This document shows positions 1 to 64,000 of a stretch of 64,000 nucleotides of DNA, piece after piece. A model generated the notes under the pieces. The model saw only the letters and a list, made by a program, of their open reading frames with translations, had not been told where the DNA came from and did not search any database. Source of the stretch: Lactobacillus sp. ESL0680 (GTDB lineage Bacteria; Bacillota; Bacilli; Lactobacillales; Lactobacillaceae); contig NZ_CP113945.1 of NCBI RefSeq assembly GCF_029392855.1, positions 1,488,001 through 1,552,000 on the forward strand, written 5' to 3'. The stretch's first letter is position 1. Every line of letters starts with the position of its first letter. Both the position numbers and the translations under genes were made by a program.

Positions 1-134
1 AAATTTATATTTGTTAGAATTGTTCGAAATTGTTCAGAAACAATATTTTTCGAATCAGTGTCAGTAATTAGCTTGATTCCTTTTTTGCTACTTGTAGTAG
101 ATTTTTTGCTTTTTTTGCGATGAAACATCTTCAT
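1..134 (-). CDS. Exopolysaccharide tyrosine-protein kinase, N-terminal fragment (runs off window)
   Basis: Reading leftward from an ATG at 134 gives about 44 residues: a Lys/Ser-rich start followed by the segment VSEQFRTILTNI. That segment is typical of the N-terminus of bacterial tyrosine kinases of the CapB/EpsB/YwqD type, which control polymer length together with a Wzz-like partner. The Walker motifs would lie beyond the window edge and cannot be checked. AAGGAT at 139-144 sits 6 bases before the ATG at 134; a second in-frame ATG at 128 is less well spaced. The preceding Wzz-like gene ends at 157, so the two form the start of an EPS operon. Confidence 0.75.
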   Translation of the reverse strand, partial: MKMFHRKKSKKSTTSSKKGIKLITDTDSKNIVSEQFRTILTNIN

Positions 135-156
135 AAATATCCTTGCTAATTAAAAC

Positions 157-879
157 TCAACGATGCCGCTTGTAATTCTGGGTTGGCTGGATTCTAAAAA
201 TATGACCCAAATTTGGCAACCCAAGTTCAGTCGTCAAAAACTCGTCACCCTTAACAGCCGTATCGGTTATTTCTCTAATAAAGGCATAACTCAAACCGAT
301 TAACAATCCAACACCCGCACCAATTAATAACATTACTGAGGTTTTGGGAAATGTTTTTTGCTTTACCGGTAAGGCTTTAGAAACAATCATCACGTTGTCA
401 ATGCTCATTATTTTACTGATTTTACTTTTAAACACACTGGCAATCTCGTTAGCAATCGTCGCTGCTTCATCTGGATCATGACTTTTTACGTTTAAAGCAA
501 AGATCTGTGAATTTTGATTACTGGTAATTGAAATATCTTTTCGAAGCTGCTTAACACTGACATAATAGGGCTTTATGGTATCACTTGGATTAGCTAAATT
601 TTGACTAGCAGCTTTTAAGACCACTTGATTAGTAATAATATCTTTATACGTATTAATCATTTGCACATCAGCTTGCTGGCCCTGATAAATACCATTAAGG
701 TCAGAGCCAACTTTCTTTTGGTTGACCAATATTTGTGTAGTTGCCGTATATTGCGGCGCGATGACAAATTTTCCTATGCCTATTGCGGCGACCAGACAAA
801 CTACAAAACTAGTTATAATAAAAATTATATGTTTGCGAATTATTCCAAGTATTTGATAAAAATTCAAATAGTCTTCCAT
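157..879 (-). CDS. Wzz/YveK-type polysaccharide chain-length determinant protein
   Basis: About 240 residues with the classic Wzz layout: a cytoplasmic start (MEDYLNFYQI), a membrane helix near residues 15-38, a long extracytoplasmic part, and a second helix near 183-205 (LLIGAGVGLLIGLSYAFI) followed by a short tail. In Gram-positive EPS operons this protein is the membrane adaptor that activates the tyrosine kinase encoded next, as here. A longer TTG start at 891 is possible, but GGGGA lies just upstream of the ATG at 879, which decides the start. It appears to be the first gene of the operon; the leader is about 200 bases long. Confidence 0.85.
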   Translation of the reverse strand: MEDYLNFYQILGIIRKHIIFIITSFVVCLVAAIGIGKFVIAPQYTATTQILVNQKKVGSDLNGIYQGQQADVQMINTYKDIITNQVVLKAASQNLANPSDTIKPYYVSVKQLRKDISITSNQNSQIFALNVKSHDPDEAATIANEIASVFKSKISKIMSIDNVMIVSKALPVKQKTFPKTSVMLLIGAGVGLLIGLSYAFIREITDTAVKGDEFLTTELGLPNLGHIFRIQPTQNYKRHR

Positions 880-944
880 GCTATTCCCCAAGTCTCAAAA
901 AGTTAATCTGCCTAATTCCAAGCTATTGAAATTTTATATTTAGG

Positions 945-984
945 GCAAAAAAATAAATCCTCTATATTACTAATAAAGAGGATT
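945..984 (-). terminator. Terminator-like hairpin in the EPS operon leader
   Basis: AATCCTCT (956-963) pairs perfectly with AGAGGATT (977-984) around a 13-base loop; on the minus strand the stem is followed by TATTTTTTT. It lies between the candidate EPS promoter and the first EPS gene, so it may be an attenuator. It could also simply end transcription arriving from the gene at 1185-2021. Confidence 0.55.
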
Positions 985-1093
985 AACCAAAAATTCTAAA
1001 TAATATTTAAGCTAGCAAGTAAAATTTAATAGCTTTTGACTAATTCATCGGCAAGCATATCATTATTAGTAATATATATACACAGCTAGTTAT

Positions 1094-1122
1094 AATGTAT
1101 AACTATCCATGAATAATGTCAA
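1094..1122 (-). promoter_or_regulatory. Candidate EPS operon promoter
   Basis: On the minus strand TTGACA (1122-1117) is followed after 17 bases by TACATT (1099-1094), a 4/6 match to the -10 consensus, inside an A/T-rich stretch. It would give a leader of about 200 bases carrying the hairpin at 945-984. Confidence 0.4.
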
Positions 1123-1184
1123 ATCATATTTGCCATAGCAATTGTAAACGTGTGAAAGTTTTAAATAAAATATATTAATATATT

Positions 1185-2021
1185 TTATTTATTAATTTTA
1201 GCTTCAACATAACGAGTAAAAAGCCACAGATCAACTGCCAACACAATCGCGTCATAAAATAAGAAGAGCCAAAAATCTCCAATTATACCGACTTTGGGTA
1301 CTATCATTTCCATATCTTGGTAAGAACTACCAGTCAAAAAATGACTGATATTGGCAACAACATCCCACCAAATGTTATAACTAATCACCAATAACCAGCT
1401 GACTAGAATAATCATTACTAACCGCACCAGCCAAGTGATAATTCGGTGCGACTTACCAAACCAAAAGTCAATCACAGTATGACTGCTAAAATTCAAACAG
1501 CTGACTGTCAGATAAATTGCAAGACCAATAAGCAATAATAACAGCGCCGCTAATAGTAACTTCCCACATTTTAACAAGGTTAAGTGCGTGACCCAATAGC
1601 CAAAAGCTGCTATCTGCTGTCTGGTATATTCATCAACTGGGTAAAGCAGCACTAGTATTATTACCAATTCAATACCCAATAAAAAATCAAGATAGATAAA
1701 CGCAATTCCAGAAGAAATCGTATTAGTTAAATATAATTGGTCATCATGTAGTGGGATTAACCGCCACGTCTGGTCATGATTAAATTTTTCATTTTGCCAA
1801 CAAGTAATTCCAAGATAAATTAAATTTGCCAGTAAGCAAAACAAAATAAAGACCGTTTGTAAGTAGTTTGGATAGAACTCCCACCGGTTTGCCTGCGGCG
1901 TCGTAAAGATCATTATTAATGAACATACGACTGTAGCCAATAATTGTATGCCAAATACGCGATAAGTTAAGCGTGTTTTTTGTCTAAATAAGACTTTAAA
2001 TAGCCGCCAACATTTTTTCAT
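1185..2021 (-). CDS. Multi-pass membrane protein, ABC-2-type permease-like, function unknown
   Basis: 278 residues with about six hydrophobic helices separated by short charged loops, beginning MKKCWRLFKVLFR. The overall look (basic start, first helix near residue 20, a loop containing WRLIPLHDDQLYLTN, then paired helices) resembles lactobacillal ABC-2 exporter permeases, but I recognise no diagnostic motif. No ATPase gene is adjacent, so if it is a transporter subunit it is an orphan. The start is placed at the ATG at 2021 because GAGGTG precedes it; a longer reading frame to 2096 would run into the upstream terminator. It appears to be monocistronic. Confidence 0.5.
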   Translation of the reverse strand: MKKCWRLFKVLFRQKTRLTYRVFGIQLLATVVCSLIMIFTTPQANRWEFYPNYLQTVFILFCLLANLIYLGITCWQNEKFNHDQTWRLIPLHDDQLYLTNTISSGIAFIYLDFLLGIELVIILVLLYPVDEYTRQQIAAFGYWVTHLTLLKCGKLLLAALLLLLIGLAIYLTVSCLNFSSHTVIDFWFGKSHRIITWLVRLVMIILVSWLLVISYNIWWDVVANISHFLTGSSYQDMEMIVPKVGIIGDFWLFLFYDAIVLAVDLWLFTRYVEAKINK

Positions 2022-2072
2022 CAGATTTTTCACCTCAATTAATTTTAACACTATATGCTGTTTAACTTTCAA

Positions 2073-2114
2073 GAATAATAAAAGGACCAAAATCAATCAT
2101 GACCTTGGTCCTTT
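2073..2114 (-). terminator. Terminator of the T-box transporter/peptidase operon
   Basis: Perfect 10-bp inverted repeat AAAGGACCAA (2081-2090) / TTGGTCCTTT (2105-2114) with a T-rich tract on the minus strand, directly after the peptidase stop at 2119. Confidence 0.9.
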
Positions 2115-2118
2115 ATTG

Positions 2119-3267
2119 TTATTTTGCATATTCCTGCCAGAACTTCCAAGCCAAATCTTGGTAAAGCTTGCAGCCAGCTAAATAATTACTTACTGGTGTG
2201 TATTCATTAGGTTCGTGGGCAACATCCCCCGGTGCCGGTCCCATAATTACAATTGGGAAGTCGCCAGCAGCCCGGATATATTCCGAAGCATCGGTCGCAC
2301 CTGTATCGGCGACAAAATCACCACCATAATTCATCGTTTCCTTAATGACAGCTTGCGTTAACTTGGCAAGCTTGGTGTGCTTCTGGTTAGGCAGCGGTAC
2401 TTCTGGAAAACTATAACGAATTGTCAGCTCTGCTCCCTGCTGGTTCAACTCAGCCACAATTTCTTCAAGTTCCTTGTAAATTTGGTCATTCGGATAAAGC
2501 GGCGTTGTTCTAATATTACCTGAAAGCCAAGCACTATCTGGAACCGAATTAATTTGACTGCCGCCCTGAATTTGACTAATCACATGAGTCAATGGTCCTA
2601 AGACTGGGTCTACTTGGTCGTGACTATCCATCTTAGCTTGTGCCTTTTGAGCAAAAGCAACCAGCGGCATAATGGCATTTTTACCCTTTTCCGGTGTTGA
2701 CGAATGGACTGTTACACCTTTGGAAGTCACATAATAATCAATAACACCCTTGTGCGTCACTACAATGTCACAGTTAGATGCTTCGCCGATAATTAACCCA
2801 TCGAGATCGTCGGCGTAACCTTCTTTAGTTAGTTGGGCTGCACCATATTCGCCTGTTTCCTCACCAACTGAGGCTAATAAGCGAATGCGTCCCGGCAACT
2901 CTTGACCGCTTTCTAATAAATCAAGCATCGCGACGACCATTGCGGCTAATCCTGACTTCATGTCACTAGCACCGCGGCCATACAAGTTGCCGTCTTTAAT
3001 AGTTGCGGTAAATGGTGGCGTTTGCCAATTATCTAAACTACCTGCAGAAACCACATCTTCATGTCCAGAAAAGCCTAATAACGGTCCCTGCATCCCCATA
3101 TCAATGACCAAATTATCACGATCTTCGGCATAAGTAACCCACGTGATCTTTACTGGATAATCTTTGAACAAATTAGCCAGGTAATCAGCCACTTCCGTTT
3201 CGTGATCGTTAGCCGATTCAATACTGATTAAGTCAGATAATATCTTAAGTGCTTTTTTGTCTTCCAT
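2119..3267 (-). CDS. M20 family metallopeptidase, ArgE/DapE-type (succinyl-diaminopimelate desuccinylase-like)
   Basis: 382 residues covering a full ArgE/DapE-fold hydrolase. Visible metal-site signatures are SGHEDVV, GRGASDMKSG, GEETGEYGA and the late DVAHEPNEY, with the dimerisation domain between. The family removes acyl groups from amino acids (N-acetylornithine, N-succinyl-diaminopimelate) or cleaves dipeptides; the substrate cannot be read from sequence. The gene is third in an operon with an amino-acid ABC importer under T-box control, so it probably helps release or recover the same amino acid. The start is the ATG at 3267, with AGAGG overlapping the stop of the ATPase gene; a much longer in-frame ORF to 3438 overlaps that gene and is rejected. 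Confidence 0.85.
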   Translation of the reverse strand: MEDKKALKILSDLISIESANDHETEVADYLANLFKDYPVKITWVTYAEDRDNLVIDMGMQGPLLGFSGHEDVVSAGSLDNWQTPPFTATIKDGNLYGRGASDMKSGLAAMVVAMLDLLESGQELPGRIRLLASVGEETGEYGAAQLTKEGYADDLDGLIIGEASNCDIVVTHKGVIDYYVTSKGVTVHSSTPEKGKNAIMPLVAFAQKAQAKMDSHDQVDPVLGPLTHVISQIQGGSQINSVPDSAWLSGNIRTTPLYPNDQIYKELEEIVAELNQQGAELTIRYSFPEVPLPNQKHTKLAKLTQAVIKETMNYGGDFVADTGATDASEYIRAAGDFPIVIMGPAPGDVAHEPNEYTPVSNYLAGCKLYQDLAWKFWQEYAK

Positions 3268-3277
3268 TATATAGCCT

Positions 3278-4027
3278 CTATGCTTCCAACACTTTAGCCA
3301 AAAAGTCCTGTGCCCGTTCGGTCTTTGGGTGAGCAAAGAACTCACTTGGTGTTGCCTTCTCCTGAATATAACCATCCGCCATAAACCAAACCTGGTTGGC
3401 GACATTCTTGGCAAAGCCCATTTCGTGGGTAACAACAACCATCGTCATCCCTTTTTGAGCCAAATCCTGCATAACCTTCAGTACTTCGCCAACCATTTCT
3501 GGATCAAGTGCCGAGGTTGGCTCATCAAACAGCATCATTTCTGGATCCATTGCCAGTGCCCGCGCAATCGCGACCCGTTGCTGCTGACCTCCCGATAGGC
3601 TACTAGGAAACGCATCAGCCTTATCAGCCAGTCCAACTTGTGCAAGTAATTCCTTTGCCTTAGTAGTTGCCGCTTCATCAGTCACATGCTTGACCTTCAT
3701 CGGTGCCAATTTTAAATTTTCCAAAACACTCATATGCGGGAAGAGGTTAAATTGCTGGAACACCATGCCCATCTTTTCCCGCAAAGTATTCAGTTCATCT
3801 TCACTTAAGGCAGTTAATTCCTTATCTTCAAAAATTACCTTCCCAGAAGTTGGTTGGTCCAGTAAATTCAAACACCGCAAGAAGGTACTTTTACCAGCAC
3901 CTGATGGTCCAATCAAACAGATAACCTGACCATCTTTAACTTCAGCGTTAATATCTTTTAAAACTTCGTTATTGCCAAAAGTCTTTTTTAAATGCTCAAC
4001 TTTAATCAGTGGTTGTTCGTTACTCAT
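3278..4027 (-). CDS. glnQ: Polar amino-acid ABC transporter ATP-binding protein (GlnQ-like)
   Basis: 249 residues with every ABC ATPase motif: Walker [11 protein letters not shown]-loop [11 protein letters not shown], signature LSGGQQQR, Walker [14 protein letters not shown] and the switch histidine in VVTHEMGFA. The spacing and the FNLFPH Q-loop are typical of the polar amino-acid (GlnQ/HisP) class. It energises the membrane protein encoded immediately upstream; the two reading frames overlap by 8 bases. The amino acid carried is not determined by sequence; the glnQ name marks the family only. Confidence 0.93.
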
Positions 4028-5519
4028 GTTTCATCTTCCCTTCAAATACTTTCATCAGACTAGACAAGCTAAACGTAATGATAAAGTATAGAATCATCGT
4101 AATTACTAATGGCATTACGCCCCGGTAAGTATCGGCCTGCACAATTCTTGATTGGTAAATCAAATCTTTAACCCCGATAACCGATACGATTGAACTTTCC
4201 TTAATTAAGGAAACAAATTCATTCCCCAGAGCTGGCCAAATATTTTTCATTGCCTGCGGCATAATGACGTAACGCATTGTTTCTGTTCTTGACATTCCCA
4301 AGGACCGTGAAGCTTCGGTTTGTCCGGGAGCAATTGAGTTAATCCCTGAACGAATAACCTCCGCAACATACGATGCCGAATTAAGTGAAACTGCAATAAT
4401 CCCAGATAACAGTGCCGGAATATTAACCACCAGTCCCAAGCCAAAGTAAATAAAGAGCAATTGCACCATCAGTGGTGTACCACGAACAAATTCAATATAA
4501 GCCGTGGCAATTGAATGGGCAACTTTATTACGGCTCAGACGCATTAAGGCAAGAATTGCACCTAGCAAGAAGCCAAAGAAGACAGAAATTACAGAAATAA
4601 ACAAGGTGTAGCCCACGCCAGCGACAAAGAAGTCTTTGTATGCCCACATGGAATTATCAATTTTAGCCGATTTTTTGGACTTACCATTTGATGCCAAGTA
4701 TTTACCTGCCATTGGCAAGTAGTCTTTTTTAATTAAGTCTTTTGCTTTAATTTCATCAATTGACTTATTAGCCGCATTGACTAAACTTTGAGCACCCTTA
4801 TGAAAGGCAACGGATGAGCCAACTGACTTATCCTTGAAGCCCGAACGAATATTGATAATCCCCGTTGTGTTTTTAACATAAGCATCGGCTGAAGCTGAAT
4901 CAACTGCAACCGCATCAAACTTATGTGTCTGTAATGCCAAAATCAGGTCGCTATCTTTATCCATTGTTTTCAGCGTGACCTTGGGTGCTTGCTTCTTAAT
5001 TAAATCACTTTGCAAACTGCCCGTTTGGGCGGCAATTGCTTTGCCATCAAAGGAATGAAAATCGTGGTATTTGTCTGCATCAGCTTTTCTGATAATCAAA
5101 TCTTGACCACTGGCATAATAGACCTGACTAAAGGCAACGCTCTTTGCCCGTTTAGGTGAAGCCGACATCCCAGAAATAACCATGTCAACTTTGCCAGTTT
5201 CTAGAGCTACCAGCAGCGAATCAAAGTCCATGGTCTTAACAACGAGCTTAACACCCATGTCATGGGCAATCTTTTTACCGACCTCAATGTCCATGCCATA
5301 TACTTTTGACTTACCATTAACATTCTTTACAAATTCATAAGGCGGAAAGTCGGGACTAGTCCCCATAATCAACTCACCCTTTTGTTTGACCTTTTGTAAA
5401 TAATTATCTGTTGCTTTTGGTGCTTGAGCCGCCTGCACACCACTAACACAATTGACTAACATTGTCAGTGTTACCAGCATTACTAAGGCAGCCTTGAGCC
5501 ATTTAATTGCCTTTTTCAT
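4020..5519 (-). CDS. Amino-acid ABC transporter fusion: substrate-binding domain plus permease (GlnH-GlnP type)
   Basis: 499 residues. A signal/anchor segment at 1-30 is followed by a type-3 solute-binding domain (about 45-280, with [14 protein letters not shown] and [11 protein letters not shown]) and a C-terminal permease (about 295-495). The permease carries the EAA loop [20 protein letters not shown], which docks on the ATPase. Such one-piece receptor-permeases are known from lactococcal GlnPQ. With the next gene's ATPase it forms a complete importer for a polar amino acid. Expression is likely controlled by the upstream T-box, so the ligand should match the tRNA sensed. SD GAGG precedes the ATG at 5519. 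Confidence 0.92.
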
Positions 5520-5529
5520 TGCTTATTCC

Positions 5530-5601
5530 TCACTTCTTGCTCTTATATCTGATTAAAAATGAACTCTCTTGGTTATATCGTCGTTTATTTTCTAAATTCA
5601 T
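5530..5601 (-). CDS. Small leader ORF (23 residues) between the T-box and the transporter
   Basis: A perfect AGGAGG lies 6 bases before ATG at 5601. The frame encodes MNLENKRRYNQESSFLIRYK plus SKK, then stops at 5530, right at the ribosome site of the transporter gene. The peptide is basic and hydrophilic with no signal sequence. The strong ribosome site in an otherwise short gap argues that it is translated; it may aid translational coupling to the transporter. No similarity is recognised. Confidence 0.5.
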   Translation of the reverse strand: MNLENKRRYNQESSFLIRYKSKK

Positions 5602-5619
5602 TTTTAACCTCCTAGATAT

Positions 5620-5818
5620 AAAAAACTCGTCCCTTCTTACATTCCTGTAAGAAGAGACGAGTTTTTACCCGCGGTACCACTCTTATTGATACAAAGTATC
5701 CGCTTATTAATTGACTGCATTATTGCCTAAGCACGCCTTCATCCATCTTCTAATTTGCCTTCCACTCTACGCAAATTCGCTTAATAGAAAAATGAATTAC
5801 TACTCCTAAGCTATTTAA
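5620..5818 (-). promoter_or_regulatory. T-box riboswitch leader
   Basis: The minus strand contains the T-box core AGAGTGGTACCGCGG, which pairs with the acceptor end of uncharged tRNA. It is followed by a strong terminator (AAACTCGTCTCTTCTTAC pairing with its complement, then TTTTTT; 5620-5666). Upstream are a short stem III (GATAC/GTATC), a Stem I with AATTTGC/GCAAATT, and an AGTA-type specifier-loop strand (GGAGTAGTAA). Low charging of the cognate tRNA should open the terminator and express the importer operon. The base after the GAA of the 3' specifier strand reads GGC, but the lower stem does not fold cleanly in my hands, so I do not assign the amino acid. Confidence 0.93.
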
Positions 5819-5824
5819 CTAGCA

Positions 5825-5852
5825 ATTATAACAGAAAAATCTGGATTGTCCA
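5825..5852 (-). promoter_or_regulatory. Promoter of the T-box transporter operon
   Basis: Minus strand TGGACA (5852-5847), 16-base spacer, TATAAT (5830-5825), just before the T-box leader. Confidence 0.75.
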
Positions 5853-5942
5853 TTATTTTTTGCCCTAATGTTAAAAAATAATGATTAATAAGTGAGATTA
5901 GTAATTATTTAGTAAAGCTAAATCCAGCCAACCTTTGCAAAT

Positions 5943-5976
5943 AAAAACTGATGAAGAATTTTCCTCATCAGTTTTT
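5943..5976 (-). terminator. Terminator of the lactate-oxidase gene
   Basis: AAAAACTGATGA (5943-5954) / TCATCAGTTTTT (5965-5976), 12-bp stem with a T run on the minus strand, directly after the stop at 5991. Confidence 0.9.
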
Positions 5977-5990
5977 ATTTTTTAAATTAA

Positions 5991-7220
5991 TTAAGCTTGT
6001 GAAGCACCAGAAACAGCGTCTGATTCGTCTTCCTTCATTTGGTTATCCTTAGTTACAGGGTAAGGCTTAATTCTTGAAGGATCTGTGTTTGACTTCAAAT
6101 CATCAGTGGTGTAATTGAAATGTGTCAAACGTGCTTTCTTAACATCTTCAATTGTCTTGCAGCCAGTTAATTGCATATCAATTACTAATTCATCGTTCAA
6201 TTGTTTAATAACTGATTCAACACCCTTAGCACCACCAAGAGCTAATGCATAAAGGTAAGGACGGCCGATACCAACAAGGTCAGCACCTAAAGCTAAAGCC
6301 TTGAAGACATGTGAACCACGACGAACACCAGAATCAAAGATAATTGGCACACGGTGATTTACTGCCTTGGCGATTTCTGGCAACATATCAATTGTTGCAG
6401 GACCACTATCAACTTCACGGCCACCATGGTTAGTAACGTAAATACCGTCAGCACCAGCACCCATTGCTAAGTATGCATCTTCAGCACAAACTACACCCTT
6501 AACGAAGACTGGAAGACCTGACATTTCCTTAATCCGTTTAACATCATCTGGACCAATCTTTTGTGCAGATGAAGCGTACATTTGCGCAACGGTTTGACCT
6601 TCACCCTTACCGCCTTGGTAACGAGTAAAGAAGTCTAGTGGTACTGGATAAGCAAATTGAGTTCTCAAGTTAGCTTCACGATAGCCTGATACCAAAGCAT
6701 CAACAGTTAAGAAGATACCATTGTAACCAGCCTTCTTAATTGCATCAAAGACCATCTTGTTAAATTCCCAATCTTTACTTAAGTAAAGTTGGAAGAAACG
6801 TGGTGCGCCTGGAGCTGCTGCTGCAATTTCTTCAACACTCTTATTGCCATAAGTACTTGATGAGAATAATGCTCCAGCTGCTGCTGCACCCTTTTGAGTA
6901 GCAACTTCGGCATCCTTATGAGCAATTCCATGACAAGCAATAGGTGAAATCATAATTGGGGTCTTCAAATTCATCCCCATAAATTCAGTATCAGTTTGCG
7001 GATTATCCATATTAGTTAAAGCCCGCGGTACAATTTGAAAATGATTAAAAGCAGAGGTATTGTTCCGCCATGTCCACTCATTTTCTGAACCTGAGGCAAT
7101 ATAATAATATGCGCCTTCTGGCATGACTTCTTTTGCACGTTCCTCAAGCTCATCAACGTTAATCATATTAATAGCTTCGTCACGATCACTTTGGGGAAAT
7201 CCATTATAATATGCTGTCAT
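5991..7220 (-). CDS. L-lactate oxidase family FMN enzyme with a C-terminal flavinylation-like tail
   Basis: 409 residues of the FMN-dependent alpha-hydroxyacid oxidase family. Expected active-site residues are visible: Y40 in EGAYYYIASG, the catalytic pair H265/R268 in NHGGREVDSG, the phosphate-binding DSGVRRG (296-302) and GIGRP near 317. In lactobacilli such enzymes oxidise L-lactate to pyruvate, usually making hydrogen peroxide. The last ~45 residues lie beyond the barrel and end in DAVSGASQA. D401-S407 fits the D-x-x-[S/T]-G-A-[S/T] site used by ApbE to attach FMN covalently. The start at 7220 is set by AAGGAG; a longer frame to 7265 has no ribosome site. Monocistronic. A lactate monooxygenase or other hydroxyacid oxidase is possible. 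Confidence 0.85.
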   Translation of the reverse strand: MTAYYNGFPQSDRDEAINMINVDELEERAKEVMPEGAYYYIASGSENEWTWRNNTSAFNHFQIVPRALTNMDNPQTDTEFMGMNLKTPIMISPIACHGIAHKDAEVATQKGAAAAGALFSSSTYGNKSVEEIAAAAPGAPRFFQLYLSKDWEFNKMVFDAIKKAGYNGIFLTVDALVSGYREANLRTQFAYPVPLDFFTRYQGGKGEGQTVAQMYASSAQKIGPDDVKRIKEMSGLPVFVKGVVCAEDAYLAMGAGADGIYVTNHGGREVDSGPATIDMLPEIAKAVNHRVPIIFDSGVRRGSHVFKALALGADLVGIGRPYLYALALGGAKGVESVIKQLNDELVIDMQLTGCKTIEDVKKARLTHFNYTTDDLKSNTDPSRIKPYPVTKDNQMKEDESDAVSGASQA

Positions 7221-7256
7221 TTTAAAAACTCCTTTATGTAAAACTTTTACATCTCT

Positions 7257-7278
7257 ATTATACATGCAAATGCTTACA
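7257..7278 (-). promoter_or_regulatory. Lactate-oxidase promoter with cre-like CcpA site
   Basis: TATAAT on the minus strand (7262-7257) lies about 35 bases before the start codon. Just upstream, 7265-7278 reads TGTAAGCATTTGCA, 12 of 14 matches to the catabolite-response consensus TGWAANCGNTNWCA. The position suggests CcpA repression during growth on preferred sugar. Confidence 0.5.
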
Positions 7279-7343
7279 GTAGTTAGTGAAATTTCTCAAG
7301 AATGTTAAAATAACGCCAATAAGACTGCTTGTTTTTTCACAAG

Positions 7344-7374
7344 CAAAAAGAAAGCGACTTGTAAATCACTTTCT
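7344..7374 (-). terminator. Terminator of the znu-type operon
   Basis: AGAAAGCGA (7349-7357) pairs with TCACTTTCT (7366-7374), 9 bp with one G-U, followed by TTTTT on the minus strand, just after the permease stop at 7390. Confidence 0.8.
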
Positions 7375-7389
7375 AATTTTGATCTTTCC

Positions 7390-8187
7390 TTATAAATTAT
7401 GCCTAATTAAATGAGTGAAATAAGTAACAAGATAAATAAAAACTTCAATGACGGCAATAAAAAAAGTTACCGGCAGATTAGTTACAAAACCTAAATACAA
7501 TCCTAGCCAGACACCAACTAAGGCAAAGAAGACTGACCAGGCAATCATTGAACCAACCGTCTTGCCAAGATAGTTAGCAGTTGCCGGCGGCAATGTCAGT
7601 AATATAAACACTAACAGTGAACCCACAATTTGGGCACCAACCGAAACCGACATCGCTAATGCAATCAGAAAAATCAGGCTAACCATACCCGTCTTTACCC
7701 CATGAGCTAATGCACCAATATGGTCAAACGAATCAAAGTTTAATTGCCGTTGAATTGCAAAGATTAACAGCAAAACAATTACTGACAAACCAACTAATTG
7801 AATCACGCCTTGACGGTCAACACCAATAATACTGCCGAATAAAATATTCGTCGCATAATTACTATTAGCACCAGAAATAGCCAAGAATAAAACACCAAGT
7901 CCAATAAACAAGGCAGAAATCGCACTAATTGACGATTCCTTTTGCTCACTATGCAGCGATAGTTCGCCAACACTGATTGATCCCATTAAGGTAAACAAAA
8001 GCATCCCCCACAACGGATCTATCCCTAGCCATACAGCAAAAGCCGCGCCAGCAAAGCCAATTTCTGACAAAGTATGCGCCAAAAAGCTAAAGTTACGAGC
8101 CACGACATAGACGCCAACAGTCCCACAAGTGATAGCGATAAACGTGCTGGCCAAAAAGGCGTTGCGCATAAATGGTAATGCAAACAT
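7390..8187 (-). CDS. znuB: Zinc/manganese-type ABC transporter permease (ABC-3 family)
   Basis: 265 residues, about eight hydrophobic helices, no signal peptide. It starts MFALPFMRNAFLASTFIA and has the ABC-3 family hallmarks (a HTLSEIGFAGAAFA segment near residue 37 and VGAQIVGSLLVFILLTLPPATA near 180). This is the membrane channel of a ZnuABC/AdcABC-type importer. The start overlaps the stop of the ATPase gene by one base. With a Zn-type binding lipoprotein at the head of the operon, zinc is the likely substrate; manganese is not excluded. Confidence 0.88.
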   Translation of the reverse strand: MFALPFMRNAFLASTFIAITCGTVGVYVVARNFSFLAHTLSEIGFAGAAFAVWLGIDPLWGMLLFTLMGSISVGELSLHSEQKESSISAISALFIGLGVLFLAISGANSNYATNILFGSIIGVDRQGVIQLVGLSVIVLLLIFAIQRQLNFDSFDHIGALAHGVKTGMVSLIFLIALAMSVSVGAQIVGSLLVFILLTLPPATANYLGKTVGSMIAWSVFFALVGVWLGLYLGFVTNLPVTFFIAVIEVFIYLVTYFTHLIRHNL

Positions 8188-8840
8188 TATTCGTACGCCT
8201 CCTCAAACTGAGCCATCTTGCCCTGCTCAATCGTACCAGCATTTAAATACAGATAATCCTTCATATATTTACGTGCCAGCGGCACATCATGGGTCACAAA
8301 TAAAACGGTAATTTGATGTTTTTCATTTAAATGCTGAATTAGACCCATCAATTCATCTTTAGCTACTGGGTCAAGACTGGCAGTTGCTTCATCCAAAATA
8401 ATCACGTTGGGATTATCAAGCAGAGCCTGCGCCAAGTATGCGCGCTGCTTTTGCCCACCAGAAGCTTCGCCCATTCGAGTATTTCTAATAGGATATAAAT
8501 TAGTTTCTTCAAGTTGGGTTTTAATCGCCTGCTTAATTTTACCGGTTTTAATCACCGGCGTGTTTAACGCGATAAAGGCCTCAATTGACAATGGGTATTC
8601 CGCATCGATATTGCGAAATTGTGGTACATAACCTAACCGAACCCCCTGGGAGAACTTAAACGATCCACTTGTCGGAGCCAACATCTTCATCAAAATATTA
8701 ATCAGCGTCGTCTTACCAGCACCATTAGGGCCTAAAAGTGCCGTCATCGAGCCCGCTTTTAATTTGAAACTTAGATCAGTAAAAACTTCCTGCTTATCAA
8801 ATCTCATCCCGAGATTATTTACTTCTAAAATATCGGCCAC
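8187..8840 (-). CDS. znuC: Zinc-type ABC transporter ATP-binding protein
   Basis: 217 residues. Walker A is LGPNGAGKTT, the Q-loop region GYVPQFRNID is typical of metal importers of this class, the signature is ASGGQKQR (a variant of LSGGQ), Walker B is VIILDEATASLDP, and the switch histidine is in FVTHDV. The start is GTG at 8840 with AGGAAG about 10 bases upstream. It lies 24 bases after the amidase gene and overlaps the permease by one base, so all four genes appear co-transcribed. Confidence 0.88.
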   Translation of the reverse strand: MADILEVNNLGMRFDKQEVFTDLSFKLKAGSMTALLGPNGAGKTTLINILMKMLAPTSGSFKFSQGVRLGYVPQFRNIDAEYPLSIEAFIALNTPVIKTGKIKQAIKTQLEETNLYPIRNTRMGEASGGQKQRAYLAQALLDNPNVIILDEATASLDPVAKDELMGLIQHLNEKHQITVLFVTHDVPLARKYMKDYLYLNAGTIEQGKMAQFEEAYE

Positions 8841-8864
8841 GCTTGCACTTCTTCCTGTCTTACC

Positions 8865-9986
8865 CTAAAAATTACCAACTTTAACAAATTCATTAACATC
8901 AATCTGGTAGTACTTGTGACCCGCAATCTTCACTCTACCGCCGTAAGTTCTTACATAGTTACGCCGATATAGTTTATTGCTGCCAATGCGATAACCATTA
9001 GCATTGTATAGATAAGCATTATGTCTAATTTGACGCAACTTGCCCTCAACGTTGCTGGCAACAACAAATTGATTTGAACCAATTTGCAGATATTTTCTGC
9101 CGTCAATTGTCTGGTCGCCATACAAAGTTAACTTAGTACCGGCCTTTTTCATTGCAGCATCGGTAACGTTGCCCTTTTCATCATAGACTAAGGCATCGTG
9201 CATCAAAATTTTAGTTCCAGTTGGCTTAGGTAAAGTTGCAGCTGGTTTATTAGCTTCCGGCTTGTTGGCTGGCTTATCAGTAGTTGCACTAGTAGTACCA
9301 GTTGGTCCCTGTTGGTCGTAATAATACTTCACAAGGTTATAGAAGTCATCCATCGAATAACCCCATTTGGCAAAGTAACCGTCAGGATCCGTGTGGTCAG
9401 TGCCGCCCAAAAATTGACTAACAGCGTGGTGTGACCAGATTGTGCCTTGGCCATCATGAACGGCATTATCTGGCTGCAAACCATAATGGTGCAGCAGATT
9501 TGCCGCATAAATGGCATCATTATTAACGCCCTTAGCAAAGTCAGCAGCGTTATTTTCCTCACATAATTCTACTTGGATAAAACGATCATTGGCCTGCGGT
9601 CCCGCACCCCAAGTACCATTGTCAGGCGACATCATTTGGATAACGCCCGTGCGGTCAACAAAGGCATGTACGTACGAATAGATATTCATCCATTCACGAT
9701 TAAAGTAAACAGCTTCATCATGAGCTGTTGCGTTTGGCGTTGCCGTCTCGTGAATTACAATCCCCTCTGGCTTACCATTGCGATAAGGAACTTCACTTCC
9801 AGCAAAAGAATTATACTTAATGCCCTCTTGTGCCAGCATCTTATCCGCATAAGTCACACCACCATAACTGTCTTGCTTAGCCAAATCATTGGTCGAACTA
9901 GCTTGAACTTGAACTGCCAGTGGAGCAGCTTGAGATGCTGTGGTAACTGTCGCTGCTAATGCCAAAGCCGTAATTAATTTTTTCAT
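8865..9986 (-). CDS. Secreted N-acetylmuramoyl-L-alanine amidase with two SLAP repeats
   Basis: 373 residues. A Sec signal peptide (about 1-30) precedes an Amidase_2/PGRP-type catalytic domain (about 75-225). Candidate zinc ligands lie in GIVIHETATPN and WSHHAVSQ, and the domain ends DHTDPDGYFAKWG. After a Pro/Lys/Thr linker come two SLAP repeats of the S-layer type, each starting with MHDALVYD- or RHNAYLYN-like sequence, which anchor proteins to the wall. The enzyme cleaves the glycan-peptide amide bond of peptidoglycan. It sits between the binding-protein and ATPase genes of a zinc importer, and the amidase family itself needs zinc, which makes zinc-responsive expression plausible. A close paralog is at 46193. 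Confidence 0.9.
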   Translation of the reverse strand: MKKLITALALAATVTTASQAAPLAVQVQASSTNDLAKQDSYGGVTYADKMLAQEGIKYNSFAGSEVPYRNGKPEGIVIHETATPNATAHDEAVYFNREWMNIYSYVHAFVDRTGVIQMMSPDNGTWGAGPQANDRFIQVELCEENNAADFAKGVNNDAIYAANLLHHYGLQPDNAVHDGQGTIWSHHAVSQFLGGTDHTDPDGYFAKWGYSMDDFYNLVKYYYDQQGPTGTTSATTDKPANKPEANKPAATLPKPTGTKILMHDALVYDEKGNVTDAAMKKAGTKLTLYGDQTIDGRKYLQIGSNQFVVASNVEGKLRQIRHNAYLYNANGYRIGSNKLYRRNYVRTYGGRVKIAGHKYYQIDVNEFVKVGNF

Positions 9987-10005
9987 TTTGAATGTTCTCC
10001 TTTAA

Positions 10006-10893
10006 TTATTTGCGTGCCACTTGGGCTAACTTTTGATAATTTGCTGTCATCCAATTCAGATACGTCATGTTATCAGGTAATGTTTCCCGCACTTTTAAAA
10101 TTGGAATTTGTTGTTCTTGAGCCAGTTTAACAAAATTATTCACCGTTGAACTTGAAGTTTGTTCATTATCAACAAAGAAAGCGATCTTCCGTTCTTTAAT
10201 TGCAGTCGTCATTTTTTGAATTGTCTCTGGACTAGGATCAGTATTATTTTGGATTGCCTGCTCAAACTCGCGGTCGCCTACTTTTAGATGAGCCGCAGCC
10301 AATGCGTAGTCAAAAACGGGTTCACTTACATAAACTGGCTTACTGCTTTGGCCGTCAATCTTACTAGCAATCTTTTCAATCATGGCCACCTTAGCTAAAT
10401 AATGCTGACCATGATTGCGGTAATATGCCGCATGCTTAGGATCCTTCTTGCTTAACTTCGCTACTAAATAATTAACATATTTTGTTGGCATGTCTAAGTT
10501 GTACCAAATATGCGGATTATCACCTTTTTTCAGGCCCATTAAGTCTTCGCCAACCCAAACCGGCTTCTTTTCAACCGCGGAAGATAGCTTATCCATCCAG
10601 CTATCATAACCTAAGCCGTTCGCCACAACAATATCTGCCGTTGATAATTCCTTAGCATCGTTAGTTGTCGGTTCAAAATCGTGCGGATCCATTGCCGCCT
10701 TTTTGATAATAGCATCAGCCTTACCATATTTACCCACAACATTTTGAGCAATATCTGCATAAATATTAGTCGTCGTGACGATTGAGATTTTGGCACTCTT
10801 TTTTGGCTGCTGCACGCACCCACTGAGTGTCAATATCAGGACAGCAAACAGACTTACCACAGCAAACCATTTTTGTGATTTCTTCATATCCAT
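10006..10893 (-). CDS. znuA: Zinc-type ABC transporter substrate-binding lipoprotein (ZnuA/AdcA-like)
   Basis: 295 residues with a lipoprotein signal (LSGC, Cys near residue 26). It is a cluster A-I metal-binding protein: candidate ligands are the histidines in MDPHDFEP and NPHIWYN, the glutamate in SEPVFDY and the aspartate in FFVDNEQ. There is no His-rich loop, so it is a compact form. It delivers metal to the permease encoded three genes later. A second ATG four bases on (giving MKKSQKW) is a plausible alternative start. The upstream region carries Zur-like operators, so repression by the divergent Fur-family regulator is likely. Confidence 0.88.
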   Translation of the reverse strand: MDMKKSQKWFAVVSLFAVLILTLSGCVQQPKKSAKISIVTTTNIYADIAQNVVGKYGKADAIIKKAAMDPHDFEPTTNDAKELSTADIVVANGLGYDSWMDKLSSAVEKKPVWVGEDLMGLKKGDNPHIWYNLDMPTKYVNYLVAKLSKKDPKHAAYYRNHGQHYLAKVAMIEKIASKIDGQSSKPVYVSEPVFDYALAAAHLKVGDREFEQAIQNNTDPSPETIQKMTTAIKERKIAFFVDNEQTSSSTVNNFVKLAQEQQIPILKVRETLPDNMTYLNWMTANYQKLAQVARK

Positions 10894-10948
10894 CTCTTTT
10901 CTCGCTGTTAATTTTCTTCGCTAAATTCTATTTCAATCTATATAAGTA

Positions 10949-10962
10949 TTAATCATAATTAA
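10949..10962. promoter_or_regulatory. Zur-like half-palindrome 1
   Basis: TTAATCATAATTAA, one mismatch from the site at 11042-11055 (TTAATCGTAATTAA). It is closest to znuA. Confidence 0.45.
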
Positions 10963-11025
10963 AAACCATTATACACTAAAATCTGTGCTGCTATTGTGGT
11001 TGCCAGTTAGGTAAAACGGATTTTA

Positions 11026-11081
11026 ACAGATAGCTGCATCCTTAATCGTAATTAATACTATTTAAGTTAAACGCTATCTGT
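11026..11081. promoter_or_regulatory. Zur-like operator inside a larger inverted repeat
   Basis: The core AATCGTAAT-T-AATACTATT (from 11043) fits the Bacillus Zur 9-1-9 layout, with 7 of 9 bases symmetric. It is flanked by ACAGATAGC (11026-11034) and GCTATCTGT (11073-11081), whose shared centre coincides with that of the core. TATTTTTTG follows on the plus strand. Confidence 0.55.
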
Positions 11082-11142
11082 ATTTTTTGTCAACAGCCAC
11101 TATGTCAGCTTAAATTTCAGCTGCCGCTAACCCCAGCTAGAT

Positions 11143-11163
11143 TAAATCGTAACTAAGTCTATT
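11143..11163. promoter_or_regulatory. Zur-like motif 3
   Basis: TAAATCGTAACTAA, two mismatches from the 11042 motif, and followed like it by CTATTT. Positioned upstream of the Fur-family gene. Confidence 0.4.
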
Positions 11164-11273
11164 TGGTAAAAATACCTACCATCAATCTTGAGCCTGATTA
11201 GTTTTTTATGAATAAAGATGTTAAACTAGTAATGCTAAATTTTGCACATCACACGAGCACGGGAGCATGATTA

Positions 11274-11705
11274 ATGGATAAATTGACAATCGCGTTAAAT
11301 ATTTTAAAAACTAATCATTATAAATTAACCAAGCAACGCCAAGAGCTGCTTACTTATCTCTATCAGTACTCGGATTACTACCTATCCTTAACCCAGCTCG
11401 ATAAACATTTACGCCAGCATTTTTCTAAGATGAGTCACGATACAATTTACCGCAATGTTAAGGAAATGCAGGAAATTGGCATTGTGGAAACCAAAATGTT
11501 TCCCAATGGTCTCCGTGTCAAATTCCAATGCGACTTTATCGCTTCTAACCACAGCCATTTTATTTGTCAAGAATGTGGGCGTACGATTGAGTTACCATTG
11601 CCCAACTTTAACAGTGTGAACGTGCAGCTGGTCGGATTTCAAATTGATGATTACCAAGTAGAAATTCACGGTTTATGCGATCAATGTCAACTTAAAAGCC
11701 AATAA
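11274..11705 (+). CDS. zur: Fur-family metalloregulator, probable Zur
   Basis: 143 residues: an N-terminal winged helix (about 1-80, with SHDTIYRNVKEMQEIGIV as the recognition part) and a metal-sensing dimerisation domain with CQEC (C98, C101) and CDQC (C135, C138), which form the structural zinc site. The histidines in SNHSHF belong to the sensory region. Fur-family members sense iron, zinc, manganese or peroxide. The divergent zinc importer and the Zur-like operators between them favour Zur; PerR cannot be excluded by sequence alone. GGGAG sits 8 bases before the ATG. Confidence 0.8.
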   Translation: MDKLTIALNILKTNHYKLTKQRQELLTYLYQYSDYYLSLTQLDKHLRQHFSKMSHDTIYRNVKEMQEIGIVETKMFPNGLRVKFQCDFIASNHSHFICQECGRTIELPLPNFNSVNVQLVGFQIDDYQVEIHGLCDQCQLKSQ

Positions 11706-11737
11706 AAATAGAGCAGCAAGTCAGCTGCTCTATTTTT
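11704..11737. terminator. Bidirectional terminator between the Fur-family gene and fruA
   Basis: AAAAATAGAGCAGC / GCTGCTCTATTTTT, 14-bp perfect stem with a 6-base loop, flanked by A/T runs usable in both directions. Confidence 0.92.
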
Positions 11738-11747
11738 ATTTTCAATT

Positions 11748-13685
11748 TTACTTATCCACCGGTTTTTTCCACAAGCCTAAGATTACTCCAGCAACAAGTG
11801 AACCAATAATTGTTGCCACAAAGTATAAAACAATGTGGTTAGCCAGTGGCGATACCCACAAGCCGCCGTGAGGTGCAGGCACACCAATCCGCCAAAGACC
11901 AACTAAGGCACCACCAACAGCTGAACCAATGATACACGATGGAATAACGTGACCAGCATCGGCTGCCGCAAACGGAATTGCCCCCTCAGTAATAAAGGAA
12001 AAGCCTAAGATCCAGTTAGTAACACCGGCGTGGCGTTCATCTTCAGTGTACTTGTTCTTAAAGAACGTTGTCGCAATCGCAGTCGCAAACGGCGGTACCA
12101 TCCCACCGACCATTACAGCAGCCATCATCACAGCGGCAACCGTTGAGTGCGGGTCATTAGCAAAGGCACCAGAAGCAAAGACATAAGCAGCCTTATTGAA
12201 CGGGCCACCCATATCAATTGACATCATCGCTGCTAAGATCATGGTCAAGACAACCAAGTTGCCGGTTCCCATTTTATTTAAGAAGTTAGTAATCGCAAAG
12301 TTAATACTACTAAAAATCGGGTTAACAATGTAATACATAATTAAGGCGATTAATAACAAACTCAATATCGGGTATATCAGCATTGGCTTCATTCCCTCAA
12401 GCGACTTTGGTATCTTGGTACACAACTTTTTCAAGCCAACTACTAGGTATCCAGCAATAAATCCAGAAGCTAAACCACCCAGAAAACCAGCCGGTGATTT
12501 GGCATTAGTGATTACGTTGGCTACATAAGTGCCACCGTAAGAGCCACTATAAACAGTCGCCATAAACCCGCCGACAAAACCCGGCATCAATGCCGGCAAA
12601 TCACCGATTGACTCAGCGATATAACCTGACAAAATCGGTACCATAAAGGCAAAGGCCATGTTTCCGGCATTATTAAGAAAGATGAAGGCTGGTGATTTTG
12701 GTCCACCGGCATAATTTTCCACAATAAAGGAAATCGCCATCAAAATCCCGCCGCCGATAACAAACGGCAACATGTGAGAAACACCATTCATCAAGTTTTG
12801 ATAAATTGAACCCCAGACGCCCTTCTTTGAGCTGTCACTATCATCAGCCTTACTGTCTGAATGATAAACATTCGCCTTGCCTTCCAGAATGGTTTTAACC
12901 AACTCGTCGGGCTTATTAATCCCGTCAACTACCGGTCGACTAATCAATGGTTTGCCATCAAAACGTGGCATATCAACCTTTTTATCGGAAGCAATCACGA
13001 CACCTTGTGCGCGACTGATTTCTTCAGGAGTCAGTTTATCCTTAACGCCTTCTGAACCATTGGTCTCAATTCTGACATCAGCGCCGAGCTTGTTGCCGGC
13101 TTTAATCAGCGCTTCTTGCGCCATATAAGTGTGGGCAATTCCGTTAATGCAGGCTGTTACCCCAACAATCAGTGGCTTATTGCTGGCGCTACTCTTTGCT
13201 TGACTTGCCGCTTGCTTTTCGGCATCACTCTTAGATTCAGCTTGTTCAAACAGGGCGATTACTTCCTTAGGTGTTTGTGCCAATTTCAGTGCACTAACCA
13301 AATCAGGATTAATTAGTAGTCCCGATAACTTAGCTAAGGCTTCAAGGTGCGTGTTATCAGCACCAGCTGGCGCGGTAATCATGAAAAACAGGTAAACTGG
13401 CTTGCCATCAAGTGAATTATAATCAATTCCCTGTTTACTTTTAGCAAACAACACCCGCGCCTTGTTAATTGACTTGTTGCGCGCATGCGGCATCGCAATA
13501 CCATCGCCAATCCCAGTTGTCGACTCATCTTCGCGCTCCCAAATCGACTTAATGAACTCATCTTCATTATTGACAATTCCGGTCTGCACTTCGAGGTCGG
13601 CCATCTCCTTAATCGCATCTTCCTTATTCGTTGCCTTCAGCGACATAATCATAGATTCAGGAGCTAAAATATCTTTGATTTTCAT
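11748..13685 (-). CDS. fruA: Fructose-specific PTS transporter EIIABC
   Basis: 645 residues in the order EIIA (about 1-150, phosphorylated His in AMPHARN), EIIB (about 170-270, active Cys in GVTACINGIAHTYMA) and EIIC (about 285-640, a membrane domain with many helices, GGFMATVYSG and GVPAPHGG). It imports fructose and delivers fructose-1-phosphate to the kinase encoded just upstream. Third gene of fruR-fruK-fruA; 15 bases separate it from fruK, with AAAGGAG before the ATG. Confidence 0.96.
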   Translation of the reverse strand: MKIKDILAPESMIMSLKATNKEDAIKEMADLEVQTGIVNNEDEFIKSIWEREDESTTGIGDGIAMPHARNKSINKARVLFAKSKQGIDYNSLDGKPVYLFFMITAPAGADNTHLEALAKLSGLLINPDLVSALKLAQTPKEVIALFEQAESKSDAEKQAASQAKSSASNKPLIVGVTACINGIAHTYMAQEALIKAGNKLGADVRIETNGSEGVKDKLTPEEISRAQGVVIASDKKVDMPRFDGKPLISRPVVDGINKPDELVKTILEGKANVYHSDSKADDSDSSKKGVWGSIYQNLMNGVSHMLPFVIGGGILMAISFIVENYAGGPKSPAFIFLNNAGNMAFAFMVPILSGYIAESIGDLPALMPGFVGGFMATVYSGSYGGTYVANVITNAKSPAGFLGGLASGFIAGYLVVGLKKLCTKIPKSLEGMKPMLIYPILSLLLIALIMYYIVNPIFSSINFAITNFLNKMGTGNLVVLTMILAAMMSIDMGGPFNKAAYVFASGAFANDPHSTVAAVMMAAVMVGGMVPPFATAIATTFFKNKYTEDERHAGVTNWILGFSFITEGAIPFAAADAGHVIPSCIIGSAVGGALVGLWRIGVPAPHGGLWVSPLANHIVLYFVATIIGSLVAGVILGLWKKPVDK

Positions 13686-13700
13686 AGCTAATTCTCCTTT

Positions 13701-14615
13701 TTATGAAATCTGCTCTACCTTAATTTGCGGCAAAACCGCATCAATCTGACTTTTAACCGCAATATCCTTAGTAAAGGCAGTCGCGGCACCACAGGCCATC
13801 CCAATACGAAAACTTTCTTTAGGATTACCACTCTTAACATAACTGCCAACAAAGCCAGCAATCATTGAGTCTCCAGCACCAACGGAGTTAACAGCTATAC
13901 CAACAGCAGCCGGAGCATGATAAACATGTTCCTTGGTTATTAAATAGCCTCCCTGAGCAGCTAGCGACACCATGACATTTTGGGCTCCCTTGTCTAGCAG
14001 CTTTCGGGCACAAGTCAGCATCTCTTGGTCGCTGTTAAAAGTCGTATTAAACATATCCGCCAATTCATGATGATTGGGCTTAACTACCAGCGGCTCATAA
14101 CTCAAAGTATCTAAGAGTGCTTGCCCAGTTGTATCAATCACAAATTCAGCACCAGCCTTTTTAATTAGCGGCAGCAACTTTTGATAAAAATCGACCGGCA
14201 AATTTGGCGCTAAAGACCCACTTAAAACAACAATATCGCCAGCTTGTAAGTCGCTAAAGCGGTCTTCAAAAGCCGCAACTTCTGCAGGTGCAATCGCGGG
14301 ACCGGCGGCATTAATTTCCGTTTCCTGCTCGGCATGCACCTTAACGTTCACCCGCGTCAAATCTTTGATGGTCACAAAGTCGTTGACAATTCGGTGCTGA
14401 TTCAATTGGCGCACTAATTCCTTACCAGTAAAGCCGCCGACAAATCCCCAAGCCGTGTTTTCAATTCCTAGCTGATTAAGAATTTGTGACACATTAATGC
14501 CCTTGCCGCCAGCCAAAAAGGTCGCATCTTGTGTACGGTTCACTGCACCAGGAATAACTTTTTGCGGCTGCATGACATAATCCAAAGCTGGATTAACAGT
14601 AACTGTATAAATCAT
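13701..14615 (-). CDS. fruK: 1-phosphofructokinase
   Basis: 304 residues of the PfkB sugar-kinase family. It begins MIYTVTVNPALDYVM, has AGGKGINVSQIL near residue 35, and carries the family's C-terminal catalytic signature NSVGAGDSMIAGF near 245. It phosphorylates fructose-1-phosphate to fructose-1,6-bisphosphate. The start overlaps the fruR stop by one base (TAATG), indicating translational coupling. Confidence 0.95.
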   Translation of the reverse strand: MIYTVTVNPALDYVMQPQKVIPGAVNRTQDATFLAGGKGINVSQILNQLGIENTAWGFVGGFTGKELVRQLNQHRIVNDFVTIKDLTRVNVKVHAEQETEINAAGPAIAPAEVAAFEDRFSDLQAGDIVVLSGSLAPNLPVDFYQKLLPLIKKAGAEFVIDTTGQALLDTLSYEPLVVKPNHHELADMFNTTFNSDQEMLTCARKLLDKGAQNVMVSLAAQGGYLITKEHVYHAPAAVGIAVNSVGAGDSMIAGFVGSYVKSGNPKESFRIGMACGAATAFTKDIAVKSQIDAVLPQIKVEQIS

Positions 14616-15370
14616 TATTTTGCCTCCTTTAAATCAATTTCGTGAGGTAGTATCTGCCTTTGCTCATTCGTTAGGTCAGTCGTAATTACACTGACATCTT
14701 GACTATTAGCAAAAATCGCGAAGTTGCGTTCACCAATTTTAGAAGCATCAGTCAAAACATAAGTGTGTCGCGCCTGAAGAATTTCCATTTTTTTCATCGC
14801 TGCTTCTTCTGGATCAGGTGTGGTCAAGTTGCCTTCCTGATCTAACCCGTTAGTCCCAACAAAGCTAGCGGCAAACTTCATCCCCTCTAGCTGCCTAATC
14901 GCTGATTGACCAACAACCGCGTGAGTATCATCTTTGACACGTCCGCCTAATAGGATCGTGTCAAGTTCATGATTTAATGCCCCTAATGCTGTCTCCAGAC
15001 CATTAGTCACAATCGTAACGTGAGGAATATCCGCCAAAAATGGCACCATTTCATAAGCCGTCGTCCCCGCATCAATAAAGATATAATCATTTTCATGAAC
15101 AAAATGTTCCACTGCATAACGGGCAATTTTTATTTTCGCTTCATGGTTCATACTAAAACGAATATGCTGGGACACATCATGCGCGAAATTTTTCACAGAT
15201 TGTGCACCGCCATGGATTCTTTTAAGTAGTCCCTGTTGCTCTAACTGAATCAAATCACGGCGAATTGTCGATTCTGATGTGTTGGTAATCGTCGATAAAT
15301 CCTTGACCTGACACATTTCGTGTTGATTCACATAATTCTCAATAATTTTTTGCCTTTCTTGCGTTAACAT
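14615..15370 (-). CDS. fruR: DeoR-family repressor of the fructose operon
   Basis: 251 residues: an N-terminal DeoR helix-turn-helix (SESTIRRDLIQLEQQGLL) and a C-terminal sugar-phosphate sensor of the ISOCOT fold (DYIFIDAGTTAYEM, TNGLETA, LLGGRV, VGTNGLD). In other lactic acid bacteria this regulator senses fructose-1-phosphate. The start is ATG at 15370, 5 bases after GAGGTGG; a longer frame to 15388 lacks this site. Tandem operator-like repeats lie in its promoter, so autoregulation is likely. Confidence 0.92.
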   Translation of the reverse strand: MLTQERQKIIENYVNQHEMCQVKDLSTITNTSESTIRRDLIQLEQQGLLKRIHGGAQSVKNFAHDVSQHIRFSMNHEAKIKIARYAVEHFVHENDYIFIDAGTTAYEMVPFLADIPHVTIVTNGLETALGALNHELDTILLGGRVKDDTHAVVGQSAIRQLEGMKFAASFVGTNGLDQEGNLTTPDPEEAAMKKMEILQARHTYVLTDASKIGERNFAIFANSQDVSVITTDLTNEQRQILPHEIDLKEAK

Positions 15371-15390
15371 TCTATCCACCTCTTGCACAT

Positions 15391-15443
15391 ATTGTATTCG
15401 GTTCCATCACCAAAATCAATCATTTTAGTGCAAAATCATTCAT
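15391..15443 (-). promoter_or_regulatory. fru operon promoter with tandem FruR-like operators
   Basis: TTGATT (-35, 15419-15414), 17 bases, TACAAT (-10, 15396-15391). Two 13-base direct repeats, ATGATTGATTTTG (15423-15411) and ATGAATGATTTTG (15443-15431), differ at one base and are exactly 20 bp apart. The nearer one covers the -35 element. Confidence 0.7.
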
Positions 15444-15473
15444 TTTTATTCAAAGATGCGCATAAATAGCTAT

Positions 15474-15505
15474 AAAAAGAGCACTAACCCGAAAAGATTA
15501 GCGCT
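15474..15505 (-). terminator. Terminator of the M20 amidohydrolase gene
   Basis: AGCACTAA (15480-15487) / TTAGCGCT (15498-15505), 8 bp with one G-U, then CTTTTTATA on the minus strand. Confidence 0.75.
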
Positions 15506-15511
15506 TTTTAA

Positions 15512-16702
15512 TTAAGCTAATAAATAATCAACGGTTGCCATGCCGGCTGCTTTTACCGCAATCAACATACAACGTTCATCCAACATAAAGTTAGGACTAT
15601 GGTGCGGATGAGTCTGACCATCAGCAACATCACACCCAACATATAAAAAAGTACACGGCTTTTGCAAAGCATAATAAGAAAAATCTTCGGAAGGATCTTG
15701 GGCGCCAAAATCTCTGACTTCTTTAATTTCCGGAATATTCGGTAGTTCCTTTTGTAAGTTGGCAACAACCTGCTTAGTAAAATCGGGATCATTATATAGC
15801 ACTGGTACATCCTTGATAATTTCATATTCAGCTTTAACGCCAAACATTGCCTCTGTTCCCGTAATTAACTTCTTGAGCTGCTCATGAATAAGTGTCCGCG
15901 TCTTTTCCTTCATGATTCGAATATCACCCTTTAGTGTGACCGTCTCTTTAATGGCATTACTAGTGCCAACGCCATCAAATGAACCGACCGTAATACTAGC
16001 GTGATCGGCTGGCTCAACTCGCCGAGAAACGATTGTTTGTAAGGCAGTCACAAAATAAGATCCAGCAACAATGGCATCATTTGACAATTGCGGCATTGAG
16101 CCATGACCACCTTTACCGATAAATTTAACCGTAAAGTTCGAGCGACCAGTTTGACTTTCACCTAAATGATAAGCAACCGAACCAACAGGCATTGTTGACA
16201 TCACGTGAATCCCGATCACATTATCAACATTATCCAAAACGCTGCCGGCAATCATTGCTTGGGCACCACTTGGAGCCTTTTCTTCGGCAGGTTGATGAAT
16301 AATCCTAATCGAACCCCGCAATTTATCCTTGAGCGCGATTAGATTTTTAGCTAAAACCATTAAATAAGCAGTATGGGCGTCATGGCCACAGGCATGCATT
16401 ACGCCAGAATTTTGCGACTTAAACGGCAACCGACTGTCTTCCTGAACAGCCAAGCCATCAAAATCAGCCCGCAGCCCAAGTTTGCGTCCAGGTTTGCCAC
16501 TGTCAATATCTACAGTAATACCAAACCCTGACCCGCAATCCTTAACCGTGCAGTCTAAGCCATCATAAAAATGCTTAATATAATCATGAGTTTCTTGCTC
16601 TTCATTTGATAATTCAGGGTGAGCATGTAAATGCCGACGAATTTCGATCATTTCGGCTTGGTCATGATCTAATCGCTCTAATAATTCTTCTTTAACAGTC
16701 AT
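15512..16702 (-). CDS. M20D amidohydrolase (hippurate/N-acetyl-diaminopimelate hydrolase-like)
   Basis: 396 residues. The family signatures are RRHLHAHPELS near residue 23, GLRADFDGLAVQE, MHACGHDAHTAY (Cys and His metal ligands near 105), HQPAEEKAPSGA, GIHVMST and the late HHSPNF. These enzymes remove acyl groups from amino acids, for example N-acetyl-diaminopimelate or hippurate; the substrate is not predictable. It is a different M20 branch from the ArgE/DapE-type protein at 2119. Monocistronic, with its own terminator and AAGGAG before the ATG. Confidence 0.88.
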   Translation of the reverse strand: MTVKEELLERLDHDQAEMIEIRRHLHAHPELSNEEQETHDYIKHFYDGLDCTVKDCGSGFGITVDIDSGKPGRKLGLRADFDGLAVQEDSRLPFKSQNSGVMHACGHDAHTAYLMVLAKNLIALKDKLRGSIRIIHQPAEEKAPSGAQAMIAGSVLDNVDNVIGIHVMSTMPVGSVAYHLGESQTGRSNFTVKFIGKGGHGSMPQLSNDAIVAGSYFVTALQTIVSRRVEPADHASITVGSFDGVGTSNAIKETVTLKGDIRIMKEKTRTLIHEQLKKLITGTEAMFGVKAEYEIIKDVPVLYNDPDFTKQVVANLQKELPNIPEIKEVRDFGAQDPSEDFSYYALQKPCTFLYVGCDVADGQTHPHHSPNFMLDERCMLIAVKAAGMATVDYLLA

Positions 16703-16839
16703 TTAATTCTCCTTATTAATCCTAAGACATCACAGTTAATTCAATTATACGTCACAATTTTGCTAGTACTAAAAATGGACTGGCTTCTTGTGCTAAAATT
16801 AAAAGGTTGTCTTTAATAAATAGTAAGGAAGTTTAATCA

Positions 16840-18195
16840 ATGGAAGAAAACGAACCACAGATACGACGACACCACATTTCTGCCAGCCACCACATGAAAA
16901 TTCAATGGAAAGAATTTTTCAAAAGTCCTGACGATACCCTAATTAAGGACACAACCTTAGTTGAAAAAGGGTCGCTGGTTGGTAGAATTGGCATTATGCT
17001 ACTGGAATGCGGCACTGGTGCTTGGCGCGTGCGCGACTCAATGAACACCGTGGCGCGTGCACTTGACATTACTTGCTCAGTTGACATTGGGCTAATCTCA
17101 ATCGAATATACCTGCTTCGACGTTAATAACAAGTCATATTCGCAGACCCTAACCTTGCCGACCACTGAAGTTAACATGAACAAGTTAAATAAAATGGAGC
17201 AATTTGTCCGCCAATTTGAAAATAATAATGACCATTTGTCAATTGGCGAAATTCATCACCGGTTAAATGAAATCGAACGCCACACAGCCAACTATCCTGT
17301 GATTATTGCAGCCTTAAGTGCCGGATTAGCCTGCGGGAGCTTTATTTTTCTCTTAGGCGGCGGTCTACCGGAAATGATCTGTACCTTCTTTGGTGCCTTA
17401 GTCGGCAACTACGTGCGCGGCGAAATGAGTAAACGCAAAATTACACTTGTTGCCAAAATCGCCGTTGGTGTTGCCATTTCTTGTGCTGTTTACTTTTTAT
17501 GCTTTATGCTGGGACAAAAACTTTTAGGCTGGAATCACGATCATGCTTATGGCTATATCGGTGCGATGCTCTATGTTATCCCTGGTTTTCCTTTCATTAC
17601 TTCTGGTCTCGACATGTCCAAACTCGATATGCGTTCAGGACTAGAGCGCTTGGCTTATGCCTGCTTAGTAATCATGACAGCAACAATGGTTGGGTGGGGC
17701 GTTGCAATTAGCCTGCACCTAACGCCTGGCGCGATGCCAAAGCTTAATTTAACGCCAACTGTTCTAACCTTTTGCCGGATTATTGCAAGCTTTTGCGGTG
17801 TCTTTGGCTTCTCCGTCATGTTCAACGCTAAACCCCAAATGGCACTTGTGGCTGCCATAATCGGTGCTATTGCTAACACCTTGCGCCTAAGTCTAGTTGA
17901 CTATAACCATTTACCGGCAGCTCTTGCCGCCTTTATTGGTTCCCTACTTGCCGGGTTATTAGCCAGCTTTGTTCGCGAAAAGGTGGGCTTTCCTAGAATT
18001 GCAATTACTGTCCCCGCAATTGTCATCATGGTACCTGGGCTTTATATGTACCGTGCTGTTTTCAACTTTGGCATCACTAACATTAATGTTGGTGCTTATT
18101 GGATTATGAATGCATTAATGATTGTGGTCGCCCTGCCAATTGGCTTATTAACGGCCCGAATCTTAACTGATGCTAAGTGGCGCCACGCCGACTAA
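16840..18195 (+). CDS. ThrE-family threonine/serine exporter, single-chain form
   Basis: 451 residues. The N-terminal soluble ThrE domain (about 45-160, with GRIGIMLLECGTGAWRVRDSM and TCSVDIGLISIEYT) is followed by about ten hydrophobic helices. This is the fused architecture of ThrE plus its ThrE_2 partner, which many Firmicutes encode as two genes. The family exports threonine/serine or related small solutes. The gene is alone between a divergent amidohydrolase gene and a strong terminator; AAGGAAG precedes the ATG. Confidence 0.85.
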   Translation: MEENEPQIRRHHISASHHMKIQWKEFFKSPDDTLIKDTTLVEKGSLVGRIGIMLLECGTGAWRVRDSMNTVARALDITCSVDIGLISIEYTCFDVNNKSYSQTLTLPTTEVNMNKLNKMEQFVRQFENNNDHLSIGEIHHRLNEIERHTANYPVIIAALSAGLACGSFIFLLGGGLPEMICTFFGALVGNYVRGEMSKRKITLVAKIAVGVAISCAVYFLCFMLGQKLLGWNHDHAYGYIGAMLYVIPGFPFITSGLDMSKLDMRSGLERLAYACLVIMTATMVGWGVAISLHLTPGAMPKLNLTPTVLTFCRIIASFCGVFGFSVMFNAKPQMALVAAIIGAIANTLRLSLVDYNHLPAALAAFIGSLLAGLLASFVREKVGFPRIAITVPAIVIMVPGLYMYRAVFNFGITNINVGAYWIMNALMIVVALPIGLLTARILTDAKWRHAD

Positions 18196-18212
18196 ATATT
18201 TTTAGATAAAAT

Positions 18213-18239
18213 AAACGCTCATTTGTAATGAGCGTTTTT
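18213..18239 (+). terminator. Terminator of the ThrE-like gene
   Basis: AAACGCTCATT / AATGAGCGTTT, 11-bp perfect stem, 3-base loop, TTTTTA run. Confidence 0.92.
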
Positions 18240-18250
18240 AATTTATGATA

Positions 18251-18281
18251 GAAAAAAACGGACAAGACTTTCGTCTTGTCC
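18251..18281 (-). terminator. Terminator of lrgAB
   Basis: GGACAAGAC (18260-18268) / GTCTTGTCC (18273-18281), 9-bp stem with a GAAA loop on the minus strand, then GTTTTTTTC. Confidence 0.9.
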
Positions 18282-18359
18282 ATTTCTGTGTAAGTAAACA
18301 TTAGCTACTAAATATTAATAAAACTAATAAATTTTTACAACCTATTTGCCTGTCCCAAT

Positions 18360-19085
18360 CTATAAGCCCATCATATGAGCAAAAACCGGAACAAGCAAAT
18401 TATCAACTAAGCCAGTAGCGACAACCGCAACTGCTGCCATGGCTCCTTGTACAGAGCCAAGTTCCAAACCGAAAGCTGAACCAATTGTGTGACCAGCAGC
18501 ACCTAAGCCTAGGCCAGTTCCCATTGGGTCACTATCAAGTCTGAACCATCTAACCATTTGCTTACCTAAGGCATAGATGACAACCGCATTCAAGATGCAG
18601 GCCATTGCCGTAATTGAAGCATTACCACCAATTGCTGTCGTTAATGGCATAGCAATCGCTGTTGTAGCTGACTGACTAAGCATTGATCTGATACCTACTT
18701 TATCAAGTCCAACTGCCTTAGAAACTAAGGTAATCAGAACCAATGAAATAAAGGTACCAATAATCAAGCTCAATAAGATGATAACCCAATTCTTTTTAAC
18801 AACGTCGTTACGTTTATATAGCGGCACTGCAAAAGCAATTGTGGCTGGGGTGATAAACCAAAAGATAATATCACCACCAGGCTTGTAAGCTTGGGTATAA
18901 ACTTGAGCTGTTGAAACATTAAAGCACTTAGCTAATACCATCAAGATTACAATTCCCAAAACCATTGCAACAAACAATGGTTGGAAAATAAATAGACCAT
19001 GAGATTTTTTAAACAACCACTTACCAATTAAAAAGACGAGCAGTGATAAAAAGACTCCGAACAAAGGATTACTGATATAAGCCAT
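18360..19085 (-). CDS. lrgB: LrgB-family membrane protein (antiholin-like partner)
   Basis: 241 residues, about seven hydrophobic helices, with the conserved C-terminal segment GLGLGAAGHTIGSAFGLELG typical of LrgB/CidB. In staphylococci and streptococci LrgAB opposes murein hydrolase activity; some relatives move pyruvate or glycolate. The start overlaps the lrgA stop by one base. Upstream lytSR very likely controls expression. Confidence 0.92.
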   Translation of the reverse strand: MAYISNPLFGVFLSLLVFLIGKWLFKKSHGLFIFQPLFVAMVLGIVILMVLAKCFNVSTAQVYTQAYKPGGDIIFWFITPATIAFAVPLYKRNDVVKKNWVIILLSLIIGTFISLVLITLVSKAVGLDKVGIRSMLSQSATTAIAMPLTTAIGGNASITAMACILNAVVIYALGKQMVRWFRLDSDPMGTGLGLGAAGHTIGSAFGLELGSVQGAMAAVAVVATGLVDNLLVPVFAHMMGL

Positions 19086-19528
19086 TATTTGCCATCTCCT
19101 GTCTTAACATCTTTAGAAACTGAACCTAATTTGGCTGAGGTCAACTTCTTTTTTACCCAAAGCAATGCTCTTGTTGTATATGCAGTTACAACTAACAAGA
19201 TAACTGTTGCTAATAAAATAACTATAATTAGCTTAACTCCTTGGGCCTTCATAATGTCTAAATTACCCGCAATGGAAATCCCAGAGGGAACAAACATAAA
19301 GCTAATTAATGAAATGAGGGCACTACCAAATGAATCAACCCATTCAAGCTTAACAATATGAGTTGTTAATAGTACATATAATAGGACTAAACCGATAACT
19401 GGTGTTGGTACCGGGAAGCTCTTCGGCATTACTTCTGAAATTAATTGTGATGCAAACAAGATTGCTGCATAGACCAGCATTTGGAATAAAAGCGGCGCTG
19501 ATTTATGTTCAGATTCTTTATTTTTCAT
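19085..19528 (-). CDS. lrgA: LrgA-family holin-like membrane protein
   Basis: 147 residues, four hydrophobic helices, with LVYAAILFASQLISEVMP near the start and the PVPTPVIGLVLLYVLL motif of CidA/LrgA. An ATG nine bases upstream (19537) directly abuts the AAAGG ribosome site, so the ATG at 19528 is the workable start. Operon with lrgB; its promoter carries LytTR-type boxes. Confidence 0.9.
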   Translation of the reverse strand: MKNKESEHKSAPLLFQMLVYAAILFASQLISEVMPKSFPVPTPVIGLVLLYVLLTTHIVKLEWVDSFGSALISLISFMFVPSGISIAGNLDIMKAQGVKLIIVILLATVILLVVTAYTTRALLWVKKKLTSAKLGSVSKDVKTGDGK

Positions 19529-19570
19529 CTTACTCATCCTTTCGCGTTTTCCTTATCTTCACGGATAAAG

Positions 19571-19636
19571 ATACTAGAGAAAAGGCAGTTTGTGAGCAAA
19601 ATTAGGCTGAACTGCAAAAATCAGACTGTGAACTGC
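19571..19636 (-). promoter_or_regulatory. lrgAB promoter with paired LytTR boxes
   Basis: Minus strand: TTGCTC (19599-19594), 17 bases, TAGTAT (19576-19571). Upstream, GCAGTTCAC (19636-19628) and GCAGTTCAG (19615-19607) match the 9-base LytTR-domain consensus at 7 and 8 positions. They are separated by exactly 12 bases (21-bp period), the known arrangement for LytTR regulators. Confidence 0.75.
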
Positions 19637-19674
19637 AAATGAGCGAAAGTGAATGTTATTGCACTTAAATGCGC

Positions 19675-20418
19675 TTACATCCCTAACCTTTGACTTAAAT
19701 CTTTTCTATATGAACGGCCAACCTGGACTTTTTCACCATTACTCATCACCAATAACAATGTATTATTGAACCACGGCTGAACCTCTTTGACTTCCTCAAT
19801 ATTAACAATTGAATTACGGTGAACCTGCATGAACTTAGCCTGATTGAGGCGCTCCTTTAACCAAGCCAAAGTTTCATGAGTTTCATAATTATTTTGAGCT
19901 GTTGAAATTGTCAAGACACCACTATTAATCGTCGCCACAATCAAGTCGTTCTTTTTAATTACAACATTACGATCATCGAGTTCAATGCTAAGCATTTCAT
20001 TAACCACATGATGCTGCTCCTTACTAATTTGCGGTTGCTCACGCGAGCCCATTACGTTTCGCACCTTAGTTAAGGCCTGATCGATCCGTTCCTGCTCAAA
20101 TGGTTTTAGGACATAGTCCAAAGCACCAACATCAAATGCCTTTACGGCATACTCATCATACGCGGTTGAAAAAATAATAATCGGTGAATAATCCGCGGGC
20201 TTCAATTCATTAGCTAACTCAAAGCCGTTTTCTTCATTAAGTGAAATATCCAAAAACATTAAGTCAATTTTGTTTTTAAGCAGCTCCATCTGTGCCTGCT
20301 TAATGTCTTCTGCCTGATAAATAGATAGTTCTATCCCACTAACGCTTGGGCTTTTGGTAATTAAATACTCTAACTCAGTTCTTGCCAGCGGCTCGTCATC
20401 AACCAATAAAATTTTCAT
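19675..20418 (-). CDS. lytR: LytTR-family response regulator
   Basis: 247 residues: a receiver domain (1-125, acidic pocket VDDE, phosphorylated Asp in LMFLDISL near 56, Lys in VLKPFE near 106) and a C-terminal LytTR DNA-binding domain (about 145-245, with FMQVHRNSIVNIEEV and MSNGEKVQVGRSYRKDL). Encoded 16 bases after its sensor kinase, and likely activates lrgAB through the boxes at 19607-19636. Confidence 0.93.
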   Translation of the reverse strand: MKILLVDDEPLARTELEYLITKSPSVSGIELSIYQAEDIKQAQMELLKNKIDLMFLDISLNEENGFELANELKPADYSPIIIFSTAYDEYAVKAFDVGALDYVLKPFEQERIDQALTKVRNVMGSREQPQISKEQHHVVNEMLSIELDDRNVVIKKNDLIVATINSGVLTISTAQNNYETHETLAWLKERLNQAKFMQVHRNSIVNIEEVKEVQPWFNNTLLLVMSNGEKVQVGRSYRKDLSQRLGM

Positions 20419-20434
20419 AATTCACACCTCTTTA

Positions 20435-22198
20435 TTAATTATTATCAACCAGACTAGCTGGTGATTTACTCTTTAATGGAATAACCGTTTTAAAAATCGT
20501 ACCACTGTCACTAGTTTCAATTTGCAATTTACTGCTGGTACCATACAATCCTTTAAGTCGCATATTCAAATTATATAGTGCTGTGCCCGTTCCACTGCCC
20601 TTTTTTGATTCGCTGACTGGCTTTTTGCCTAAATATTTCAGAACATCCGGATCAACACCGTTACCGTTGTCAATTGCCGCTATTTCCATATGTTTATTAT
20701 CTAATTTCTTAAGCTGGATAATAATTCGGTTGCCCTGCTTTCGACCCTTAAAAGCATGACGCACCGCATTTTCGACAAAGATCTGCAAACAAAACGACGG
20801 CAAAAGTGTATCGTCAGGGACACCAATTTGGTAATCAATTGTAAATTTATTAGGAAAGCGTAGCTTTTCAATGCTCATATAGGAATCAACGTGCCGGCGT
20901 TCCTGATTCAGTGTTACTTCCTTTTCTTGACCATTGCGCAAACTTGACCTGAAAAAGACACTTAGCTGCATTAATGCCTGATGTGCTTTTTCAACGTTTA
21001 CTCTCATTAATGCTCCAATCGTGTTAATCGCATTGAAGAAAAAGTGTGGGTTAATCTGAACTTGCAAGGCCTTAATCTCTGCTTCATTGAGTAAGCTGGT
21101 CTGTTGTTCGGCAATCCCAATTGCCAATTGTCCTGAAAAAATCATGGCTAACCCACGCACCAAGTTTTCTTCAACGACCGTCATCTTACTGCCCTCGCAA
21201 AAGTACAGCTTAAGAGCACCAATTGTCTGATTATTAACACGCAAAGGAAATACAATTGCCGAGGTTAATGGGCAAGATGGTTCTGGACAGCCGATCTCTT
21301 TTTTCGAATAGGCCAACTTTTCCTTTCCTGTTAAGATAGCAGTCTTGGATAAGTCAGTTATTACGGGTTCACCCGCGATATGGTGATCTTCACCAGCACC
21401 AACGTGAGCAAGAACATTAACTCGGTCGGTTAACCCCACCGCGTCAAAGTTAGTGTATTGCTTAATAATTTGACAAACGTGCTTGGCCGAATCAAAGTCA
21501 AGCCCCTTGCGAAAATAAGGCAGCGTTTTGTTAGTTAATTCCAAAACATCTTTAGTTTGAACCGCCCTCAACTGGCGCTCATTTGACAGGTAAGTCTTCA
21601 AAATCTCAATAAATAAACTTGCACCAATGGTATTTAACAGAACCATCGGGACAAAAATCAAGTTTACTAGGCCTATACCATGGAAAGTAAAGATGAAGGC
21701 CATCTGAATTAATTCCGCAAAAAAAGCTAAGACAGCTACCCATGGCGTTGATGGATAAAGATTATCGCCTTTAACGCGATCACCGCATATTCCAACAAGA
21801 TAACCAATAAGAACCGAACTAAAAATATAAAAATAATCAGAAAAGCCGCCAAAGACAACCCGGTGCAGACCACCTATTAGACCAACCATCATCCCAACAT
21901 ACGGTCCACCAGTTAGGCTAGCTGCTGTAATCACTAGAATACGCGTATTGGCGATCGAATCCGATTGCGGCAAACCCGTTATAATCAACGGCGTAACTAC
22001 TTCCTTGGAACTAGTAATCTCAACCCCCGTCAAATTCGCCATCACAACAAAAATTGCAAAAATAATCGTCAGCCAAATTTGCGATTTTAACGTTCTTTTT
22101 TCAATTAAGTTCCTAAAAAAGCGCATGTTAACAAGCAAAAATGCCAGCAGCATAATAATGCCCAGCCGTTCCATCAGCAAAATAAATAAGTTAAACAT
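20435..22198 (-). CDS. lytS: LytS-family sensor histidine kinase
   Basis: 587 residues: a 5TMR-LYT membrane sensor (about six helices, residues 1-195), a GAF-like domain (about 225-360), and a HisKA_7-type kinase core whose phosphorylated His lies in QINPHFFFNAINTIGALM near 390, with a C-terminal ATPase (ENAVRHAFKG, DNGNGV, GTGTALYNL). It phosphorylates the LytR-type regulator encoded next. The ATG at 22198 is chosen because GGGAG lies 9 bases upstream; a TTG two codons earlier is too close. Confidence 0.93.
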   Translation of the reverse strand: MFNLFILLMERLGIIMLLAFLLVNMRFFRNLIEKRTLKSQIWLTIIFAIFVVMANLTGVEITSSKEVVTPLIITGLPQSDSIANTRILVITAASLTGGPYVGMMVGLIGGLHRVVFGGFSDYFYIFSSVLIGYLVGICGDRVKGDNLYPSTPWVAVLAFFAELIQMAFIFTFHGIGLVNLIFVPMVLLNTIGASLFIEILKTYLSNERQLRAVQTKDVLELTNKTLPYFRKGLDFDSAKHVCQIIKQYTNFDAVGLTDRVNVLAHVGAGEDHHIAGEPVITDLSKTAILTGKEKLAYSKKEIGCPEPSCPLTSAIVFPLRVNNQTIGALKLYFCEGSKMTVVEENLVRGLAMIFSGQLAIGIAEQQTSLLNEAEIKALQVQINPHFFFNAINTIGALMRVNVEKAHQALMQLSVFFRSSLRNGQEKEVTLNQERRHVDSYMSIEKLRFPNKFTIDYQIGVPDDTLLPSFCLQIFVENAVRHAFKGRKQGNRIIIQLKKLDNKHMEIAAIDNGNGVDPDVLKYLGKKPVSESKKGSGTGTALYNLNMRLKGLYGTSSKLQIETSDSGTIFKTVIPLKSKSPASLVDNN

Positions 22199-22291
22199 TG
22201 TCAATTACTCCCGTTGTGTCTTATTACATTTATTATTGCACAAATCAAAGTATTTTCTTTAAGCAACTTTTTATTGCACTGTCTTAAGTAA

Positions 22292-22330
22292 ATAAAAAGT
22301 ATTCTAAACTATACAATTTAGAATACTTTA
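22292..22330 (-). terminator. Terminator of the DUF4097 gene
   Basis: AAAGTATTCTAAA (22296-22308) / TTTAGAATACTTT (22317-22329), 13-bp perfect stem with a T run on the minus strand. Confidence 0.92.
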
Positions 22331-22362
22331 ACCTACTAGGTATTATATTTACAAATATAAAA

Positions 22363-23112
22363 CTATGAAATTTCGACATCGCCCTCTTTGGTAGTTATCT
22401 TTACTAAAGGCTGACCGGAAACCGTCTTTGAAAAATGTTTACCCTTGTTAGAACCATGATATTTAATATCACCTTCAGGGGTTGATGCTGTGTAGCTGAC
22501 ACTTGGTGCATGCTTAATATCAACATCACCTTCCTTAAGTGTTAGCGTACTATTGCCAGTGAATTTTGTGCCGGAAAATTCAGCATCACCTTCAGTTAAT
22601 TGGGCAATCAGCTTTAATGCCCCCTTGGACACATCGAGGTCGCCCTCTTTTAAAGCGATTTTTGCACTTGAAGCTGAGACATTCTTAAATTCAACGTCGC
22701 CGCCAGTATTTTTAATATACAAACTGCTTAACTTCAGATTTTTCAACTCAATATCGCCATCTGAACTAGTACTTGAAATTTTCGTCAATTTGCTCTTAGG
22801 AACAGTAATGCTAATATCGGCATCGTCATCATCGCCGCCTTTTTGAGAAACATTTAATTGACCCTTAGTGACAGATGCATGCAGAGCGTGGTCGTCATCA
22901 TCAAACTTGACTTGATACTTACTACCGGCATGAATCGAAACATCTGCCTCTTTCAAGTTAAGTTTGATTTTACTAAATGATCCAACTTCAACAGTCCGCC
23001 AATCATCAGAATCTGCTGCTACCTGTGTACTAGTTTTTGAATTAAACAGTTGACCAGTTGCAATTGCACCAATTGCCATAATCATAGTTATAACTTTTGT
23101 ACTCTTTTTCAT
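22363..23112 (-). CDS. Exported DUF4097 beta-strand repeat protein
   Basis: 249 residues: a signal peptide (MKKSTKVITMIMAIGAIATG...), then repeating short strands with GDxxx and EGDxxI motifs (SSDGDIELKN, EGDLDVSK, EGDAEFSG, KEGDVDIKH, PEGDIKYHG, KEGDVEIS). This is the DUF4097/DUF4098 beta-helix type. Related domains occur in LiaX-like and envelope-stress proteins of Firmicutes, but the role here is unknown. The ATG at 23112 is preceded by AGGAAGAG. Monocistronic, next to lytSR, so an envelope function is plausible. Confidence 0.75.
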   Translation of the reverse strand: MKKSTKVITMIMAIGAIATGQLFNSKTSTQVAADSDDWRTVEVGSFSKIKLNLKEADVSIHAGSKYQVKFDDDDHALHASVTKGQLNVSQKGGDDDDADISITVPKSKLTKISSTSSDGDIELKNLKLSSLYIKNTGGDVEFKNVSASSAKIALKEGDLDVSKGALKLIAQLTEGDAEFSGTKFTGNSTLTLKEGDVDIKHAPSVSYTASTPEGDIKYHGSNKGKHFSKTVSGQPLVKITTKEGDVEIS

Positions 23113-23268
23113 TTTATCTCTTCCTAACAAACACAATTTATTATAACGTAGAAGATTTTAATATAAACTTTTTAAAAATTCAAACGTCTAACCAAGTTTT
23201 GTCTTTTATGAGCATGTTGTTAAAGTAGTTCAGCTATATTTAATTAGATAACTATATATTATATAAGG

Positions 23269-24672
23269 TTATTTATTCTCTTCTTTAGCTGTTGGCAAAC
23301 CAAATGAACCAATTAAGCCAATTACTGCAAAGATGAGCATTAAGATGAAGCCCCAATGGTAACCTGTTGCCAAAGCAGAAGCTTTATTCACTCCTGCATT
23401 AGCAGAACCAATAGTCACAACCAGCATTGCCAAGGCTGTTCCTAGTGACCCACCAATCTGGCGAATTGTTGACGATCCAGCATTGGCGTGAGCCGTCATG
23501 CTTGACTGTACCTGGTTAATTCCCGCGGTAAAGGTTGTCATCATCGTAAAGGAAATCCCGACCATCCGCAAAGCGTAACATATACCAATCATCACTAAGC
23601 TAGTTTGCGCGCTGAAAGTCAGCATTGGTACCGTACCAAGAACTAGCATTGCAAAACCAAATAGTGATAACTTTTTAATTCCTAACTTGTCATACAAAGT
23701 CCCCGAAATCGGGTTGCAGATAATCATCAACAATGCTCCAGGCATCATTACAAGACCAGAAGTCAAGGCTGTTTCGCCGCGTGTCGTCTGCAAATATAGC
23801 GGCAAGACCAGTTCAATTCCGACCATGGCCAAGTTACTGATTGTACTTAATAGCGTACAGAGGTTAAACTGCCAATTTTTAAAAACGCGAATATCAAGTA
23901 GTGGTTCTTCTAAATGTAATTGTCTCCGGCAGAAAAGATAAATGACTACCAAACCAATAATAAAAATGAGAGCTAAGGTAAACGTGATTTTGCCAGTGTT
24001 ACCAATTTCTGACAAAGCATACAAAATTAGCCCGAAGCCAAAAATTGATTCTAAGAATGAAATCACATCTGTTGTACTCATGTGCGGCGTTGTAATATTT
24101 TGCACCGTAAAGATTGCCAAGAGAGCTACCAGACCACTGGTAACACTCAAAATGATAAAGAGCATCTGCCAGCCAGAATATTTTAAAATCAAGCCAGAAA
24201 TTGTCGGGCCTACTGCTGGACCAAAGCCAATGACCAATCCCGTAATTCCCATTGCCATACCGCGCTTTTCAGGTGGAAACATCATCAAAATCACGTTCTG
24301 AATAAATGGCATCAGGCCACCAGCCGCAATTGCCTCAATAATCCGTCCTGTTAACAAAACATAAAAATTAGGTGCGAAAACACAAATTAGCGAACCAATA
24401 AAGAAAATTCCCATCATGGTTAAATAATTTTGCTTCATGCTAAATGATTCAAAAATCCAGGCGGACATTGGAATCATTAGACCAACCACCAATAAATATG
24501 CAGTTGTCAGCCATTGGGCCGTGGACTGGCTGACGCCAAACGCAGCCATAATTGTTGGCAATGCATTATTTAGGAAGGTTTCTGCTAATAGCGCCACAAA
24601 GGCACCAAACAGCAGCACCGCCATCATTAAGTTTCGCTTTTTTCCAGAAATTTGTTTTATTTCTTGTGTCAT
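23269..24672 (-). CDS. DHA2-family (14-helix) drug:proton antiporter, EmrB/LmrB-like
   Basis: 467 residues, about 14 hydrophobic helices. Visible signatures are LNNALPTIMAAFGVSQSTAQWLTTAYLL in helix 1-2 (motif D1 type), GRIIEAIAAGG, and GFGPAVGPTISGLI in helix 5 (antiporter motif C). It probably exports toxic hydrophobic compounds or a metabolite. It lies 51 bases after a MarR gene, with a MarR-type palindrome in the gap, so expression should be relieved by an inducing ligand. Confidence 0.9.
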   Translation of the reverse strand: MTQEIKQISGKKRNLMMAVLLFGAFVALLAETFLNNALPTIMAAFGVSQSTAQWLTTAYLLVVGLMIPMSAWIFESFSMKQNYLTMMGIFFIGSLICVFAPNFYVLLTGRIIEAIAAGGLMPFIQNVILMMFPPEKRGMAMGITGLVIGFGPAVGPTISGLILKYSGWQMLFIILSVTSGLVALLAIFTVQNITTPHMSTTDVISFLESIFGFGLILYALSEIGNTGKITFTLALIFIIGLVVIYLFCRRQLHLEEPLLDIRVFKNWQFNLCTLLSTISNLAMVGIELVLPLYLQTTRGETALTSGLVMMPGALLMIICNPISGTLYDKLGIKKLSLFGFAMLVLGTVPMLTFSAQTSLVMIGICYALRMVGISFTMMTTFTAGINQVQSSMTAHANAGSSTIRQIGGSLGTALAMLVVTIGSANAGVNKASALATGYHWGFILMLIFAVIGLIGSFGLPTAKEENK

Positions 24673-24686
24673 CTTTTCTCCTTTTA

Positions 24687-24700
24687 TGTAGTAAGCTACA
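24687..24700. promoter_or_regulatory. MarR-type operator 2 (upstream of the efflux gene)
   Basis: TGTAGTAAGCTACA, palindromic arms GTAG/CTAC separated by 4 bases, the same arms and spacing as the site upstream of the marR gene. Confidence 0.6.
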
Positions 24701-24723
24701 CTTTTACAAATAAAAATGAGATA

Positions 24724-25176
24724 TTAAAAATTAGAGATAATTCGATTTAACAATCTACTTAGTTGCTCAACATCTTGCTGATTCATCCCCTGAATTATTT
24801 GCTGATTGGTTTCAGCCATAATCTGGTGAATAGTAGCAATATTATCATCAATCAATTTAAACCCTTTAGCAGATAAAGTTAATACAATCTGACGTTGATC
24901 GCTCTTAAGATGGGCTGTTTCAATAAGCTGATTACTTTCTAGTCGTCTAACAATTCCCCGAATTGTTGGGTGACTTAAAACAAAGGTATCAGCAATTTCT
25001 TTTTGCGTAATGGTTCTGCCCTTAGAATCATACAGATAAACCATTAGTGAAATCTGCGCTCCAGTTAATGAATATTCACTAAATATACTAGCAAAGCGAT
25101 TATTTAAGGCTTTCTCAATTAGAGTATTAGCAATTTTAAATTTTGGTCCTAATTGATTTAAGAATATTTCTGACAT
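24724..25176 (-). CDS. MarR-family transcriptional regulator
   Basis: 150 residues with a central winged helix (TQKEIADTFVLSHPTIRGIVRRL recognition region, then the DQRQIVLTLSAKG wing). The flanking helices form the dimer. It is the first gene of a two-gene unit with the DHA2 exporter, and palindromes with GTAG-N4-CTAC lie before both genes, so it most likely represses itself and the pump. Confidence 0.92.
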   Translation of the reverse strand: MSEIFLNQLGPKFKIANTLIEKALNNRFASIFSEYSLTGAQISLMVYLYDSKGRTITQKEIADTFVLSHPTIRGIVRRLESNQLIETAHLKSDQRQIVLTLSAKGFKLIDDNIATIHQIMAETNQQIIQGMNQQDVEQLSRLLNRIISNF

Positions 25177-25196
25177 TTTAACCTCTCTTGTTTTAA

Positions 25197-25208
25197 GTAG
25201 TATACTAC
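25197..25208. promoter_or_regulatory. MarR-type operator 1 (upstream of marR)
   Basis: Perfect 12-base palindrome GTAGTATACTAC, about 20 bases before the regulator's start codon. Confidence 0.7.
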
Positions 25209-25343
25209 AGTTCTTGCAAAATGACTAATTTAAATTTTCTTAGTAATAATTAAAAAAGCCTCTTTGTTCGGCAACATAATTAGATTATAATTAAAATAAG
25301 ATTTGTTTATTATTAAATATGTTGCTTAATTTGAGGTACGCAA

Positions 25344-26264
25344 ATGGATTTATTAACAACTATCCACAATAAGGGATTAATTTTAGATGGGGCAATGTCT
25401 GATGAACTAGAAAAGCAAGGAGTAATAACAAATAATAAATTATGGACAGCGATTGCTCTAACAAACAACCTTCCGGCCGTTTACCAAGCCCACTGGAACT
25501 ATCTTCAAGCAGGTGCCCAATTAATTATTACTGACACTTATCAAGCTAACGTGCCAGCTTTCGTTGAAGCTGGTTACACTGAGCAGGAAGCCATAGACCT
25601 TATTGCAAATGCCGTTAAAATTGCCAAAAAAGCCCGTGACGATTATGAATTAAAGACTGGCAAGCACAATTTTGTCGCTGGTTCCATCGGTTCTTATGGT
25701 GCCTATCTAGCAGACGGCAGTGAATACCGTGGGGATTACAACCTTACAACTAACGAATATCTTGACTTTCATTTACCCAGTTTAAACACAGTCATTGCGC
25801 AGCGTCCAGATTGTCTGGCAATTGAAACGCAACCTAAATTAACGGAAGTTATCGCACTTTTAACTTGGCTTACCAATAATGCTCCACAAATACCTGTTTA
25901 CGTCAGTTTTACACTGCACGATACAACCAGAATCAGTGATGGTACCAGCTTAAAGAAAGTTATCCCCGCAATTAACGAGTTCCAGCAAGTTTTTGCAGTT
26001 GGCATTAACTGTGTCAAGCCTATCCTCGTTACAACAACCATCAAGACGATTCACCAATTAACTGATAAAGAAATTGTCGTCTATCCCAATCAGGGCTATT
26101 CTTATGATTCATTTTCCAAGACTTGGTTAAAAATTCCATACACTACCGATTTTTATCAAAGTACCAAAAAATGGTACAAGGTAGGGGCACATTTAATCGG
26201 CGGGTGCTGCACCACAGGACCAGAACAAACACGTGAAATTGCCCGCGCTTTTCAAGAAATTTAA
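25344..26264 (+). CDS. mmuM: Homocysteine S-methyltransferase
   Basis: 306 residues of the zinc-dependent homocysteine methyltransferase family. The Cys ligands are visible in VGINCVKP near residue 225 and in GGCCTTGPEQTREIA near 292; the start has LDGAMSDELE. MmuM transfers a methyl group from S-methylmethionine (or S-adenosylmethionine) to homocysteine, making methionine. No S-methylmethionine permease gene is adjacent. GAGGT precedes the ATG. Confidence 0.92.
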   Translation: MDLLTTIHNKGLILDGAMSDELEKQGVITNNKLWTAIALTNNLPAVYQAHWNYLQAGAQLIITDTYQANVPAFVEAGYTEQEAIDLIANAVKIAKKARDDYELKTGKHNFVAGSIGSYGAYLADGSEYRGDYNLTTNEYLDFHLPSLNTVIAQRPDCLAIETQPKLTEVIALLTWLTNNAPQIPVYVSFTLHDTTRISDGTSLKKVIPAINEFQQVFAVGINCVKPILVTTTIKTIHQLTDKEIVVYPNQGYSYDSFSKTWLKIPYTTDFYQSTKKWYKVGAHLIGGCCTTGPEQTREIARAFQEI

Positions 26265-26343
26265 GTTAGCTTAATTATTTCAGAAAGTCTGATAATGTTT
26301 TATAATTAAACTAACAATATATAAATGTATAAGGAGGCTTATA

Positions 26344-26556
26344 ATGGGCTTTATTCTCATGGTTAGCAGCTTAATTATTGGTGGTGGTCTAATCGCTATT
26401 GCAATCTTAGCTGCTACCAACCAAACTTTAAAATATTTAACTTTGTCAATTGGCAGTTTAGCTTTATTAGGTGGCTTAGTTCTATTATTGGCACCAACAT
26501 TTTCTCATCAAGTTTATGATTGGCTATATACATTAATTATTAACCATCAATTTTAA
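26344..26556 (+). CDS. Small membrane protein, two helices, unknown function
   Basis: 70 residues, almost entirely two hydrophobic helices (about 3-25 and 30-52) with a short polar C-terminus. A very strong AAGGAGG precedes the ATG and a strong terminator follows, so it is likely a genuine, separately expressed gene. I recognise no family. Confidence 0.7.
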   Translation: MGFILMVSSLIIGGGLIAIAILAATNQTLKYLTLSIGSLALLGGLVLLLAPTFSHQVYDWLYTLIINHQF

Positions 26557-26561
26557 TTATA

Positions 26562-26592
26562 AAAATAGAGTAGCAGTTAGCTACTCTATTTT
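26562..26592. terminator. Bidirectional terminator
   Basis: AAAATAGAGTAGC / GCTACTCTATTTT, 13-bp perfect stem, 5-base loop. It serves the small membrane protein gene and the converging flavoprotein operon. Confidence 0.92.
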
Positions 26593-26609
26593 GTTCCCAA
26601 ATATTTTAT

Positions 26610-28055
26610 TTAATTCTTATCAGCAATTGCCTGAATTGCATTTCTTCCTGAGAAAATGCAGTAGCCGGCATGAGTACCCGGAACATTAACACCATAGGTA
26701 TCACCGTATAAAACTGCTGACCCATCACTACCAATTGCATAAAGTCCTGGGATCGGTCTGCCCTTGGTATCTAAAACTTCATTATTAATGTTCACACGTA
26801 ACCCATCACCAGTGGTGTAGGCACCAACCCCTAATTCAATTGCGTAAAATGGTCCGTCACCAGCAATTGGCAGCATATACTTAGCAGGCTTATGGAAGTC
26901 AACATCTTCACCCTTTGCGGCCATTTCATTGTAGTGCTTAACGTAAGCTGGCAAGTTTGGTGTGTCAATTTCTTCAGCTAAGTCTTCAATCGTAGCTGCC
27001 TTATGCAAGAATTTGCGACCATCCTTTTCAGCCTTTTCAATATCATCGCGCAAAGTTGGGTATCTATCTTCTGGAACCATTGGCTTCATTGAACGTGGGT
27101 AGGCCTTGTCAGTAAAGTCATCTAAAATTGATTGACTAAAGATACAGAAGACGCGGTCTTGGCGGTTCATTGCATTGCCTTCATTTGCCCAGTTAACAAC
27201 ACAGGCCGCCTCATTAACAAAGCGTTCGCCTAGTTCATTAACCCACATTTGTGGTTGGTCGCAGACTGAGCTCCACATTGCCGTTCCCCATAACTTAAAG
27301 GCAGGAACAGTTTTATCCTTTAATTGGCCGCCAAACATCATTGACATTCCAGTAAAGTACTTCTTAGCTCCCAATTTCCATGCTAAGCGCAGTCCATCCC
27401 CAGTACTCTTACCTGAATTAACTGGAATTACATTATCTGGATTTTGGTGTGGTGTCTTGCCAAATAATTCTGAATCGTTCAAGTAACCACCTGATGCCAA
27501 AACCACGTTTTTAGCATTAATCACTTCAGTAGTGCCATCTTCCACCATTGTTAAGGTCACATCATAACTCTGGTCATCTTGAGGTGTCAAATCAGTTACC
27601 TTAGTTAGGGTCTTAATAATTAGTCCCTTCTTAGTAGCATACGGTTCTAATCCCTTATGAATCGCATCATGACCCTTGCCTTCAAACAAATGCCACGTTC
27701 TAACGCTGGTTCCCATATTGACAACCATCCAGAACTTAACGCCGCGGTCTTGCAGCCAAGAAACATTCTTACCAGCATTATCAATGTAGCGTTGCCACAT
27801 TCTGCCGTCACCCTTGTAGTGAGAATAGTTCAATTCTTCTTCAAGCAGTTCCTTCTTGTCAATGACGGCATTGTCCTTCTTCTGCAGTTCGGAATCGGCA
27901 GCAAATACACCTTCAACATAGTTACCAGTACCACCAGTAGTCTTGCCTTTTTCAACTAATAAGGTCTTCAAGTTGTTATCAACGGCTTCTGCAGCTGCAG
28001 CAAAGCCAGCAAGACCGGCACCAACAATGACAACATCATATTTTTCTTCTGTCAT
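26610..28055 (-). CDS. FAD-dependent oxidoreductase, fumarate reductase/succinate dehydrogenase flavoprotein family
   Basis: 481 residues. The N-terminal dinucleotide fold VVIVGAGLAGFAAAAEA, GGTGNYVEGVFAA, the mid-protein VLASGGYLND and the C-terminal GLYAIGSDGSAVLYGDTYGVNVPG show a complete FAD_binding_2 protein. There is no signal peptide and no FMN- or heme-binding domain. The segment where fumarate reductases carry the catalytic TRD arginine reads VNEAACVVNWANEG, so fumarate is unlikely to be its substrate. Last gene of the operon flavoprotein-MFS-flavoprotein-flavoprotein. Probably cytoplasmic reduction or dehydrogenation of an organic acid or steroid-like compound; substrate unknown. 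Confidence 0.8.
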   Translation of the reverse strand: MTEEKYDVVIVGAGLAGFAAAAEAVDNNLKTLLVEKGKTTGGTGNYVEGVFAADSELQKKDNAVIDKKELLEEELNYSHYKGDGRMWQRYIDNAGKNVSWLQDRGVKFWMVVNMGTSVRTWHLFEGKGHDAIHKGLEPYATKKGLIIKTLTKVTDLTPQDDQSYDVTLTMVEDGTTEVINAKNVVLASGGYLNDSELFGKTPHQNPDNVIPVNSGKSTGDGLRLAWKLGAKKYFTGMSMMFGGQLKDKTVPAFKLWGTAMWSSVCDQPQMWVNELGERFVNEAACVVNWANEGNAMNRQDRVFCIFSQSILDDFTDKAYPRSMKPMVPEDRYPTLRDDIEKAEKDGRKFLHKAATIEDLAEEIDTPNLPAYVKHYNEMAAKGEDVDFHKPAKYMLPIAGDGPFYAIELGVGAYTTGDGLRVNINNEVLDTKGRPIPGLYAIGSDGSAVLYGDTYGVNVPGTHAGYCIFSGRNAIQAIADKN

Positions 28056-28123
28056 GATTTTCCCTCTCTAGTAAAAAACACGTATAAATCAAAATTTCTT
28101 CAATTCATACATGTTTTTAAATT

Positions 28124-29986
28124 TTATTTGCTGGCTTTTGCAGTTTCAGCGGCATCAATTCCGGCTAACCGACCTGAAATGTACGCAAAACCTAATGTTC
28201 CACCTTCAAAGTCAACATAAGCCTTACCATACATACCAGATGCATCAGCACCAGTAACATAAAGATTAGGAACAGGTTCACCTTCTGGTGTTAAAGCGTG
28301 CATCTTTTCATCAATCGTTGCACCACCAAGTGTTCCCAAGTTACGGGCAATAAACTTAACTGCGTAGAATGGGCCATTTTCAACTGGAATCATTCTATTA
28401 GTATCAGAGAAGAATAGGTCATCTTCACCGGTCTTCTTGGCATTATTGTATTGGGCAACAGACTTCTGCAAGTTATCAGAATCAACACCCATCTTATTGG
28501 CCAATTCTTCAATAGTATCGCCAATAAAGACAACATTTGTTGACTCAAGTTGATTTAACAAAGCAGTGAAATCAGTCTTCTCATGCTCACGCTTAATGTT
28601 TTCTTCGGTATCAGTTGGGTAATTAAATTCCATGTAGAATTCACGATGGTTTTTCCATTTCCCATAATGATCTTCAATCGCAACTGTACCGCCTTCCTTG
28701 ATCTTATCCAACATCGCTTGATCAAGAACAACATATTCAGTTTGTTTTGGCTGTTCAGATAATTCGGCACCATGAACAGCAAAGTCCAAAGCATGAGTTT
28801 CACTAGCGTAACGCTGACCCCGATTATTAACGCGCAAGTTCGGGAAGTCAGCTAAAGCATTGAGTGGCATCCAACCAGGGCCAACAATCTTAGCCATTGC
28901 ACCAATATCTTCATTACTGAATGTTTGCCAGAAGTAATGCGTTGAACCATTAATATGATGAGCAGTACCAGCATCCCAAGCCATGTTCAAACCGTCACCG
29001 GTATTTTGCAAAACTTGACCTTGTGTGCTGACATCACCCAAGTATTCTTTACGCATTTCTGGATTACCACCAAAACCACCGGTAGCAATAATCACCTTTT
29101 TGGCATGTACTTCTAAAGTAGAATCATCACCTTGGGCAACAACACCAGTAACTGCACCATCTTCTTGCAACAATTTTTTAGCAGCGAAGCCAAAGTACAT
29201 CTTGCCGCCAATTGATTCGAATTTTTCAATCAGCTTGGTAATTGCCTTGGTACCACCTTCTTGGTAGCCATGCAAAGTTGCAGGCATCCCAATATGGTCA
29301 TAACTACCACCAGTACCAGCGTCAACCAACTTCATAATGGCGCCGTTTTCGTTCAGCCAGTCAACTGTCTTACCAGATTCATCAATAATTCTACGAACTA
29401 AGATTGAGTTCATATAACCTTGTGAGGCGTCCATGTACTCGTCATATAGCCACTTCTTAGAAACAACTTGGTCAGAATCCTTTTGTTGTTGACTGTCTGC
29501 AGCAAACATCCCACCAGCAAATGTACCAGCACCAAGTGGCGAAATTGTCTTCTCAAGAAGGGCAACACTTGCCCCTTCTTGTTTAGCAGCAAGTGCTGCA
29601 GCAGCACCAGCAGAGCCAGCACCCACAACAGCAACATCGACATCAATTACTTCTTTATCAGAACTAGCATTTTGCGTGCCATTTTCTTTTAAAGCAGCAA
29701 AGTCAACATCTGCCTTGGTTAAAGCATCCTTAACCCCAGCAATAATTCCCCGCGAGGTTTCAGAAGCTCCCGAAACAACATCAACATCAACCGATTGATT
29801 TTTCACAATTTTGTCGGCCATTTTCTTAAAGGCATTATCTGCTAAACTATCTGGAGCAAAATTATTCAGTGCTTTAACACTATTAATCTTGTCTTCATTA
29901 ACGTCGACTTCAACATTAATGATACTTTCCTTACCTTGACCTGAGCCGGTATACTTGCCCGGTTTTGTCGTGATTTTTTGCGTCAT
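28124..29986 (-). CDS. Flavoprotein reductase with N-terminal FMN-binding (flavinylation) domain
   Basis: 620 residues. An FMN_bind domain (about 10-90) contains D69-V-V-S-G-A-S75, the site where ApbE attaches FMN through a phosphoester bond. It is joined to a full FAD_binding_2 reductase (VAVVGAGSAGAAAALAA near 120; ATGGFGGNPEMRKEYLG; LYVTGADASGMYGKAYVDFEGG). Soluble fumarate, urocanate and acrylate reductases share this layout, with electrons passing from FMN to FAD. The active-site segment reads ASETHALDFAVHGAE instead of the usual TRD, and the C-terminal HGANRLGGN motif is absent, so the acceptor differs from fumarate. No signal peptide, so cytoplasmic. Third gene in its operon. Confidence 0.85.
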   Translation of the reverse strand: MTQKITTKPGKYTGSGQGKESIINVEVDVNEDKINSVKALNNFAPDSLADNAFKKMADKIVKNQSVDVDVVSGASETSRGIIAGVKDALTKADVDFAALKENGTQNASSDKEVIDVDVAVVGAGSAGAAAALAAKQEGASVALLEKTISPLGAGTFAGGMFAADSQQQKDSDQVVSKKWLYDEYMDASQGYMNSILVRRIIDESGKTVDWLNENGAIMKLVDAGTGGSYDHIGMPATLHGYQEGGTKAITKLIEKFESIGGKMYFGFAAKKLLQEDGAVTGVVAQGDDSTLEVHAKKVIIATGGFGGNPEMRKEYLGDVSTQGQVLQNTGDGLNMAWDAGTAHHINGSTHYFWQTFSNEDIGAMAKIVGPGWMPLNALADFPNLRVNNRGQRYASETHALDFAVHGAELSEQPKQTEYVVLDQAMLDKIKEGGTVAIEDHYGKWKNHREFYMEFNYPTDTEENIKREHEKTDFTALLNQLESTNVVFIGDTIEELANKMGVDSDNLQKSVAQYNNAKKTGEDDLFFSDTNRMIPVENGPFYAVKFIARNLGTLGGATIDEKMHALTPEGEPVPNLYVTGADASGMYGKAYVDFEGGTLGFAYISGRLAGIDAAETAKASK

Positions 29987-30010
29987 AGTATATCCTTCTT
30001 AATTAATAAC

Positions 30011-31225
30011 TTAACGATGACGACCTGCATTTGGATTTGGTAGAATTGCCATAAAAATAGCAGTCAAAGCAAAGACAAGTCCTTGAATAATAAAGGTCGT
30101 TAAGTAACTCTTACCAGCAATCATCGAAATAATGATTGGTACACAGTATGATAAAAGCAGTGAAACAGTACCAACTAAACCACCGGCTGAACCAGCATAC
30201 TTAGGACCAATTTCTGGGAAAGTAATTGGCATTGCCTGCATAATTGGACCAGTCATGGCACCAAGCAGACCACCGATAACTAAGTTAATTGTCAGAACTA
30301 CTCCTAAAGGAACATACCAACTAATAGCCATTGAAATACCACCTAAAACAGTAATCCCAATCATTAATGGTTTAGCGTTCTTAGGCTTATTAATAATTGC
30401 TGGACCAAAGGCACTACCAAACATACTACCAACAGTCGCAATAGCGGCAATGGTACCAGCTTGTTGTGGACTCATTCCTCTTGCAGCAAATGCTTGTGGC
30501 AAAATTCCGGAGAAAGCTTCACTAGCACCCATACCACAACCTACACAAAGAGCAACAATCCAGGTCTTCTTGCTTTTGGCAGCTTCTTTAAAGAAACTCC
30601 ATGAAGATGCAGCTTGATCTGCTTGCATTTCTTGCTTAGGAATTTCTTCACCCTTTGGTGTATCTTTAACAAATAATACCCAGCAAACACCTAAAACAAG
30701 CAAAACAATTGATGAGAAGATATAAGCTGCTTGAACACTAGGAAACATTGGTCCCGTAATTTGAGATAACATAATTCCTACACTGGCTGAGGCAAAGAAA
30801 ATCCCCATTGCCATGTTAGTATCTTGCTTAAACCAAATACCAAAGATCTTTAGAGTATTAGCGTTTAACAGTGCCATATATACCCCAAACATCATCAGCA
30901 TAATCATCATTGTGATGAAGTTATTAGCCCACAGACGACCAAACGCACCAATAACTGATACGACTAATCCAACTGTGACGATTTTCTTAGCACCAAATTT
31001 ATCTGCCAAAGATCCTGCAGGAATACTAAGGAAAACGGCAATTAACATTGGTGCCATTAATAAACTTTGAAATTGCGGCATTGTAATATGCAATGCTGGC
31101 ATAATTTGCGTAGCCAATGATGAAATTTGGAATTGGACGTAATTACTAATCATATCTAGCAATGCGGCAATTGCCAAAATCACCCACCGATAGTTAGAAA
31201 GCTTCGGTAATTGTTTTTGTTCCAT
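30011..31225 (-). CDS. MFS transporter, paralog 1 (organic-anion carrier-like)
   Basis: 404 residues, twelve hydrophobic helices, with DKFGAKKIVTVG in the helix 2-3 loop (MFS motif A). It closely resembles the proteins at 33973 and 35190 over the whole length (all begin with LP-L-S-YRWVIL). The family includes oxalate/formate-like and other monocarboxylate carriers. It is encoded between two flavoprotein genes with gaps under 30 bases, so it probably imports their substrate or exports the product. Confidence 0.85.
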   Translation of the reverse strand: MEQKQLPKLSNYRWVILAIAALLDMISNYVQFQISSLATQIMPALHITMPQFQSLLMAPMLIAVFLSIPAGSLADKFGAKKIVTVGLVVSVIGAFGRLWANNFITMMIMLMMFGVYMALLNANTLKIFGIWFKQDTNMAMGIFFASASVGIMLSQITGPMFPSVQAAYIFSSIVLLVLGVCWVLFVKDTPKGEEIPKQEMQADQAASSWSFFKEAAKSKKTWIVALCVGCGMGASEAFSGILPQAFAARGMSPQQAGTIAAIATVGSMFGSAFGPAIINKPKNAKPLMIGITVLGGISMAISWYVPLGVVLTINLVIGGLLGAMTGPIMQAMPITFPEIGPKYAGSAGGLVGTVSLLLSYCVPIIISMIAGKSYLTTFIIQGLVFALTAIFMAILPNPNAGRHR

Positions 31226-31253
31226 AATAATTAAAACTCCCCTAATTTATGAC

Positions 31254-32738
31254 TTAATTTTCCGCAGCATATTGTCCTGCTAACCGGCCAAATGTTTGTG
31301 CGTGGCTGCAGGTAAGACCAGGAACTCTATCTGGATAACTACCCCAGAAGAAGCCACCACTACAGTTTCCTGCTGCATAAAGATGTGGAATTGGCTTACC
31401 CATCTTATCGATAACTTCCATCTTGGTATTAATTCTTAAGCCATCAAGCGTTGCCAGCAGCCGGCCGCCCATAATAACACCGTAGTATGGACCATGTTCA
31501 ACTGGGAATAATCTAAACTTCTCTTTACCAAAGTCAGTGTCTTCTCCTTGGTCGCACATCTTGTTATATTCATTAACAGTAGCAACCAACTGTTCTTTTG
31601 GCAGGTTCAACATTTCGGCTAATTCTTCAATTGTATCGGCCTTCTTAACCATGCCATCATCAATTCGCCGTTGAACTTCAGCCTTATTTTCTTCAGTGTT
31701 GTAAATACCTGGGAAGCCTAAACGTGAACAGCCTTGAGTTCTAAATTGAGCCATGTGGTCCATTGCATCTTCAGACCAAATTTGTGCTTCCAAGTATCCT
31801 GGCTGCTTAGCCATTGCATTAATGTCAAATTGGTAAGGTACACTTTCGTTACCAAAACGTTCACCATTTAGGTTAACCTTCAGCATCGGGTATGCACCCA
31901 TCCAGAAGTAGCCTGGATCCTTAAAGTCAATGACATAATGATCTTCAGCATTAGTGCCAACTGGAACAGCACCACGGTCAAAAATAATTTCAGCTGGTTC
32001 TTCATCACGAGCAGCACCAACTTTTAGTCCGGCCAAGATACCTGAACCATCGTCACGTGGACCATCAGAATAAACATTCTTCTTATAGCCTAGTGGATCC
32101 CACTTCTTCATCAATTCAACGTTAGCACCGTAACCACCGGTACAGATAATGACACCCTTAGTAGCAGCGTATTCAGTCTTTTCACCTGAATCACGATCAC
32201 TAGTAATAATGCCCGTTACCTTACCGCTGTCATCAGTAACTAATTCTTCTAACTTGGTATTGTACTTAAGCGTTACGCCTAATTCCTTCACCTTATCAAT
32301 CATCCAGTCACCGTAATGTGCCCAATCATTATCGGGTGTGGCAATTGCTAATTCAGTATTGAAGGCTGTGTTAACAATGGTTTCGTAATAAGCATCTGAT
32401 TGCGGCTTCAATACGCCACCGTTTGGCTTCAAAATATTGTCTTCAAGCCAGTTTGCTGTTTCATCAGTATGATTAGCCCAAGTCCATAATAGGCGTTCAT
32501 CAACATTATCTTGATAGAACAAAGTTAAGAAATTCATTAACTTAGCTTTATCAACTTTAATTCCTGCTCTTCTTTGTGCGTTACTGTCCAAAGCAGCAAA
32601 GAATGACCGGAACAAAAATCTTGAACTTCCCATCTTATCAACTAATAAAACTTTGGCGCCTTTTTCAGCAGCGGCCATGGCTGCCATCGCACCAGCATTG
32701 CTGGCACCAGCAACAATTACGTCATAGGTATCTTTCAT
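31254..32738 (-). CDS. FAD-dependent oxidoreductase, fumarate reductase family, first gene of the flavoprotein operon
   Basis: 494 residues of the FAD_binding_2 family. The nucleotide motif is GASNAG in place of GAGxAG (VIVAGASNAGAMAAMAAAEKG). Other marks are ICTGGYGANVELMKKW, NLNGERFGNES and the C-terminal LYAAGNCSGGFFWGSYPDRVPG. As in the sister proteins, no TRD arginine follows the ERFGNE segment (SVPYQFDINAMAKQ). Cytoplasmic, no extra redox domain. Gene order (this gene, MFS, FMN-flavoprotein, flavoprotein) suggests a pathway in which related substrates are taken up and reduced. Confidence 0.8.
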   Translation of the reverse strand: MKDTYDVIVAGASNAGAMAAMAAAEKGAKVLLVDKMGSSRFLFRSFFAALDSNAQRRAGIKVDKAKLMNFLTLFYQDNVDERLLWTWANHTDETANWLEDNILKPNGGVLKPQSDAYYETIVNTAFNTELAIATPDNDWAHYGDWMIDKVKELGVTLKYNTKLEELVTDDSGKVTGIITSDRDSGEKTEYAATKGVIICTGGYGANVELMKKWDPLGYKKNVYSDGPRDDGSGILAGLKVGAARDEEPAEIIFDRGAVPVGTNAEDHYVIDFKDPGYFWMGAYPMLKVNLNGERFGNESVPYQFDINAMAKQPGYLEAQIWSEDAMDHMAQFRTQGCSRLGFPGIYNTEENKAEVQRRIDDGMVKKADTIEELAEMLNLPKEQLVATVNEYNKMCDQGEDTDFGKEKFRLFPVEHGPYYGVIMGGRLLATLDGLRINTKMEVIDKMGKPIPHLYAAGNCSGGFFWGSYPDRVPGLTCSHAQTFGRLAGQYAAEN

Positions 32739-32803
32739 TTTTTATCCCTCACTTTTATAAAAAAGAAATCCTCTAACCGCTTTCATAATACTATGAATTA
32801 AGT

Positions 32804-32822
32804 GAAATTCTGCACCAATTTC
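32804..32822. promoter_or_regulatory. Candidate operator upstream of the flavoprotein operon
   Basis: GAAATT-N7-AATTTC, a 19-base dyad in the gap between the LysR gene and the flavoprotein operon it may control. Weak evidence. Confidence 0.3.
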
Positions 32823-32875
32823 GGAATTCAGGATTACTAAATGGAATAGAGAACATTTCAAAAAGAAAATGGCAC

Positions 32876-32918
32876 TTAAAAAGCCTTAGTATCAGCAACG
32901 CTTTATCGCTGATACTAA
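32876..32918 (-). terminator. Terminator after the LysR gene
   Basis: TTAGTATCAGC (32886-32896) / GCTGATACTAA (32908-32918), 11-bp perfect stem, then GGCTTTTTAAG on the minus strand. Confidence 0.75.
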
Positions 32919-32951
32919 AGCTCATTAAATAACATGAAAATTTTGACTTTT

Positions 32952-33857
32952 TTATTTTTTATTTGGCAAAAATTCCGTAATTGACTCTCGCAAAATGGCG
33001 ATTACTTGCTTAAGGACTGTTTCATTGGCAAAAGATTCCATATAGGCAATACCATACGGAGAAATTTCATGATAATCAAAGGGAACATATGTCACGCCGT
33101 TAGCTTGATAGTCAGCAATAAAGTTAGGTAAAACGCCATACCCCCAACCTGCACGAACATATACTCCCATACTCAAGAAGTCTTGAACAAACTTAATTCG
33201 TTTCATGCCAACATTATTGACTAACGAATTTTGGAATTTAACCTGAACATTAAGCGAACTATTCGGATCAAGCAAAAAGATGTCCTTATCTTGCAAATCC
33301 TTTAACGTTAATTGTTCTTTCTGTGCTAGTGGTGAGTTTGACGGGCAAGCAACAACAAAGTGGCCGCGAATCAGAGGCTCAAATTGCACGTCTTCAACAA
33401 TTTCAACATCATCACGCGCAATTGCACAAAGATCCACATGGTGATTCAGTAATTCGCCAATCGAATTATTCAAAACAAAAACAAACTGCACGTTGATATT
33501 ACTGTTAACTGCCCGCAATTTTCTTAAAAAAATAGGTAAAACCTGCTGCTCAAGCGGTGTATCACACACGCCAATTCGAAGCAGTGTGCCAGCATCATTT
33601 TTTTGGCTCTGCAAATACGCGACTGTATAATCCATGTCATCAACGACATTGCGTGCAACATGATAAAAATACTTGCCAGCATTGGTCAAAGAAATCCGAT
33701 GGTGCGCCCGATTAATCAGCGTCACACCAATTGTATTTTCTAAGTCCTTAATATTCTTGGATACAGCTGACTGGGAAAAATTAAGACGCTCAGCAGCAAT
33801 GGTAAAACTAGAATTATCAACAGCTTTAATAAAACAACGTAATTGAGTAAAGTTCAT
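32952..33857 (-). CDS. LysR-family regulator of the flavoprotein operon (inferred)
   Basis: 301 residues: an N-terminal winged helix (AAERLNFSQSAVSKNIKDLENTIG) and a periplasmic-binding-protein-like effector domain from about residue 90 (LLRIGVCDTPLEQQVLP, LCAIARDDVE). LysR proteins respond to a small-molecule ligand, usually related to the pathway they control. It lies between the flavoprotein operon and a two-gene MFS unit, all on the same strand, with its own promoter and terminator. The target assignment rests on position only. Confidence 0.88.
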   Translation of the reverse strand: MNFTQLRCFIKAVDNSSFTIAAERLNFSQSAVSKNIKDLENTIGVTLINRAHHRISLTNAGKYFYHVARNVVDDMDYTVAYLQSQKNDAGTLLRIGVCDTPLEQQVLPIFLRKLRAVNSNINVQFVFVLNNSIGELLNHHVDLCAIARDDVEIVEDVQFEPLIRGHFVVACPSNSPLAQKEQLTLKDLQDKDIFLLDPNSSLNVQVKFQNSLVNNVGMKRIKFVQDFLSMGVYVRAGWGYGVLPNFIADYQANGVTYVPFDYHEISPYGIAYMESFANETVLKQVIAILRESITEFLPNKK

Positions 33858-33892
33858 TTTTGATCATCCCATTTCAATATATAGCTATTTTT

Positions 33893-33922
33893 ATTATACA
33901 TTTAATGTGAGCTATTTCACAT
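33893..33922 (-). promoter_or_regulatory. LysR gene promoter with a CRP/FNR-like palindrome
   Basis: TATAAT on the minus strand (33898-33893). The perfect dyad ATGTGA-N6-TCACAT (33905-33922) covers the spacer and -35 region. The TGTGA-N6-TCACA form is the classic CRP-family site; Lactobacillus Flp-type regulators belong to that family. Confidence 0.55.
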
Positions 33923-33930
33923 CAATCTAA

Positions 33931-33964
33931 TTAAAAAAGTCGCTGAACCTTAGTTCAGCGACTT
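33931..33964 (-). terminator. Terminator of the two-gene MFS unit
   Basis: AAGTCGCTGAAC / GTTCAGCGACTT, 12-bp stem, 4-base loop, TTTTTT on the minus strand. Confidence 0.92.
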
Positions 33965-33972
33965 AAAATTAT

Positions 33973-35166
33973 TTAATCACGTACATGATTTGCGTCTGGC
34001 AAAATCATAATTAAGATCATTGTCGATGCAGTTAAAATGGCTTGAATGGCAAAAGTTACTAAGTAATTTTGCCCAGCAATTGCGGAAATCACAACGGTAA
34101 GAACATACGACATTAGCAGTTGCACAGTCCCAACTAATCCGCCGGCACTACCAGCATATTTAGGACCAATTTCTGGAAATTCAGCAACCATCCCTTGCAT
34201 TAACGGGCCGTTTGCTGCGCCAAATAACCCACCAATTACTAAGTTAGCCATCATTAAACTGCCAGCCGGTGTAAACCAAGTAGCAAAAATCGAAATGCCG
34301 GCAACTATTCTAGTTAAGACCATGTATGGCTTGGCCCGATTTAGATGATGTGTCACAGCAGGAGCTACTAGTGAACCAATCAAACTACCAATTGTTGCAA
34401 CAGATGCAATTGCACCAGCTGAAGCAATTGCGATTCCCTTACCATTAATTAATGCTTGCGGCAAAATCCCAGTAAAAGACATCGTTGCAGCAGAACCAAT
34501 CCCACCAGAAATGCCGACCAGCCAAGTTTTCTTACTTTTGATAACTACTCGCAAGTACTTAGTAACTGGTTCTGACTTAGGAACCGGCTCGCCTTTAGGC
34601 GTATCTTTAACAAAGATAATCCATAGAACTGTCAAAATTAACAAAACAGTTGATGAGAAAATATATGCAGCACTGACACTTGCAAATAGTGAGCTAGTCA
34701 ATTGCGAAAGCGTAATTCCCACACTAGCTGAGGCGAAGAAAATCCCCATTGCAACATTAGTGTCTTGCTTGAACCAAGTACTAAAAATCTTGATGGTATT
34801 TGCATTCAATAGTGCCATGTAGATACCAAACATCATGAGCATCAGCATCATTGTAATGAAGTTATGAGCAAACAAACGACCATAAGCACCAATTACTGAG
34901 ACAATACACCCAATTGTAACAATCTTTTTTGCTCCAAATTTATCTGCCAGCATCCCGCTAGGAATACTTAAAAATACAGCTACCAGCATCGGTGCCATTA
35001 ATAAACTAGAAAATTGCGCAGGCGAAATATGTAAAGCCGGCATAATTTGTGTGGCTAAAGCAGAAATCTGAAATTGCGTATAATTACTAATCATATCCAT
35101 TAGTGCAATTATGCCCAAAATTACCCAGCGATAGCTTGATAAAGCCGGAAGTTTTCTTTCATCCAT
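33973..35166 (-). CDS. MFS transporter, paralog 2
   Basis: 397 residues, twelve helices, with DKFGAKKIVTIG and FFASASVGITLSQLTS shared almost word for word with the paralog at 30011. It is encoded 23 bases after the third paralog at 35190, so the two form one transcript. Repeated carriers beside several flavoprotein reductases suggest related but distinct organic anions are handled. The substrate is unknown. Confidence 0.85.
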   Translation of the reverse strand: MDERKLPALSSYRWVILGIIALMDMISNYTQFQISALATQIMPALHISPAQFSSLLMAPMLVAVFLSIPSGMLADKFGAKKIVTIGCIVSVIGAYGRLFAHNFITMMLMLMMFGIYMALLNANTIKIFSTWFKQDTNVAMGIFFASASVGITLSQLTSSLFASVSAAYIFSSTVLLILTVLWIIFVKDTPKGEPVPKSEPVTKYLRVVIKSKKTWLVGISGGIGSAATMSFTGILPQALINGKGIAIASAGAIASVATIGSLIGSLVAPAVTHHLNRAKPYMVLTRIVAGISIFATWFTPAGSLMMANLVIGGLFGAANGPLMQGMVAEFPEIGPKYAGSAGGLVGTVQLLMSYVLTVVISAIAGQNYLVTFAIQAILTASTMILIMILPDANHVRD

Positions 35167-35189
35167 AAGTATCTCTTTTCTTCAATTAA

Positions 35190-36383
35190 TTATTTAACGT
35201 GGTTTGCATCTGGCAATAGCAAAATAAAGATAACCGCACTGACATGTAATAATGCCTGCAAACCAATAGTCATTACTGGATTGTGACCAGCAATCGCAGA
35301 AATTGAAACTGGTACAACATAAGACAATAACATTGAAACAGTTCCGCCAATACCACCAGCACTACCGGCATATTTTTGACCAATTTCTGGTAATTGAATC
35401 GTCATTCCCTTTAGCACCGGACCAGTCATTGAACCAAACAAGCCGCCAATGGCTAAGTTGGCCATCATAATCAGGCTGCCCGGTAATTGGGTATTCATGA
35501 AAATCATAATCCCTGACAAAATAACCGCAAACAGCATGAATGGCTTTGCCCTGTGCAGTTTACGAATAATTGCTGGTCCAACCATCGAACCAAACAAGGC
35601 CCCAATTGAAGCACATGAAGTCATGACCCCTGCTAATCTTGGGTTAACCCCCTTAGCATTAACTAAAATCTGTGGCAGTGTTCCAATAAAGGACATTGAA
35701 GCAGCACTAACAATCCCGCCGCAAATATATAGCAGCCAAACGCGTTTGTTTCTTGCAGCAACACCAAAATACTTCGTAACTGACTCATGTTTGGGCATTA
35801 CTTCGCCCTTTGGCGTATCTTTAACTAAAATTAGCCACAAGCAGGCAATCACAACAAGCAATACTGAAGAAAACATGTAAGCAGATTGAACTGTTGGAAA
35901 ATATGCACCGGTAATCTGCGACAGTGTTGTTCCGACCGTACCACAGGCAAACCAAATTCCCATTGCAATTCCTGTATCTTGCTTGAACCAGGTACCTAAA
36001 ATTTTGGTTGAGTTGGCGTTACCTAAAGACATGTAGACGCCAAACATTAACAAAGCGAGCATCATGGTGCCATAGCTATGAGCATAGAGCCGACCAAAAG
36101 CGCCAATAATTGACACAACAAACCCAGTCGCAACAACTTTCTTAGGGCCAAATTTATCACCCAAAGTGCCACCAGGGATACTCAAAAATACGGCCACCAG
36201 CATTGGTGCCATCAGTAAACTAGAAAATTGCGCCGGTGTAATTTGCAATTGTGGGATAATCCTAATTGCTAGAGCAGAAATCTGAAATTGAACATAACTG
36301 CTAGTCATTGTCATCAGTGACAAAACTGCTAAGATAACCCACCGATAACTTGATAAAGCCGGCAAACTTTTGCCTTCATTCAT
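35190..36383 (-). CDS. MFS transporter, paralog 3
   Basis: 397 residues, twelve helices, motif A DKFGPKKVVATG. First gene of a two-gene carrier unit downstream of the arylsulfotransferase operon. The ATG at 36383 is chosen because GGAAGG lies 6 bases upstream; the longer frame starting with TTG at 36401 would place the start inside that ribosome site. With this start its length equals that of paralog 2. Confidence 0.85.
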   Translation of the reverse strand: MNEGKSLPALSSYRWVILAVLSLMTMTSSYVQFQISALAIRIIPQLQITPAQFSSLLMAPMLVAVFLSIPGGTLGDKFGPKKVVATGFVVSIIGAFGRLYAHSYGTMMLALLMFGVYMSLGNANSTKILGTWFKQDTGIAMGIWFACGTVGTTLSQITGAYFPTVQSAYMFSSVLLVVIACLWLILVKDTPKGEVMPKHESVTKYFGVAARNKRVWLLYICGGIVSAASMSFIGTLPQILVNAKGVNPRLAGVMTSCASIGALFGSMVGPAIIRKLHRAKPFMLFAVILSGIMIFMNTQLPGSLIMMANLAIGGLFGSMTGPVLKGMTIQLPEIGQKYAGSAGGIGGTVSMLLSYVVPVSISAIAGHNPVMTIGLQALLHVSAVIFILLLPDANHVK

Positions 36384-36460
36384 AAGCTTCCTTCCTTTCA
36401 AAAAATAGTCATCAACTAACCAATATTTTTATTTTTCCCTATTGCCATTTATGCTAGACA

Positions 36461-36502
36461 AAAATAAGGACCTAATTCAATACAATTCAGAATTAGGTCC
36501 TT
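36461..36502 (-). terminator. Terminator of the thioredoxin-arylsulfotransferase-LysR operon
   Basis: AAGGACCTAATTC (36466-36478) / GAATTAGGTCCTT (36490-36502), 13-bp perfect stem, then ATTTTTG on the minus strand. Confidence 0.92.
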
Positions 36503-36517
36503 ACATGTTATTGAATT

Positions 36518-37402
36518 TTAGTAATTATCAAGAACTGCCTTCTCAATGATTGAGCAAATTTTTTCATCCAAACTTGTAACATTATTTTTGGCTGGATAAA
36601 TTATTTCAAGCGGAACAGTTGTTTCTTCTTTTAACGGAACCGTACAGATTTGACCAGAACTAAAATAATTATTGCCAATTGATGCTGTCTCTGGCATTAC
36701 TGTATATCCACGATTGTGGGCCACAGCATTAAAAATAATGTCACGACTTGATAATACATATTGGCGCTCGTGCCCTGCCCAATTTTTATAATCATTGAGA
36801 ACAAAGCAGGTCAAGCCTTCAACGTCCTTTTCACCAATAGCTGCCTTTTTAGCCAGCTGACTATCCTTAGCTGCATAAACTCGCAGCGGAACATCAACTA
36901 ACTTTTTGTGTTGCAAATGCATTTCGGCAATGATTGTATTAAACAAGGCTTCGTCATCTCTGCGCTTACTGCACAAGGCAATATCAACCTTGCCATCACG
37001 TAAGTGCTGCAGTAATTCCCGCGGTCGTAATTCTTCTGGTGAAATTTCCAACTTAGGAAACTGCTGGTAAATTTCGTTAATGATTTGCAAGAAAGTCGTT
37101 CCAGAAACCATTGGTACAACAGCCAAATTTACAGCTTTAATGTCTTCATTATTAATCGCAAACCGCTGCAGTTCTTCCACATCACGCTGAATTCTTTGCA
37201 CAATATGGTAAACTTCCTTACCCTTAGGAGTTAATTTCACGCCCTTACGCGTACGTTCAAAAATCTGAGATCCCATTTCACTTTCAAATGATTTAATTGA
37301 TTCACTTAGTGCTGGCTGCGAAATAAATAGTTCACAGCTTGCTTTAGAAATTGAATGACATTCGGCAACTTTTAGAAAGTATTGTAATTGGACGAGTTTC
37401 AT
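36518..37402 (-). CDS. LysR-family regulator (second), in the thioredoxin operon
   Basis: 294 residues: helix-turn-helix SKASCELFISQPALSESIKSFE near the start and an effector-binding domain from about residue 88. Encoded 13 bases after the arylsulfotransferase-like gene with AGGAG before its ATG, so it is co-transcribed with thioredoxin and that enzyme. A large nested palindrome with a T-N11-A core at 39221-39270 is its likely operator. Confidence 0.88.
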   Translation of the reverse strand: MKLVQLQYFLKVAECHSISKASCELFISQPALSESIKSFESEMGSQIFERTRKGVKLTPKGKEVYHIVQRIQRDVEELQRFAINNEDIKAVNLAVVPMVSGTTFLQIINEIYQQFPKLEISPEELRPRELLQHLRDGKVDIALCSKRRDDEALFNTIIAEMHLQHKKLVDVPLRVYAAKDSQLAKKAAIGEKDVEGLTCFVLNDYKNWAGHERQYVLSSRDIIFNAVAHNRGYTVMPETASIGNNYFSSGQICTVPLKEETTVPLEIIYPAKNNVTSLDEKICSIIEKAVLDNY

Positions 37403-37415
37403 GTTTAGCTCCTAA

Positions 37416-38837
37416 TCAAAGTTTATCAACGCAAAATGCAGCACCCTCACCATAACCAGCAGCACCATCAACTGAGACTGTCACATCTTCTTTGAAGTTA
37501 GGATCAGCAGCACCAGGAACTTGGAAATCAGCAATCTTTGGCGGTGTAATTGCCTTAGGTTCTTCCTTAGTCAATTGCGGTACCCATTCATAAGGAACCC
37601 GATAAGCACGATATACTAGGTAATCCCCAACATAAGGATAAACATATTCCCAAACAACTTCTTTATCTGGTGTGACTTCCAAGAAACGTCCTTCAGTACC
37701 TTCATCAATTAGAGTATTACCATTTGGTAAACGTTGTGCATCACTAACTAATGGGGAATAGAAATGATGTCCATGGAATGGTGTCTTGCTGTCAAAGTCA
37801 GTAGTACCAAATGACCAAACAACTTCTAATGTAGTTGGATTAAATTCGATTACTCTTGAAGTATCAACTCTCGTTGTCTTCATTCCTGTCTTTGAAGTCT
37901 GGTCAGGCAAACCATAACCGGCCCAGCCACCGTTATTAAAGACCATAATATTGCCAGCACCAGGTAGTCCTTTAGGAATCATGTGTGAATGGTGCATTCC
38001 GACTAACGGACCAAGTAACCGCAGTGCCAGGCTGGTTGTATAATCTGGACCAATTTGCCAAACAATTTTACCGCTTTCATGGTCAACAATCCACATAATA
38101 TTTGCTTCCCGAGAATCCATAATAATGTTATTAGGATTAAACCGTTCATCACCCTCATCAAACCAATGGTTAGGTCCTAAATAGCTAGCACAGTTAACGT
38201 GGAAAATATCACCTTCACCATGTTCACCACTCTGCTGTGTGTTTGGATCACGGAACATCGCGTTCTTTTCAATATTAGTCAAATGAAATTCACGGAAGTG
38301 ATCCATAATGTGCCATGACCATAGTTCTTTACCTTCACGGTCAACTTCGAGCAAGACATCTTCAAGCAACAATTGTGGAGAAACCTTACGCTTCTTAACG
38401 TTATTATGGGTTAGCAAAAGAACTTTATTAAAGTCTTCCTTCGCATCTTGTCCTGGAACATAATAACCAACTGGATTACTTTCAATTTGATAATCATGGT
38501 GCTGACGAGCAACCCAAGCCTTACCTGAATCTTCATCTTCAACTTCTTGGTTATGGTCAAAGCTCCAAACTTTCTTCCCATCCCAGTCAATTTCTGTCAG
38601 ATCAGCATAATCCTGATAAGCCGCATAACGATCACGACATCTTAATGAGCCAAAAATCTTGCCACCGGGAACCATCTTGTTGGGAAAACCCTGAAAATCT
38701 TTCCATTCGTGAACAACCTTACCGGACATATCAATTAAAACAGCACCTACACCAGCGGCATTAAACAATGTATAGCCGCTCCATGCCTTGTCTGGATTGT
38801 ATCTAACAGTCCCTGTTGGATAAATACTTCTTCCCAT
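37416..38837 (-). CDS. Arylsulfotransferase (ASST) family protein
   Basis: 473 residues resembling the arylsulfotransferase beta-propeller family: repeated strand pairs with W-H/F and D-x-G signatures (LIDMSGKVVHEWKD, EIDWDGKKVWSFDHN, LEVDREGKELWSWHIMDH, WIVDHESGKIVWQIG, LEVTPDKEVVWEYVYP), and His-rich centre segments (GMHHSHMIPKG, FHGHHFYSP) where the catalytic His lies in characterised members. Those move sulfate from one phenol to another without PAPS and act outside the cytoplasm. This one has no signal peptide. It is co-encoded with a thioredoxin and a LysR regulator. Its activity is not certain. Confidence 0.75.
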   Translation of the reverse strand: MGRSIYPTGTVRYNPDKAWSGYTLFNAAGVGAVLIDMSGKVVHEWKDFQGFPNKMVPGGKIFGSLRCRDRYAAYQDYADLTEIDWDGKKVWSFDHNQEVEDEDSGKAWVARQHHDYQIESNPVGYYVPGQDAKEDFNKVLLLTHNNVKKRKVSPQLLLEDVLLEVDREGKELWSWHIMDHFREFHLTNIEKNAMFRDPNTQQSGEHGEGDIFHVNCASYLGPNHWFDEGDERFNPNNIIMDSREANIMWIVDHESGKIVWQIGPDYTTSLALRLLGPLVGMHHSHMIPKGLPGAGNIMVFNNGGWAGYGLPDQTSKTGMKTTRVDTSRVIEFNPTTLEVVWSFGTTDFDSKTPFHGHHFYSPLVSDAQRLPNGNTLIDEGTEGRFLEVTPDKEVVWEYVYPYVGDYLVYRAYRVPYEWVPQLTKEEPKAITPPKIADFQVPGAADPNFKEDVTVSVDGAAGYGEGAAFCVDKL

Positions 38838-38861
38838 TTTGTTCTCCTTTTACTTAATCAA

Positions 38862-39164
38862 TTATGAAAGCATATCTGCATAATCATCTTCAGAATGATT
38901 GCCGCTAAGCCGCTTAACTGGCTCACCATCGTCAAACAAAATAACGTGGGGCACACCCTTTAAACGCAATTTTGCTTGCAATTCCGGGCTTTCTTCAACA
39001 TCAACGTTGTAAAATGGAATCTCTGAAAATTCATCTTCTAAGTCTTCTACCTTTGGATGAACCTTTTGGCATACTGGGCAGGTCTTCCGCGAAAATAAAA
39101 TTAAGCATTTTTGACCATCATCTTCGACAACTTCATCAAAAAATTCAGAGTTAATAGTTTTCAT
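38862..39164 (-). CDS. Thioredoxin
   Basis: 100 residues, a complete thioredoxin fold with active site CPVC in SRKTCPVCQKVHP in place of the usual CGPC, and the cis-proline in KGVPHVILFDDG. It is a specialised rather than housekeeping form because of that variant dipeptide. First gene of the operon with the arylsulfotransferase-family gene; a thioredoxin-reductase-like gene is divergent 187 bases away. The pair probably maintains thiols of the neighbouring enzyme. Confidence 0.9.
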   Translation of the reverse strand: MKTINSEFFDEVVEDDGQKCLILFSRKTCPVCQKVHPKVEDLEDEFSEIPFYNVDVEESPELQAKLRLKGVPHVILFDDGEPVKRLSGNHSEDDYADMLS

Positions 39165-39220
39165 AATGAATACTCCTTTGTAACATTATTATTTTTTTCA
39201 CAATTAAAGTTTAATACAAA

Positions 39221-39270
39221 AGCGCTTACTTTTGGGTATACGTAAAACTTATACCATATAAGAAAGCGCT
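39221..39270. promoter_or_regulatory. Nested LysR-type operator between thioredoxin and reductase genes
   Basis: The inner dyad GGTAT-N11-ATACC (39235-39255) is the T-N11-A pattern of LysR regulators. An outer dyad AGCGCTT (39221-39227) / AAGCGCT (39264-39270) has the same centre within one base. Located midway between the two divergent genes. Confidence 0.7.
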
Positions 39271-39351
39271 ATACTATGATACTTTTGAAAAGTTATATTA
39301 TAAATCATAGATAATGTGAATAAATTAATTAATAACTAAGGAGAACAGCTT

Positions 39352-40272
39352 ATGGAAGATTACGATGTGCTCATTTTAGGTGCTGGTCCAGCGGGATTAT
39401 CCGCTGGCTTATTCAGTGCACGCTACGGCTTAAAGACAATAATTCTCGAAAAAGATGAAGTTGGCGGCCGTGCTAACCAAATTACAAAAATTACCACTTA
39501 TCCCGGTATTTTAGAATCATCTGGCGCAGATTTAATCGCTAAAATGCGAGCCCATGCCGAAAAGTTTGGTGCCGTAATCAAGATGCAATCACCGAAATCA
39601 ATTAAAATTCAAGATGGTTATAAAATAGTCCACACCCGCAAAGTTGATTACAGAGCCAAGACTTTAATTGTTGCAACAGGTATGACACCACGAGTATTAG
39701 GTATCCCCGGTGAAGAAGAATTTGCTGGGATGGGCGTGTCCTACTGCGCAACTTGTGATGCTGACTTTTACCAAGATCAAAAAGTTGCCGTTGTCGGCGA
39801 TAATAACGAAGCCATCAGCGAGGGATTATTAATTTGCAAATTCGCCAGCGAAGTTGACGTAATTGTTAATCGGCCTGAAGGTCATCTGACTTGCAGTAAA
39901 GCCAATCAAGAGCGTGCTGATAAAGAACCTAAGATGCATTTTATTTGGAATACCGAAGTTGAGGATGTCCACGGCGACATGAATGTTGAGGGACTAAAGG
40001 TTAGGAACCTAACAACTGGTAAAGAAACTGATTTGCCTTGTGATGGTGTCTTCTTCTTCCTTGGAATGATGCCCGCTACTGCAATTGTCAAAGACATTGT
40101 TGAACTAGACGATCAAGGTTATATGCATGCTAAAGAAGACATGAGCGTTGGCAATCAAGGGATTTTCGCAGCGGGTGATACGCGCAAACGATACCTCAGC
40201 CAAGTTCTAACTTCTGCTAATGACGGCGCAATTGCCGCTGCAGCTGCACAAAAATACATTGCCACCAACTAG
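39352..40272 (+). CDS. Thioredoxin reductase-like flavoprotein
   Basis: 306 residues: FAD motif LILGAGPAGLSAGLFSARYG, redox pair CATC (SYCATCDADFYQDQ) and C-terminal FAD motif GIFAAGDTRKRYLSQV. The second nucleotide fold is unusual: VAVVGDNNEAISEG in place of GGGDSA, and the usual HRR arginines that grip NADPH are replaced by NRPEGH. NADPH may therefore not be the electron donor, as in the ferredoxin/flavin-linked branches of this family. Likely partner of the divergently encoded CPVC thioredoxin. Followed 25 bases later by an MFS gene. Confidence 0.85.
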   Translation: MEDYDVLILGAGPAGLSAGLFSARYGLKTIILEKDEVGGRANQITKITTYPGILESSGADLIAKMRAHAEKFGAVIKMQSPKSIKIQDGYKIVHTRKVDYRAKTLIVATGMTPRVLGIPGEEEFAGMGVSYCATCDADFYQDQKVAVVGDNNEAISEGLLICKFASEVDVIVNRPEGHLTCSKANQERADKEPKMHFIWNTEVEDVHGDMNVEGLKVRNLTTGKETDLPCDGVFFFLGMMPATAIVKDIVELDDQGYMHAKEDMSVGNQGIFAAGDTRKRYLSQVLTSANDGAIAAAAAQKYIATN

Positions 40273-40297
40273 AAGCAACTGACTTCGGAGAAAAATC

Positions 40298-41491
40298 ATG
40301 AAAAACATTTCGCACAACAGCATTATGTTTAAGATTTCCGTTTTATCAATTTCACTAGCAGTTATGCTGGCACCAACTATCTCGCCAGCTCTGCCGTTAA
40401 TGCATTTTCCAGGTGTCTCCAAAGAGCAGATTGATACTTTATCAACCATTCCTAACCTGGCCAAAATTTTGGGAATTCTGTTCTGCCCTTTCCTTATTCG
40501 CTGGATTGGTCAAAAGAAAACTATCTTAATTGGACTGACTGGAATTGTTGTTTTGGGGATTATCCCCTTCTTCAGTAATTCTTACCAAGTAATCCTAATA
40601 GCCAGAATTATCGTAGGCTTAGCGTTCGGGATTTTCATGCCGCTATGCACCAGCTTAATTGTTCAATTATATCGGACAGATAAAAATACCATGGCGCACA
40701 TGATGGGTTACCAAAATACAGTCCAGACTTTAGGTAGTGCTCTTGGGTCATTCACAGTTGGCAGTCTCGTTATGTGGGGCTGGCATCAAGCCTTCTTGGT
40801 TTACCTAATCCCCATCTTGCCAATTGTATTGTTTAGCCTTTTTGTCAGCATTGATGATCCGCAAAAAACAACCCAGAAAGAAAAAAGTAAGACCAAGTTT
40901 AAATTCACTGGTGAAATGGCATTGATTTGCTTCTTTATGCTAGCAACTTTGGTGTTCTACATGCCAATCAACTTTACCATGCCGCGGTTAATCATTCAGA
41001 AGCAGATTGGTTCTGCGAGCACGGCTGCGCTAGTTGCGGGAATTGTTCAAATCGCAACAATGGCCACTGCTTCACTATTTGGCTATATGATGAAACATGT
41101 CGGTAAAATTATTTTCCCGATTGGGTTCTTGCTAGTTATGATAGGTTACTTTGCTATTTCACAGGCAAATAACATTGTCATACTAATCTGTGCCTTGTTA
41201 ATTATGGGCATTGGCAACAGCTTCTGTCTGCCATTCATTTACAATTGGATGGCACTTCTAACTAACAGTGATACGGCAACAATGGGACAATCCATTTTAA
41301 TGATTGCCTTGAATATCGGTACGGTGCTATCGCCCAAAATTGTCAACGGCATTAACCAAATGATGGGCAGCAATGACCCATGCAACGTCATGATTATTTG
41401 TGCCTGTGGCGACTTATGTTTAGCAATAATTGCCGTAATTAATTATGTGTCCAATCGAAGTAAGAAGCATCCACGCTTACAAGGTAAATAA
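40298..41491 (+). CDS. MFS transporter (different subfamily)
   Basis: 397 residues, twelve hydrophobic helices. It is not a close copy of the three MFS proteins at 30-36 kb: the start LSISLAVMLAPTISPALPLM and PNLAKILGILFCPFLIRWIG fit the drug/solute DHA1 type. Co-transcribed with the thioredoxin-reductase-like gene. Substrate unknown; an aryl compound connected with the arylsulfotransferase-family gene is a possibility by position only. Confidence 0.8.
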   Translation: MKNISHNSIMFKISVLSISLAVMLAPTISPALPLMHFPGVSKEQIDTLSTIPNLAKILGILFCPFLIRWIGQKKTILIGLTGIVVLGIIPFFSNSYQVILIARIIVGLAFGIFMPLCTSLIVQLYRTDKNTMAHMMGYQNTVQTLGSALGSFTVGSLVMWGWHQAFLVYLIPILPIVLFSLFVSIDDPQKTTQKEKSKTKFKFTGEMALICFFMLATLVFYMPINFTMPRLIIQKQIGSASTAALVAGIVQIATMATASLFGYMMKHVGKIIFPIGFLLVMIGYFAISQANNIVILICALLIMGIGNSFCLPFIYNWMALLTNSDTATMGQSILMIALNIGTVLSPKIVNGINQMMGSNDPCNVMIICACGDLCLAIIAVINYVSNRSKKHPRLQGK

Positions 41492-41507
41492 TTTTTAAAA
41501 TAAACAA

Positions 41508-41541
41508 AAAAGAACCACCTCTATTACGAGGTGGTTCTTTT
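41508..41541. terminator. Bidirectional terminator between the MFS gene and gpmA
   Basis: AAAAGAACCACCTC / GAGGTGGTTCTTTT, 14-bp perfect stem, 6-base loop. Confidence 0.94.
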
Positions 41542-41557
41542 AATTAGGATTAACTAA

Positions 41558-42247
41558 TTAATCCAATTTTTCCTTGTTAGTGACATTCAACTTGTCATCG
41601 AAGGTGTAAACAACTGGTTCACCAGTCTTCATTTCCAAGTCCATAATGTCAGCATCAGAAATGTTTTCGATGTACTTAGTCAATGCACGCAATGAATTAC
41701 CGTGAGCTGCGATAATGACATTCTTACCAGCCAACAAGTCTGGCGCAATGTGGTCTTCCCAGAAAGGCATAACTCTGCCAAGGCAGACCTTCAAGTTCTC
41801 AGTCCGTGGAATGATGTTCGGGTCAAGATCAGCATAACGACGGTCATGTACTTGACTGAATTCTGAATCATCTTCAAGCTTTGGTGGCAAAACATCGTAT
41901 GACCGACGCCAAATGTGCACTTGTTCATCGCCGTATTTTTCAGCAGTTGCCTTCTTGTTTAAGCCTTGTAAACCGCCGTAATGACGTTCGTTAAGCCGCC
42001 AAGACTTAGTTTCTGGAACCCAGAGTTGATCGCTTTCTGCCAAAGCATAGTGCAGGGTCTTGATTGCACGAGTTAAAACTGAGGTATATGCTTGGTCAAA
42101 TTGCAGACCAGCTTCTTTAATCAATTTACCCGCATTTTTTGCTTCTTCGACACCCTTTTCTGACAGGTCAACATCAACCCAGCCAGTAAATTTATTTTCA
42201 AGGTTCCATTCACTTTGTCCGTGACGGATTAAAACTAATTTCGACAT
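41558..42247 (-). CDS. gpmA: 2,3-bisphosphoglycerate-dependent phosphoglycerate mutase
   Basis: 229 residues beginning [20 protein letters not shown]. The phosphorylated His sits in [10 protein letters not shown], with [25 protein letters not shown] and the second catalytic His in [10 protein letters not shown]. It interconverts 3- and 2-phosphoglycerate in glycolysis. AAGGAG lies 7 bases before the ATG at 42247; the longer frame to 42334 is not supported. Confidence 0.97.
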
Positions 42248-42404
42248 GAAATATCTCCTTTGCAAATTAAATGTTTCACTTACTATTTTACACATTTCGT
42301 TTTTATTTTCATAGGGTTTTCTATCAAAAATCATTTTTTAGCTAACGATTTTACGATACAATAGGAGTAATAATTATTATCAGAAAAGAGCATGTTCACA
42401 TACT

Positions 42405-43187
42405 ATGAAATTCAAAAAAATAATCATTGGTCTTAGCCTCGCTGCAGCTTTAATTGTCGGCGGCTGTTCTAAAAAACAAAAAACTAGTGAGCCGATCCTA
42501 ACTAAAACTCAGGTAATTAACGCCTCACAAAAAACGTTCAAAAGTGGTCAAGTTAAGCAAAATGTCACTTTGGGTAATGACACATCTAAACAAGTTGTAG
42601 TTACTAATGCCGTCTTTGGCGGCAAGCCAACTATCTTCCACATTAATTACCAAACACAGGTCAAGGGCAAGAATCAGACTTCAGAGCAGTGGGCTGACAA
42701 CATGAACCACCTCTACTTCAACGGTCAAAGTTCCTGGTACAAGGCCGACCTCGCTACTACCACCGGCCACTCTTATGCCGACCTAGTTGACGCGGTCTTT
42801 AACAACGAGATGCTAATAGATCCGCCAGCTGCCTTGACTAAGGCTTACAAAATGACGCGCAGCGGCAATACCTACAAGCTAACAGCCACAATTACCGACC
42901 CCAAAGTTATGCAAAAGGCTGTTGCTCCAATCTTTACAACCGATACTCAAAGTCCCAAGCAGTTAAAAGCCTATCAGAAACTTGAAAAAGCCGGCAAGTT
43001 CCAAAATATGACCGTTAAATTAGTGGTCAAAAACGGTAAATTGTACTCTTTCAATTACCTTGTTAACATTAATTTAGACAAGGTAATGAAATTGAGTGTT
43101 AGCCAAAGCTATGGCAACATGGGCAAACAAGACTTCCTAAAACTACCCAGCAATGCCCTAGGCGCAAAACCTTTACCTAAAAAATAA
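42405..43187 (+). CDS. Lipoprotein, related to the next gene, unknown function
   Basis: 260 residues with a lipoprotein signal (ALIVGGC, Cys near 22) and a mature domain resembling the LppX/DUF6612-type fold by its pattern (KLTATITDP, FQNMTVKLVVKNGKLYSFNYLVNI, KLSVSQSYGNMG). The ribosome site is weak. The next gene encodes a similar protein without the lipobox. Role unknown; such proteins may bind lipids or wall components. Confidence 0.65.
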   Translation: MKFKKIIIGLSLAAALIVGGCSKKQKTSEPILTKTQVINASQKTFKSGQVKQNVTLGNDTSKQVVVTNAVFGGKPTIFHINYQTQVKGKNQTSEQWADNMNHLYFNGQSSWYKADLATTTGHSYADLVDAVFNNEMLIDPPAALTKAYKMTRSGNTYKLTATITDPKVMQKAVAPIFTTDTQSPKQLKAYQKLEKAGKFQNMTVKLVVKNGKLYSFNYLVNINLDKVMKLSVSQSYGNMGKQDFLKLPSNALGAKPLPKK

Positions 43188-43195
43188 TTTATTTA

Positions 43196-43228
43196 GACTA
43201 CTTTCTTTAATGGAAGTGGTCTTTTTTA
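43196..43228 (+). terminator. Terminator of the lipoprotein gene
   Basis: GACTACTTTC / GGAAGTGGTC with two G-U pairs, then TTTTTT. Confidence 0.8.
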
Positions 43229-43349
43229 ATGTGACGACAGCTTTAACCAATTATAAATTAACAGTTGCTTATCCAAACAATAATCTGTATAATGCAATTA
43301 TATATATAGAATAGTGTTAGTAAATATCAAACTATTATGAGGTAAAATT

Positions 43350-44114
43350 ATGAAATTCAAAAAAGCTGTCATAACGTTATTAGCCGTTATTGGCCTTGGT
43401 ACCCTTGGCACTAGTGCAACTCAACCTGTTGCCGCCAGCACCAGCAAAGCTGATGTCATTAAAGTTACCGAGAACGATTTATCTAAGGCTGATGATGCGC
43501 AAGCAACGATTAAGTTGGGTCTCAAAGCAGGCAAAAAGCAACTCAAATTCAATGCCACAATGACAATGGGGAACAAACCAACAGTTATCCACGTAATTGC
43601 CAACAGTAAGGCTCTGCCAAGTAATGTAGAAGCCTGGATCGACAGCGGCAGCGGCAAAATTTATAGCTTAGATGGTAAAAAATGGGTTAAAGAAGACATG
43701 TCTAAGGAAGACCAAGCTTCCTTTAATGACACAACCCAAGGTAAACCTTCTCCTACTTTTTACAAAAAACTAGCTAAGAAAGCTAAGTTAACCCACTCTG
43801 GTGACTCTTATACCGTTAGTGGCAAAGTTACCGACCAAAAGTGGCTCAATAAGTTCCTTCTTGCAATCGCTAAGGATGCAAAATTGAGCAAAAAAGAAAT
43901 AAAATCTCTGAAAAAGGTGAAGCTGAGCAACATTAGCGTTAAGATGACCACATCTAACGACAAGTTAACTAATTACCTAGTTTCTACCAAAGTAAGCTTG
44001 ACTAAGAAAATATCTGTTACTTTGAGCATGAACATGTCAGAGTTTGGCAAGCACAGTGACTTAGCCGTTCCTAGCGAGATTGTCAATTCTGCTACACCAG
44101 CTCCTAAAGATTAA
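43350..44114 (+). CDS. Secreted protein, paralog of the preceding lipoprotein
   Basis: 254 residues: signal peptide ending near VAAST, no lipobox Cys. The mature part follows the lipoprotein closely in pattern (TLKLGL-type start, GNKPTVIHVIANSK versus GGKPTIFHINYQTQ, AKLTHSGDSYTVSGKVTD versus YKMTRSGNTYKLTATITD). The two are thus an anchored and a released version of one fold. It has its own GAGGT ribosome site and terminator. Confidence 0.65.
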   Translation: MKFKKAVITLLAVIGLGTLGTSATQPVAASTSKADVIKVTENDLSKADDAQATIKLGLKAGKKQLKFNATMTMGNKPTVIHVIANSKALPSNVEAWIDSGSGKIYSLDGKKWVKEDMSKEDQASFNDTTQGKPSPTFYKKLAKKAKLTHSGDSYTVSGKVTDQKWLNKFLLAIAKDAKLSKKEIKSLKKVKLSNISVKMTTSNDKLTNYLVSTKVSLTKKISVTLSMNMSEFGKHSDLAVPSEIVNSATPAPKD

Positions 44115-44127
44115 TTATTAAAAAATG

Positions 44128-44158
44128 AGATGCCGCAAACAAGCGACATCTTTTTTTA
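44128..44158 (+). terminator. Terminator of the secreted paralog gene
   Basis: AGATGCCGC / GCGACATCT stem with one mismatch, then a seven-T run. Confidence 0.85.
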
Positions 44159-44223
44159 TTGTCCAAATTGAATTATGTTAACATAAAAGTAGTTAAAACC
44201 AGGTTTTAGATGGAGGCTTATCT

Positions 44224-45189
44224 ATGAAATTAGGAATTGTCGGCAGCGGCAAAATTGTCCATGACTTTTTAACAACTGCAAATAAAATTGACCACTTAGA
44301 ACTAACTGCAATTTCAACTACTCAGCGAAGTAGGCAGATTGCACAAGATTTAGCCCAGCAATATGGCATCAAGAAGGTCTTTACTAATAACGCCCAGCTC
44401 TGTAATGATCCTAACGTCGATACCGTTTACGTGGCAGTTCCTAATTCCCTGCATTATGAAGTCGTTAAACAAGCGCTTGAAGCTGGGAAAAATGTGATTT
44501 GCGAGAAGCCATACATGGCAACAACAGCTCAAGCTCAGGAACTCAAGCAAATTGCGGATAAACATCATGTAATTATCGTTGAGGCAATTACTAACATTCA
44601 CCTCCCTAACTACAAGGCAATCAAGCGCGTTCTGCCTAAAATTGGCCCGGTTCACATTGTGTCACTCAATTACACCCAATATTCAAGCCGCTATGATAAT
44701 TTCTTAAAGGGGATCATTGAACCGGTCTTTGATCCCACTAAGGATGGCGGCACCTTGAAGGATCTGAATATTTATAACATCCACCTCGCTGTCGGCTTAT
44801 TCGGTAAGCCCGACCACGTTCAATATTACCCAGTTATGCAACAGGGAATTGACACTTCTGGAATTTTGAACCTAACATACGCAGACAAACAGGCAACTCT
44901 GGTCGCAGCCAAGGACTGTTACGTAACCCCACGTTCCTTTATTGAAGGCGAAAAAGGCTCAATCTACTTTGATGGTTCCACCGGCGTAATTGATAGTTTC
45001 ACTGTTGAATTGCGCACAGGGGAAACCAAGCATGTTAACTTAAACAAGTTCGATCACAGAATGGCGAGTGAATTCACCGACTTTGTCAACATCATTGATA
45101 ATCATGACGTCACTACTGCTAACGAATTATACAACCACAGCATGACTGTCATGGACGTCCTGGCTAACGCCGTTAAATCAGCCCAATAA
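44224..45189 (+). CDS. Gfo/Idh/MocA-family oxidoreductase
   Basis: 321 residues: an N-terminal dinucleotide fold MKLGIVGSGKIVHDFL, then CEKPYMATT with the family's conserved EKP lysine near residue 96, and a C-terminal substrate domain. Members oxidise or reduce sugars, inositols or bile pigments with NAD(P). The substrate cannot be read. GGAGG precedes the ATG; it appears monocistronic. Confidence 0.88.
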   Translation: MKLGIVGSGKIVHDFLTTANKIDHLELTAISTTQRSRQIAQDLAQQYGIKKVFTNNAQLCNDPNVDTVYVAVPNSLHYEVVKQALEAGKNVICEKPYMATTAQAQELKQIADKHHVIIVEAITNIHLPNYKAIKRVLPKIGPVHIVSLNYTQYSSRYDNFLKGIIEPVFDPTKDGGTLKDLNIYNIHLAVGLFGKPDHVQYYPVMQQGIDTSGILNLTYADKQATLVAAKDCYVTPRSFIEGEKGSIYFDGSTGVIDSFTVELRTGETKHVNLNKFDHRMASEFTDFVNIIDNHDVTTANELYNHSMTVMDVLANAVKSAQ

Positions 45190-45191
45190 CA

Positions 45192-45235
45192 AACATCTAG
45201 TTAACCACCAATCGGCTAACTAGATGTTTTATTTT
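45192..45235. terminator. Terminator between the oxidoreductase and the pyridoxal kinase gene
   Basis: AACATCTAGTTA / TAACTAGATGTT, 12-bp stem, then TTATTTT on the plus strand; its right edge touches the kinase stop codon. Confidence 0.85.
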
Positions 45236-46071
45236 GGCATAGTTTGCTTAATTAAATATGCTAAAGCTGAGCTGATGTCCATCCCGTACCGCAATTCTTC
45301 CTGCTTGCTCGTCTTATTAGCCGCGATTGCCAAATGCGTTGCCGTAGTTGCTATTTCAATTGCCCTAGGTAAAGTGAAATCCATATTAAGCAAACCTGCC
45401 AAACTCGCTGCAAATAAATCACCCGCACCATAAAAATGCCCAGCAAAATATTCTTGACCACAATATTGCAGCTGCCCCTGCTCAAGATAGCAGCAGCCAA
45501 TCTGCTTACCGCGCCGAATGCCGGTTACCACCACTTGCAAATTAGGATTAGCCTGACTAATTACTGTCTGCATGGCCTGCACTAAGTCTGCATTACTAGC
45601 GGTCACTTTTTTAGAACCAGACAATAAACCAAGTTCCGTCATGTTCGGCGTAATCACAGTTGCAGTCGCCACCAACTGCCTCATCGCTGCTACATCTTCT
45701 AAAGTTAATTCAGGGTACAACTTTCCATTATCCCCCAGAACTGGATCAACAATTACCTGCTTGAATTTACCCTTGCGGATATTTTCAACCAAGAGCTGAC
45801 ATGTTCTCCGGCTGCCAAGATATCCGGTTAATAATGTCGCAAAATTTAGATCTGGAATTTTCTGCCAATGAACCAATGCTTGCGGCAAAAAGCCCACCAA
45901 GTCTACCATTTGCGGCTTACCAAAGCCTTCAGTCTGCGTTGACAAAATCTGTGTCGGCAGACTGCCATACTTAATCCCCAACGCACTCATGACACTAATT
46001 GCCGCAGTTGTAGAAATACCGCCAATTGCTGAGTAATCTTCAACCAGTAATAATTTTTGCTTTGATTTCAT
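45229..46071 (-). CDS. pdxK: Pyridoxal/pyridoxamine kinase
   Basis: 280 residues of the ribokinase-fold pyridoxal kinase family: VEDYSAIGGISTTAAI near the start, GYLGSRRTCQLL, IVDPVLGDNGKLYPE, TPNMTELGLLSG and the catalytic GHFYGAGDLFAAS (usually G-TGD). It phosphorylates B6 vitamers to produce pyridoxal phosphate. A hydroxymethylpyrimidine kinase is less likely given the PdxY-like VDPVLGDNG signature. Confidence 0.87.
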   Translation of the reverse strand: MKSKQKLLLVEDYSAIGGISTTAAISVMSALGIKYGSLPTQILSTQTEGFGKPQMVDLVGFLPQALVHWQKIPDLNFATLLTGYLGSRRTCQLLVENIRKGKFKQVIVDPVLGDNGKLYPELTLEDVAAMRQLVATATVITPNMTELGLLSGSKKVTASNADLVQAMQTVISQANPNLQVVVTGIRRGKQIGCCYLEQGQLQYCGQEYFAGHFYGAGDLFAASLAGLLNMDFTLPRAIEIATTATHLAIAANKTSKQEELRYGMDISSALAYLIKQTMPK

Positions 46072-46154
46072 TCTTTCACTTCATTCAGTAGTTTAAATTT
46101 ACTTACATTATAAACTCACAAAGCAATTAACGCCGTTACAATTTAATACTAACT

Positions 46155-46190
46155 AAAAAATCACCTTAGGAAATTCCTAAAGTGATTTTT
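46155..46190 (-). terminator. Terminator of the amidase gene
   Basis: AAATCAC-TTAGGAA / TTCCTAA-GTGATTT nearly perfect stem with a T run on the minus strand. Confidence 0.88.
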
Positions 46191-46192
46191 TT

Positions 46193-47344
46193 CTACTTAA
46201 AATTTGCGGCTTTCACAAATTCACTAGTATTAATTTGGTAGTAAGTCATGCCATTAATCGTAACTTGACCACCATAAGTACGCACGCGATTGCCACGGTA
46301 AAGTTTAGGACTAGCTGTCTTTTTACCAACCGTATCATAAACATAAGCATTGTGACTCAACGTCCGCTTTTTACCAATAATGTTGCTGGCAACCACATAT
46401 TCATCCGTACCAATCTGCAGATACTTCTTGCCGTTAATTATCTTGGTCTTAGCAACAGTTACCTTAGTGCCAGCAGTCTTTAAGGCTGCCGAAGTCCGCT
46501 GCCCCTGTTCGTTATAAGTATAGGCATCATGCATCAAAGTCTGGTTACCCGTTGGTGCTTGTGAAACCGTACTTGTATCAGTTGTAGTATCAGGATCATC
46601 AGATACCGGTACTGCATCAAGATCAGCATCAAGATCAGCATCACTATCGGCACCCTGCAGATTGTAGTAGTACTTAACTAAGGAGTAAAAATCATCCATT
46701 GAGTAACCCCACTTAGCAAAGTAGCCATCAGGATCCGTATGATTGGTGCCGCCCAGATATTTAGACACAGCATGGTGCGACCAGATTGTTCCCTTACCGC
46801 AATTAGTTGCATTACTTGGCTTTAAATCGTAGCGGTGCAAAATCTTCGCCGCATATATCGCATCATTGTTCACACTCTTAGCAAAGTTATCCCGCGTATT
46901 TTCCTCGGCTAATTCAATCTGGAAAAAGCGGCTGTTGGCAATCGCACCAGCACCCCAGACACCGTACTTAGGAGTCATCATCTGGATAACTTGCTTGTGG
47001 TCAACAAAGGCATGAACATAAGCGTACATATTCATCCATTCACGATTAAAGTAAATGGCTTCGTTATAAGCAGTCGCGTTAGGTGTCGCCGTCTCATGGA
47101 TAACTATCCCCTCAGGCTTGCCATTACGGTACTTGATTTTATTGCCATTAGCATAAAACTTGTTATACTTAATCCCCTCTGTCTTGAGCAGCGTGTGGAG
47201 GTAGGTCACACCCACATAACTATTCTGCTTGGCAAGTGAATTAATCGAGGCGGCTTGGGCTGTCTCACTTTGACTCATTCCAAAAACAGGCGCAACTAAA
47301 CCTACGCCGATAAGGGCAGTAGTTATTAGTTTCTTTATCTTCAT
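46193..47344 (-). CDS. Secreted N-acetylmuramoyl-L-alanine amidase with two SLAP repeats (paralog)
   Basis: Paralog of the enzyme at 8865 with the same plan: signal peptide, Amidase_2 domain (GIVIHETATPN, WSHHAVSKYLG, NHTDPDGYFAKWG), an Asp/Thr-rich linker (DADLDADLDAV) in place of the Pro/Lys one, then two SLAP repeats. It cleaves peptidoglycan and is held in the wall by the repeats. The ATG at 47344 fits the AAGGA site better than the ATG at 47356, which abuts it. Lies 31 bases downstream of a glucosaminidase gene, likely one transcript. Confidence 0.88.
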   Translation of the reverse strand: MKIKKLITTALIGVGLVAPVFGMSQSETAQAASINSLAKQNSYVGVTYLHTLLKTEGIKYNKFYANGNKIKYRNGKPEGIVIHETATPNATAYNEAIYFNREWMNMYAYVHAFVDHKQVIQMMTPKYGVWGAGAIANSRFFQIELAEENTRDNFAKSVNNDAIYAAKILHRYDLKPSNATNCGKGTIWSHHAVSKYLGGTNHTDPDGYFAKWGYSMDDFYSLVKYYYNLQGADSDADLDADLDAVPVSDDPDTTTDTSTVSQAPTGNQTLMHDAYTYNEQGQRTSAALKTAGTKVTVAKTKIINGKKYLQIGTDEYVVASNIIGKKRTLSHNAYVYDTVGKKTASPKLYRGNRVRTYGGQVTINGMTYYQINTSEFVKAANFK

Positions 47345-47375
47345 CTGAAATTTCATTCCTTATTATTGCTTACAA

Positions 47376-48596
47376 TTAATTAAAATTACCGGCTTTGACA
47401 TACTGGTGAATGCCAATACGGTAATACTTCTGCCCAGCAATCGTGTAGGTTGAACCATAAGTAGCTACAGTTGCACCCTTCTTTTCCTTATTGCTATTAT
47501 CGCGGTTGCCATAATCATTGTAAACATAAGCGTTATGCTTCAACACGCGCATTGTACCGTCAATGTTGCCGGCAGCAACATACTGGTTATCACCAATACG
47601 GTAATACTTCTTGCCGTTAATTGTCTTGGTGCCGTAAGTAGCAATGACCTTGCCTTCAGTACCAGCCTTAAGAGCCTTCATTCCCTTAACCCGGGTCAAC
47701 TTGTCAGTATAAACATAAGCATTGTGCATCAATGTCTTATTGACTTTGGTTTCACCTTTTGGTGCTTGAGAAGCTGGCGGCAAGGCACTACCGAGATTTA
47801 AGTTGCCGCCGTTAACCCAGCCTTTGCCAGCAACGTACATTCTCTTCTTACCATTATAAAAAGTAATGGTCTTGGTAACAGTGACATTATCGCCCTTGTT
47901 AACTGAGTCAGTCTTAGCAGAAACCGAATGGTCGGTTGGCCAAGCATAGGTCGCGGTTGACTTCTTAACCGTGTAAGAAGCATTGGCATGAGAAATCTTT
48001 GGATCATATTGGGTCAAATTATAAGTTGTAATTTGCCGGTTCAAAGTTGTGTTGTAATTAGGATCAGTAGCATAAGTGCCAGTTAAGGCCTTAGTTGCAT
48101 CGCCATAACTAGATGCATTTTCAAGCCAAGTACCTTGGTAGCGATCTGGCTGCCAACTGACACCTTCACGCAGCTTCATGCCATTATCATCAAATGAACC
48201 TTGATAGCTCGAATATTTTCTAAATTTAGCAGTGATGTAATAACTTTTACCGTTCTTATCGACTTCACGTGTCTTACTGGTGTAGACATCGCCGGTCCAA
48301 CTGTCGTCGGCCTTCATTCCGAATAGGTTATTGGCGTTAACTGCCAAACCTGATTGGCCCCAGTTAGACTCTGTGATTGCCTGCGCAATCATAACTGATG
48401 GGTACAAGCCGTACTTCTTAGCTACTTTTTGTGCTTGACTTGCAGCAGTATTTAAAAACGCACTTTGGCTGTCTGTAGCCGCATTAACCTTCTTCGCCTT
48501 AGCTGGAGAAGCAGCAATTAAGTTGTTGGTAACTGGTATAACGGCTGATGATAATAAAGCCGCGGCAGCAAAACCAGTGATTAGTTTATTTTTCAT
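47376..48596 (-). CDS. Secreted endo-beta-N-acetylglucosaminidase (GH73) with SLAP repeats
   Basis: 406 residues: a signal peptide, a GH73 domain (about 45-205; AQAITESNWGQSGLAVNANNLFGMK contains the catalytic Glu), a linker domain, and two SLAP repeats at the end (LMHNAYVYTD and LKHNAYVYND starts). It cuts the glycan strand of peptidoglycan. The ATG at 48596 is preceded by AGGAGG; the longer frame to 48641 is not used. It probably works together with the amidase encoded next. Confidence 0.92.
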   Translation of the reverse strand: MKNKLITGFAAAALLSSAVIPVTNNLIAASPAKAKKVNAATDSQSAFLNTAASQAQKVAKKYGLYPSVMIAQAITESNWGQSGLAVNANNLFGMKADDSWTGDVYTSKTREVDKNGKSYYITAKFRKYSSYQGSFDDNGMKLREGVSWQPDRYQGTWLENASSYGDATKALTGTYATDPNYNTTLNRQITTYNLTQYDPKISHANASYTVKKSTATYAWPTDHSVSAKTDSVNKGDNVTVTKTITFYNGKKRMYVAGKGWVNGGNLNLGSALPPASQAPKGETKVNKTLMHNAYVYTDKLTRVKGMKALKAGTEGKVIATYGTKTINGKKYYRIGDNQYVAAGNIDGTMRVLKHNAYVYNDYGNRDNSNKEKKGATVATYGSTYTIAGQKYYRIGIHQYVKAGNFN

Positions 48597-48704
48597 AAAG
48601 TATGTGTCCTCCTTAATCGATACCTTTATTGTATCGGGCAAACCCTAACTAAACAATACTTTCCATTTAATTGTAGTCAAAAAGTAATATTGTTCACTAA
48701 TTTA

Positions 48705-49211
48705 TTACAAATTAGTAATCTGTGCGTCTAAAACTTGACGCAAGTGCATTAGTAACTGACGTTTAACCCGTTGCAGTTGAACCCGCGTGACGCATGCCTC
48801 TTGAGCTAAGGCACTAATTGGCTCGCCGGCAATTAGATTATGAAAAAATAACAGTCGCTCTAATTCCGACATCTGCATGACTTCTTTTTCTAAAATCAGA
48901 TAGTTGTCCCAATTATTCATCATGCCCAAACTTTGTGCTTGCTCAAAATCTGCCTGCCGCTCAGTAGTCCTCTGATCCTTGCGCAACTGGTCAATCGTGT
49001 GCCAAATAATCTTGCGAAAACTCCGCCGATCAACCTCTTCTTGAGATAGTTCTCCCTTTTGGTCTAACATTTGGGCGTAGACGCAAATTCCTTCCTGCAA
49101 TAGGTCTTCATAGTTAGTATAGTCCTGTCTAACGTGGACGGCTTTTAATGCGCCCCGAACTAATTTTTGATTCTTCCATGCAGCTAAAAAAGCTTGTTTA
49201 CTAATCTTCAT
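48705..49211 (-). CDS. Small sigma-70-family-like factor (ComX/SigH-like)
   Basis: 168 residues. A region-2-like helix (TNYEDLLQEGICVYAQML, and later SFRKIIWHTIDQLRKDQR) and a C-terminal helix-turn-helix (ALAQEACVTRVQLQRVKRQLLMHL) resemble small alternative sigma factors of lactic acid bacteria, including ComX/SigH-type competence factors. Similarity is by pattern only. The ATG at 49220 abuts GAGGA, so the ATG at 49211 is preferred. A 14-base palindrome lies upstream. Confidence 0.55.
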   Translation of the reverse strand: MKISKQAFLAAWKNQKLVRGALKAVHVRQDYTNYEDLLQEGICVYAQMLDQKGELSQEEVDRRSFRKIIWHTIDQLRKDQRTTERQADFEQAQSLGMMNNWDNYLILEKEVMQMSELERLLFFHNLIAGEPISALAQEACVTRVQLQRVKRQLLMHLRQVLDAQITNL

Positions 49212-49240
49212 GTGTGACATTTCCTCAATTTCGATATTGT

Positions 49241-49254
49241 CACAAGCGCTTGTG
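49241..49254. promoter_or_regulatory. Perfect palindrome upstream of the sigma-like gene
   Basis: CACAAGCGCTTGTG, 14 of 14 symmetric, about 30 bases before the start codon; a likely operator. Its owner is unknown. Confidence 0.5.
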
Positions 49255-49406
49255 CACTATTAGATTAGCAAGACCCAGCTATGATTAAAAAGCAAACTAA
49301 GTAAGCGGTATCAATTGATAGTACGGGCTTTGAAGTTCTGAAAATCAGCACACTATGTAAAGCGCTAACATCTAGTTATTCCATACCTTTGGGTACAAAA
49401 AAGTAT

Positions 49407-49440
49407 TAAAAAAACACGAATCAAGTGATTCGTGTTTTTA
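49407..49440 (-). terminator. Terminator of the ComK-like gene
   Basis: AAAACACGAATC / GATTCGTGTTTT, 12-bp perfect stem, 4-base loop, T run on the minus strand. Confidence 0.92.
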
Positions 49441-49442
49441 GA

Positions 49443-50282
49443 TTAAAATAGCGTATTGGGCCGCCTACTCAAAATGTAGACAGTATGATGGTCATCTTGA
49501 ACTAACGGCTGTTCAAGTAGACTGGCTAAATACCGTCCATAACGCGCGTGACTTTTATTCAAGATATCCTGATAAATGTCTCTAAGTGACAACTTCGTTA
49601 ACGTCGGATGCGGGTGAAAGTATGCCCGTTGGTCAAGCAGCGACTTGCCACGAGTGCGCCGCACCTGCCAGCCAAGGGACGCTTCCAAATGATTACTGCC
49701 TAATTTGTACAGCGCATGATTGTAGTATAGTCCGCGGTACACCTGCGCACTAATGTAGCGCGTGCAGTCGGTGAAGGCAAAAGTATAGGTCAACTGTTTG
49801 CACATCACCGTATCAAAGACAATGGCTGACTTGCCAAGCGAATGAAAGTCAGCCATCTGGTGCAGGGCTACCCAATCAGTATCCCCAGTCGTATAACCAT
49901 GCATTGAAAAGTACGCTCGTTTGCCAGTCGCAATTACATAACGTGCCTTTTGTTCAAGCCGATTGGCAAACTCTCGCTGAAACTCTAGCCCACCCAATAA
50001 GTTGTTCTGGGCAAAGGCGTTAATCAACGAGCGACTGCTGCTTTTGCATAAGACAATTCCTCTTTGGCAGTCAAAAATTACACTCTTATACTTCCCGAGC
50101 AGCGGCTCTTTTTGAAATTGGTAGATAGCAAGTGTGTTGCCATCTATCTGATAATCGGCAGCCTCAACTAAGTACCTGCTTAATTCCGGCGAATTAACCA
50201 ACTCCTGCAGCTTAGCTTTCGACCAATTGCGGTACTTCTTGGCAGTTGGCAATCTCCAACTTTGATTTGTCGTTTCAGGCAA
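49443..50282 (-). CDS. ComK-like protein (possible competence regulator)
   Basis: 279 residues, soluble. The stretch KSSSRSLINAFAQNN..., then KARYVIATGKRAYFSMHGYTTGDTDWVALHQMADF and a later ISAQVYRGLYYN resemble in order and spacing the ComK family (a Ser-rich patch, a FFPT-like strand, a conserved Trp). I match it from memory, and the identity is low. ComK activates DNA-uptake genes in bacilli; its role in lactobacilli is unproven. The start is TTG with an excellent AAGGAGG 8 bases before. It is followed by the sigma-like gene on the same strand. Confidence 0.45.
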   Translation of the reverse strand: MPETTNQSWRLPTAKKYRNWSKAKLQELVNSPELSRYLVEAADYQIDGNTLAIYQFQKEPLLGKYKSVIFDCQRGIVLCKSSSRSLINAFAQNNLLGGLEFQREFANRLEQKARYVIATGKRAYFSMHGYTTGDTDWVALHQMADFHSLGKSAIVFDTVMCKQLTYTFAFTDCTRYISAQVYRGLYYNHALYKLGSNHLEASLGWQVRRTRGKSLLDQRAYFHPHPTLTKLSLRDIYQDILNKSHARYGRYLASLLEQPLVQDDHHTVYILSRRPNTLF

Positions 50283-50382
50283 ATTGTTGTCCTCCTTATA
50301 GTTATTTTAGATTGTTTTGCTAGATACAATTATACTAAAATTGTTATCGCTTTCATATAGTGGATTAAAAAATAATTGCACC

Positions 50383-50411
50383 AAAAAAGGCAGCAACTAA
50401 ATCGCTGTCTT
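50383..50411 (-). terminator. Terminator of the serine-rich surface protein gene
   Basis: AGGCAGC (50388-50394) / GCTGTCT stem with one mismatch, followed by CTTTTTTGG on the minus strand. Confidence 0.7.
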
Positions 50412-50433
50412 GATATGGTTTAATATTATTTAA

Positions 50434-53124
50434 TTATTTTAAGTCATTCAACCAAGTAAAGTTACCATTTTGCAAGTCTTCATAGATATTCTTTAAATTT
50501 TGAATTTGTGTTGGATCTTGAGCAACTTTTTGATTCAAATCTTCCAGACCATGTAAAGCAGTTACAAGTTGCGTCTTAATGCCTTTACCCTCAAGGCTAG
50601 AAGCAATTGTCCGCAAATCGCCATAAATGGCTTTTACAGCATTTATTTCTGGAGAACTTTGTCCCAATAAATGAGCCATAGCAATATTAGTAACTAAATC
50701 GTCACCTGATGGTAACTGTTCAGCCTGACCTAGTGCATCATTTATTGCGCTATTAATTGCATCAACATCAATCTGAGTCGTTGTTATTGCATCAAATGCA
50801 TGATAAATATTGGCTAAATCACCATGAGCTAAAATTGCAAGTCCTTTAGCATTAATAATAGTTTGATCCGTACCTGAATAATTTTCTAATTTAGAATCTA
50901 AATCTCTTAAATCATTAAGTAATTCAGAATCATTAGCCTTTAATGTTGTATTAATATGTTCAGTATCAGTTAGCAATTTTACTAGGTTAGTCTTAACACC
51001 AGTATGCTCTAACTTAGAAGCAATATCCTTAGCAGCATTATAAGCCTTCTTAAAGCTGCCCAACACACCTTGAACATCTTCGTCTCCCATGTGAGTAGGA
51101 TCATTTAATTTTGACCAATCAAAACTAGCAGGCATTTCCTTAATTCCACTGATAATATCTTTAATATCATTCTTGATATCCTGATATTTATCTGCTGGAA
51201 CTTCACTCTTAATGCTTTCTAAATCATGATAAATATTTGATAAATCTGGATGCAACCCTTGAGCAAGTTCTTTAATATCCTGACGAACCTTGCTTGTTGG
51301 AGCAATATTTTCTAATGCAGCATAAATATCCTTAAGATTTTGAATTTGATCTGCATCTAATTCATTATTTACTGTTTCAAGTCCATGTAGAATTGTTACA
51401 AAATCAGTTTTTATGCCTGAACCTTCAACTTTTTTAGCAATATCCAATACATCATTTAAAATCGGTGTGATGTCTGTAAGCATCTCACTAGTAGTTGTCC
51501 AATTAGCTGGTAAAGCCGAAATTTTAGCTAATATGTCCTTAATATCATTCTTTACATCTTGATATCTAGGATCATTTAATTTACTGCTTAGACTACTTAA
51601 CCCGTGATAAATTGCTGCCATACCAGGACGAACGGCGCCAACTACTGCTTTCACTTTGTCAGAAATTGTTGGCTCCGAAGATGGAGCAGAATCTGGATTA
51701 CTATCTGCACCGGAACTTGGTGTTGAGCCTGTGCTACTGTCTACGCCAGAACTGGAATCTGAACCCGCGCTACTGCCCGAACTAGAGCTTGGAGCTGAAC
51801 CCGAACTACTGTCTGCGCCAGAACTAGAATCTGAACCTGTGCTACTACCTGCACCAGAACTTGGCGTTGAACCCGCGCTACTACCTGCATCAGAACTGGA
51901 ATCTGAACCTGTACTACTATCTGCACCAGAACTTGGCGTTGAACCTGTACTGCTGTCTGCGCCGGAACTGGAATCTGAACCCGCGCTACTGCTACTGCCC
52001 GAACTAGAGCTTGGAGCTGAGCCTGTGCTGCTGCCTGCACTGGAACTGGAATCTGAGCCTGTGTTGCTGCCTGCACTGGAACTGGAATCTGAGCCTGTGT
52101 TGCTGCCTGCACTGGAACTGGAATCTGAGCCTGTGTTGCTGCCTGCACTGGAACTGGAATCTGAGCCTGTGCTACTACCTGCACTGGAGCTTGGCGTTGA
52201 ACCCGCGCTGCTGCCTGCACTGGAACTGGAATCTGAGCCTGTGCTACTACCTGCACCAGAGCTTGGCGTTGAACCCGCGCTACTGTCTGCGCCGGAACTG
52301 GAATCTGAACCTGAACTACTACCTGCGCCTGAACTTGACGTTGAGCCTGTGTTGCTGCCCGAACTAGAGCTTGGAGCTGAACCCGAACTACTGTCTGCGC
52401 CAGAACTAGAATCTGAACCTGAGCTACTACCTGCACCAGAACTTGGCGTTGAACCTGTACTGCTGCTTGCACTGGAGCTTGGTGTTGAGCTTGAGCTACT
52501 ACCTGCACTGGAGCTTGGAGCTGAACTTGAACTACTGCCTGCACTGGAACTTGGTTCTGTAACAGGTGGTACTACATTAGCAGCAGCGATATATCTACCA
52601 TTACCTAAGTTATAATACAGCTTACCCTTAATCTTCTTAGTACCATAGACCTTAATCTTCTTACCTTTATTAACAGCTGTCTTGCCTACACGCTTACCTT
52701 TACTGTTATAGAAGTATGATGTCTTTTTAAGAGTTACAGTAGTAGCAACAGTCACATTCTTTACTAAAACATAACGTCCATGACCTAAGCTATAATATTT
52801 CTTACCCTTAATGGTCTTAATCCCATAAACTTTAAGAGCTTTTCCTTTTTTAAGAGACTTGCCAACTTTTTTACCCTTACTGTTGTAGACAGCTGCTGCC
52901 TTATTAACCTTAGCTGAGTTAGCAGCTGTCTTTTTAGTAGTCTTAGCTTCAACAATTACACTAGTAGCACTTGGATTAACATTAGATGCTAATGCCAAGC
53001 CACCTAAAGTACTACCAGCAGCAATTGTAGTTACCAATAAATTACGAGCAGCTTTATGCAATCTTCCACTTTTTAGTGCTTTGGAAATATCTTTTTGTAA
53101 TTTCCGTTTATTACTAAAATCCAA
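50434..53124 (-). CDS. Serine-rich repeat surface protein with SLAP-like and C-terminal helical repeats
   Basis: 896 residues. A long signal/export segment (about 1-60, hydrophobic LLVTTIAAGSTLGGLALAS) is followed by two GKK-type SLAP-like repeats (VYNSKGKKVGKSL... and FYNSKGKRVGKTA...), a Ser/Gly/Ala/Asp-rich low-complexity stalk of about 290 residues, and three helical repeats of about 110 residues, each starting IYH and containing a G-I/V-KT element followed by -L and -LN/-LD. No LPxTG is present; the SLAP-like part probably attaches it to the wall. The start is TTG at 53124 with GGAGG. The next gene encodes a glycosyltransferase that may decorate the stalk. Function unknown; adhesion is plausible. 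Confidence 0.75.
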   Translation of the reverse strand: MDFSNKRKLQKDISKALKSGRLHKAARNLLVTTIAAGSTLGGLALASNVNPSATSVIVEAKTTKKTAANSAKVNKAAAVYNSKGKKVGKSLKKGKALKVYGIKTIKGKKYYSLGHGRYVLVKNVTVATTVTLKKTSYFYNSKGKRVGKTAVNKGKKIKVYGTKKIKGKLYYNLGNGRYIAAANVVPPVTEPSSSAGSSSSSAPSSSAGSSSSSTPSSSASSSTGSTPSSGAGSSSGSDSSSGADSSSGSAPSSSSGSNTGSTSSSGAGSSSGSDSSSGADSSAGSTPSSGAGSSTGSDSSSSAGSSAGSTPSSSAGSSTGSDSSSSAGSNTGSDSSSSAGSNTGSDSSSSAGSNTGSDSSSSAGSSTGSAPSSSSGSSSSAGSDSSSGADSSTGSTPSSGADSSTGSDSSSDAGSSAGSTPSSGAGSSTGSDSSSGADSSSGSAPSSSSGSSAGSDSSSGVDSSTGSTPSSGADSNPDSAPSSEPTISDKVKAVVGAVRPGMAAIYHGLSSLSSKLNDPRYQDVKNDIKDILAKISALPANWTTTSEMLTDITPILNDVLDIAKKVEGSGIKTDFVTILHGLETVNNELDADQIQNLKDIYAALENIAPTSKVRQDIKELAQGLHPDLSNIYHDLESIKSEVPADKYQDIKNDIKDIISGIKEMPASFDWSKLNDPTHMGDEDVQGVLGSFKKAYNAAKDIASKLEHTGVKTNLVKLLTDTEHINTTLKANDSELLNDLRDLDSKLENYSGTDQTIINAKGLAILAHGDLANIYHAFDAITTTQIDVDAINSAINDALGQAEQLPSGDDLVTNIAMAHLLGQSSPEINAVKAIYGDLRTIASSLEGKGIKTQLVTALHGLEDLNQKVAQDPTQIQNLKNIYEDLQNGNFTWLNDLK
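51674..52552 (-). repeat. Serine-rich stalk-coding repeats
   Basis: About 880 bases of short imperfect tandem units encoding SSSAGS, SSTGSDSSS and similar. It leaves long shadow frames on both strands, such as 51656-52615 on the plus strand. Such tracts vary in copy number between strains. Confidence 0.85.
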
Positions 53125-53319
53125 TTTTATAAACCTCCATAATAACAATTAACATGTACAATACTACAATTTAATAATATTACTTATTTATTTTTAATCA
53201 AGTATGCGCTTACTTTAATCTTGGCAAGTCACGTTATTTTATTTTAAAATTATTCTATACATGTTGCTGGTATTGCTTGAATTTTAGCATCGCTGTTTTT
53301 ATATATGATATTTTAAATG

Positions 53320-54864
53320 TTATTTTATTATTTTATTTTGATTTATGACAAATTTGACCCAATATTGCCATACACCTTCAGGAGAAAAGCGCTTAGCATT
53401 CTCATATGCTCCCTGACTCAAGTTTTCTCTTAACTTTTTATCACCGAAAAATTGCTCAATTTTTTGTTCTAAAAGCTTCGTATTGCCATCAGGAACTAAA
53501 AAGCCACTCTTGTTATCTTGAATTAAATCAGACGGACCATAATTAATGTCATACGAAATAACAGGCACACCATGCGATTGTGCCTCAACTATACAAAGAG
53601 GCGCACCTTCATAGCGTGAAGATAATATCATCAGTTGAGCATCATCGTATACCTTATTAACGTCTTGCACATAACCCTTAAAGCTAATAGCATTTTCCAT
53701 GTTAAGCGTTTTAACTAACTCTCTTAGTTTCTTTTCTTCTTTTCCATTGTCGCCATCGTTACCATAACCATAAATATCAAAAGTTAAATTTGAATTTTTT
53801 TGATAAACTTTCGTAAACACATTAATCGCATCATCAAGTCTCTTTTGATAATCCAATCTTGCGACTGCAATAATCTTGCCATTTGTTCGCTGCTTCATTG
53901 AAATATGTGGTGCCTGCAATTGCGATTTAGGAACTATTCCAACTGGAATTGCAACAATTGGAACCCTTGTCTGCAGTCTTGCTCGCATATCTTTGGCTTG
54001 CTTTTCAGTTGGAACTACGACAATACTTGTTTTTCTTAACTGATCTGTATTAGCAATTGAGGGATAGGTAAGCGGGGAGTTCATTGGATCCCAATAGTCA
54101 CGAAAATGGATATTATGGAAGTGTTCAATCTTTCTTGCTTTTGTTTTCATATTAAGCATAGGCAAATTAGTAATATTACTTCTATCAGAAATAAAGGTTG
54201 ATTTTTCACCACTTGTAGCATCAGATTTATTCAAATGATCCAACATAATAGTAAAAGCTTGACCCAAGTTCATTAGCGAATACAATGTGCCATCTACATC
54301 AGTTAATTGAATATTAGTTACTGCCAAAAAATCTGGTCTCTTAGCACATGAAGTTTCACAATAAATTGTACCATCAGGTTTATGGAACTGTTCCACTTCC
54401 ATTAATTTGGAATTTGTACCATAAAATTGTGTTACGCTAAGAAATCCTCTATAATCATACAAATCCTTTTTGGTACAATCACCGTCACCATTCAAATATT
54501 CAACTGTATCAAGTTGCCTACTGTTTGGAAGCAGATTAATAATCATTGTTTTCCGTGATTCATCATAAATTTCGTAACCGTTACCTGTCCTTACTTTTTT
54601 AGCAAAGTTCGGTAATGGCAATTGATCGATGGTCATTACTCTAGACTTAAATTTAATTGTCCCCGCAAAATAATCATACATATTAATATAATCATCATCA
54701 GTTAGACCATAAGACTTAATATTTCGATGTGCAAAACGATCATAGCCAAAAGTAACTATTTTAGTATTAACGTTAAATTCTTGAAATAATTTTAGTCGCT
54801 TAATCTCTGCATGTTCAATTCCAGAGCTATTTAAATCTATTTTATTATTTAAAAAATAATACAT
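53320..54864 (-). CDS. GT4-family glycosyltransferase (GtfA/TagE-like)
   Basis: 514 residues with two Rossmann halves. The C-terminal half has IIAVARLDYQKRLDDAI, IYGYGNDGDNGKEEKKL, FKGYVQDV and EGAPLCIVEAQSHGVPVI, where the two glutamates of the E-x7-E donor motif are visible. The N-terminal half has about 200 residues of the extended type seen in GtfA/TagE enzymes, which add GlcNAc or glucose to serine-rich proteins or glycerol-phosphate polymers. It is encoded next to a serine-rich surface protein and just before slpA, so it may glycosylate one of them. No GtfB-like partner is in the window. Confidence 0.85.
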   Translation of the reverse strand: MYYFLNNKIDLNSSGIEHAEIKRLKLFQEFNVNTKIVTFGYDRFAHRNIKSYGLTDDDYINMYDYFAGTIKFKSRVMTIDQLPLPNFAKKVRTGNGYEIYDESRKTMIINLLPNSRQLDTVEYLNGDGDCTKKDLYDYRGFLSVTQFYGTNSKLMEVEQFHKPDGTIYCETSCAKRPDFLAVTNIQLTDVDGTLYSLMNLGQAFTIMLDHLNKSDATSGEKSTFISDRSNITNLPMLNMKTKARKIEHFHNIHFRDYWDPMNSPLTYPSIANTDQLRKTSIVVVPTEKQAKDMRARLQTRVPIVAIPVGIVPKSQLQAPHISMKQRTNGKIIAVARLDYQKRLDDAINVFTKVYQKNSNLTFDIYGYGNDGDNGKEEKKLRELVKTLNMENAISFKGYVQDVNKVYDDAQLMILSSRYEGAPLCIVEAQSHGVPVISYDINYGPSDLIQDNKSGFLVPDGNTKLLEQKIEQFFGDKKLRENLSQGAYENAKRFSPEGVWQYWVKFVINQNKIIK

Positions 54865-54960
54865 TTTTCTCCTGCCTCATTAATGTTGATATTATTCTAT
54901 ATATATTCATAATAGACTTAGATTTCAGTAAATCAAGCTGCTGTTAAAAATTTTCAGCAC

Positions 54961-54990
54961 AAAAAAAGCGGTGGAATTTTCCATCGCTTT
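54961..54990 (-). terminator. Terminator of slpA
   Basis: AAAGCGGTGGAA / TTCCATCGCTTT, 12-bp stem with one G-U and a 2-base loop; strong T run on the minus strand. Confidence 0.92.
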
Positions 54991-55011
54991 TTCTTAGATA
55001 CAATATATCAA

Positions 55012-56796
55012 TTATTTAACGATATCAGCGTTAACAACCTTGATGTATTGACCCTTAGCAATTCTGTAGTACTTTTGACCATTCTTGAAAGTGAATGAAG
55101 AACCGTAAACAGTTACAGTTGAACCTTTCAATAACTTCTTGTGGTTAGCACGTTTCTTGCTAGTCTTGTAGATGTATGAGTTGTGGTTCAAAGTTGCCTT
55201 GTAACCATCAACGTTACCAGCATCGATGTATTGACCATCACCAACTTGGTAAGCTTCAGTACCATCGTTAAGCTTAGTCTTGTCACCGTAAACAGTAGTG
55301 TTAGTGTATGAACCAATCTTCTTAGTACCTACACGCTTGTGATCCTTGTCGTAGATGTAAGCATTGTGCATAACAGTTACAGTAGATTGCTTTGCAGGCT
55401 TGAAAGTACCATCAACGTATTGTGCTTCAACATATTGGTTAGAATCAGCACTGTTAATACGCACATATTTCTTACCGTCAACAGTTACTTGTCCATAAGT
55501 TGCAACTTGTGAACCATTAGAAACAGTTGTTGTAGTCTTAGTTACAACATTTCCACTAATTGTATAAACTGGAATATCTGCATCAGATTGAACAGTCTTG
55601 TAATCAGCATTAGGATCACCAACAGTAAAGTTAAATACAACACTAGAAGTCAATCCATCAGCATTTGTTGCACTAACAGTTACAGGATATACACCAGCAA
55701 CCTTAGTATTTACTTTACTAATATCAGCTTTCACTGATACAGTATTAGTTGTATGTCCATTTACTGTAGCTACAAAAGCACTCTCGATTTTCTTTTCATC
55801 AACAGTTCCGTTAACACCAGCTGAAGCAAAATCTTTCTTGTTTGCACTAGACAATTCAATAGTTTGATTTTGACCCATGTAACTCTTTTGGTTCAACCAA
55901 ATAACTGGATATACTAATTTATCATCACCGTTACTTGAAACTTTCATATTAGCAGTTAAAGTAGCAGTTTTACCATTATCTGCAGTTACAGTAATAGGAA
56001 CAACGAAATCAGTTGCTGGAATATCAAAAGTACCATCATCTTTAATTGTAATTCCATTAGTTGCTAATGCTGATTGAACTGCTGACTTAACTGCTGATTC
56101 ATAAGCTGCTTTTGAGACAACAGTAGTACCTGTGGAAGCAATCTTAAAGTTGCTTACGATATAATCAGTAATACCTTTAACACTGTTACTTGCACCCTTT
56201 ATAATAGGAACTTTAATAGATGAAATTTGTTTGTTATTTCCATCCAAAAAGTATGGAGCACCAGTTTTTGATGAATCTTGAACAGTAAAAGCTGAACTAA
56301 CTACAGTTATAGGACGTGTAATACTTCCAAAGCCATCAGTTGTTCTGCTTTGATTATTTACAATTACAGTACCGTTTATAGTATCTAAGCCACCAAGTTG
56401 AACTTGTTGCAATGCAGCAACGTATGTTCCACCTTTTTCAAGCTTTTGAACAGGTACTGCATTATCTTTAATTGTACCATCAGCATTAAGATCTGAAGCA
56501 TTATATACATTTGCTTTTTTGTCATTAGCAATAGCAATTTTACCAGCACTAGCAGTTAAGCTTGCCTTAACTGCTGAAGCTGGGCCTTCAGTTAAACTTG
56601 TAGCATTATCAATATTTAAAGTTACAAGTATGTTCTTAGCTGCAGTTGTAGCACTACCATTTCCATTTACAGAAACAGGTACACTACCATTTGAAGTAGT
56701 ATCAGCTGAAACAGCAGTAACAGCACTAGTAGCAACTGGAGCAACAGCTAATAAAGCAGCTGCAGCAGCACTAACAATTCTATAATTTTTCTTCAT
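55012..56796 (-). CDS. slpA: S-layer protein (SlpA type)
   Basis: 594 residues: signal peptide (to about residue 32, VTAVSADT), a variable N-terminal self-assembly region rich in Thr/Val/Asn/Ser, and two conserved C-terminal SLAP wall-binding repeats (MHNAYIYDKDHKRVGTKK and LNHNSYIYKTSKKRANHK). It forms the crystalline outer coat by binding secondary wall polymers. Codons are few and highly biased, as expected of an abundant protein. The ATG at 56796 is preceded by AAGGAGGA. The long leader with a stable hairpin at 56940-56968 is typical of slpA transcripts. Confidence 0.95.
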   Translation of the reverse strand: MKKNYRIVSAAAAALLAVAPVATSAVTAVSADTTSNGSVPVSVNGNGSATTAAKNILVTLNIDNATSLTEGPASAVKASLTASAGKIAIANDKKANVYNASDLNADGTIKDNAVPVQKLEKGGTYVAALQQVQLGGLDTINGTVIVNNQSRTTDGFGSITRPITVVSSAFTVQDSSKTGAPYFLDGNNKQISSIKVPIIKGASNSVKGITDYIVSNFKIASTGTTVVSKAAYESAVKSAVQSALATNGITIKDDGTFDIPATDFVVPITVTADNGKTATLTANMKVSSNGDDKLVYPVIWLNQKSYMGQNQTIELSSANKKDFASAGVNGTVDEKKIESAFVATVNGHTTNTVSVKADISKVNTKVAGVYPVTVSATNADGLTSSVVFNFTVGDPNADYKTVQSDADIPVYTISGNVVTKTTTTVSNGSQVATYGQVTVDGKKYVRINSADSNQYVEAQYVDGTFKPAKQSTVTVMHNAYIYDKDHKRVGTKKIGSYTNTTVYGDKTKLNDGTEAYQVGDGQYIDAGNVDGYKATLNHNSYIYKTSKKRANHKKLLKGSTVTVYGSSFTFKNGQKYYRIAKGQYIKVVNADIVK

Positions 56797-56939
56797 GTGG
56801 TCTTCCTCCTTGTGTATATACAAAATCGTAATAGACTATAGGTTCAGTCGCATTGAGCCTACATTGTTACAACATTCTTCAAGTCAAAATCATAAGTTTA
56901 TAACTCTTATGAGGTAGCTTATCTGGCTGAAGAACCCGC

Positions 56940-56968
56940 ATGCGTACAGGTTTGCAAACCTGAAGCAT
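56940..56968 (-). promoter_or_regulatory. Stem-loop in the slpA leader
   Basis: CAGGTTTG/CAAACCTG is a 16-base perfect palindrome (56947-56962), with outer ATGC/GCAT arms. It probably stabilises the long leader mRNA. Confidence 0.6.
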
Positions 56969-56991
56969 AGCTATTACTTACCACGCTTCAT

Positions 56992-57020
56992 ATTGTACTA
57001 ACCTTTTAGCTAAATTGCAA
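56992..57020 (-). promoter_or_regulatory. Candidate slpA promoter
   Basis: TTGCAA (57020-57015), 17 bases, TACAAT (56997-56992). It would give a leader of about 190 bases. A second A/T-rich promoter-like stretch lies near 57080. Confidence 0.55.
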
Positions 57021-57242
57021 GGTGTTACGGTATTTTACACACTTTTGTAATAAACGTTTTCACTAACTTTTTAAAAGTATAATTTTGTCACAAGCAAACA
57101 AATCCCTATCTAGCAATGTATTTGCCATAATTTTTTCTTAAAGTTTACATGATAATTTTTTGATTTTGCATAAATTTTACAAAATAATAACAAAATGATT
57201 TGTAAATAACTTTTTATATAGAAACTTTAAAATCATTTTTAA

Positions 57243-57396
57243 CAAAAAAATACCGCTCGTGTAGAACGGTATTTCAAAAGTGTGTTTGGATGATCGCGAA
57301 GTTAGTGTATAAGATAAACTGTTAGAGAAGGTTCTACTACTCAGACGTGATCATCCTTAAAAGTGCTAGAAAAGAAATTTGTGAGTAGCATAACCA
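57243..57396 (-). ncRNA. Candidate small RNA upstream of slpA
   Basis: Minus strand: an extended -10 (TGCTATAAT at 57410-57402) precedes about 150 bases with no ORF of note. These contain an 11-bp stem GGATGATCACG / CGCGATCATCC (57346-57356 with 57288-57298) and end in a perfect terminator (57248-57274 plus T run). A GTAGAAC element inside the first hairpin loop is complementary to GTTCTAC in the terminator loop region. No known RNA family is recognised. Confidence 0.5.
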
Positions 57397-57401
57397 CGTA
57401 T

Positions 57402-57410
57402 ATTATAGCA
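57402..57410 (-). promoter_or_regulatory. Extended -10 promoter of the small RNA
   Basis: TGCTATAAT, the TGn extended -10 form; no good -35 is seen. Confidence 0.5.
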
Positions 57411-57624
57411 TTGTTTAATAAATAGCGCATACATTTTTGACCAATTGTTGGTATTGGTTTTTTAATTTAGAGGCTCTAACTACTGATATTACAGTATTTT
57501 CAAGCAAATGGTTTTCGTTAAATAATAGCCGAAAACGCCCGCAAAAGCAGCCAATAATCTAGTTAATATATACAAGAATATATTATATCAAATATCGCCT
57601 AAAACCTTTTCACCCAAATTTTCC
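57411..57624. other. Intergenic stretch with no gene seen
   Basis: A/T-rich DNA between the small RNA and the DUF2922 gene's terminator. It contains a short dyad TACTG-N6-CAGTA near 57487 but no credible ORF. Confidence 0.6.
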
Positions 57625-57670
57625 ACAAAAATAAAGAGGCAGTACACCCTTCACGAATGCTTGCCCCTTT
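57625..57670 (-). terminator. Terminator of the DUF1659/DUF2922 operon
   Basis: AAAGAGGCA / TGCCCCTTT, 9 bp with one G-U, long loop, then TATTTTTG on the minus strand. Confidence 0.75.
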
Positions 57671-57713
57671 AAAAAATTATCGCTTAAAAAACTCTCTAAT
57701 TGTCCTAATTATG

Positions 57714-57989
57714 TTAGCCAACCTGACTAGGATTAGCAGGCTGTTCTGGCTTACTTGCAGCATCGTCAAACATATCAGTAACAGTCCGTTCAATGTATGC
57801 AGCAGATTGAGGAATCTTATACAGATCAACTCCATCCTTTTGGAAGGCATCAGCCTTGACGATTGTGTCCATTGCTGCCTTAACTGCAGCTGGCTCTAAG
57901 TTGCTTGCCGCATCAGGCAGAGATAAGCTAGTCCGCTTATTTGCACCATTTAAAAATGTTAATTGTAAAGTCTTTGTTGTCTTAGTCAT
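57714..57989 (-). CDS. DUF2922 family protein
   Basis: 91 residues beginning MTKTTKTLQLTFLNGANKRTS, with the family pattern LPDAASNLEPAAVKAAMDTIV and a tail IERTVTDMF. DUF2922 proteins are small cytoplasmic proteins of unknown function that are nearly always encoded next to DUF1659, as here. Confidence 0.8.
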   Translation of the reverse strand: MTKTTKTLQLTFLNGANKRTSLSLPDAASNLEPAAVKAAMDTIVKADAFQKDGVDLYKIPQSAAYIERTVTDMFDDAASKPEQPANPSQVG

Positions 57990-58032
57990 TATTTTTACCC
58001 CTATTCTTTCTCAATAATCGCTTGATTTTATC

Positions 58033-58251
58033 CTAATCTGCCAATGGTACGAGTTGTTTTTGAATTAAAATCGCAGCACCGAGTTTGTCACCTTGCAATG
58101 CTGCCAAGGCCGTCCCAACATCTGCTAGTCCAGAAGCTGTTACTCCTTCTTTGACATTGTTAAAGATGCGGCTCTTAGCACCGTCGCCGTCAACGTATTT
58201 TTCATTCAAAAAAGTATATTGGATTGATTGATCTGATAATTCAAAGTTCAT
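58033..58251 (-). CDS. DUF1659 family protein
   Basis: 72 residues: FLNEKYVDGDGAKSRIFNNVKEG and LADVGTALAALQGDKL match the DUF1659 pattern. It is the first gene of a pair with DUF2922, with AAGGAAGG before the ATG. Function is unknown. A dyad in its leader lies at 58288-58320. Confidence 0.75.
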   Translation of the reverse strand: MNFELSDQSIQYTFLNEKYVDGDGAKSRIFNNVKEGVTASGLADVGTALAALQGDKLGAAILIQKQLVPLAD

Positions 58252-58287
58252 AATTGTTACCTTCCTTAGTAATTAATAATTGCGTTT

Positions 58288-58320
58288 GTGTAAGTGACCC
58301 GCGCGTCAGATGTCTTACAC
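58288..58320 (-). promoter_or_regulatory. Nested dyad in the DUF1659 leader
   Basis: GTGTAAG / CTTACAC outer arms with an inner TGAC-N6-GTCA; may be an operator or an mRNA hairpin. Confidence 0.45.
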
Positions 58321-58643
58321 TATTACTAACGAATTGAAACCGCCAAGTGTAACATTTTTGTTGAAAGAATTTGGGTAACTGCAGATTAAGCCGCAAAAAA
58401 TCTTACTTATACCAAAAGACTACTGCATTGCAGTAGCCCTTCAGTAGTATATTTATTGTTTTTTCTAGGCAGCCAATCTTTTGACTGCTGATAATAATTT
58501 GCCATCACGAATTTCTACAGCTTACACCTGCTCTCATCTTTTAGCGGCAAGACAATCATGATCTAGTTTCATTAATTGTATTGCCTAACTAATACACTAT
58601 TATATATTGGCTAAAAAGTCAACTGATACTAAGGATTGTCGCA

Positions 58644-58670
58644 ACAAAAAAGACTACTTACATAGTCCTC
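58644..58670 (-). terminator. Terminator of the nuclease gene
   Basis: AGGACTA / TAGTCTT stem (one G-U), then TTTTTG on the minus strand, right after the stop at 58679. Confidence 0.75.
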
Positions 58671-58678
58671 TTGTTAAA

Positions 58679-59539
58679 TTATTCAGCTACCTGCATTTCA
58701 TGATTAACCTTGGCGCGGCCATTAGCGTAATCGAAAATATAGTCAGGCTGCACATTAAACAGGTACACATTGAAGTCAAGACTGCCGTCAGTCGCAACGG
58801 CTTGTAAATTAATCCCGCGTGCCATCAGCTCATTATCACGAAAAATCGGCGTTGCCTGATAAATAACCTTCTTATTAGCCCGCAATGCTGCCCTAATCTT
58901 ACTTTCAAAAATTGTCTGGATCTTCTGGTTGGAAAACGCGGTCTGCGTAAAGAGGTTCTTAGGATTATTCTGGTCTCCTGATTGATTATCTGGGTTGTAA
59001 TTGCCCTCCTGGTCAATCCCAGCTGACACGGAATAGGCAATCATATGCCCGCGGTTATATAGTTGTGTCTGTCCGCGATGATTATAATGCCATGCCGTTG
59101 GCTCAACGAACTGACGCACACGTAAACTATCATTAGCCACGTTCCGTCTTTCTAAGAAGGCAGTATTGGAGCGTGATGTCCGGTTCAAACTGTCCAGATC
59201 AGAATAAATTACGCGGTTAATCTTCCATGCACCCTTAATCAAGGTCGAATGGTCATCATTCACCGTAATATATGCCTTACTGCCACTCTTAAAGTTCAAT
59301 TGCGCCAACTTTTGGTAGTCTTTTTGCGCAAGACCGCCATAAACCTTGGATGCCGTCTGCGCCTTACCCACATCAGCAGTCTGCGGGTTCTTACCAGTTA
59401 ATTGGTTAACCAAGTGATTGCCGCTGGAGTCGCTGCCGCCCTTAGTCGAGACACCCCACACGAGGGCAATCAAAATAATCACAACTGTCCAAAAGTTGCT
59501 GCTTTTCTTACTAGTTCGTTTACTTCGCCTGCGCGCCAT
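58679..59539 (-). CDS. DNA/RNA non-specific endonuclease, membrane-anchored (EndA/NUC1-like)
   Basis: 286 residues: a basic start, a membrane anchor (about 16-33, FWTVVIILIALVWGVS), and a beta-beta-alpha metal nuclease domain with NRGHMIAYSVSAG (the D/N-R-G-H catalytic motif) followed by NNPKNLFTQTAFSNQ (metal-binding Asn). The family degrades extracellular DNA; EndA of pneumococcus makes single-stranded DNA for uptake. AAGGAG precedes the ATG. Confidence 0.88.
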   Translation of the reverse strand: MARRRSKRTSKKSSNFWTVVIILIALVWGVSTKGGSDSSGNHLVNQLTGKNPQTADVGKAQTASKVYGGLAQKDYQKLAQLNFKSGSKAYITVNDDHSTLIKGAWKINRVIYSDLDSLNRTSRSNTAFLERRNVANDSLRVRQFVEPTAWHYNHRGQTQLYNRGHMIAYSVSAGIDQEGNYNPDNQSGDQNNPKNLFTQTAFSNQKIQTIFESKIRAALRANKKVIYQATPIFRDNELMARGINLQAVATDGSLDFNVYLFNVQPDYIFDYANGRAKVNHEMQVAE

Positions 59540-59605
59540 GAAATTTGCTCCTTAATTAATATTCATTAAGTATAGTCAATCGAACTGTTGTTTGCAATCT
59601 TTGCA

Positions 59606-59641
59606 ATAAAAAAGCACCCATAATCAATTATGGTGCGCTTT
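59606..59641 (-). terminator. Terminator of the exonuclease operon
   Basis: AAAGCACCCATAA / TTATGGTGCGCTTT, one bulge, then TTTTTTATT on the minus strand. Confidence 0.85.
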
Positions 59642-59659
59642 AACTATTGTGAAGTCGGT

Positions 59660-60613
59660 CTAGCCTCTAGCCCATTCATCAAGCAGGTTAAGGAAGAACC
59701 CTTCTGACCAGCGCTTAATTTTACTGCCTGATTGATTAAATTCCTGAGCCTGTTGCCAAACAGCATTATTTTTATCAAAGAAATCATGGTCGCCCATAAT
59801 CAAGTAATCAGTATCAGGAGCAATTTGCACTTGCGCCTGACCGCCTAGATTATTAACCAGCTGCATTGCTTCATCACTGGCCATCCCCAAATTACCAGTA
59901 AAGACAATCTTCTTATGGTTAACCGGATTGTGCAGCCCTAATTGCCAAGATTCCAGTTCATCTGCCAGTAAGTCTAGATTTTTCACCTTGCTTTGAGCTT
60001 GCTTGAGCAGTTCAGGTGTAAAGTGCTCACGAAAATCATCGTAGACCTTTTTCGTATCGATTGAGTCTGCTAGACCGTGGTGCTGCTCTTCTTGGGCAAT
60101 CCCGGCCCGCTGGATACAATCAATTAGCCGATTATGCTGGCGCGGATAATATGCTCGAGCCAGCCGCAGGACATCAACATAATCATTGTTTAATTCTGGC
60201 AGCTTGAATTTTTTCGTCAAATCATACAAGAAATTCAGGTCAAAGTTAACGTTATAGCCGGCAATCACATCATCCCCGATAAACTCGCGAAATTCAGTCA
60301 TTGCCTGCTTCACAGGGACACCCTCATCAAGCAGCTGCTGCTCGGTAATCCCATTCAGCTTGGTAATGAATGCCGGCACCTTATTAGAACGCGGATAAAA
60401 TACCAAGTTGCTGTACTGCGCGACAATTTCATTGTTGCGAACCTTCACGCCACCCAGTTCCGTCACATGATCGCGGTAAGGATTAAGGCCGGTAGTTTCA
60501 ATATCCAGCATCGTGTAGTCAGACAAAAAATCCGGCAGCTCTTGCCCCTTGCCGCGCAACTTATCTTGGGCACCCGAAACATGCAGTACCCCATTTTTAA
60601 CAAAAATACTCAT
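59660..60613 (-). CDS. DnaQ-like 3'-5' exonuclease with C-terminal BRCT domain
   Basis: 317 residues: an exonuclease domain with DIETTG near 37, YNVNFDLNFLYD near 120 and HHGLADSIDT near 180 (the DEDDh set), then a BRCT domain (about 225-317; KIVFTGNLGMASDEAMQLVNNLGGQ, DTDYLIMGDHD). This is the PolC-like epsilon plus BRCT form found in lactobacilli, presumably in DNA repair. Last gene of a tight operon with DUF3290, DUF421 and a sirtuin-like gene. Confidence 0.88.
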   Translation of the reverse strand: MSIFVKNGVLHVSGAQDKLRGKGQELPDFLSDYTMLDIETTGLNPYRDHVTELGGVKVRNNEIVAQYSNLVFYPRSNKVPAFITKLNGITEQQLLDEGVPVKQAMTEFREFIGDDVIAGYNVNFDLNFLYDLTKKFKLPELNNDYVDVLRLARAYYPRQHNRLIDCIQRAGIAQEEQHHGLADSIDTKKVYDDFREHFTPELLKQAQSKVKNLDLLADELESWQLGLHNPVNHKKIVFTGNLGMASDEAMQLVNNLGGQAQVQIAPDTDYLIMGDHDFFDKNNAVWQQAQEFNQSGSKIKRWSEGFFLNLLDEWARG

Positions 60614-60625
60614 ACTAACTTCCCA

Positions 60626-61441
60626 CTATTTCTGCACTAAGTCCGCAATTAAAGCTGCTGCACCATTACCGACTGCCGCACTGCGGTCTTGCAAATTATC
60701 CGGCAGCAGTTCTTCTTCTAGGTCTGCCGCCACATACGACCACTGCGGGAACTGCTGCACCAACTGAACAATCGGCTCAAGCAGCTGGGGACTTGTATCA
60801 TCAACGCCCAGTTCCAAGAAGACCACGCGCTTATCTTCATTCCCCGTCAAAAACCAGCGAAAACGTGTATTAGCATCGGTATCTGGATAAAAGTGCTCGT
60901 TCAACGGCATCTGTAATTCCATTGGCTGACCGCAAACCTTACATTTAGGTACCAAATTTGCATCCGCCGCGTTTTTAGCTGCAAATTCTGCCACAACTGC
61001 GCGATCATCCTCTAAGCCATGATTAATACCGCTCGAGCACTGCATCTTGGTCCAATCACCAAAGGCATTAAAAATTCGGTTCTTGTTAAAGCCCGCCGTT
61101 TCAAAAAAGTGACCAAAAGTCGAAGTGGCAATGAAGTATTCTTTCTTGCCAATCAACTGCTTTAATTGTCGCATTGTCTTGCTCGGCTGATAAGATAGTG
61201 AATATTTCTGTACCAGCTGACTCCAAAAAAGCCACTGCTCCTGCCACGACGTTAATTTCTTGTCCAGAGCATCCCCAATCGTATGCACATCATACTTTTG
61301 CGCAATCGTTGGAAACTCTTGGTCAAACTTTTCTTGCGCTAAAATATCCAACCCTTCAATCTGCGCCATGCCATTACCAGCAGTCACAATAACTACTTCG
61401 GCATCCGCCAGCAGTTTTTTTGCCTTGTCTATATTATCCAT
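60626..61441 (-). CDS. Sirtuin-fold protein, SirTM-like with an altered active site
   Basis: 271 residues with a Rossmann start VVIVTAGNGMAQIEGLDIL and a zinc-ribbon pair CKVCGQPM, as in Sir2 proteins. The central stretch YFIATSTFGHFFETAGFNKNRIFNAFGDW is in the position of the T-N-x-D and catalytic His/Gln-G-D motifs, but the Asn is replaced by Ser and the His/Gln by Phe. It most resembles the SirTM (ADP-ribosylating) class of lactic acid bacteria, though the usual partner genes (macrodomain, LplA2, GcvH-L) are absent. Possibly catalytically impaired. In a tight operon. Confidence 0.75.
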   Translation of the reverse strand: MDNIDKAKKLLADAEVVIVTAGNGMAQIEGLDILAQEKFDQEFPTIAQKYDVHTIGDALDKKLTSWQEQWLFWSQLVQKYSLSYQPSKTMRQLKQLIGKKEYFIATSTFGHFFETAGFNKNRIFNAFGDWTKMQCSSGINHGLEDDRAVVAEFAAKNAADANLVPKCKVCGQPMELQMPLNEHFYPDTDANTRFRWFLTGNEDKRVVFLELGVDDTSPQLLEPIVQLVQQFPQWSYVAADLEEELLPDNLQDRSAAVGNGAAALIADLVQK

Positions 61442-61452
61442 AATTTCCTTTT

Positions 61453-62088
61453 CTAATTATCGTGATAACCCGTAAACGACAGCTTACCATGATTAAAATC
61501 AGCCAAAAAAACGTCGCTCACGTTCTGATAGCCAGCTTTGCGTGCTTCTTCTTTAAGCCAATCATTATCTTTATGAATTAATTCAAGCACATCTTGGTTA
61601 ACTTGACCATCATTAATAATAGGGAAGCGAATATTTGTTTCATCTTTTTGAATAACGGTTAACTGCCCATTCTTTTCAAAAATACAGTTCTTAACGTTTT
61701 CAACCGAATAGATCCCCTGACTACGCAGCTTAAACATTAACTCATTAGCCGAAATTCCCGCCATTAAGCAGTTGCGCACCAGCACCTTACCTTCTTTAAT
61801 CACCTGAATTGGCTTGCCGTCAATCACATTGCGCACCCAATTATTGTGCTCACGAGCGAACTTAAGGATGAAAACAACTAACGTCCACACAATCAATACC
61901 AGCAAAAACTGCAGAACAGAAATATTAGCATTGTAAATCACGCCGCCGATAATGCCACCAAGGACGTAATTCTGCAGTTGGTCAAGCGCGGTTGTCGGTG
62001 CCAAGTTGCTTTTACCAAAAACATTAATCTGAAAAATCAGGGTTAACACACCAAGGGCAAATTTAATAAAAAGTTGCAAATAATCCAT
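61453..62088 (-). CDS. DUF421/YetF family membrane protein
   Basis: 211 residues: three N-terminal helices (about 5-75) and a cytoplasmic YetF-type domain (VIKEGKVLVRNCLMAGISANELMFKLRSQGI). Function unknown. Its neighbour DUF3290 and this protein are commonly paired in lactobacilli. TAGGAGG precedes the ATG. Confidence 0.88.
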   Translation of the reverse strand: MDYLQLFIKFALGVLTLIFQINVFGKSNLAPTTALDQLQNYVLGGIIGGVIYNANISVLQFLLVLIVWTLVVFILKFAREHNNWVRNVIDGKPIQVIKEGKVLVRNCLMAGISANELMFKLRSQGIYSVENVKNCIFEKNGQLTVIQKDETNIRFPIINDGQVNQDVLELIHKDNDWLKEEARKAGYQNVSDVFLADFNHGKLSFTGYHDN

Positions 62089-62099
62089 GATTAAGCCTC

Positions 62100-62549
62100 C
62101 TAATTCTTCACATTAACATCATGATTGATAACGTGAGCTTTATTCAATGTATAACTGTTATTATCTTCATTTAAATTAAGCTGATAATCTGTGTCTTTAG
62201 AGTCGACACGCACAATGATCCCGTTCTGCAAGGTTGTTGAATTAACCAATACATCTGATGTCGCTACGCCCTGGTCGCGCGCAACTGACTTGATAAACGG
62301 CACAATCTGAACTGACTGCGACTTAACCAGTGTTGTTTCAACGTATTTTTCGTACTGTGTTCCGACAAATAATAGTAAGAACAGCAGCGCGATAATTCCT
62401 AAATCGCGATAGCGTGTATCAAATCGGTGCCGCAAATACAGGATTGCAAATACAATCATCGTTAACGCGGCCGCCGCAATTAAGACGTAAAGAATAGTTT
62501 TACTCGTACTTTGATTTTGCTCAATATATTTAAGTGTATAAAAAGTCAT
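62100..62549 (-). CDS. DUF3290 family membrane protein
   Basis: 149 residues: two helices (about 20-40 and 50-63) and a C-terminal extracytoplasmic beta domain (IIVRVDSKDTDYQLNLNEDN). Almost always found next to a DUF421/YetF gene, as here. It is the first gene of the four-gene operon. Function unknown. Confidence 0.85.
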   Translation of the reverse strand: MTFYTLKYIEQNQSTSKTILYVLIAAAALTMIVFAILYLRHRFDTRYRDLGIIALLFLLLFVGTQYEKYVETTLVKSQSVQIVPFIKSVARDQGVATSDVLVNSTTLQNGIIVRVDSKDTDYQLNLNEDNNSYTLNKAHVINHDVNVKN

Positions 62550-62606
62550 TACATTGCCACCTTTTGCTTTAACAAACTCAAATTACAATCTATGCTTTTA
62601 GTATAA

Positions 62607-62633
62607 CAAAAAGCGGTCAACTATTAGTTGGCC
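62607..62633 (-). terminator. Terminator of the PAS protein gene
   Basis: GGTCAAC / GTTGGCC 7-bp stem with one G-U, then GCTTTTTG on the minus strand. Confidence 0.75.
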
Positions 62634-62648
62634 ACTACTCAGCAATTT

Positions 62649-63398
62649 TTAATTTTCAGAAGCACCACTAGCTGTATCAGCTGCAGGTTCTGGTTTTTCA
62701 GCTTGTTCTTGTGCAGCTTCTGCCTTAGTAGAGGCACCAGTTGCGGCATCAGGATTAGAATTGCGTCTATAAGTTGCTCCTGTCGTCGCGTCCTCATCAA
62801 CTACCAGCTTCTGACCAGTAGTTTCACAGAAGTACTTAACTAACGGGTACAAGTCCTGAACCCATTCATAAATACCGGCGTAATTGCCTTCATCATCAAC
62901 TACCCGCTTATAATAGTGCAGCACTAGTTCCTTCAAGTTGCCGGTAGGAACTGGCATATAAACGTCATCATGACCAGCTTGTCTTGTGCGCAAAGCATGA
63001 ACAACCTTCTTGGTTTCCTGAATTACATCACCAACATGTGGGTGGACATCATTCATCGTGTTGCCGACTTGTTCAGGAACCCGCTTAGCCTTCATCTTGG
63101 CAATCGGGTCAACTGGCCGGTTGTACCACAAGAATTGGTTATTCTCATCAACAAACGATAACTCACCAATCGTGTCGCGCAGCATCCAGTTAATTTGATT
63201 AACCGTTAACAAGCCACTGTCGAGCTTAACGTAATCATCGCCTTCAGCCGCGTGAACCTTCTCTGCAGCTTGGTCTAACCAGTCTGGGTCTTCTTTATTA
63301 ATTCCACTAACTGTATAGCGGCCCTTGCCCTTAGCATCAAAGTCTTCTTGCATGTATTCATCGGGGTTCATATTCTTTAACCATTGCGGTTCTGCCAT
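62649..63398 (-). CDS. PAS-domain protein with three C-terminal flavinylation-like motifs
   Basis: 249 residues, soluble. An N-terminal part rich in acidic residues (1-70) precedes a PAS domain (about 72-195; IGELSFVDENNQFLWYNR, PEQVGNTMNDVHPHVG, GIYEWVQDLYPLV) of the PAS_10/DUF438-like type, whose conserved His may bind heme or a flavin. After that comes a disordered Ala/Glu-rich tail with D203-A-T-T-G-A-T, D217-A-A-T-G-A-S and D241-T-A-S-G-A-S. Each fits the ApbE flavinylation motif D-x-x-[S/T]-G-A-[S/T]. It may be a multi-flavin redox carrier or buffer. AGGAG precedes the ATG; it is monocistronic, divergent from a peptidase gene. Confidence 0.7.
   Translation of the reverse strand: MAEPQWLKNMNPDEYMQEDFDAKGKGRYTVSGINKEDPDWLDQAAEKVHAAEGDDYVKLDSGLLTVNQINWMLRDTIGELSFVDENNQFLWYNRPVDPIAKMKAKRVPEQVGNTMNDVHPHVGDVIQETKKVVHALRTRQAGHDDVYMPVPTGNLKELVLHYYKRVVDDEGNYAGIYEWVQDLYPLVKYFCETTGQKLVVDEDATTGATYRRNSNPDAATGASTKAEAAQEQAEKPEPAADTASGASEN
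62658..62792 (-). repeat. Three ApbE-type motif repeats in the PAS protein tail
   Basis: Motif positions: 62772-62792 (DATTGAT), 62730-62750 (DAATGAS) and 62658-62678 (DTASGAS), separated by Ala/Glu/Pro-rich linkers. Confidence 0.75.
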
Positions 63399-63566
63399 TT
63401 TTATTCTCCTTGTTCAATTAATCACGTAATAACAATACAATTATATTATAAAAGCGCTTTATTTGCACTGGCATTTAAAAAAATATTTTTTGCCGCGTTT
63501 GTAATTTTTCTTTCATATAGTTATGAGCTAAAATATAGTGTAACTACTAGCACAAAAGGAGATACT

Positions 63567-64000
63567 ATGAAAACTGGTACTAAAATTATTACTTTAGACA
63601 ACGGTTACCACTTATGGACCAACACCCAAGGCCACGGCGATATTCACCTCTTGGCTTTGCACGGCGGCCCCGGCGGCAACCACGAATATTGGGAAGATAC
63701 TGCTGAACAATTGAAGAAGCAGGGCTTAGACGTACAAGTAACCATGTACGATCAACTTGGCTCACTTTATTCTGACCAACCTGATTATTCTGACCCTGAA
63801 ATTGCTAAGAAGTATCTGACTTACGAATACTTTTTGGATGAAGTTGACGAAGTCCGGGTTAAACTAGGCTTAGACAACGTTTATTTAATCGGACAAAGCT
63901 GGGGCGGCTTATTGGTTCAAGAATACGCCGTTAAGTATGGTCAACACTTGAAGGGGGCCATCATTTCTTCAATGGTTGACGAAATTGACGAATACGTTGC
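63567..64000 (+). CDS. Prolyl aminopeptidase-like alpha/beta hydrolase, N-terminal part (runs off window)
   Basis: 144 residues visible before the window ends. HGGPGGNHEYW (oxyanion loop), MYDQLGS and the nucleophile elbow GQSWGG with the catalytic Ser fit proline iminopeptidase (peptidase S33), an enzyme of Lactobacillus peptide use that releases N-terminal proline. The catalytic Asp and His would be beyond the edge. AAGGAG lies just before the ATG. Confidence 0.88.
   Translation, partial: MKTGTKIITLDNGYHLWTNTQGHGDIHLLALHGGPGGNHEYWEDTAEQLKKQGLDVQVTMYDQLGSLYSDQPDYSDPEIAKKYLTYEYFLDEVDEVRVKLGLDNVYLIGQSWGGLLVQEYAVKYGQHLKGAIISSMVDEIDEYV

Follow-up and report, generated by a model that had tools for sequence, protein, structure and literature searches.

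The closest described counterpart of the protein studied here is LjPAS of Lactobacillus johnsonii N6.2, a 28-kDa PAS protein with an effect on FRedA/B, a heterodimeric NADH:FMN reductase (Valladares 2015, PMC4500961). FRedA/B was reported there as an NADH-specific FMN reductase that makes H2O2 (Km of 20 uM for FMN), binds FMN weakly (KD 1.96 uM), reduces none of the quinones tested, and is central to H2O2 production of L. johnsonii, which like its relatives is described as being without quinone synthesis of its own (PMC4500961). Co-expression of LjPAS kept FRedA soluble; in vitro, LjPAS made the active heterodimer assemble more slowly, and FRedA/B already formed with FMN was not significantly affected by it (PMC4500961). 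The LjPAS transcript responds to aeration, for which the abstract and discussion of that paper give repression at low oxygen and its results a drop under high oxygen, and in other lactobacilli LjPAS was noted to be fused to an FMN reductase (PMC4500961). The authors saw in LjPAS a regulator whose PAS domain is a sensor, and a word search of the main text of PMC4500961 gave no instance of "flavinyl", "covalent" or "ApbE".

The flavin transferase ApbE attaches FMN to a seven-residue motif, D-x-x-[S/T]-G-A-[S/T], which is the minimal signal, suffices as a tag, works best at a terminus, and is a poorer acceptor with Ser than with Thr (review PMC12052999). In Lactococcus, ApbE-linked FMN_red proteins carry one to two such motifs in an unstructured tail of the FMN_red protein itself, and these tails were flavinylated upon co-expression with their apbE, whereas alanine mutants were not (Huang 2024, PMC11334425); PAS is unmentioned in section 6 of that article. 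Multi-flavinylated FMN-bind proteins, with several predicted covalent FMN per chain, have been proposed as electron carriers, and consist of several FMN-binding domains outside the cytosol (Meheust 2021, PMC8238504). A cytosolic ApbE acting on a soluble enzyme is exemplified by the soluble fumarate reductase of Klebsiella (review PMC12052999). Among the results listed by searches of open-licence literature, neither an oxidase of lactic acid bacteria with an ApbE-attached flavin nor a flavinylated PAS protein was found. The motif of the Klebsiella enzyme lies in a folded FMN_bind domain, unlike the C-terminal tail described below.

Results

An LjPAS-type protein with three ApbE motifs in its tail

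The window analysed is a stretch of 64,000 nucleotides from the genome of Lactobacillus sp. ESL0680, a single contig of 1.709 Mb. On its minus strand, an ATG-started frame at 62649..63398 encodes a protein of 249 residues (hereafter the window protein), which consists of an N-terminal region, a PAS_10 domain (PF13596; residues 69-183, 62850..63194, minus strand; Pfam, E 2.6e-21), and a tail with three copies of the ApbE substrate motif. The three copies, exactly where the first-pass annotation had placed them, are DATTGAT (residues 203-209, 62772..62792), DAATGAS (residues 217-223, 62730..62750) and DTASGAS (residues 241-247, 62658..62678, ending two residues before the C-terminus), all on the minus strand, and their predicted FMN acceptors are T209, S223 and S247, respectively. 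Among 300,000 shuffles of residues 200-249, one motif arose in 715 and two or more in none; these shuffles, which bear out the earlier judgement that such a cluster is unlikely by chance, together with the conservation in homologs rule out a chance origin. A six-frame search of the window, limited to stretches of 100 codons or more, gave five copies of the motif: the three of this tail, one inside a fumarate-reductase-like gene, and one that ends two residues short of the C-terminus of a lactate-oxidase-like gene product.

In an AlphaFold model from a 40-row alignment, 191 of the 249 residues have a pLDDT of at least 70, and residues 205-249 fall below 50; the motif-bearing tail is thus predicted to be disordered, in agreement with the previous description of a flexible tail behind a PAS domain. 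The fold matches PAS domains generally by Foldseek, the best match being 2QKP (C-terminal domain of SMU_1151c from S. mutans), which is also the best sequence match. Two families were found at E <=1, of which only PAS_10 passes the cut-off, and an FMN_red domain joined to the tail in one chain is thus not seen in the window protein. Pfam gave no FMN_bind match, single or repeated, NCBIfam has no family for the protein, and no signal peptide is apparent by eye. The possibility that the motifs are part of a folded FMN_bind domain was rejected on the lack of an FMN_bind match and the predicted disorder of the tail. The window protein differs in these respects from the extracytosolic proteins with several FMN-binding domains (Meheust 2021, PMC8238504). 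Downstream follow two genes with matches to DUF3290 and YetF/DUF421, and upstream a divergent gene encodes an alpha/beta hydrolase; these neighbours were rejected as partners because they have no tie to flavin chemistry.

The window protein is 66% identical to its homolog in L. johnsonii ATCC 33200 (L094). The published LjPAS primers encode MAEPKWL and a C-terminal SGASEY, which are the ends of this homolog (L009 and L094, on the same contig; PMC4500961). The likeness extends to size (about 245-250 residues, about 28 kDa), to the PAS_10 domain, and to the FMN_red gene pair in its own genome. Judged by sequence, the window protein is the ortholog of LjPAS in its stand-alone Lactobacillus form. 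The first-pass annotation had known of no such arrangement in Lactobacillus; this has to be corrected, the link of LjPAS to FRedA/B having been published in 2015 (PMC4500961) and the flavinylation of tailed Lactococcus FMN_red proteins in 2024 (PMC11334425).

Conservation of the motifs among homologs

The best 80 of 408 homologs were kept, and 77 of these 80 carry one to five strict motifs. The three exceptions are a short frame (L100), a protein in which the motif is absent (L118), and one with three DxxSSAS sequences whose gene adjoins ApbE (L121). Conservation in orthologs, on which the earlier interpretation had been made to depend, is thus found, for the number of the motifs more than for their spacing. 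D203 and A208 do not vary in the 40-row alignment, G207 is nearly invariant (at least 90%), and D217, A222, S223, D241, A246 and S247 are each conserved at 90% or more. The glycines of the second and third motifs, G221 and G245, stay below 90%, and the acceptor residue is Ser rather than Thr at two of the three sites; both are counted against the reading of the protein as a flavin carrier.

Judged by this protein, the genome has its nearest named relatives in Lactobacillus sp. ESL0701 (94% identity) and ESL0679 (92%), ESL strains being presumably of bee origin. Two Lactobacillus-like copies, 75-76% identical to the window protein, stand in records labelled as an Alkalibaculum bacchi MAG (L078) and Faecalicatena absiana (L098), which are likely to be wrongly labelled or of mixed assembly. 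One genome encodes a further PAS_10 protein, shorter at 179 residues, that also ends in a motif (DVVSGASKK; L196, G338:C1, ending 1576934), and short PAS paralogs are present in other Lactobacillus genomes too.

Linkage to apbE and to the FRedA/FRedB genes

Absence of apbE from the genome was named by the first-pass annotation as grounds for giving up its proposal; the search gave a sole copy (C1:198901-199689; PF02424, E 5.3e-68), whose product (starting MIDDLALEQ) has no signal peptide apparent by eye. Just upstream lie two FMN_red genes, the FRedA/FRedB pair (C1:196869-197405 and 197420-197965). A gene for a phosphatase-like protein (L001:653-1444; tyrosine-phosphatase-like by eye) separates this pair from apbE, and all four genes share one strand.

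A FRedA homolog was found in 73 of 75 Lactobacillus genomes, and in 70 of these 73 its start is no more than 3.5 kb away from an ApbE match; the exceptions are two genomes with ApbE elsewhere on the contig (G327 and G336) and an incomplete genome in which ApbE was not found (G337). In a sample of 301 Lactobacillaceae genomes, an ApbE match of any type (E <=0.001) is present in 101 of the 102 genomes with a strong PAS match (E <1e-30) vs 80 of the 199 without. Neither this nor the other co-occurrence counts are corrected for kinship, and related genomes are not independent. The single strong-PAS genome of this sample without an ApbE match (G261) is 76% complete.

Fusion of FMN_red and PAS domains across Lactobacillales

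An FMN_red-type domain precedes PAS in one chain of 400-490 residues in 35 of the best 80 homologs (L101-L137 except L115 and L130). One of the fusions (L108) is labelled uncultured Lactobacillus, and the other 34 belong to other genera. At E <=1e-40, a profile built from the fusions has matches in 159 of 295 Lactobacillales genomes, a total in which matches to FMN_red or to PAS by itself are counted too. The tails were read at 90 loci of this profile, 30 returned by the search (nine of these being Lactobacillaceae loci) and 60 others taken for the most part in the order of the list, and at least one strict motif was found in 71. The variant D-x-x-[S/T]-S-A-[S/T], with Ser in place of the motif Gly, is the only form in 17 of the 90 (L224, L232-L235, L237, L240-L242, L244, L245, L255, L263-L266 and L283), and neither form is present in two (L216 and L260). 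The genomes of all these 19 loci hold ApbE, which is counted against the flavin-carrier reading; for tails with Ser variants alone, either ApbE accepts them by altered specificity or the sites are fading.

Outside Lactobacillaceae, 81 of the tails were read, and ApbE was found in all of the 80 genomes tested for it (G398 being dropped). In 68 of the 80, fusion and ApbE are no more than 2.5 kb apart, in one case (G519) by virtue of an ApbE fragment at a contig edge. A structural model of the fusion gave a pTM of 0.48, the position of PAS relative to FMN_red being placed without confidence. The Lactococcus proteins of Huang 2024 (PMC11334425) resemble this family in being ApbE-linked Firmicutes proteins with an unstructured motif tail on FMN_red. 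They differ, with one to two motifs, from the separate PAS protein with three motifs and from the FMN_red-PAS fusions with mostly one to five; this separation follows their description, and some may belong to the fusion family.

As side observations, the open frame of L283 (G581:C104) runs to 717 residues with a second PAS-like stretch after the first tail, and FMN_red-like domains of about 190 residues occur in open frames of about 800 residues (G427:C47:7413-7994, G003:C1:832195-832773, and others).

The same tail on other redox enzymes

Several tailed redox proteins, the window protein among them, are encoded in this genome. A second one in the window is a lactate-oxidase-like protein (L-lactate oxidase type, FMN_dh; 424 residues, 5991..7265, minus strand), which ends in DAVSGASQA with the motif DAVSGAS at 6000..6020 (minus strand). 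The fumarate-reductase-like protein at 28124..29986 (minus strand; family assigned by eye), a conventional candidate substrate of ApbE, holds an internal DVVSGAS of FMN_bind type, also judged by eye, at 29762-29782 (minus strand).

A motif scan of the whole genome gave 23 matches vs six in a backward control. Redox enzymes with the motif at their very end are a fumarate-reductase-like protein, a multicopper oxidase, the lactate-oxidase-like protein and a pyruvate oxidase, and a second pyruvate oxidase has a motif near its end followed by a terminal DTTSSAS; the C-terminal or near-terminal loci other than that of the lactate oxidase are at positions 48607, 1459546, 1698165 and 1700330 of the contig (G000:C1; L033, L045, L053 and L054). 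Other matches to the pattern fall in FtsH-, signal peptidase- and primase-like genes (by eye) or lie in no frame of 60 codons, and were set aside.

For a wider survey the terminal pattern D-x-x-[S/T]-G-A-[S/T]-x-x-TAA was used, which detects a tail solely where the motif is followed by exactly two residues and then a TAA stop, and which is blind to the Ser variant. In 75 Lactobacillus genomes it gave 238 matches vs 18 in the backward control, with at least one match in 74. A total of 40 matches from 10 genomes, hand-picked and not random, were inspected, and 39 of them end an open frame of more than 60 codons. The fortieth (L191) lies antisense inside a large frame resembling leucyl-tRNA synthetase and was rejected. 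By Pfam, the 39 tailed proteins are 14 FAD_binding_2 proteins, seven FMN_dh proteins, seven thiamine-diphosphate enzymes of pyruvate oxidase type, six PAS_10 proteins, four multicopper oxidases and one protein of old-yellow-enzyme type, and FMN_bind is matched in 13 of the 39. Alignment to the listed solved enzymes stops by residue 573 of 604 in a pyruvate oxidase (L193), by 385 of 424 in the lactate-oxidase-like protein of the window, and by 503 of 525 in a multicopper oxidase (L197). By these alignments, the tails of pyruvate oxidases, lactate oxidases and multicopper oxidases are add-ons to the known enzymes.

The single Lactobacillus genome without a match to the terminal pattern (G334, about 1.5 Mb) has a FRedA match limited to residues 59-182 and the weakest best ApbE score among the 72 genomes having one, and tail, FRedA and ApbE may be decaying there together as a module.

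Outside Lactobacillaceae, in-frame matches to the terminal pattern are mostly the fusion itself (by eye, uncounted), and the extension of the tail to many enzymes thus seems to be a trait of Lactobacillus, a few candidate cases elsewhere aside, for example in G427 and G524. Among non-Lactobacillus genomes of the family, those with ApbE gave at least 52 in-frame tail matches in at least 38 of 166, fusion tails included, and those without ApbE at least seven in at least seven of 120, but the comparison is a weak one. Seven identical strings in G248 are represented in it by one, which fails the filter. One match among the genomes without ApbE, that in G261, is by position a real fusion tail.

Discussion

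These observations altogether point to the window protein being, probably, a stand-alone LjPAS that serves as the third component of the FRedA/FRedB (Nfr) system, with FMN loaded on its tail by ApbE as the electron acceptor. Cytosolic ApbE, encoded beside FRedA/B, would attach FMN by phosphoester bonds to T209, S223 and S247, and the PAS domain would dock the tail on FRedA/B next to the reductase, an arrangement that appears in covalent form in the FMN_red-PAS fusions of many other genera. FRedA/B oxidises NADH and reduces FMN, as shown by others for L. johnsonii, and its physiological FMN acceptors would be the tethered flavins of the tail rather than free FMN. Once reduced, the tail flavins might pass their electrons on, either to O2 with formation of H2O2 or to further redox proteins, of which some are tailed; this last step is the least certain. 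We read the whole as a cytosolic set of FMN tails built by ApbE, in which the PAS protein is an NADH-fed multi-FMN carrier. LjPAS itself is known; what is new, as far as literature searches show, is its apparent role as a multi-FMN partner of FRedA/B. The first-pass annotation, which had proposed a new kind of redox carrier or sensor, is borne out in part, apbE and the conserved motifs being present, and is to be corrected in part, since kin of the protein were already known and it does not stand alone in its genome.

The LjPAS examined in 2015 was produced in E. coli, and the plasmids listed are without apbE (PMC4500961), so that this preparation probably lacked FMN on its tail. Its null effect on assembled FRedA/B neither supports nor excludes a carrier role.

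The protein could instead act as a redox sensor, in which the protein with its flavinylated tail serves the regulation of FRedA/B rather than the bulk carriage of electrons, holding FRedB apart until the redox state of the flavin or of PAS is changed. PAS domains are usually sensory. The slowed FRedA/B assembly and the aeration-responsive transcript (PMC4500961) also agree with a sensor. Conserved multiple motifs and fusion to FMN_red in many genera, however, fit a stoichiometric acceptor better than a switch, and the same tails are borne by catalytic enzymes without PAS, which makes a sensor unlikely. Somewhat less probable still is that FRed, PAS or the tailed enzyme takes up the tail FMN in a flavin pocket as its own cofactor, which is thereby kept from being lost, as proposed for FMN_red and Flavodoxin_4 substrates (Huang 2024, PMC11334425); the weak binding of FMN by FRedA/B (PMC4500961) would give such tethering a use. 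A single pocket is too few, however, for a tail that has three or more sites, and the tail is also found on proteins where this explanation fits poorly: to our knowledge multicopper oxidases have no flavin pocket, and the cofactor of pyruvate oxidase is FAD. That the motifs are unmodified, the acidic Ala/Glu-rich tail being a solubility or docking element which conserves DxxSGAS by accident, might be argued from the Ser-for-Gly variants common in some families, but is very improbable, since the motif is exactly the minimal ApbE signal (PMC12052999), is genomically linked to ApbE, and was shown to be modified in Lactococcus FMN_red tails (PMC11334425).

The shared tail on several Lactobacillus redox enzymes suggests an unrecognised system of intracellular electron wiring. 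In its fullest form, which we put forward tentatively as less probable than the carrier role itself, one cytosolic ApbE would load the C-terminal tails of LjPAS, of donors and of acceptors with FMN, and electrons would hop from tail to tail in the cytoplasm. The donors would be NADH-fed LjPAS and the pyruvate and lactate oxidases, and the acceptors would be fumarate-reductase-like enzymes, old yellow enzyme and multicopper oxidase, the last reducing O2 to water. Multicopper oxidase is the most telling case for such a network, because its flavin tail is, as far as known, not explicable as a flavin cofactor of its own.

LjPAS is thus recast from a regulator to a probable multi-flavin carrier, and the FMN reductase on which L. 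johnsonii relies for making H2O2 gains in it a candidate for its acceptor in the cell. The more important find may prove to be the tailed oxidases. The prediction follows that pyruvate oxidase, lactate oxidase and multicopper oxidase of Lactobacillus carry extra covalent FMN, which would escape recombinant work in E. coli without cytosolic ApbE. If electrons are indeed exchanged between tails, Lactobacillus would possess a soluble, respiratory-like wiring made by one post-translational modification.
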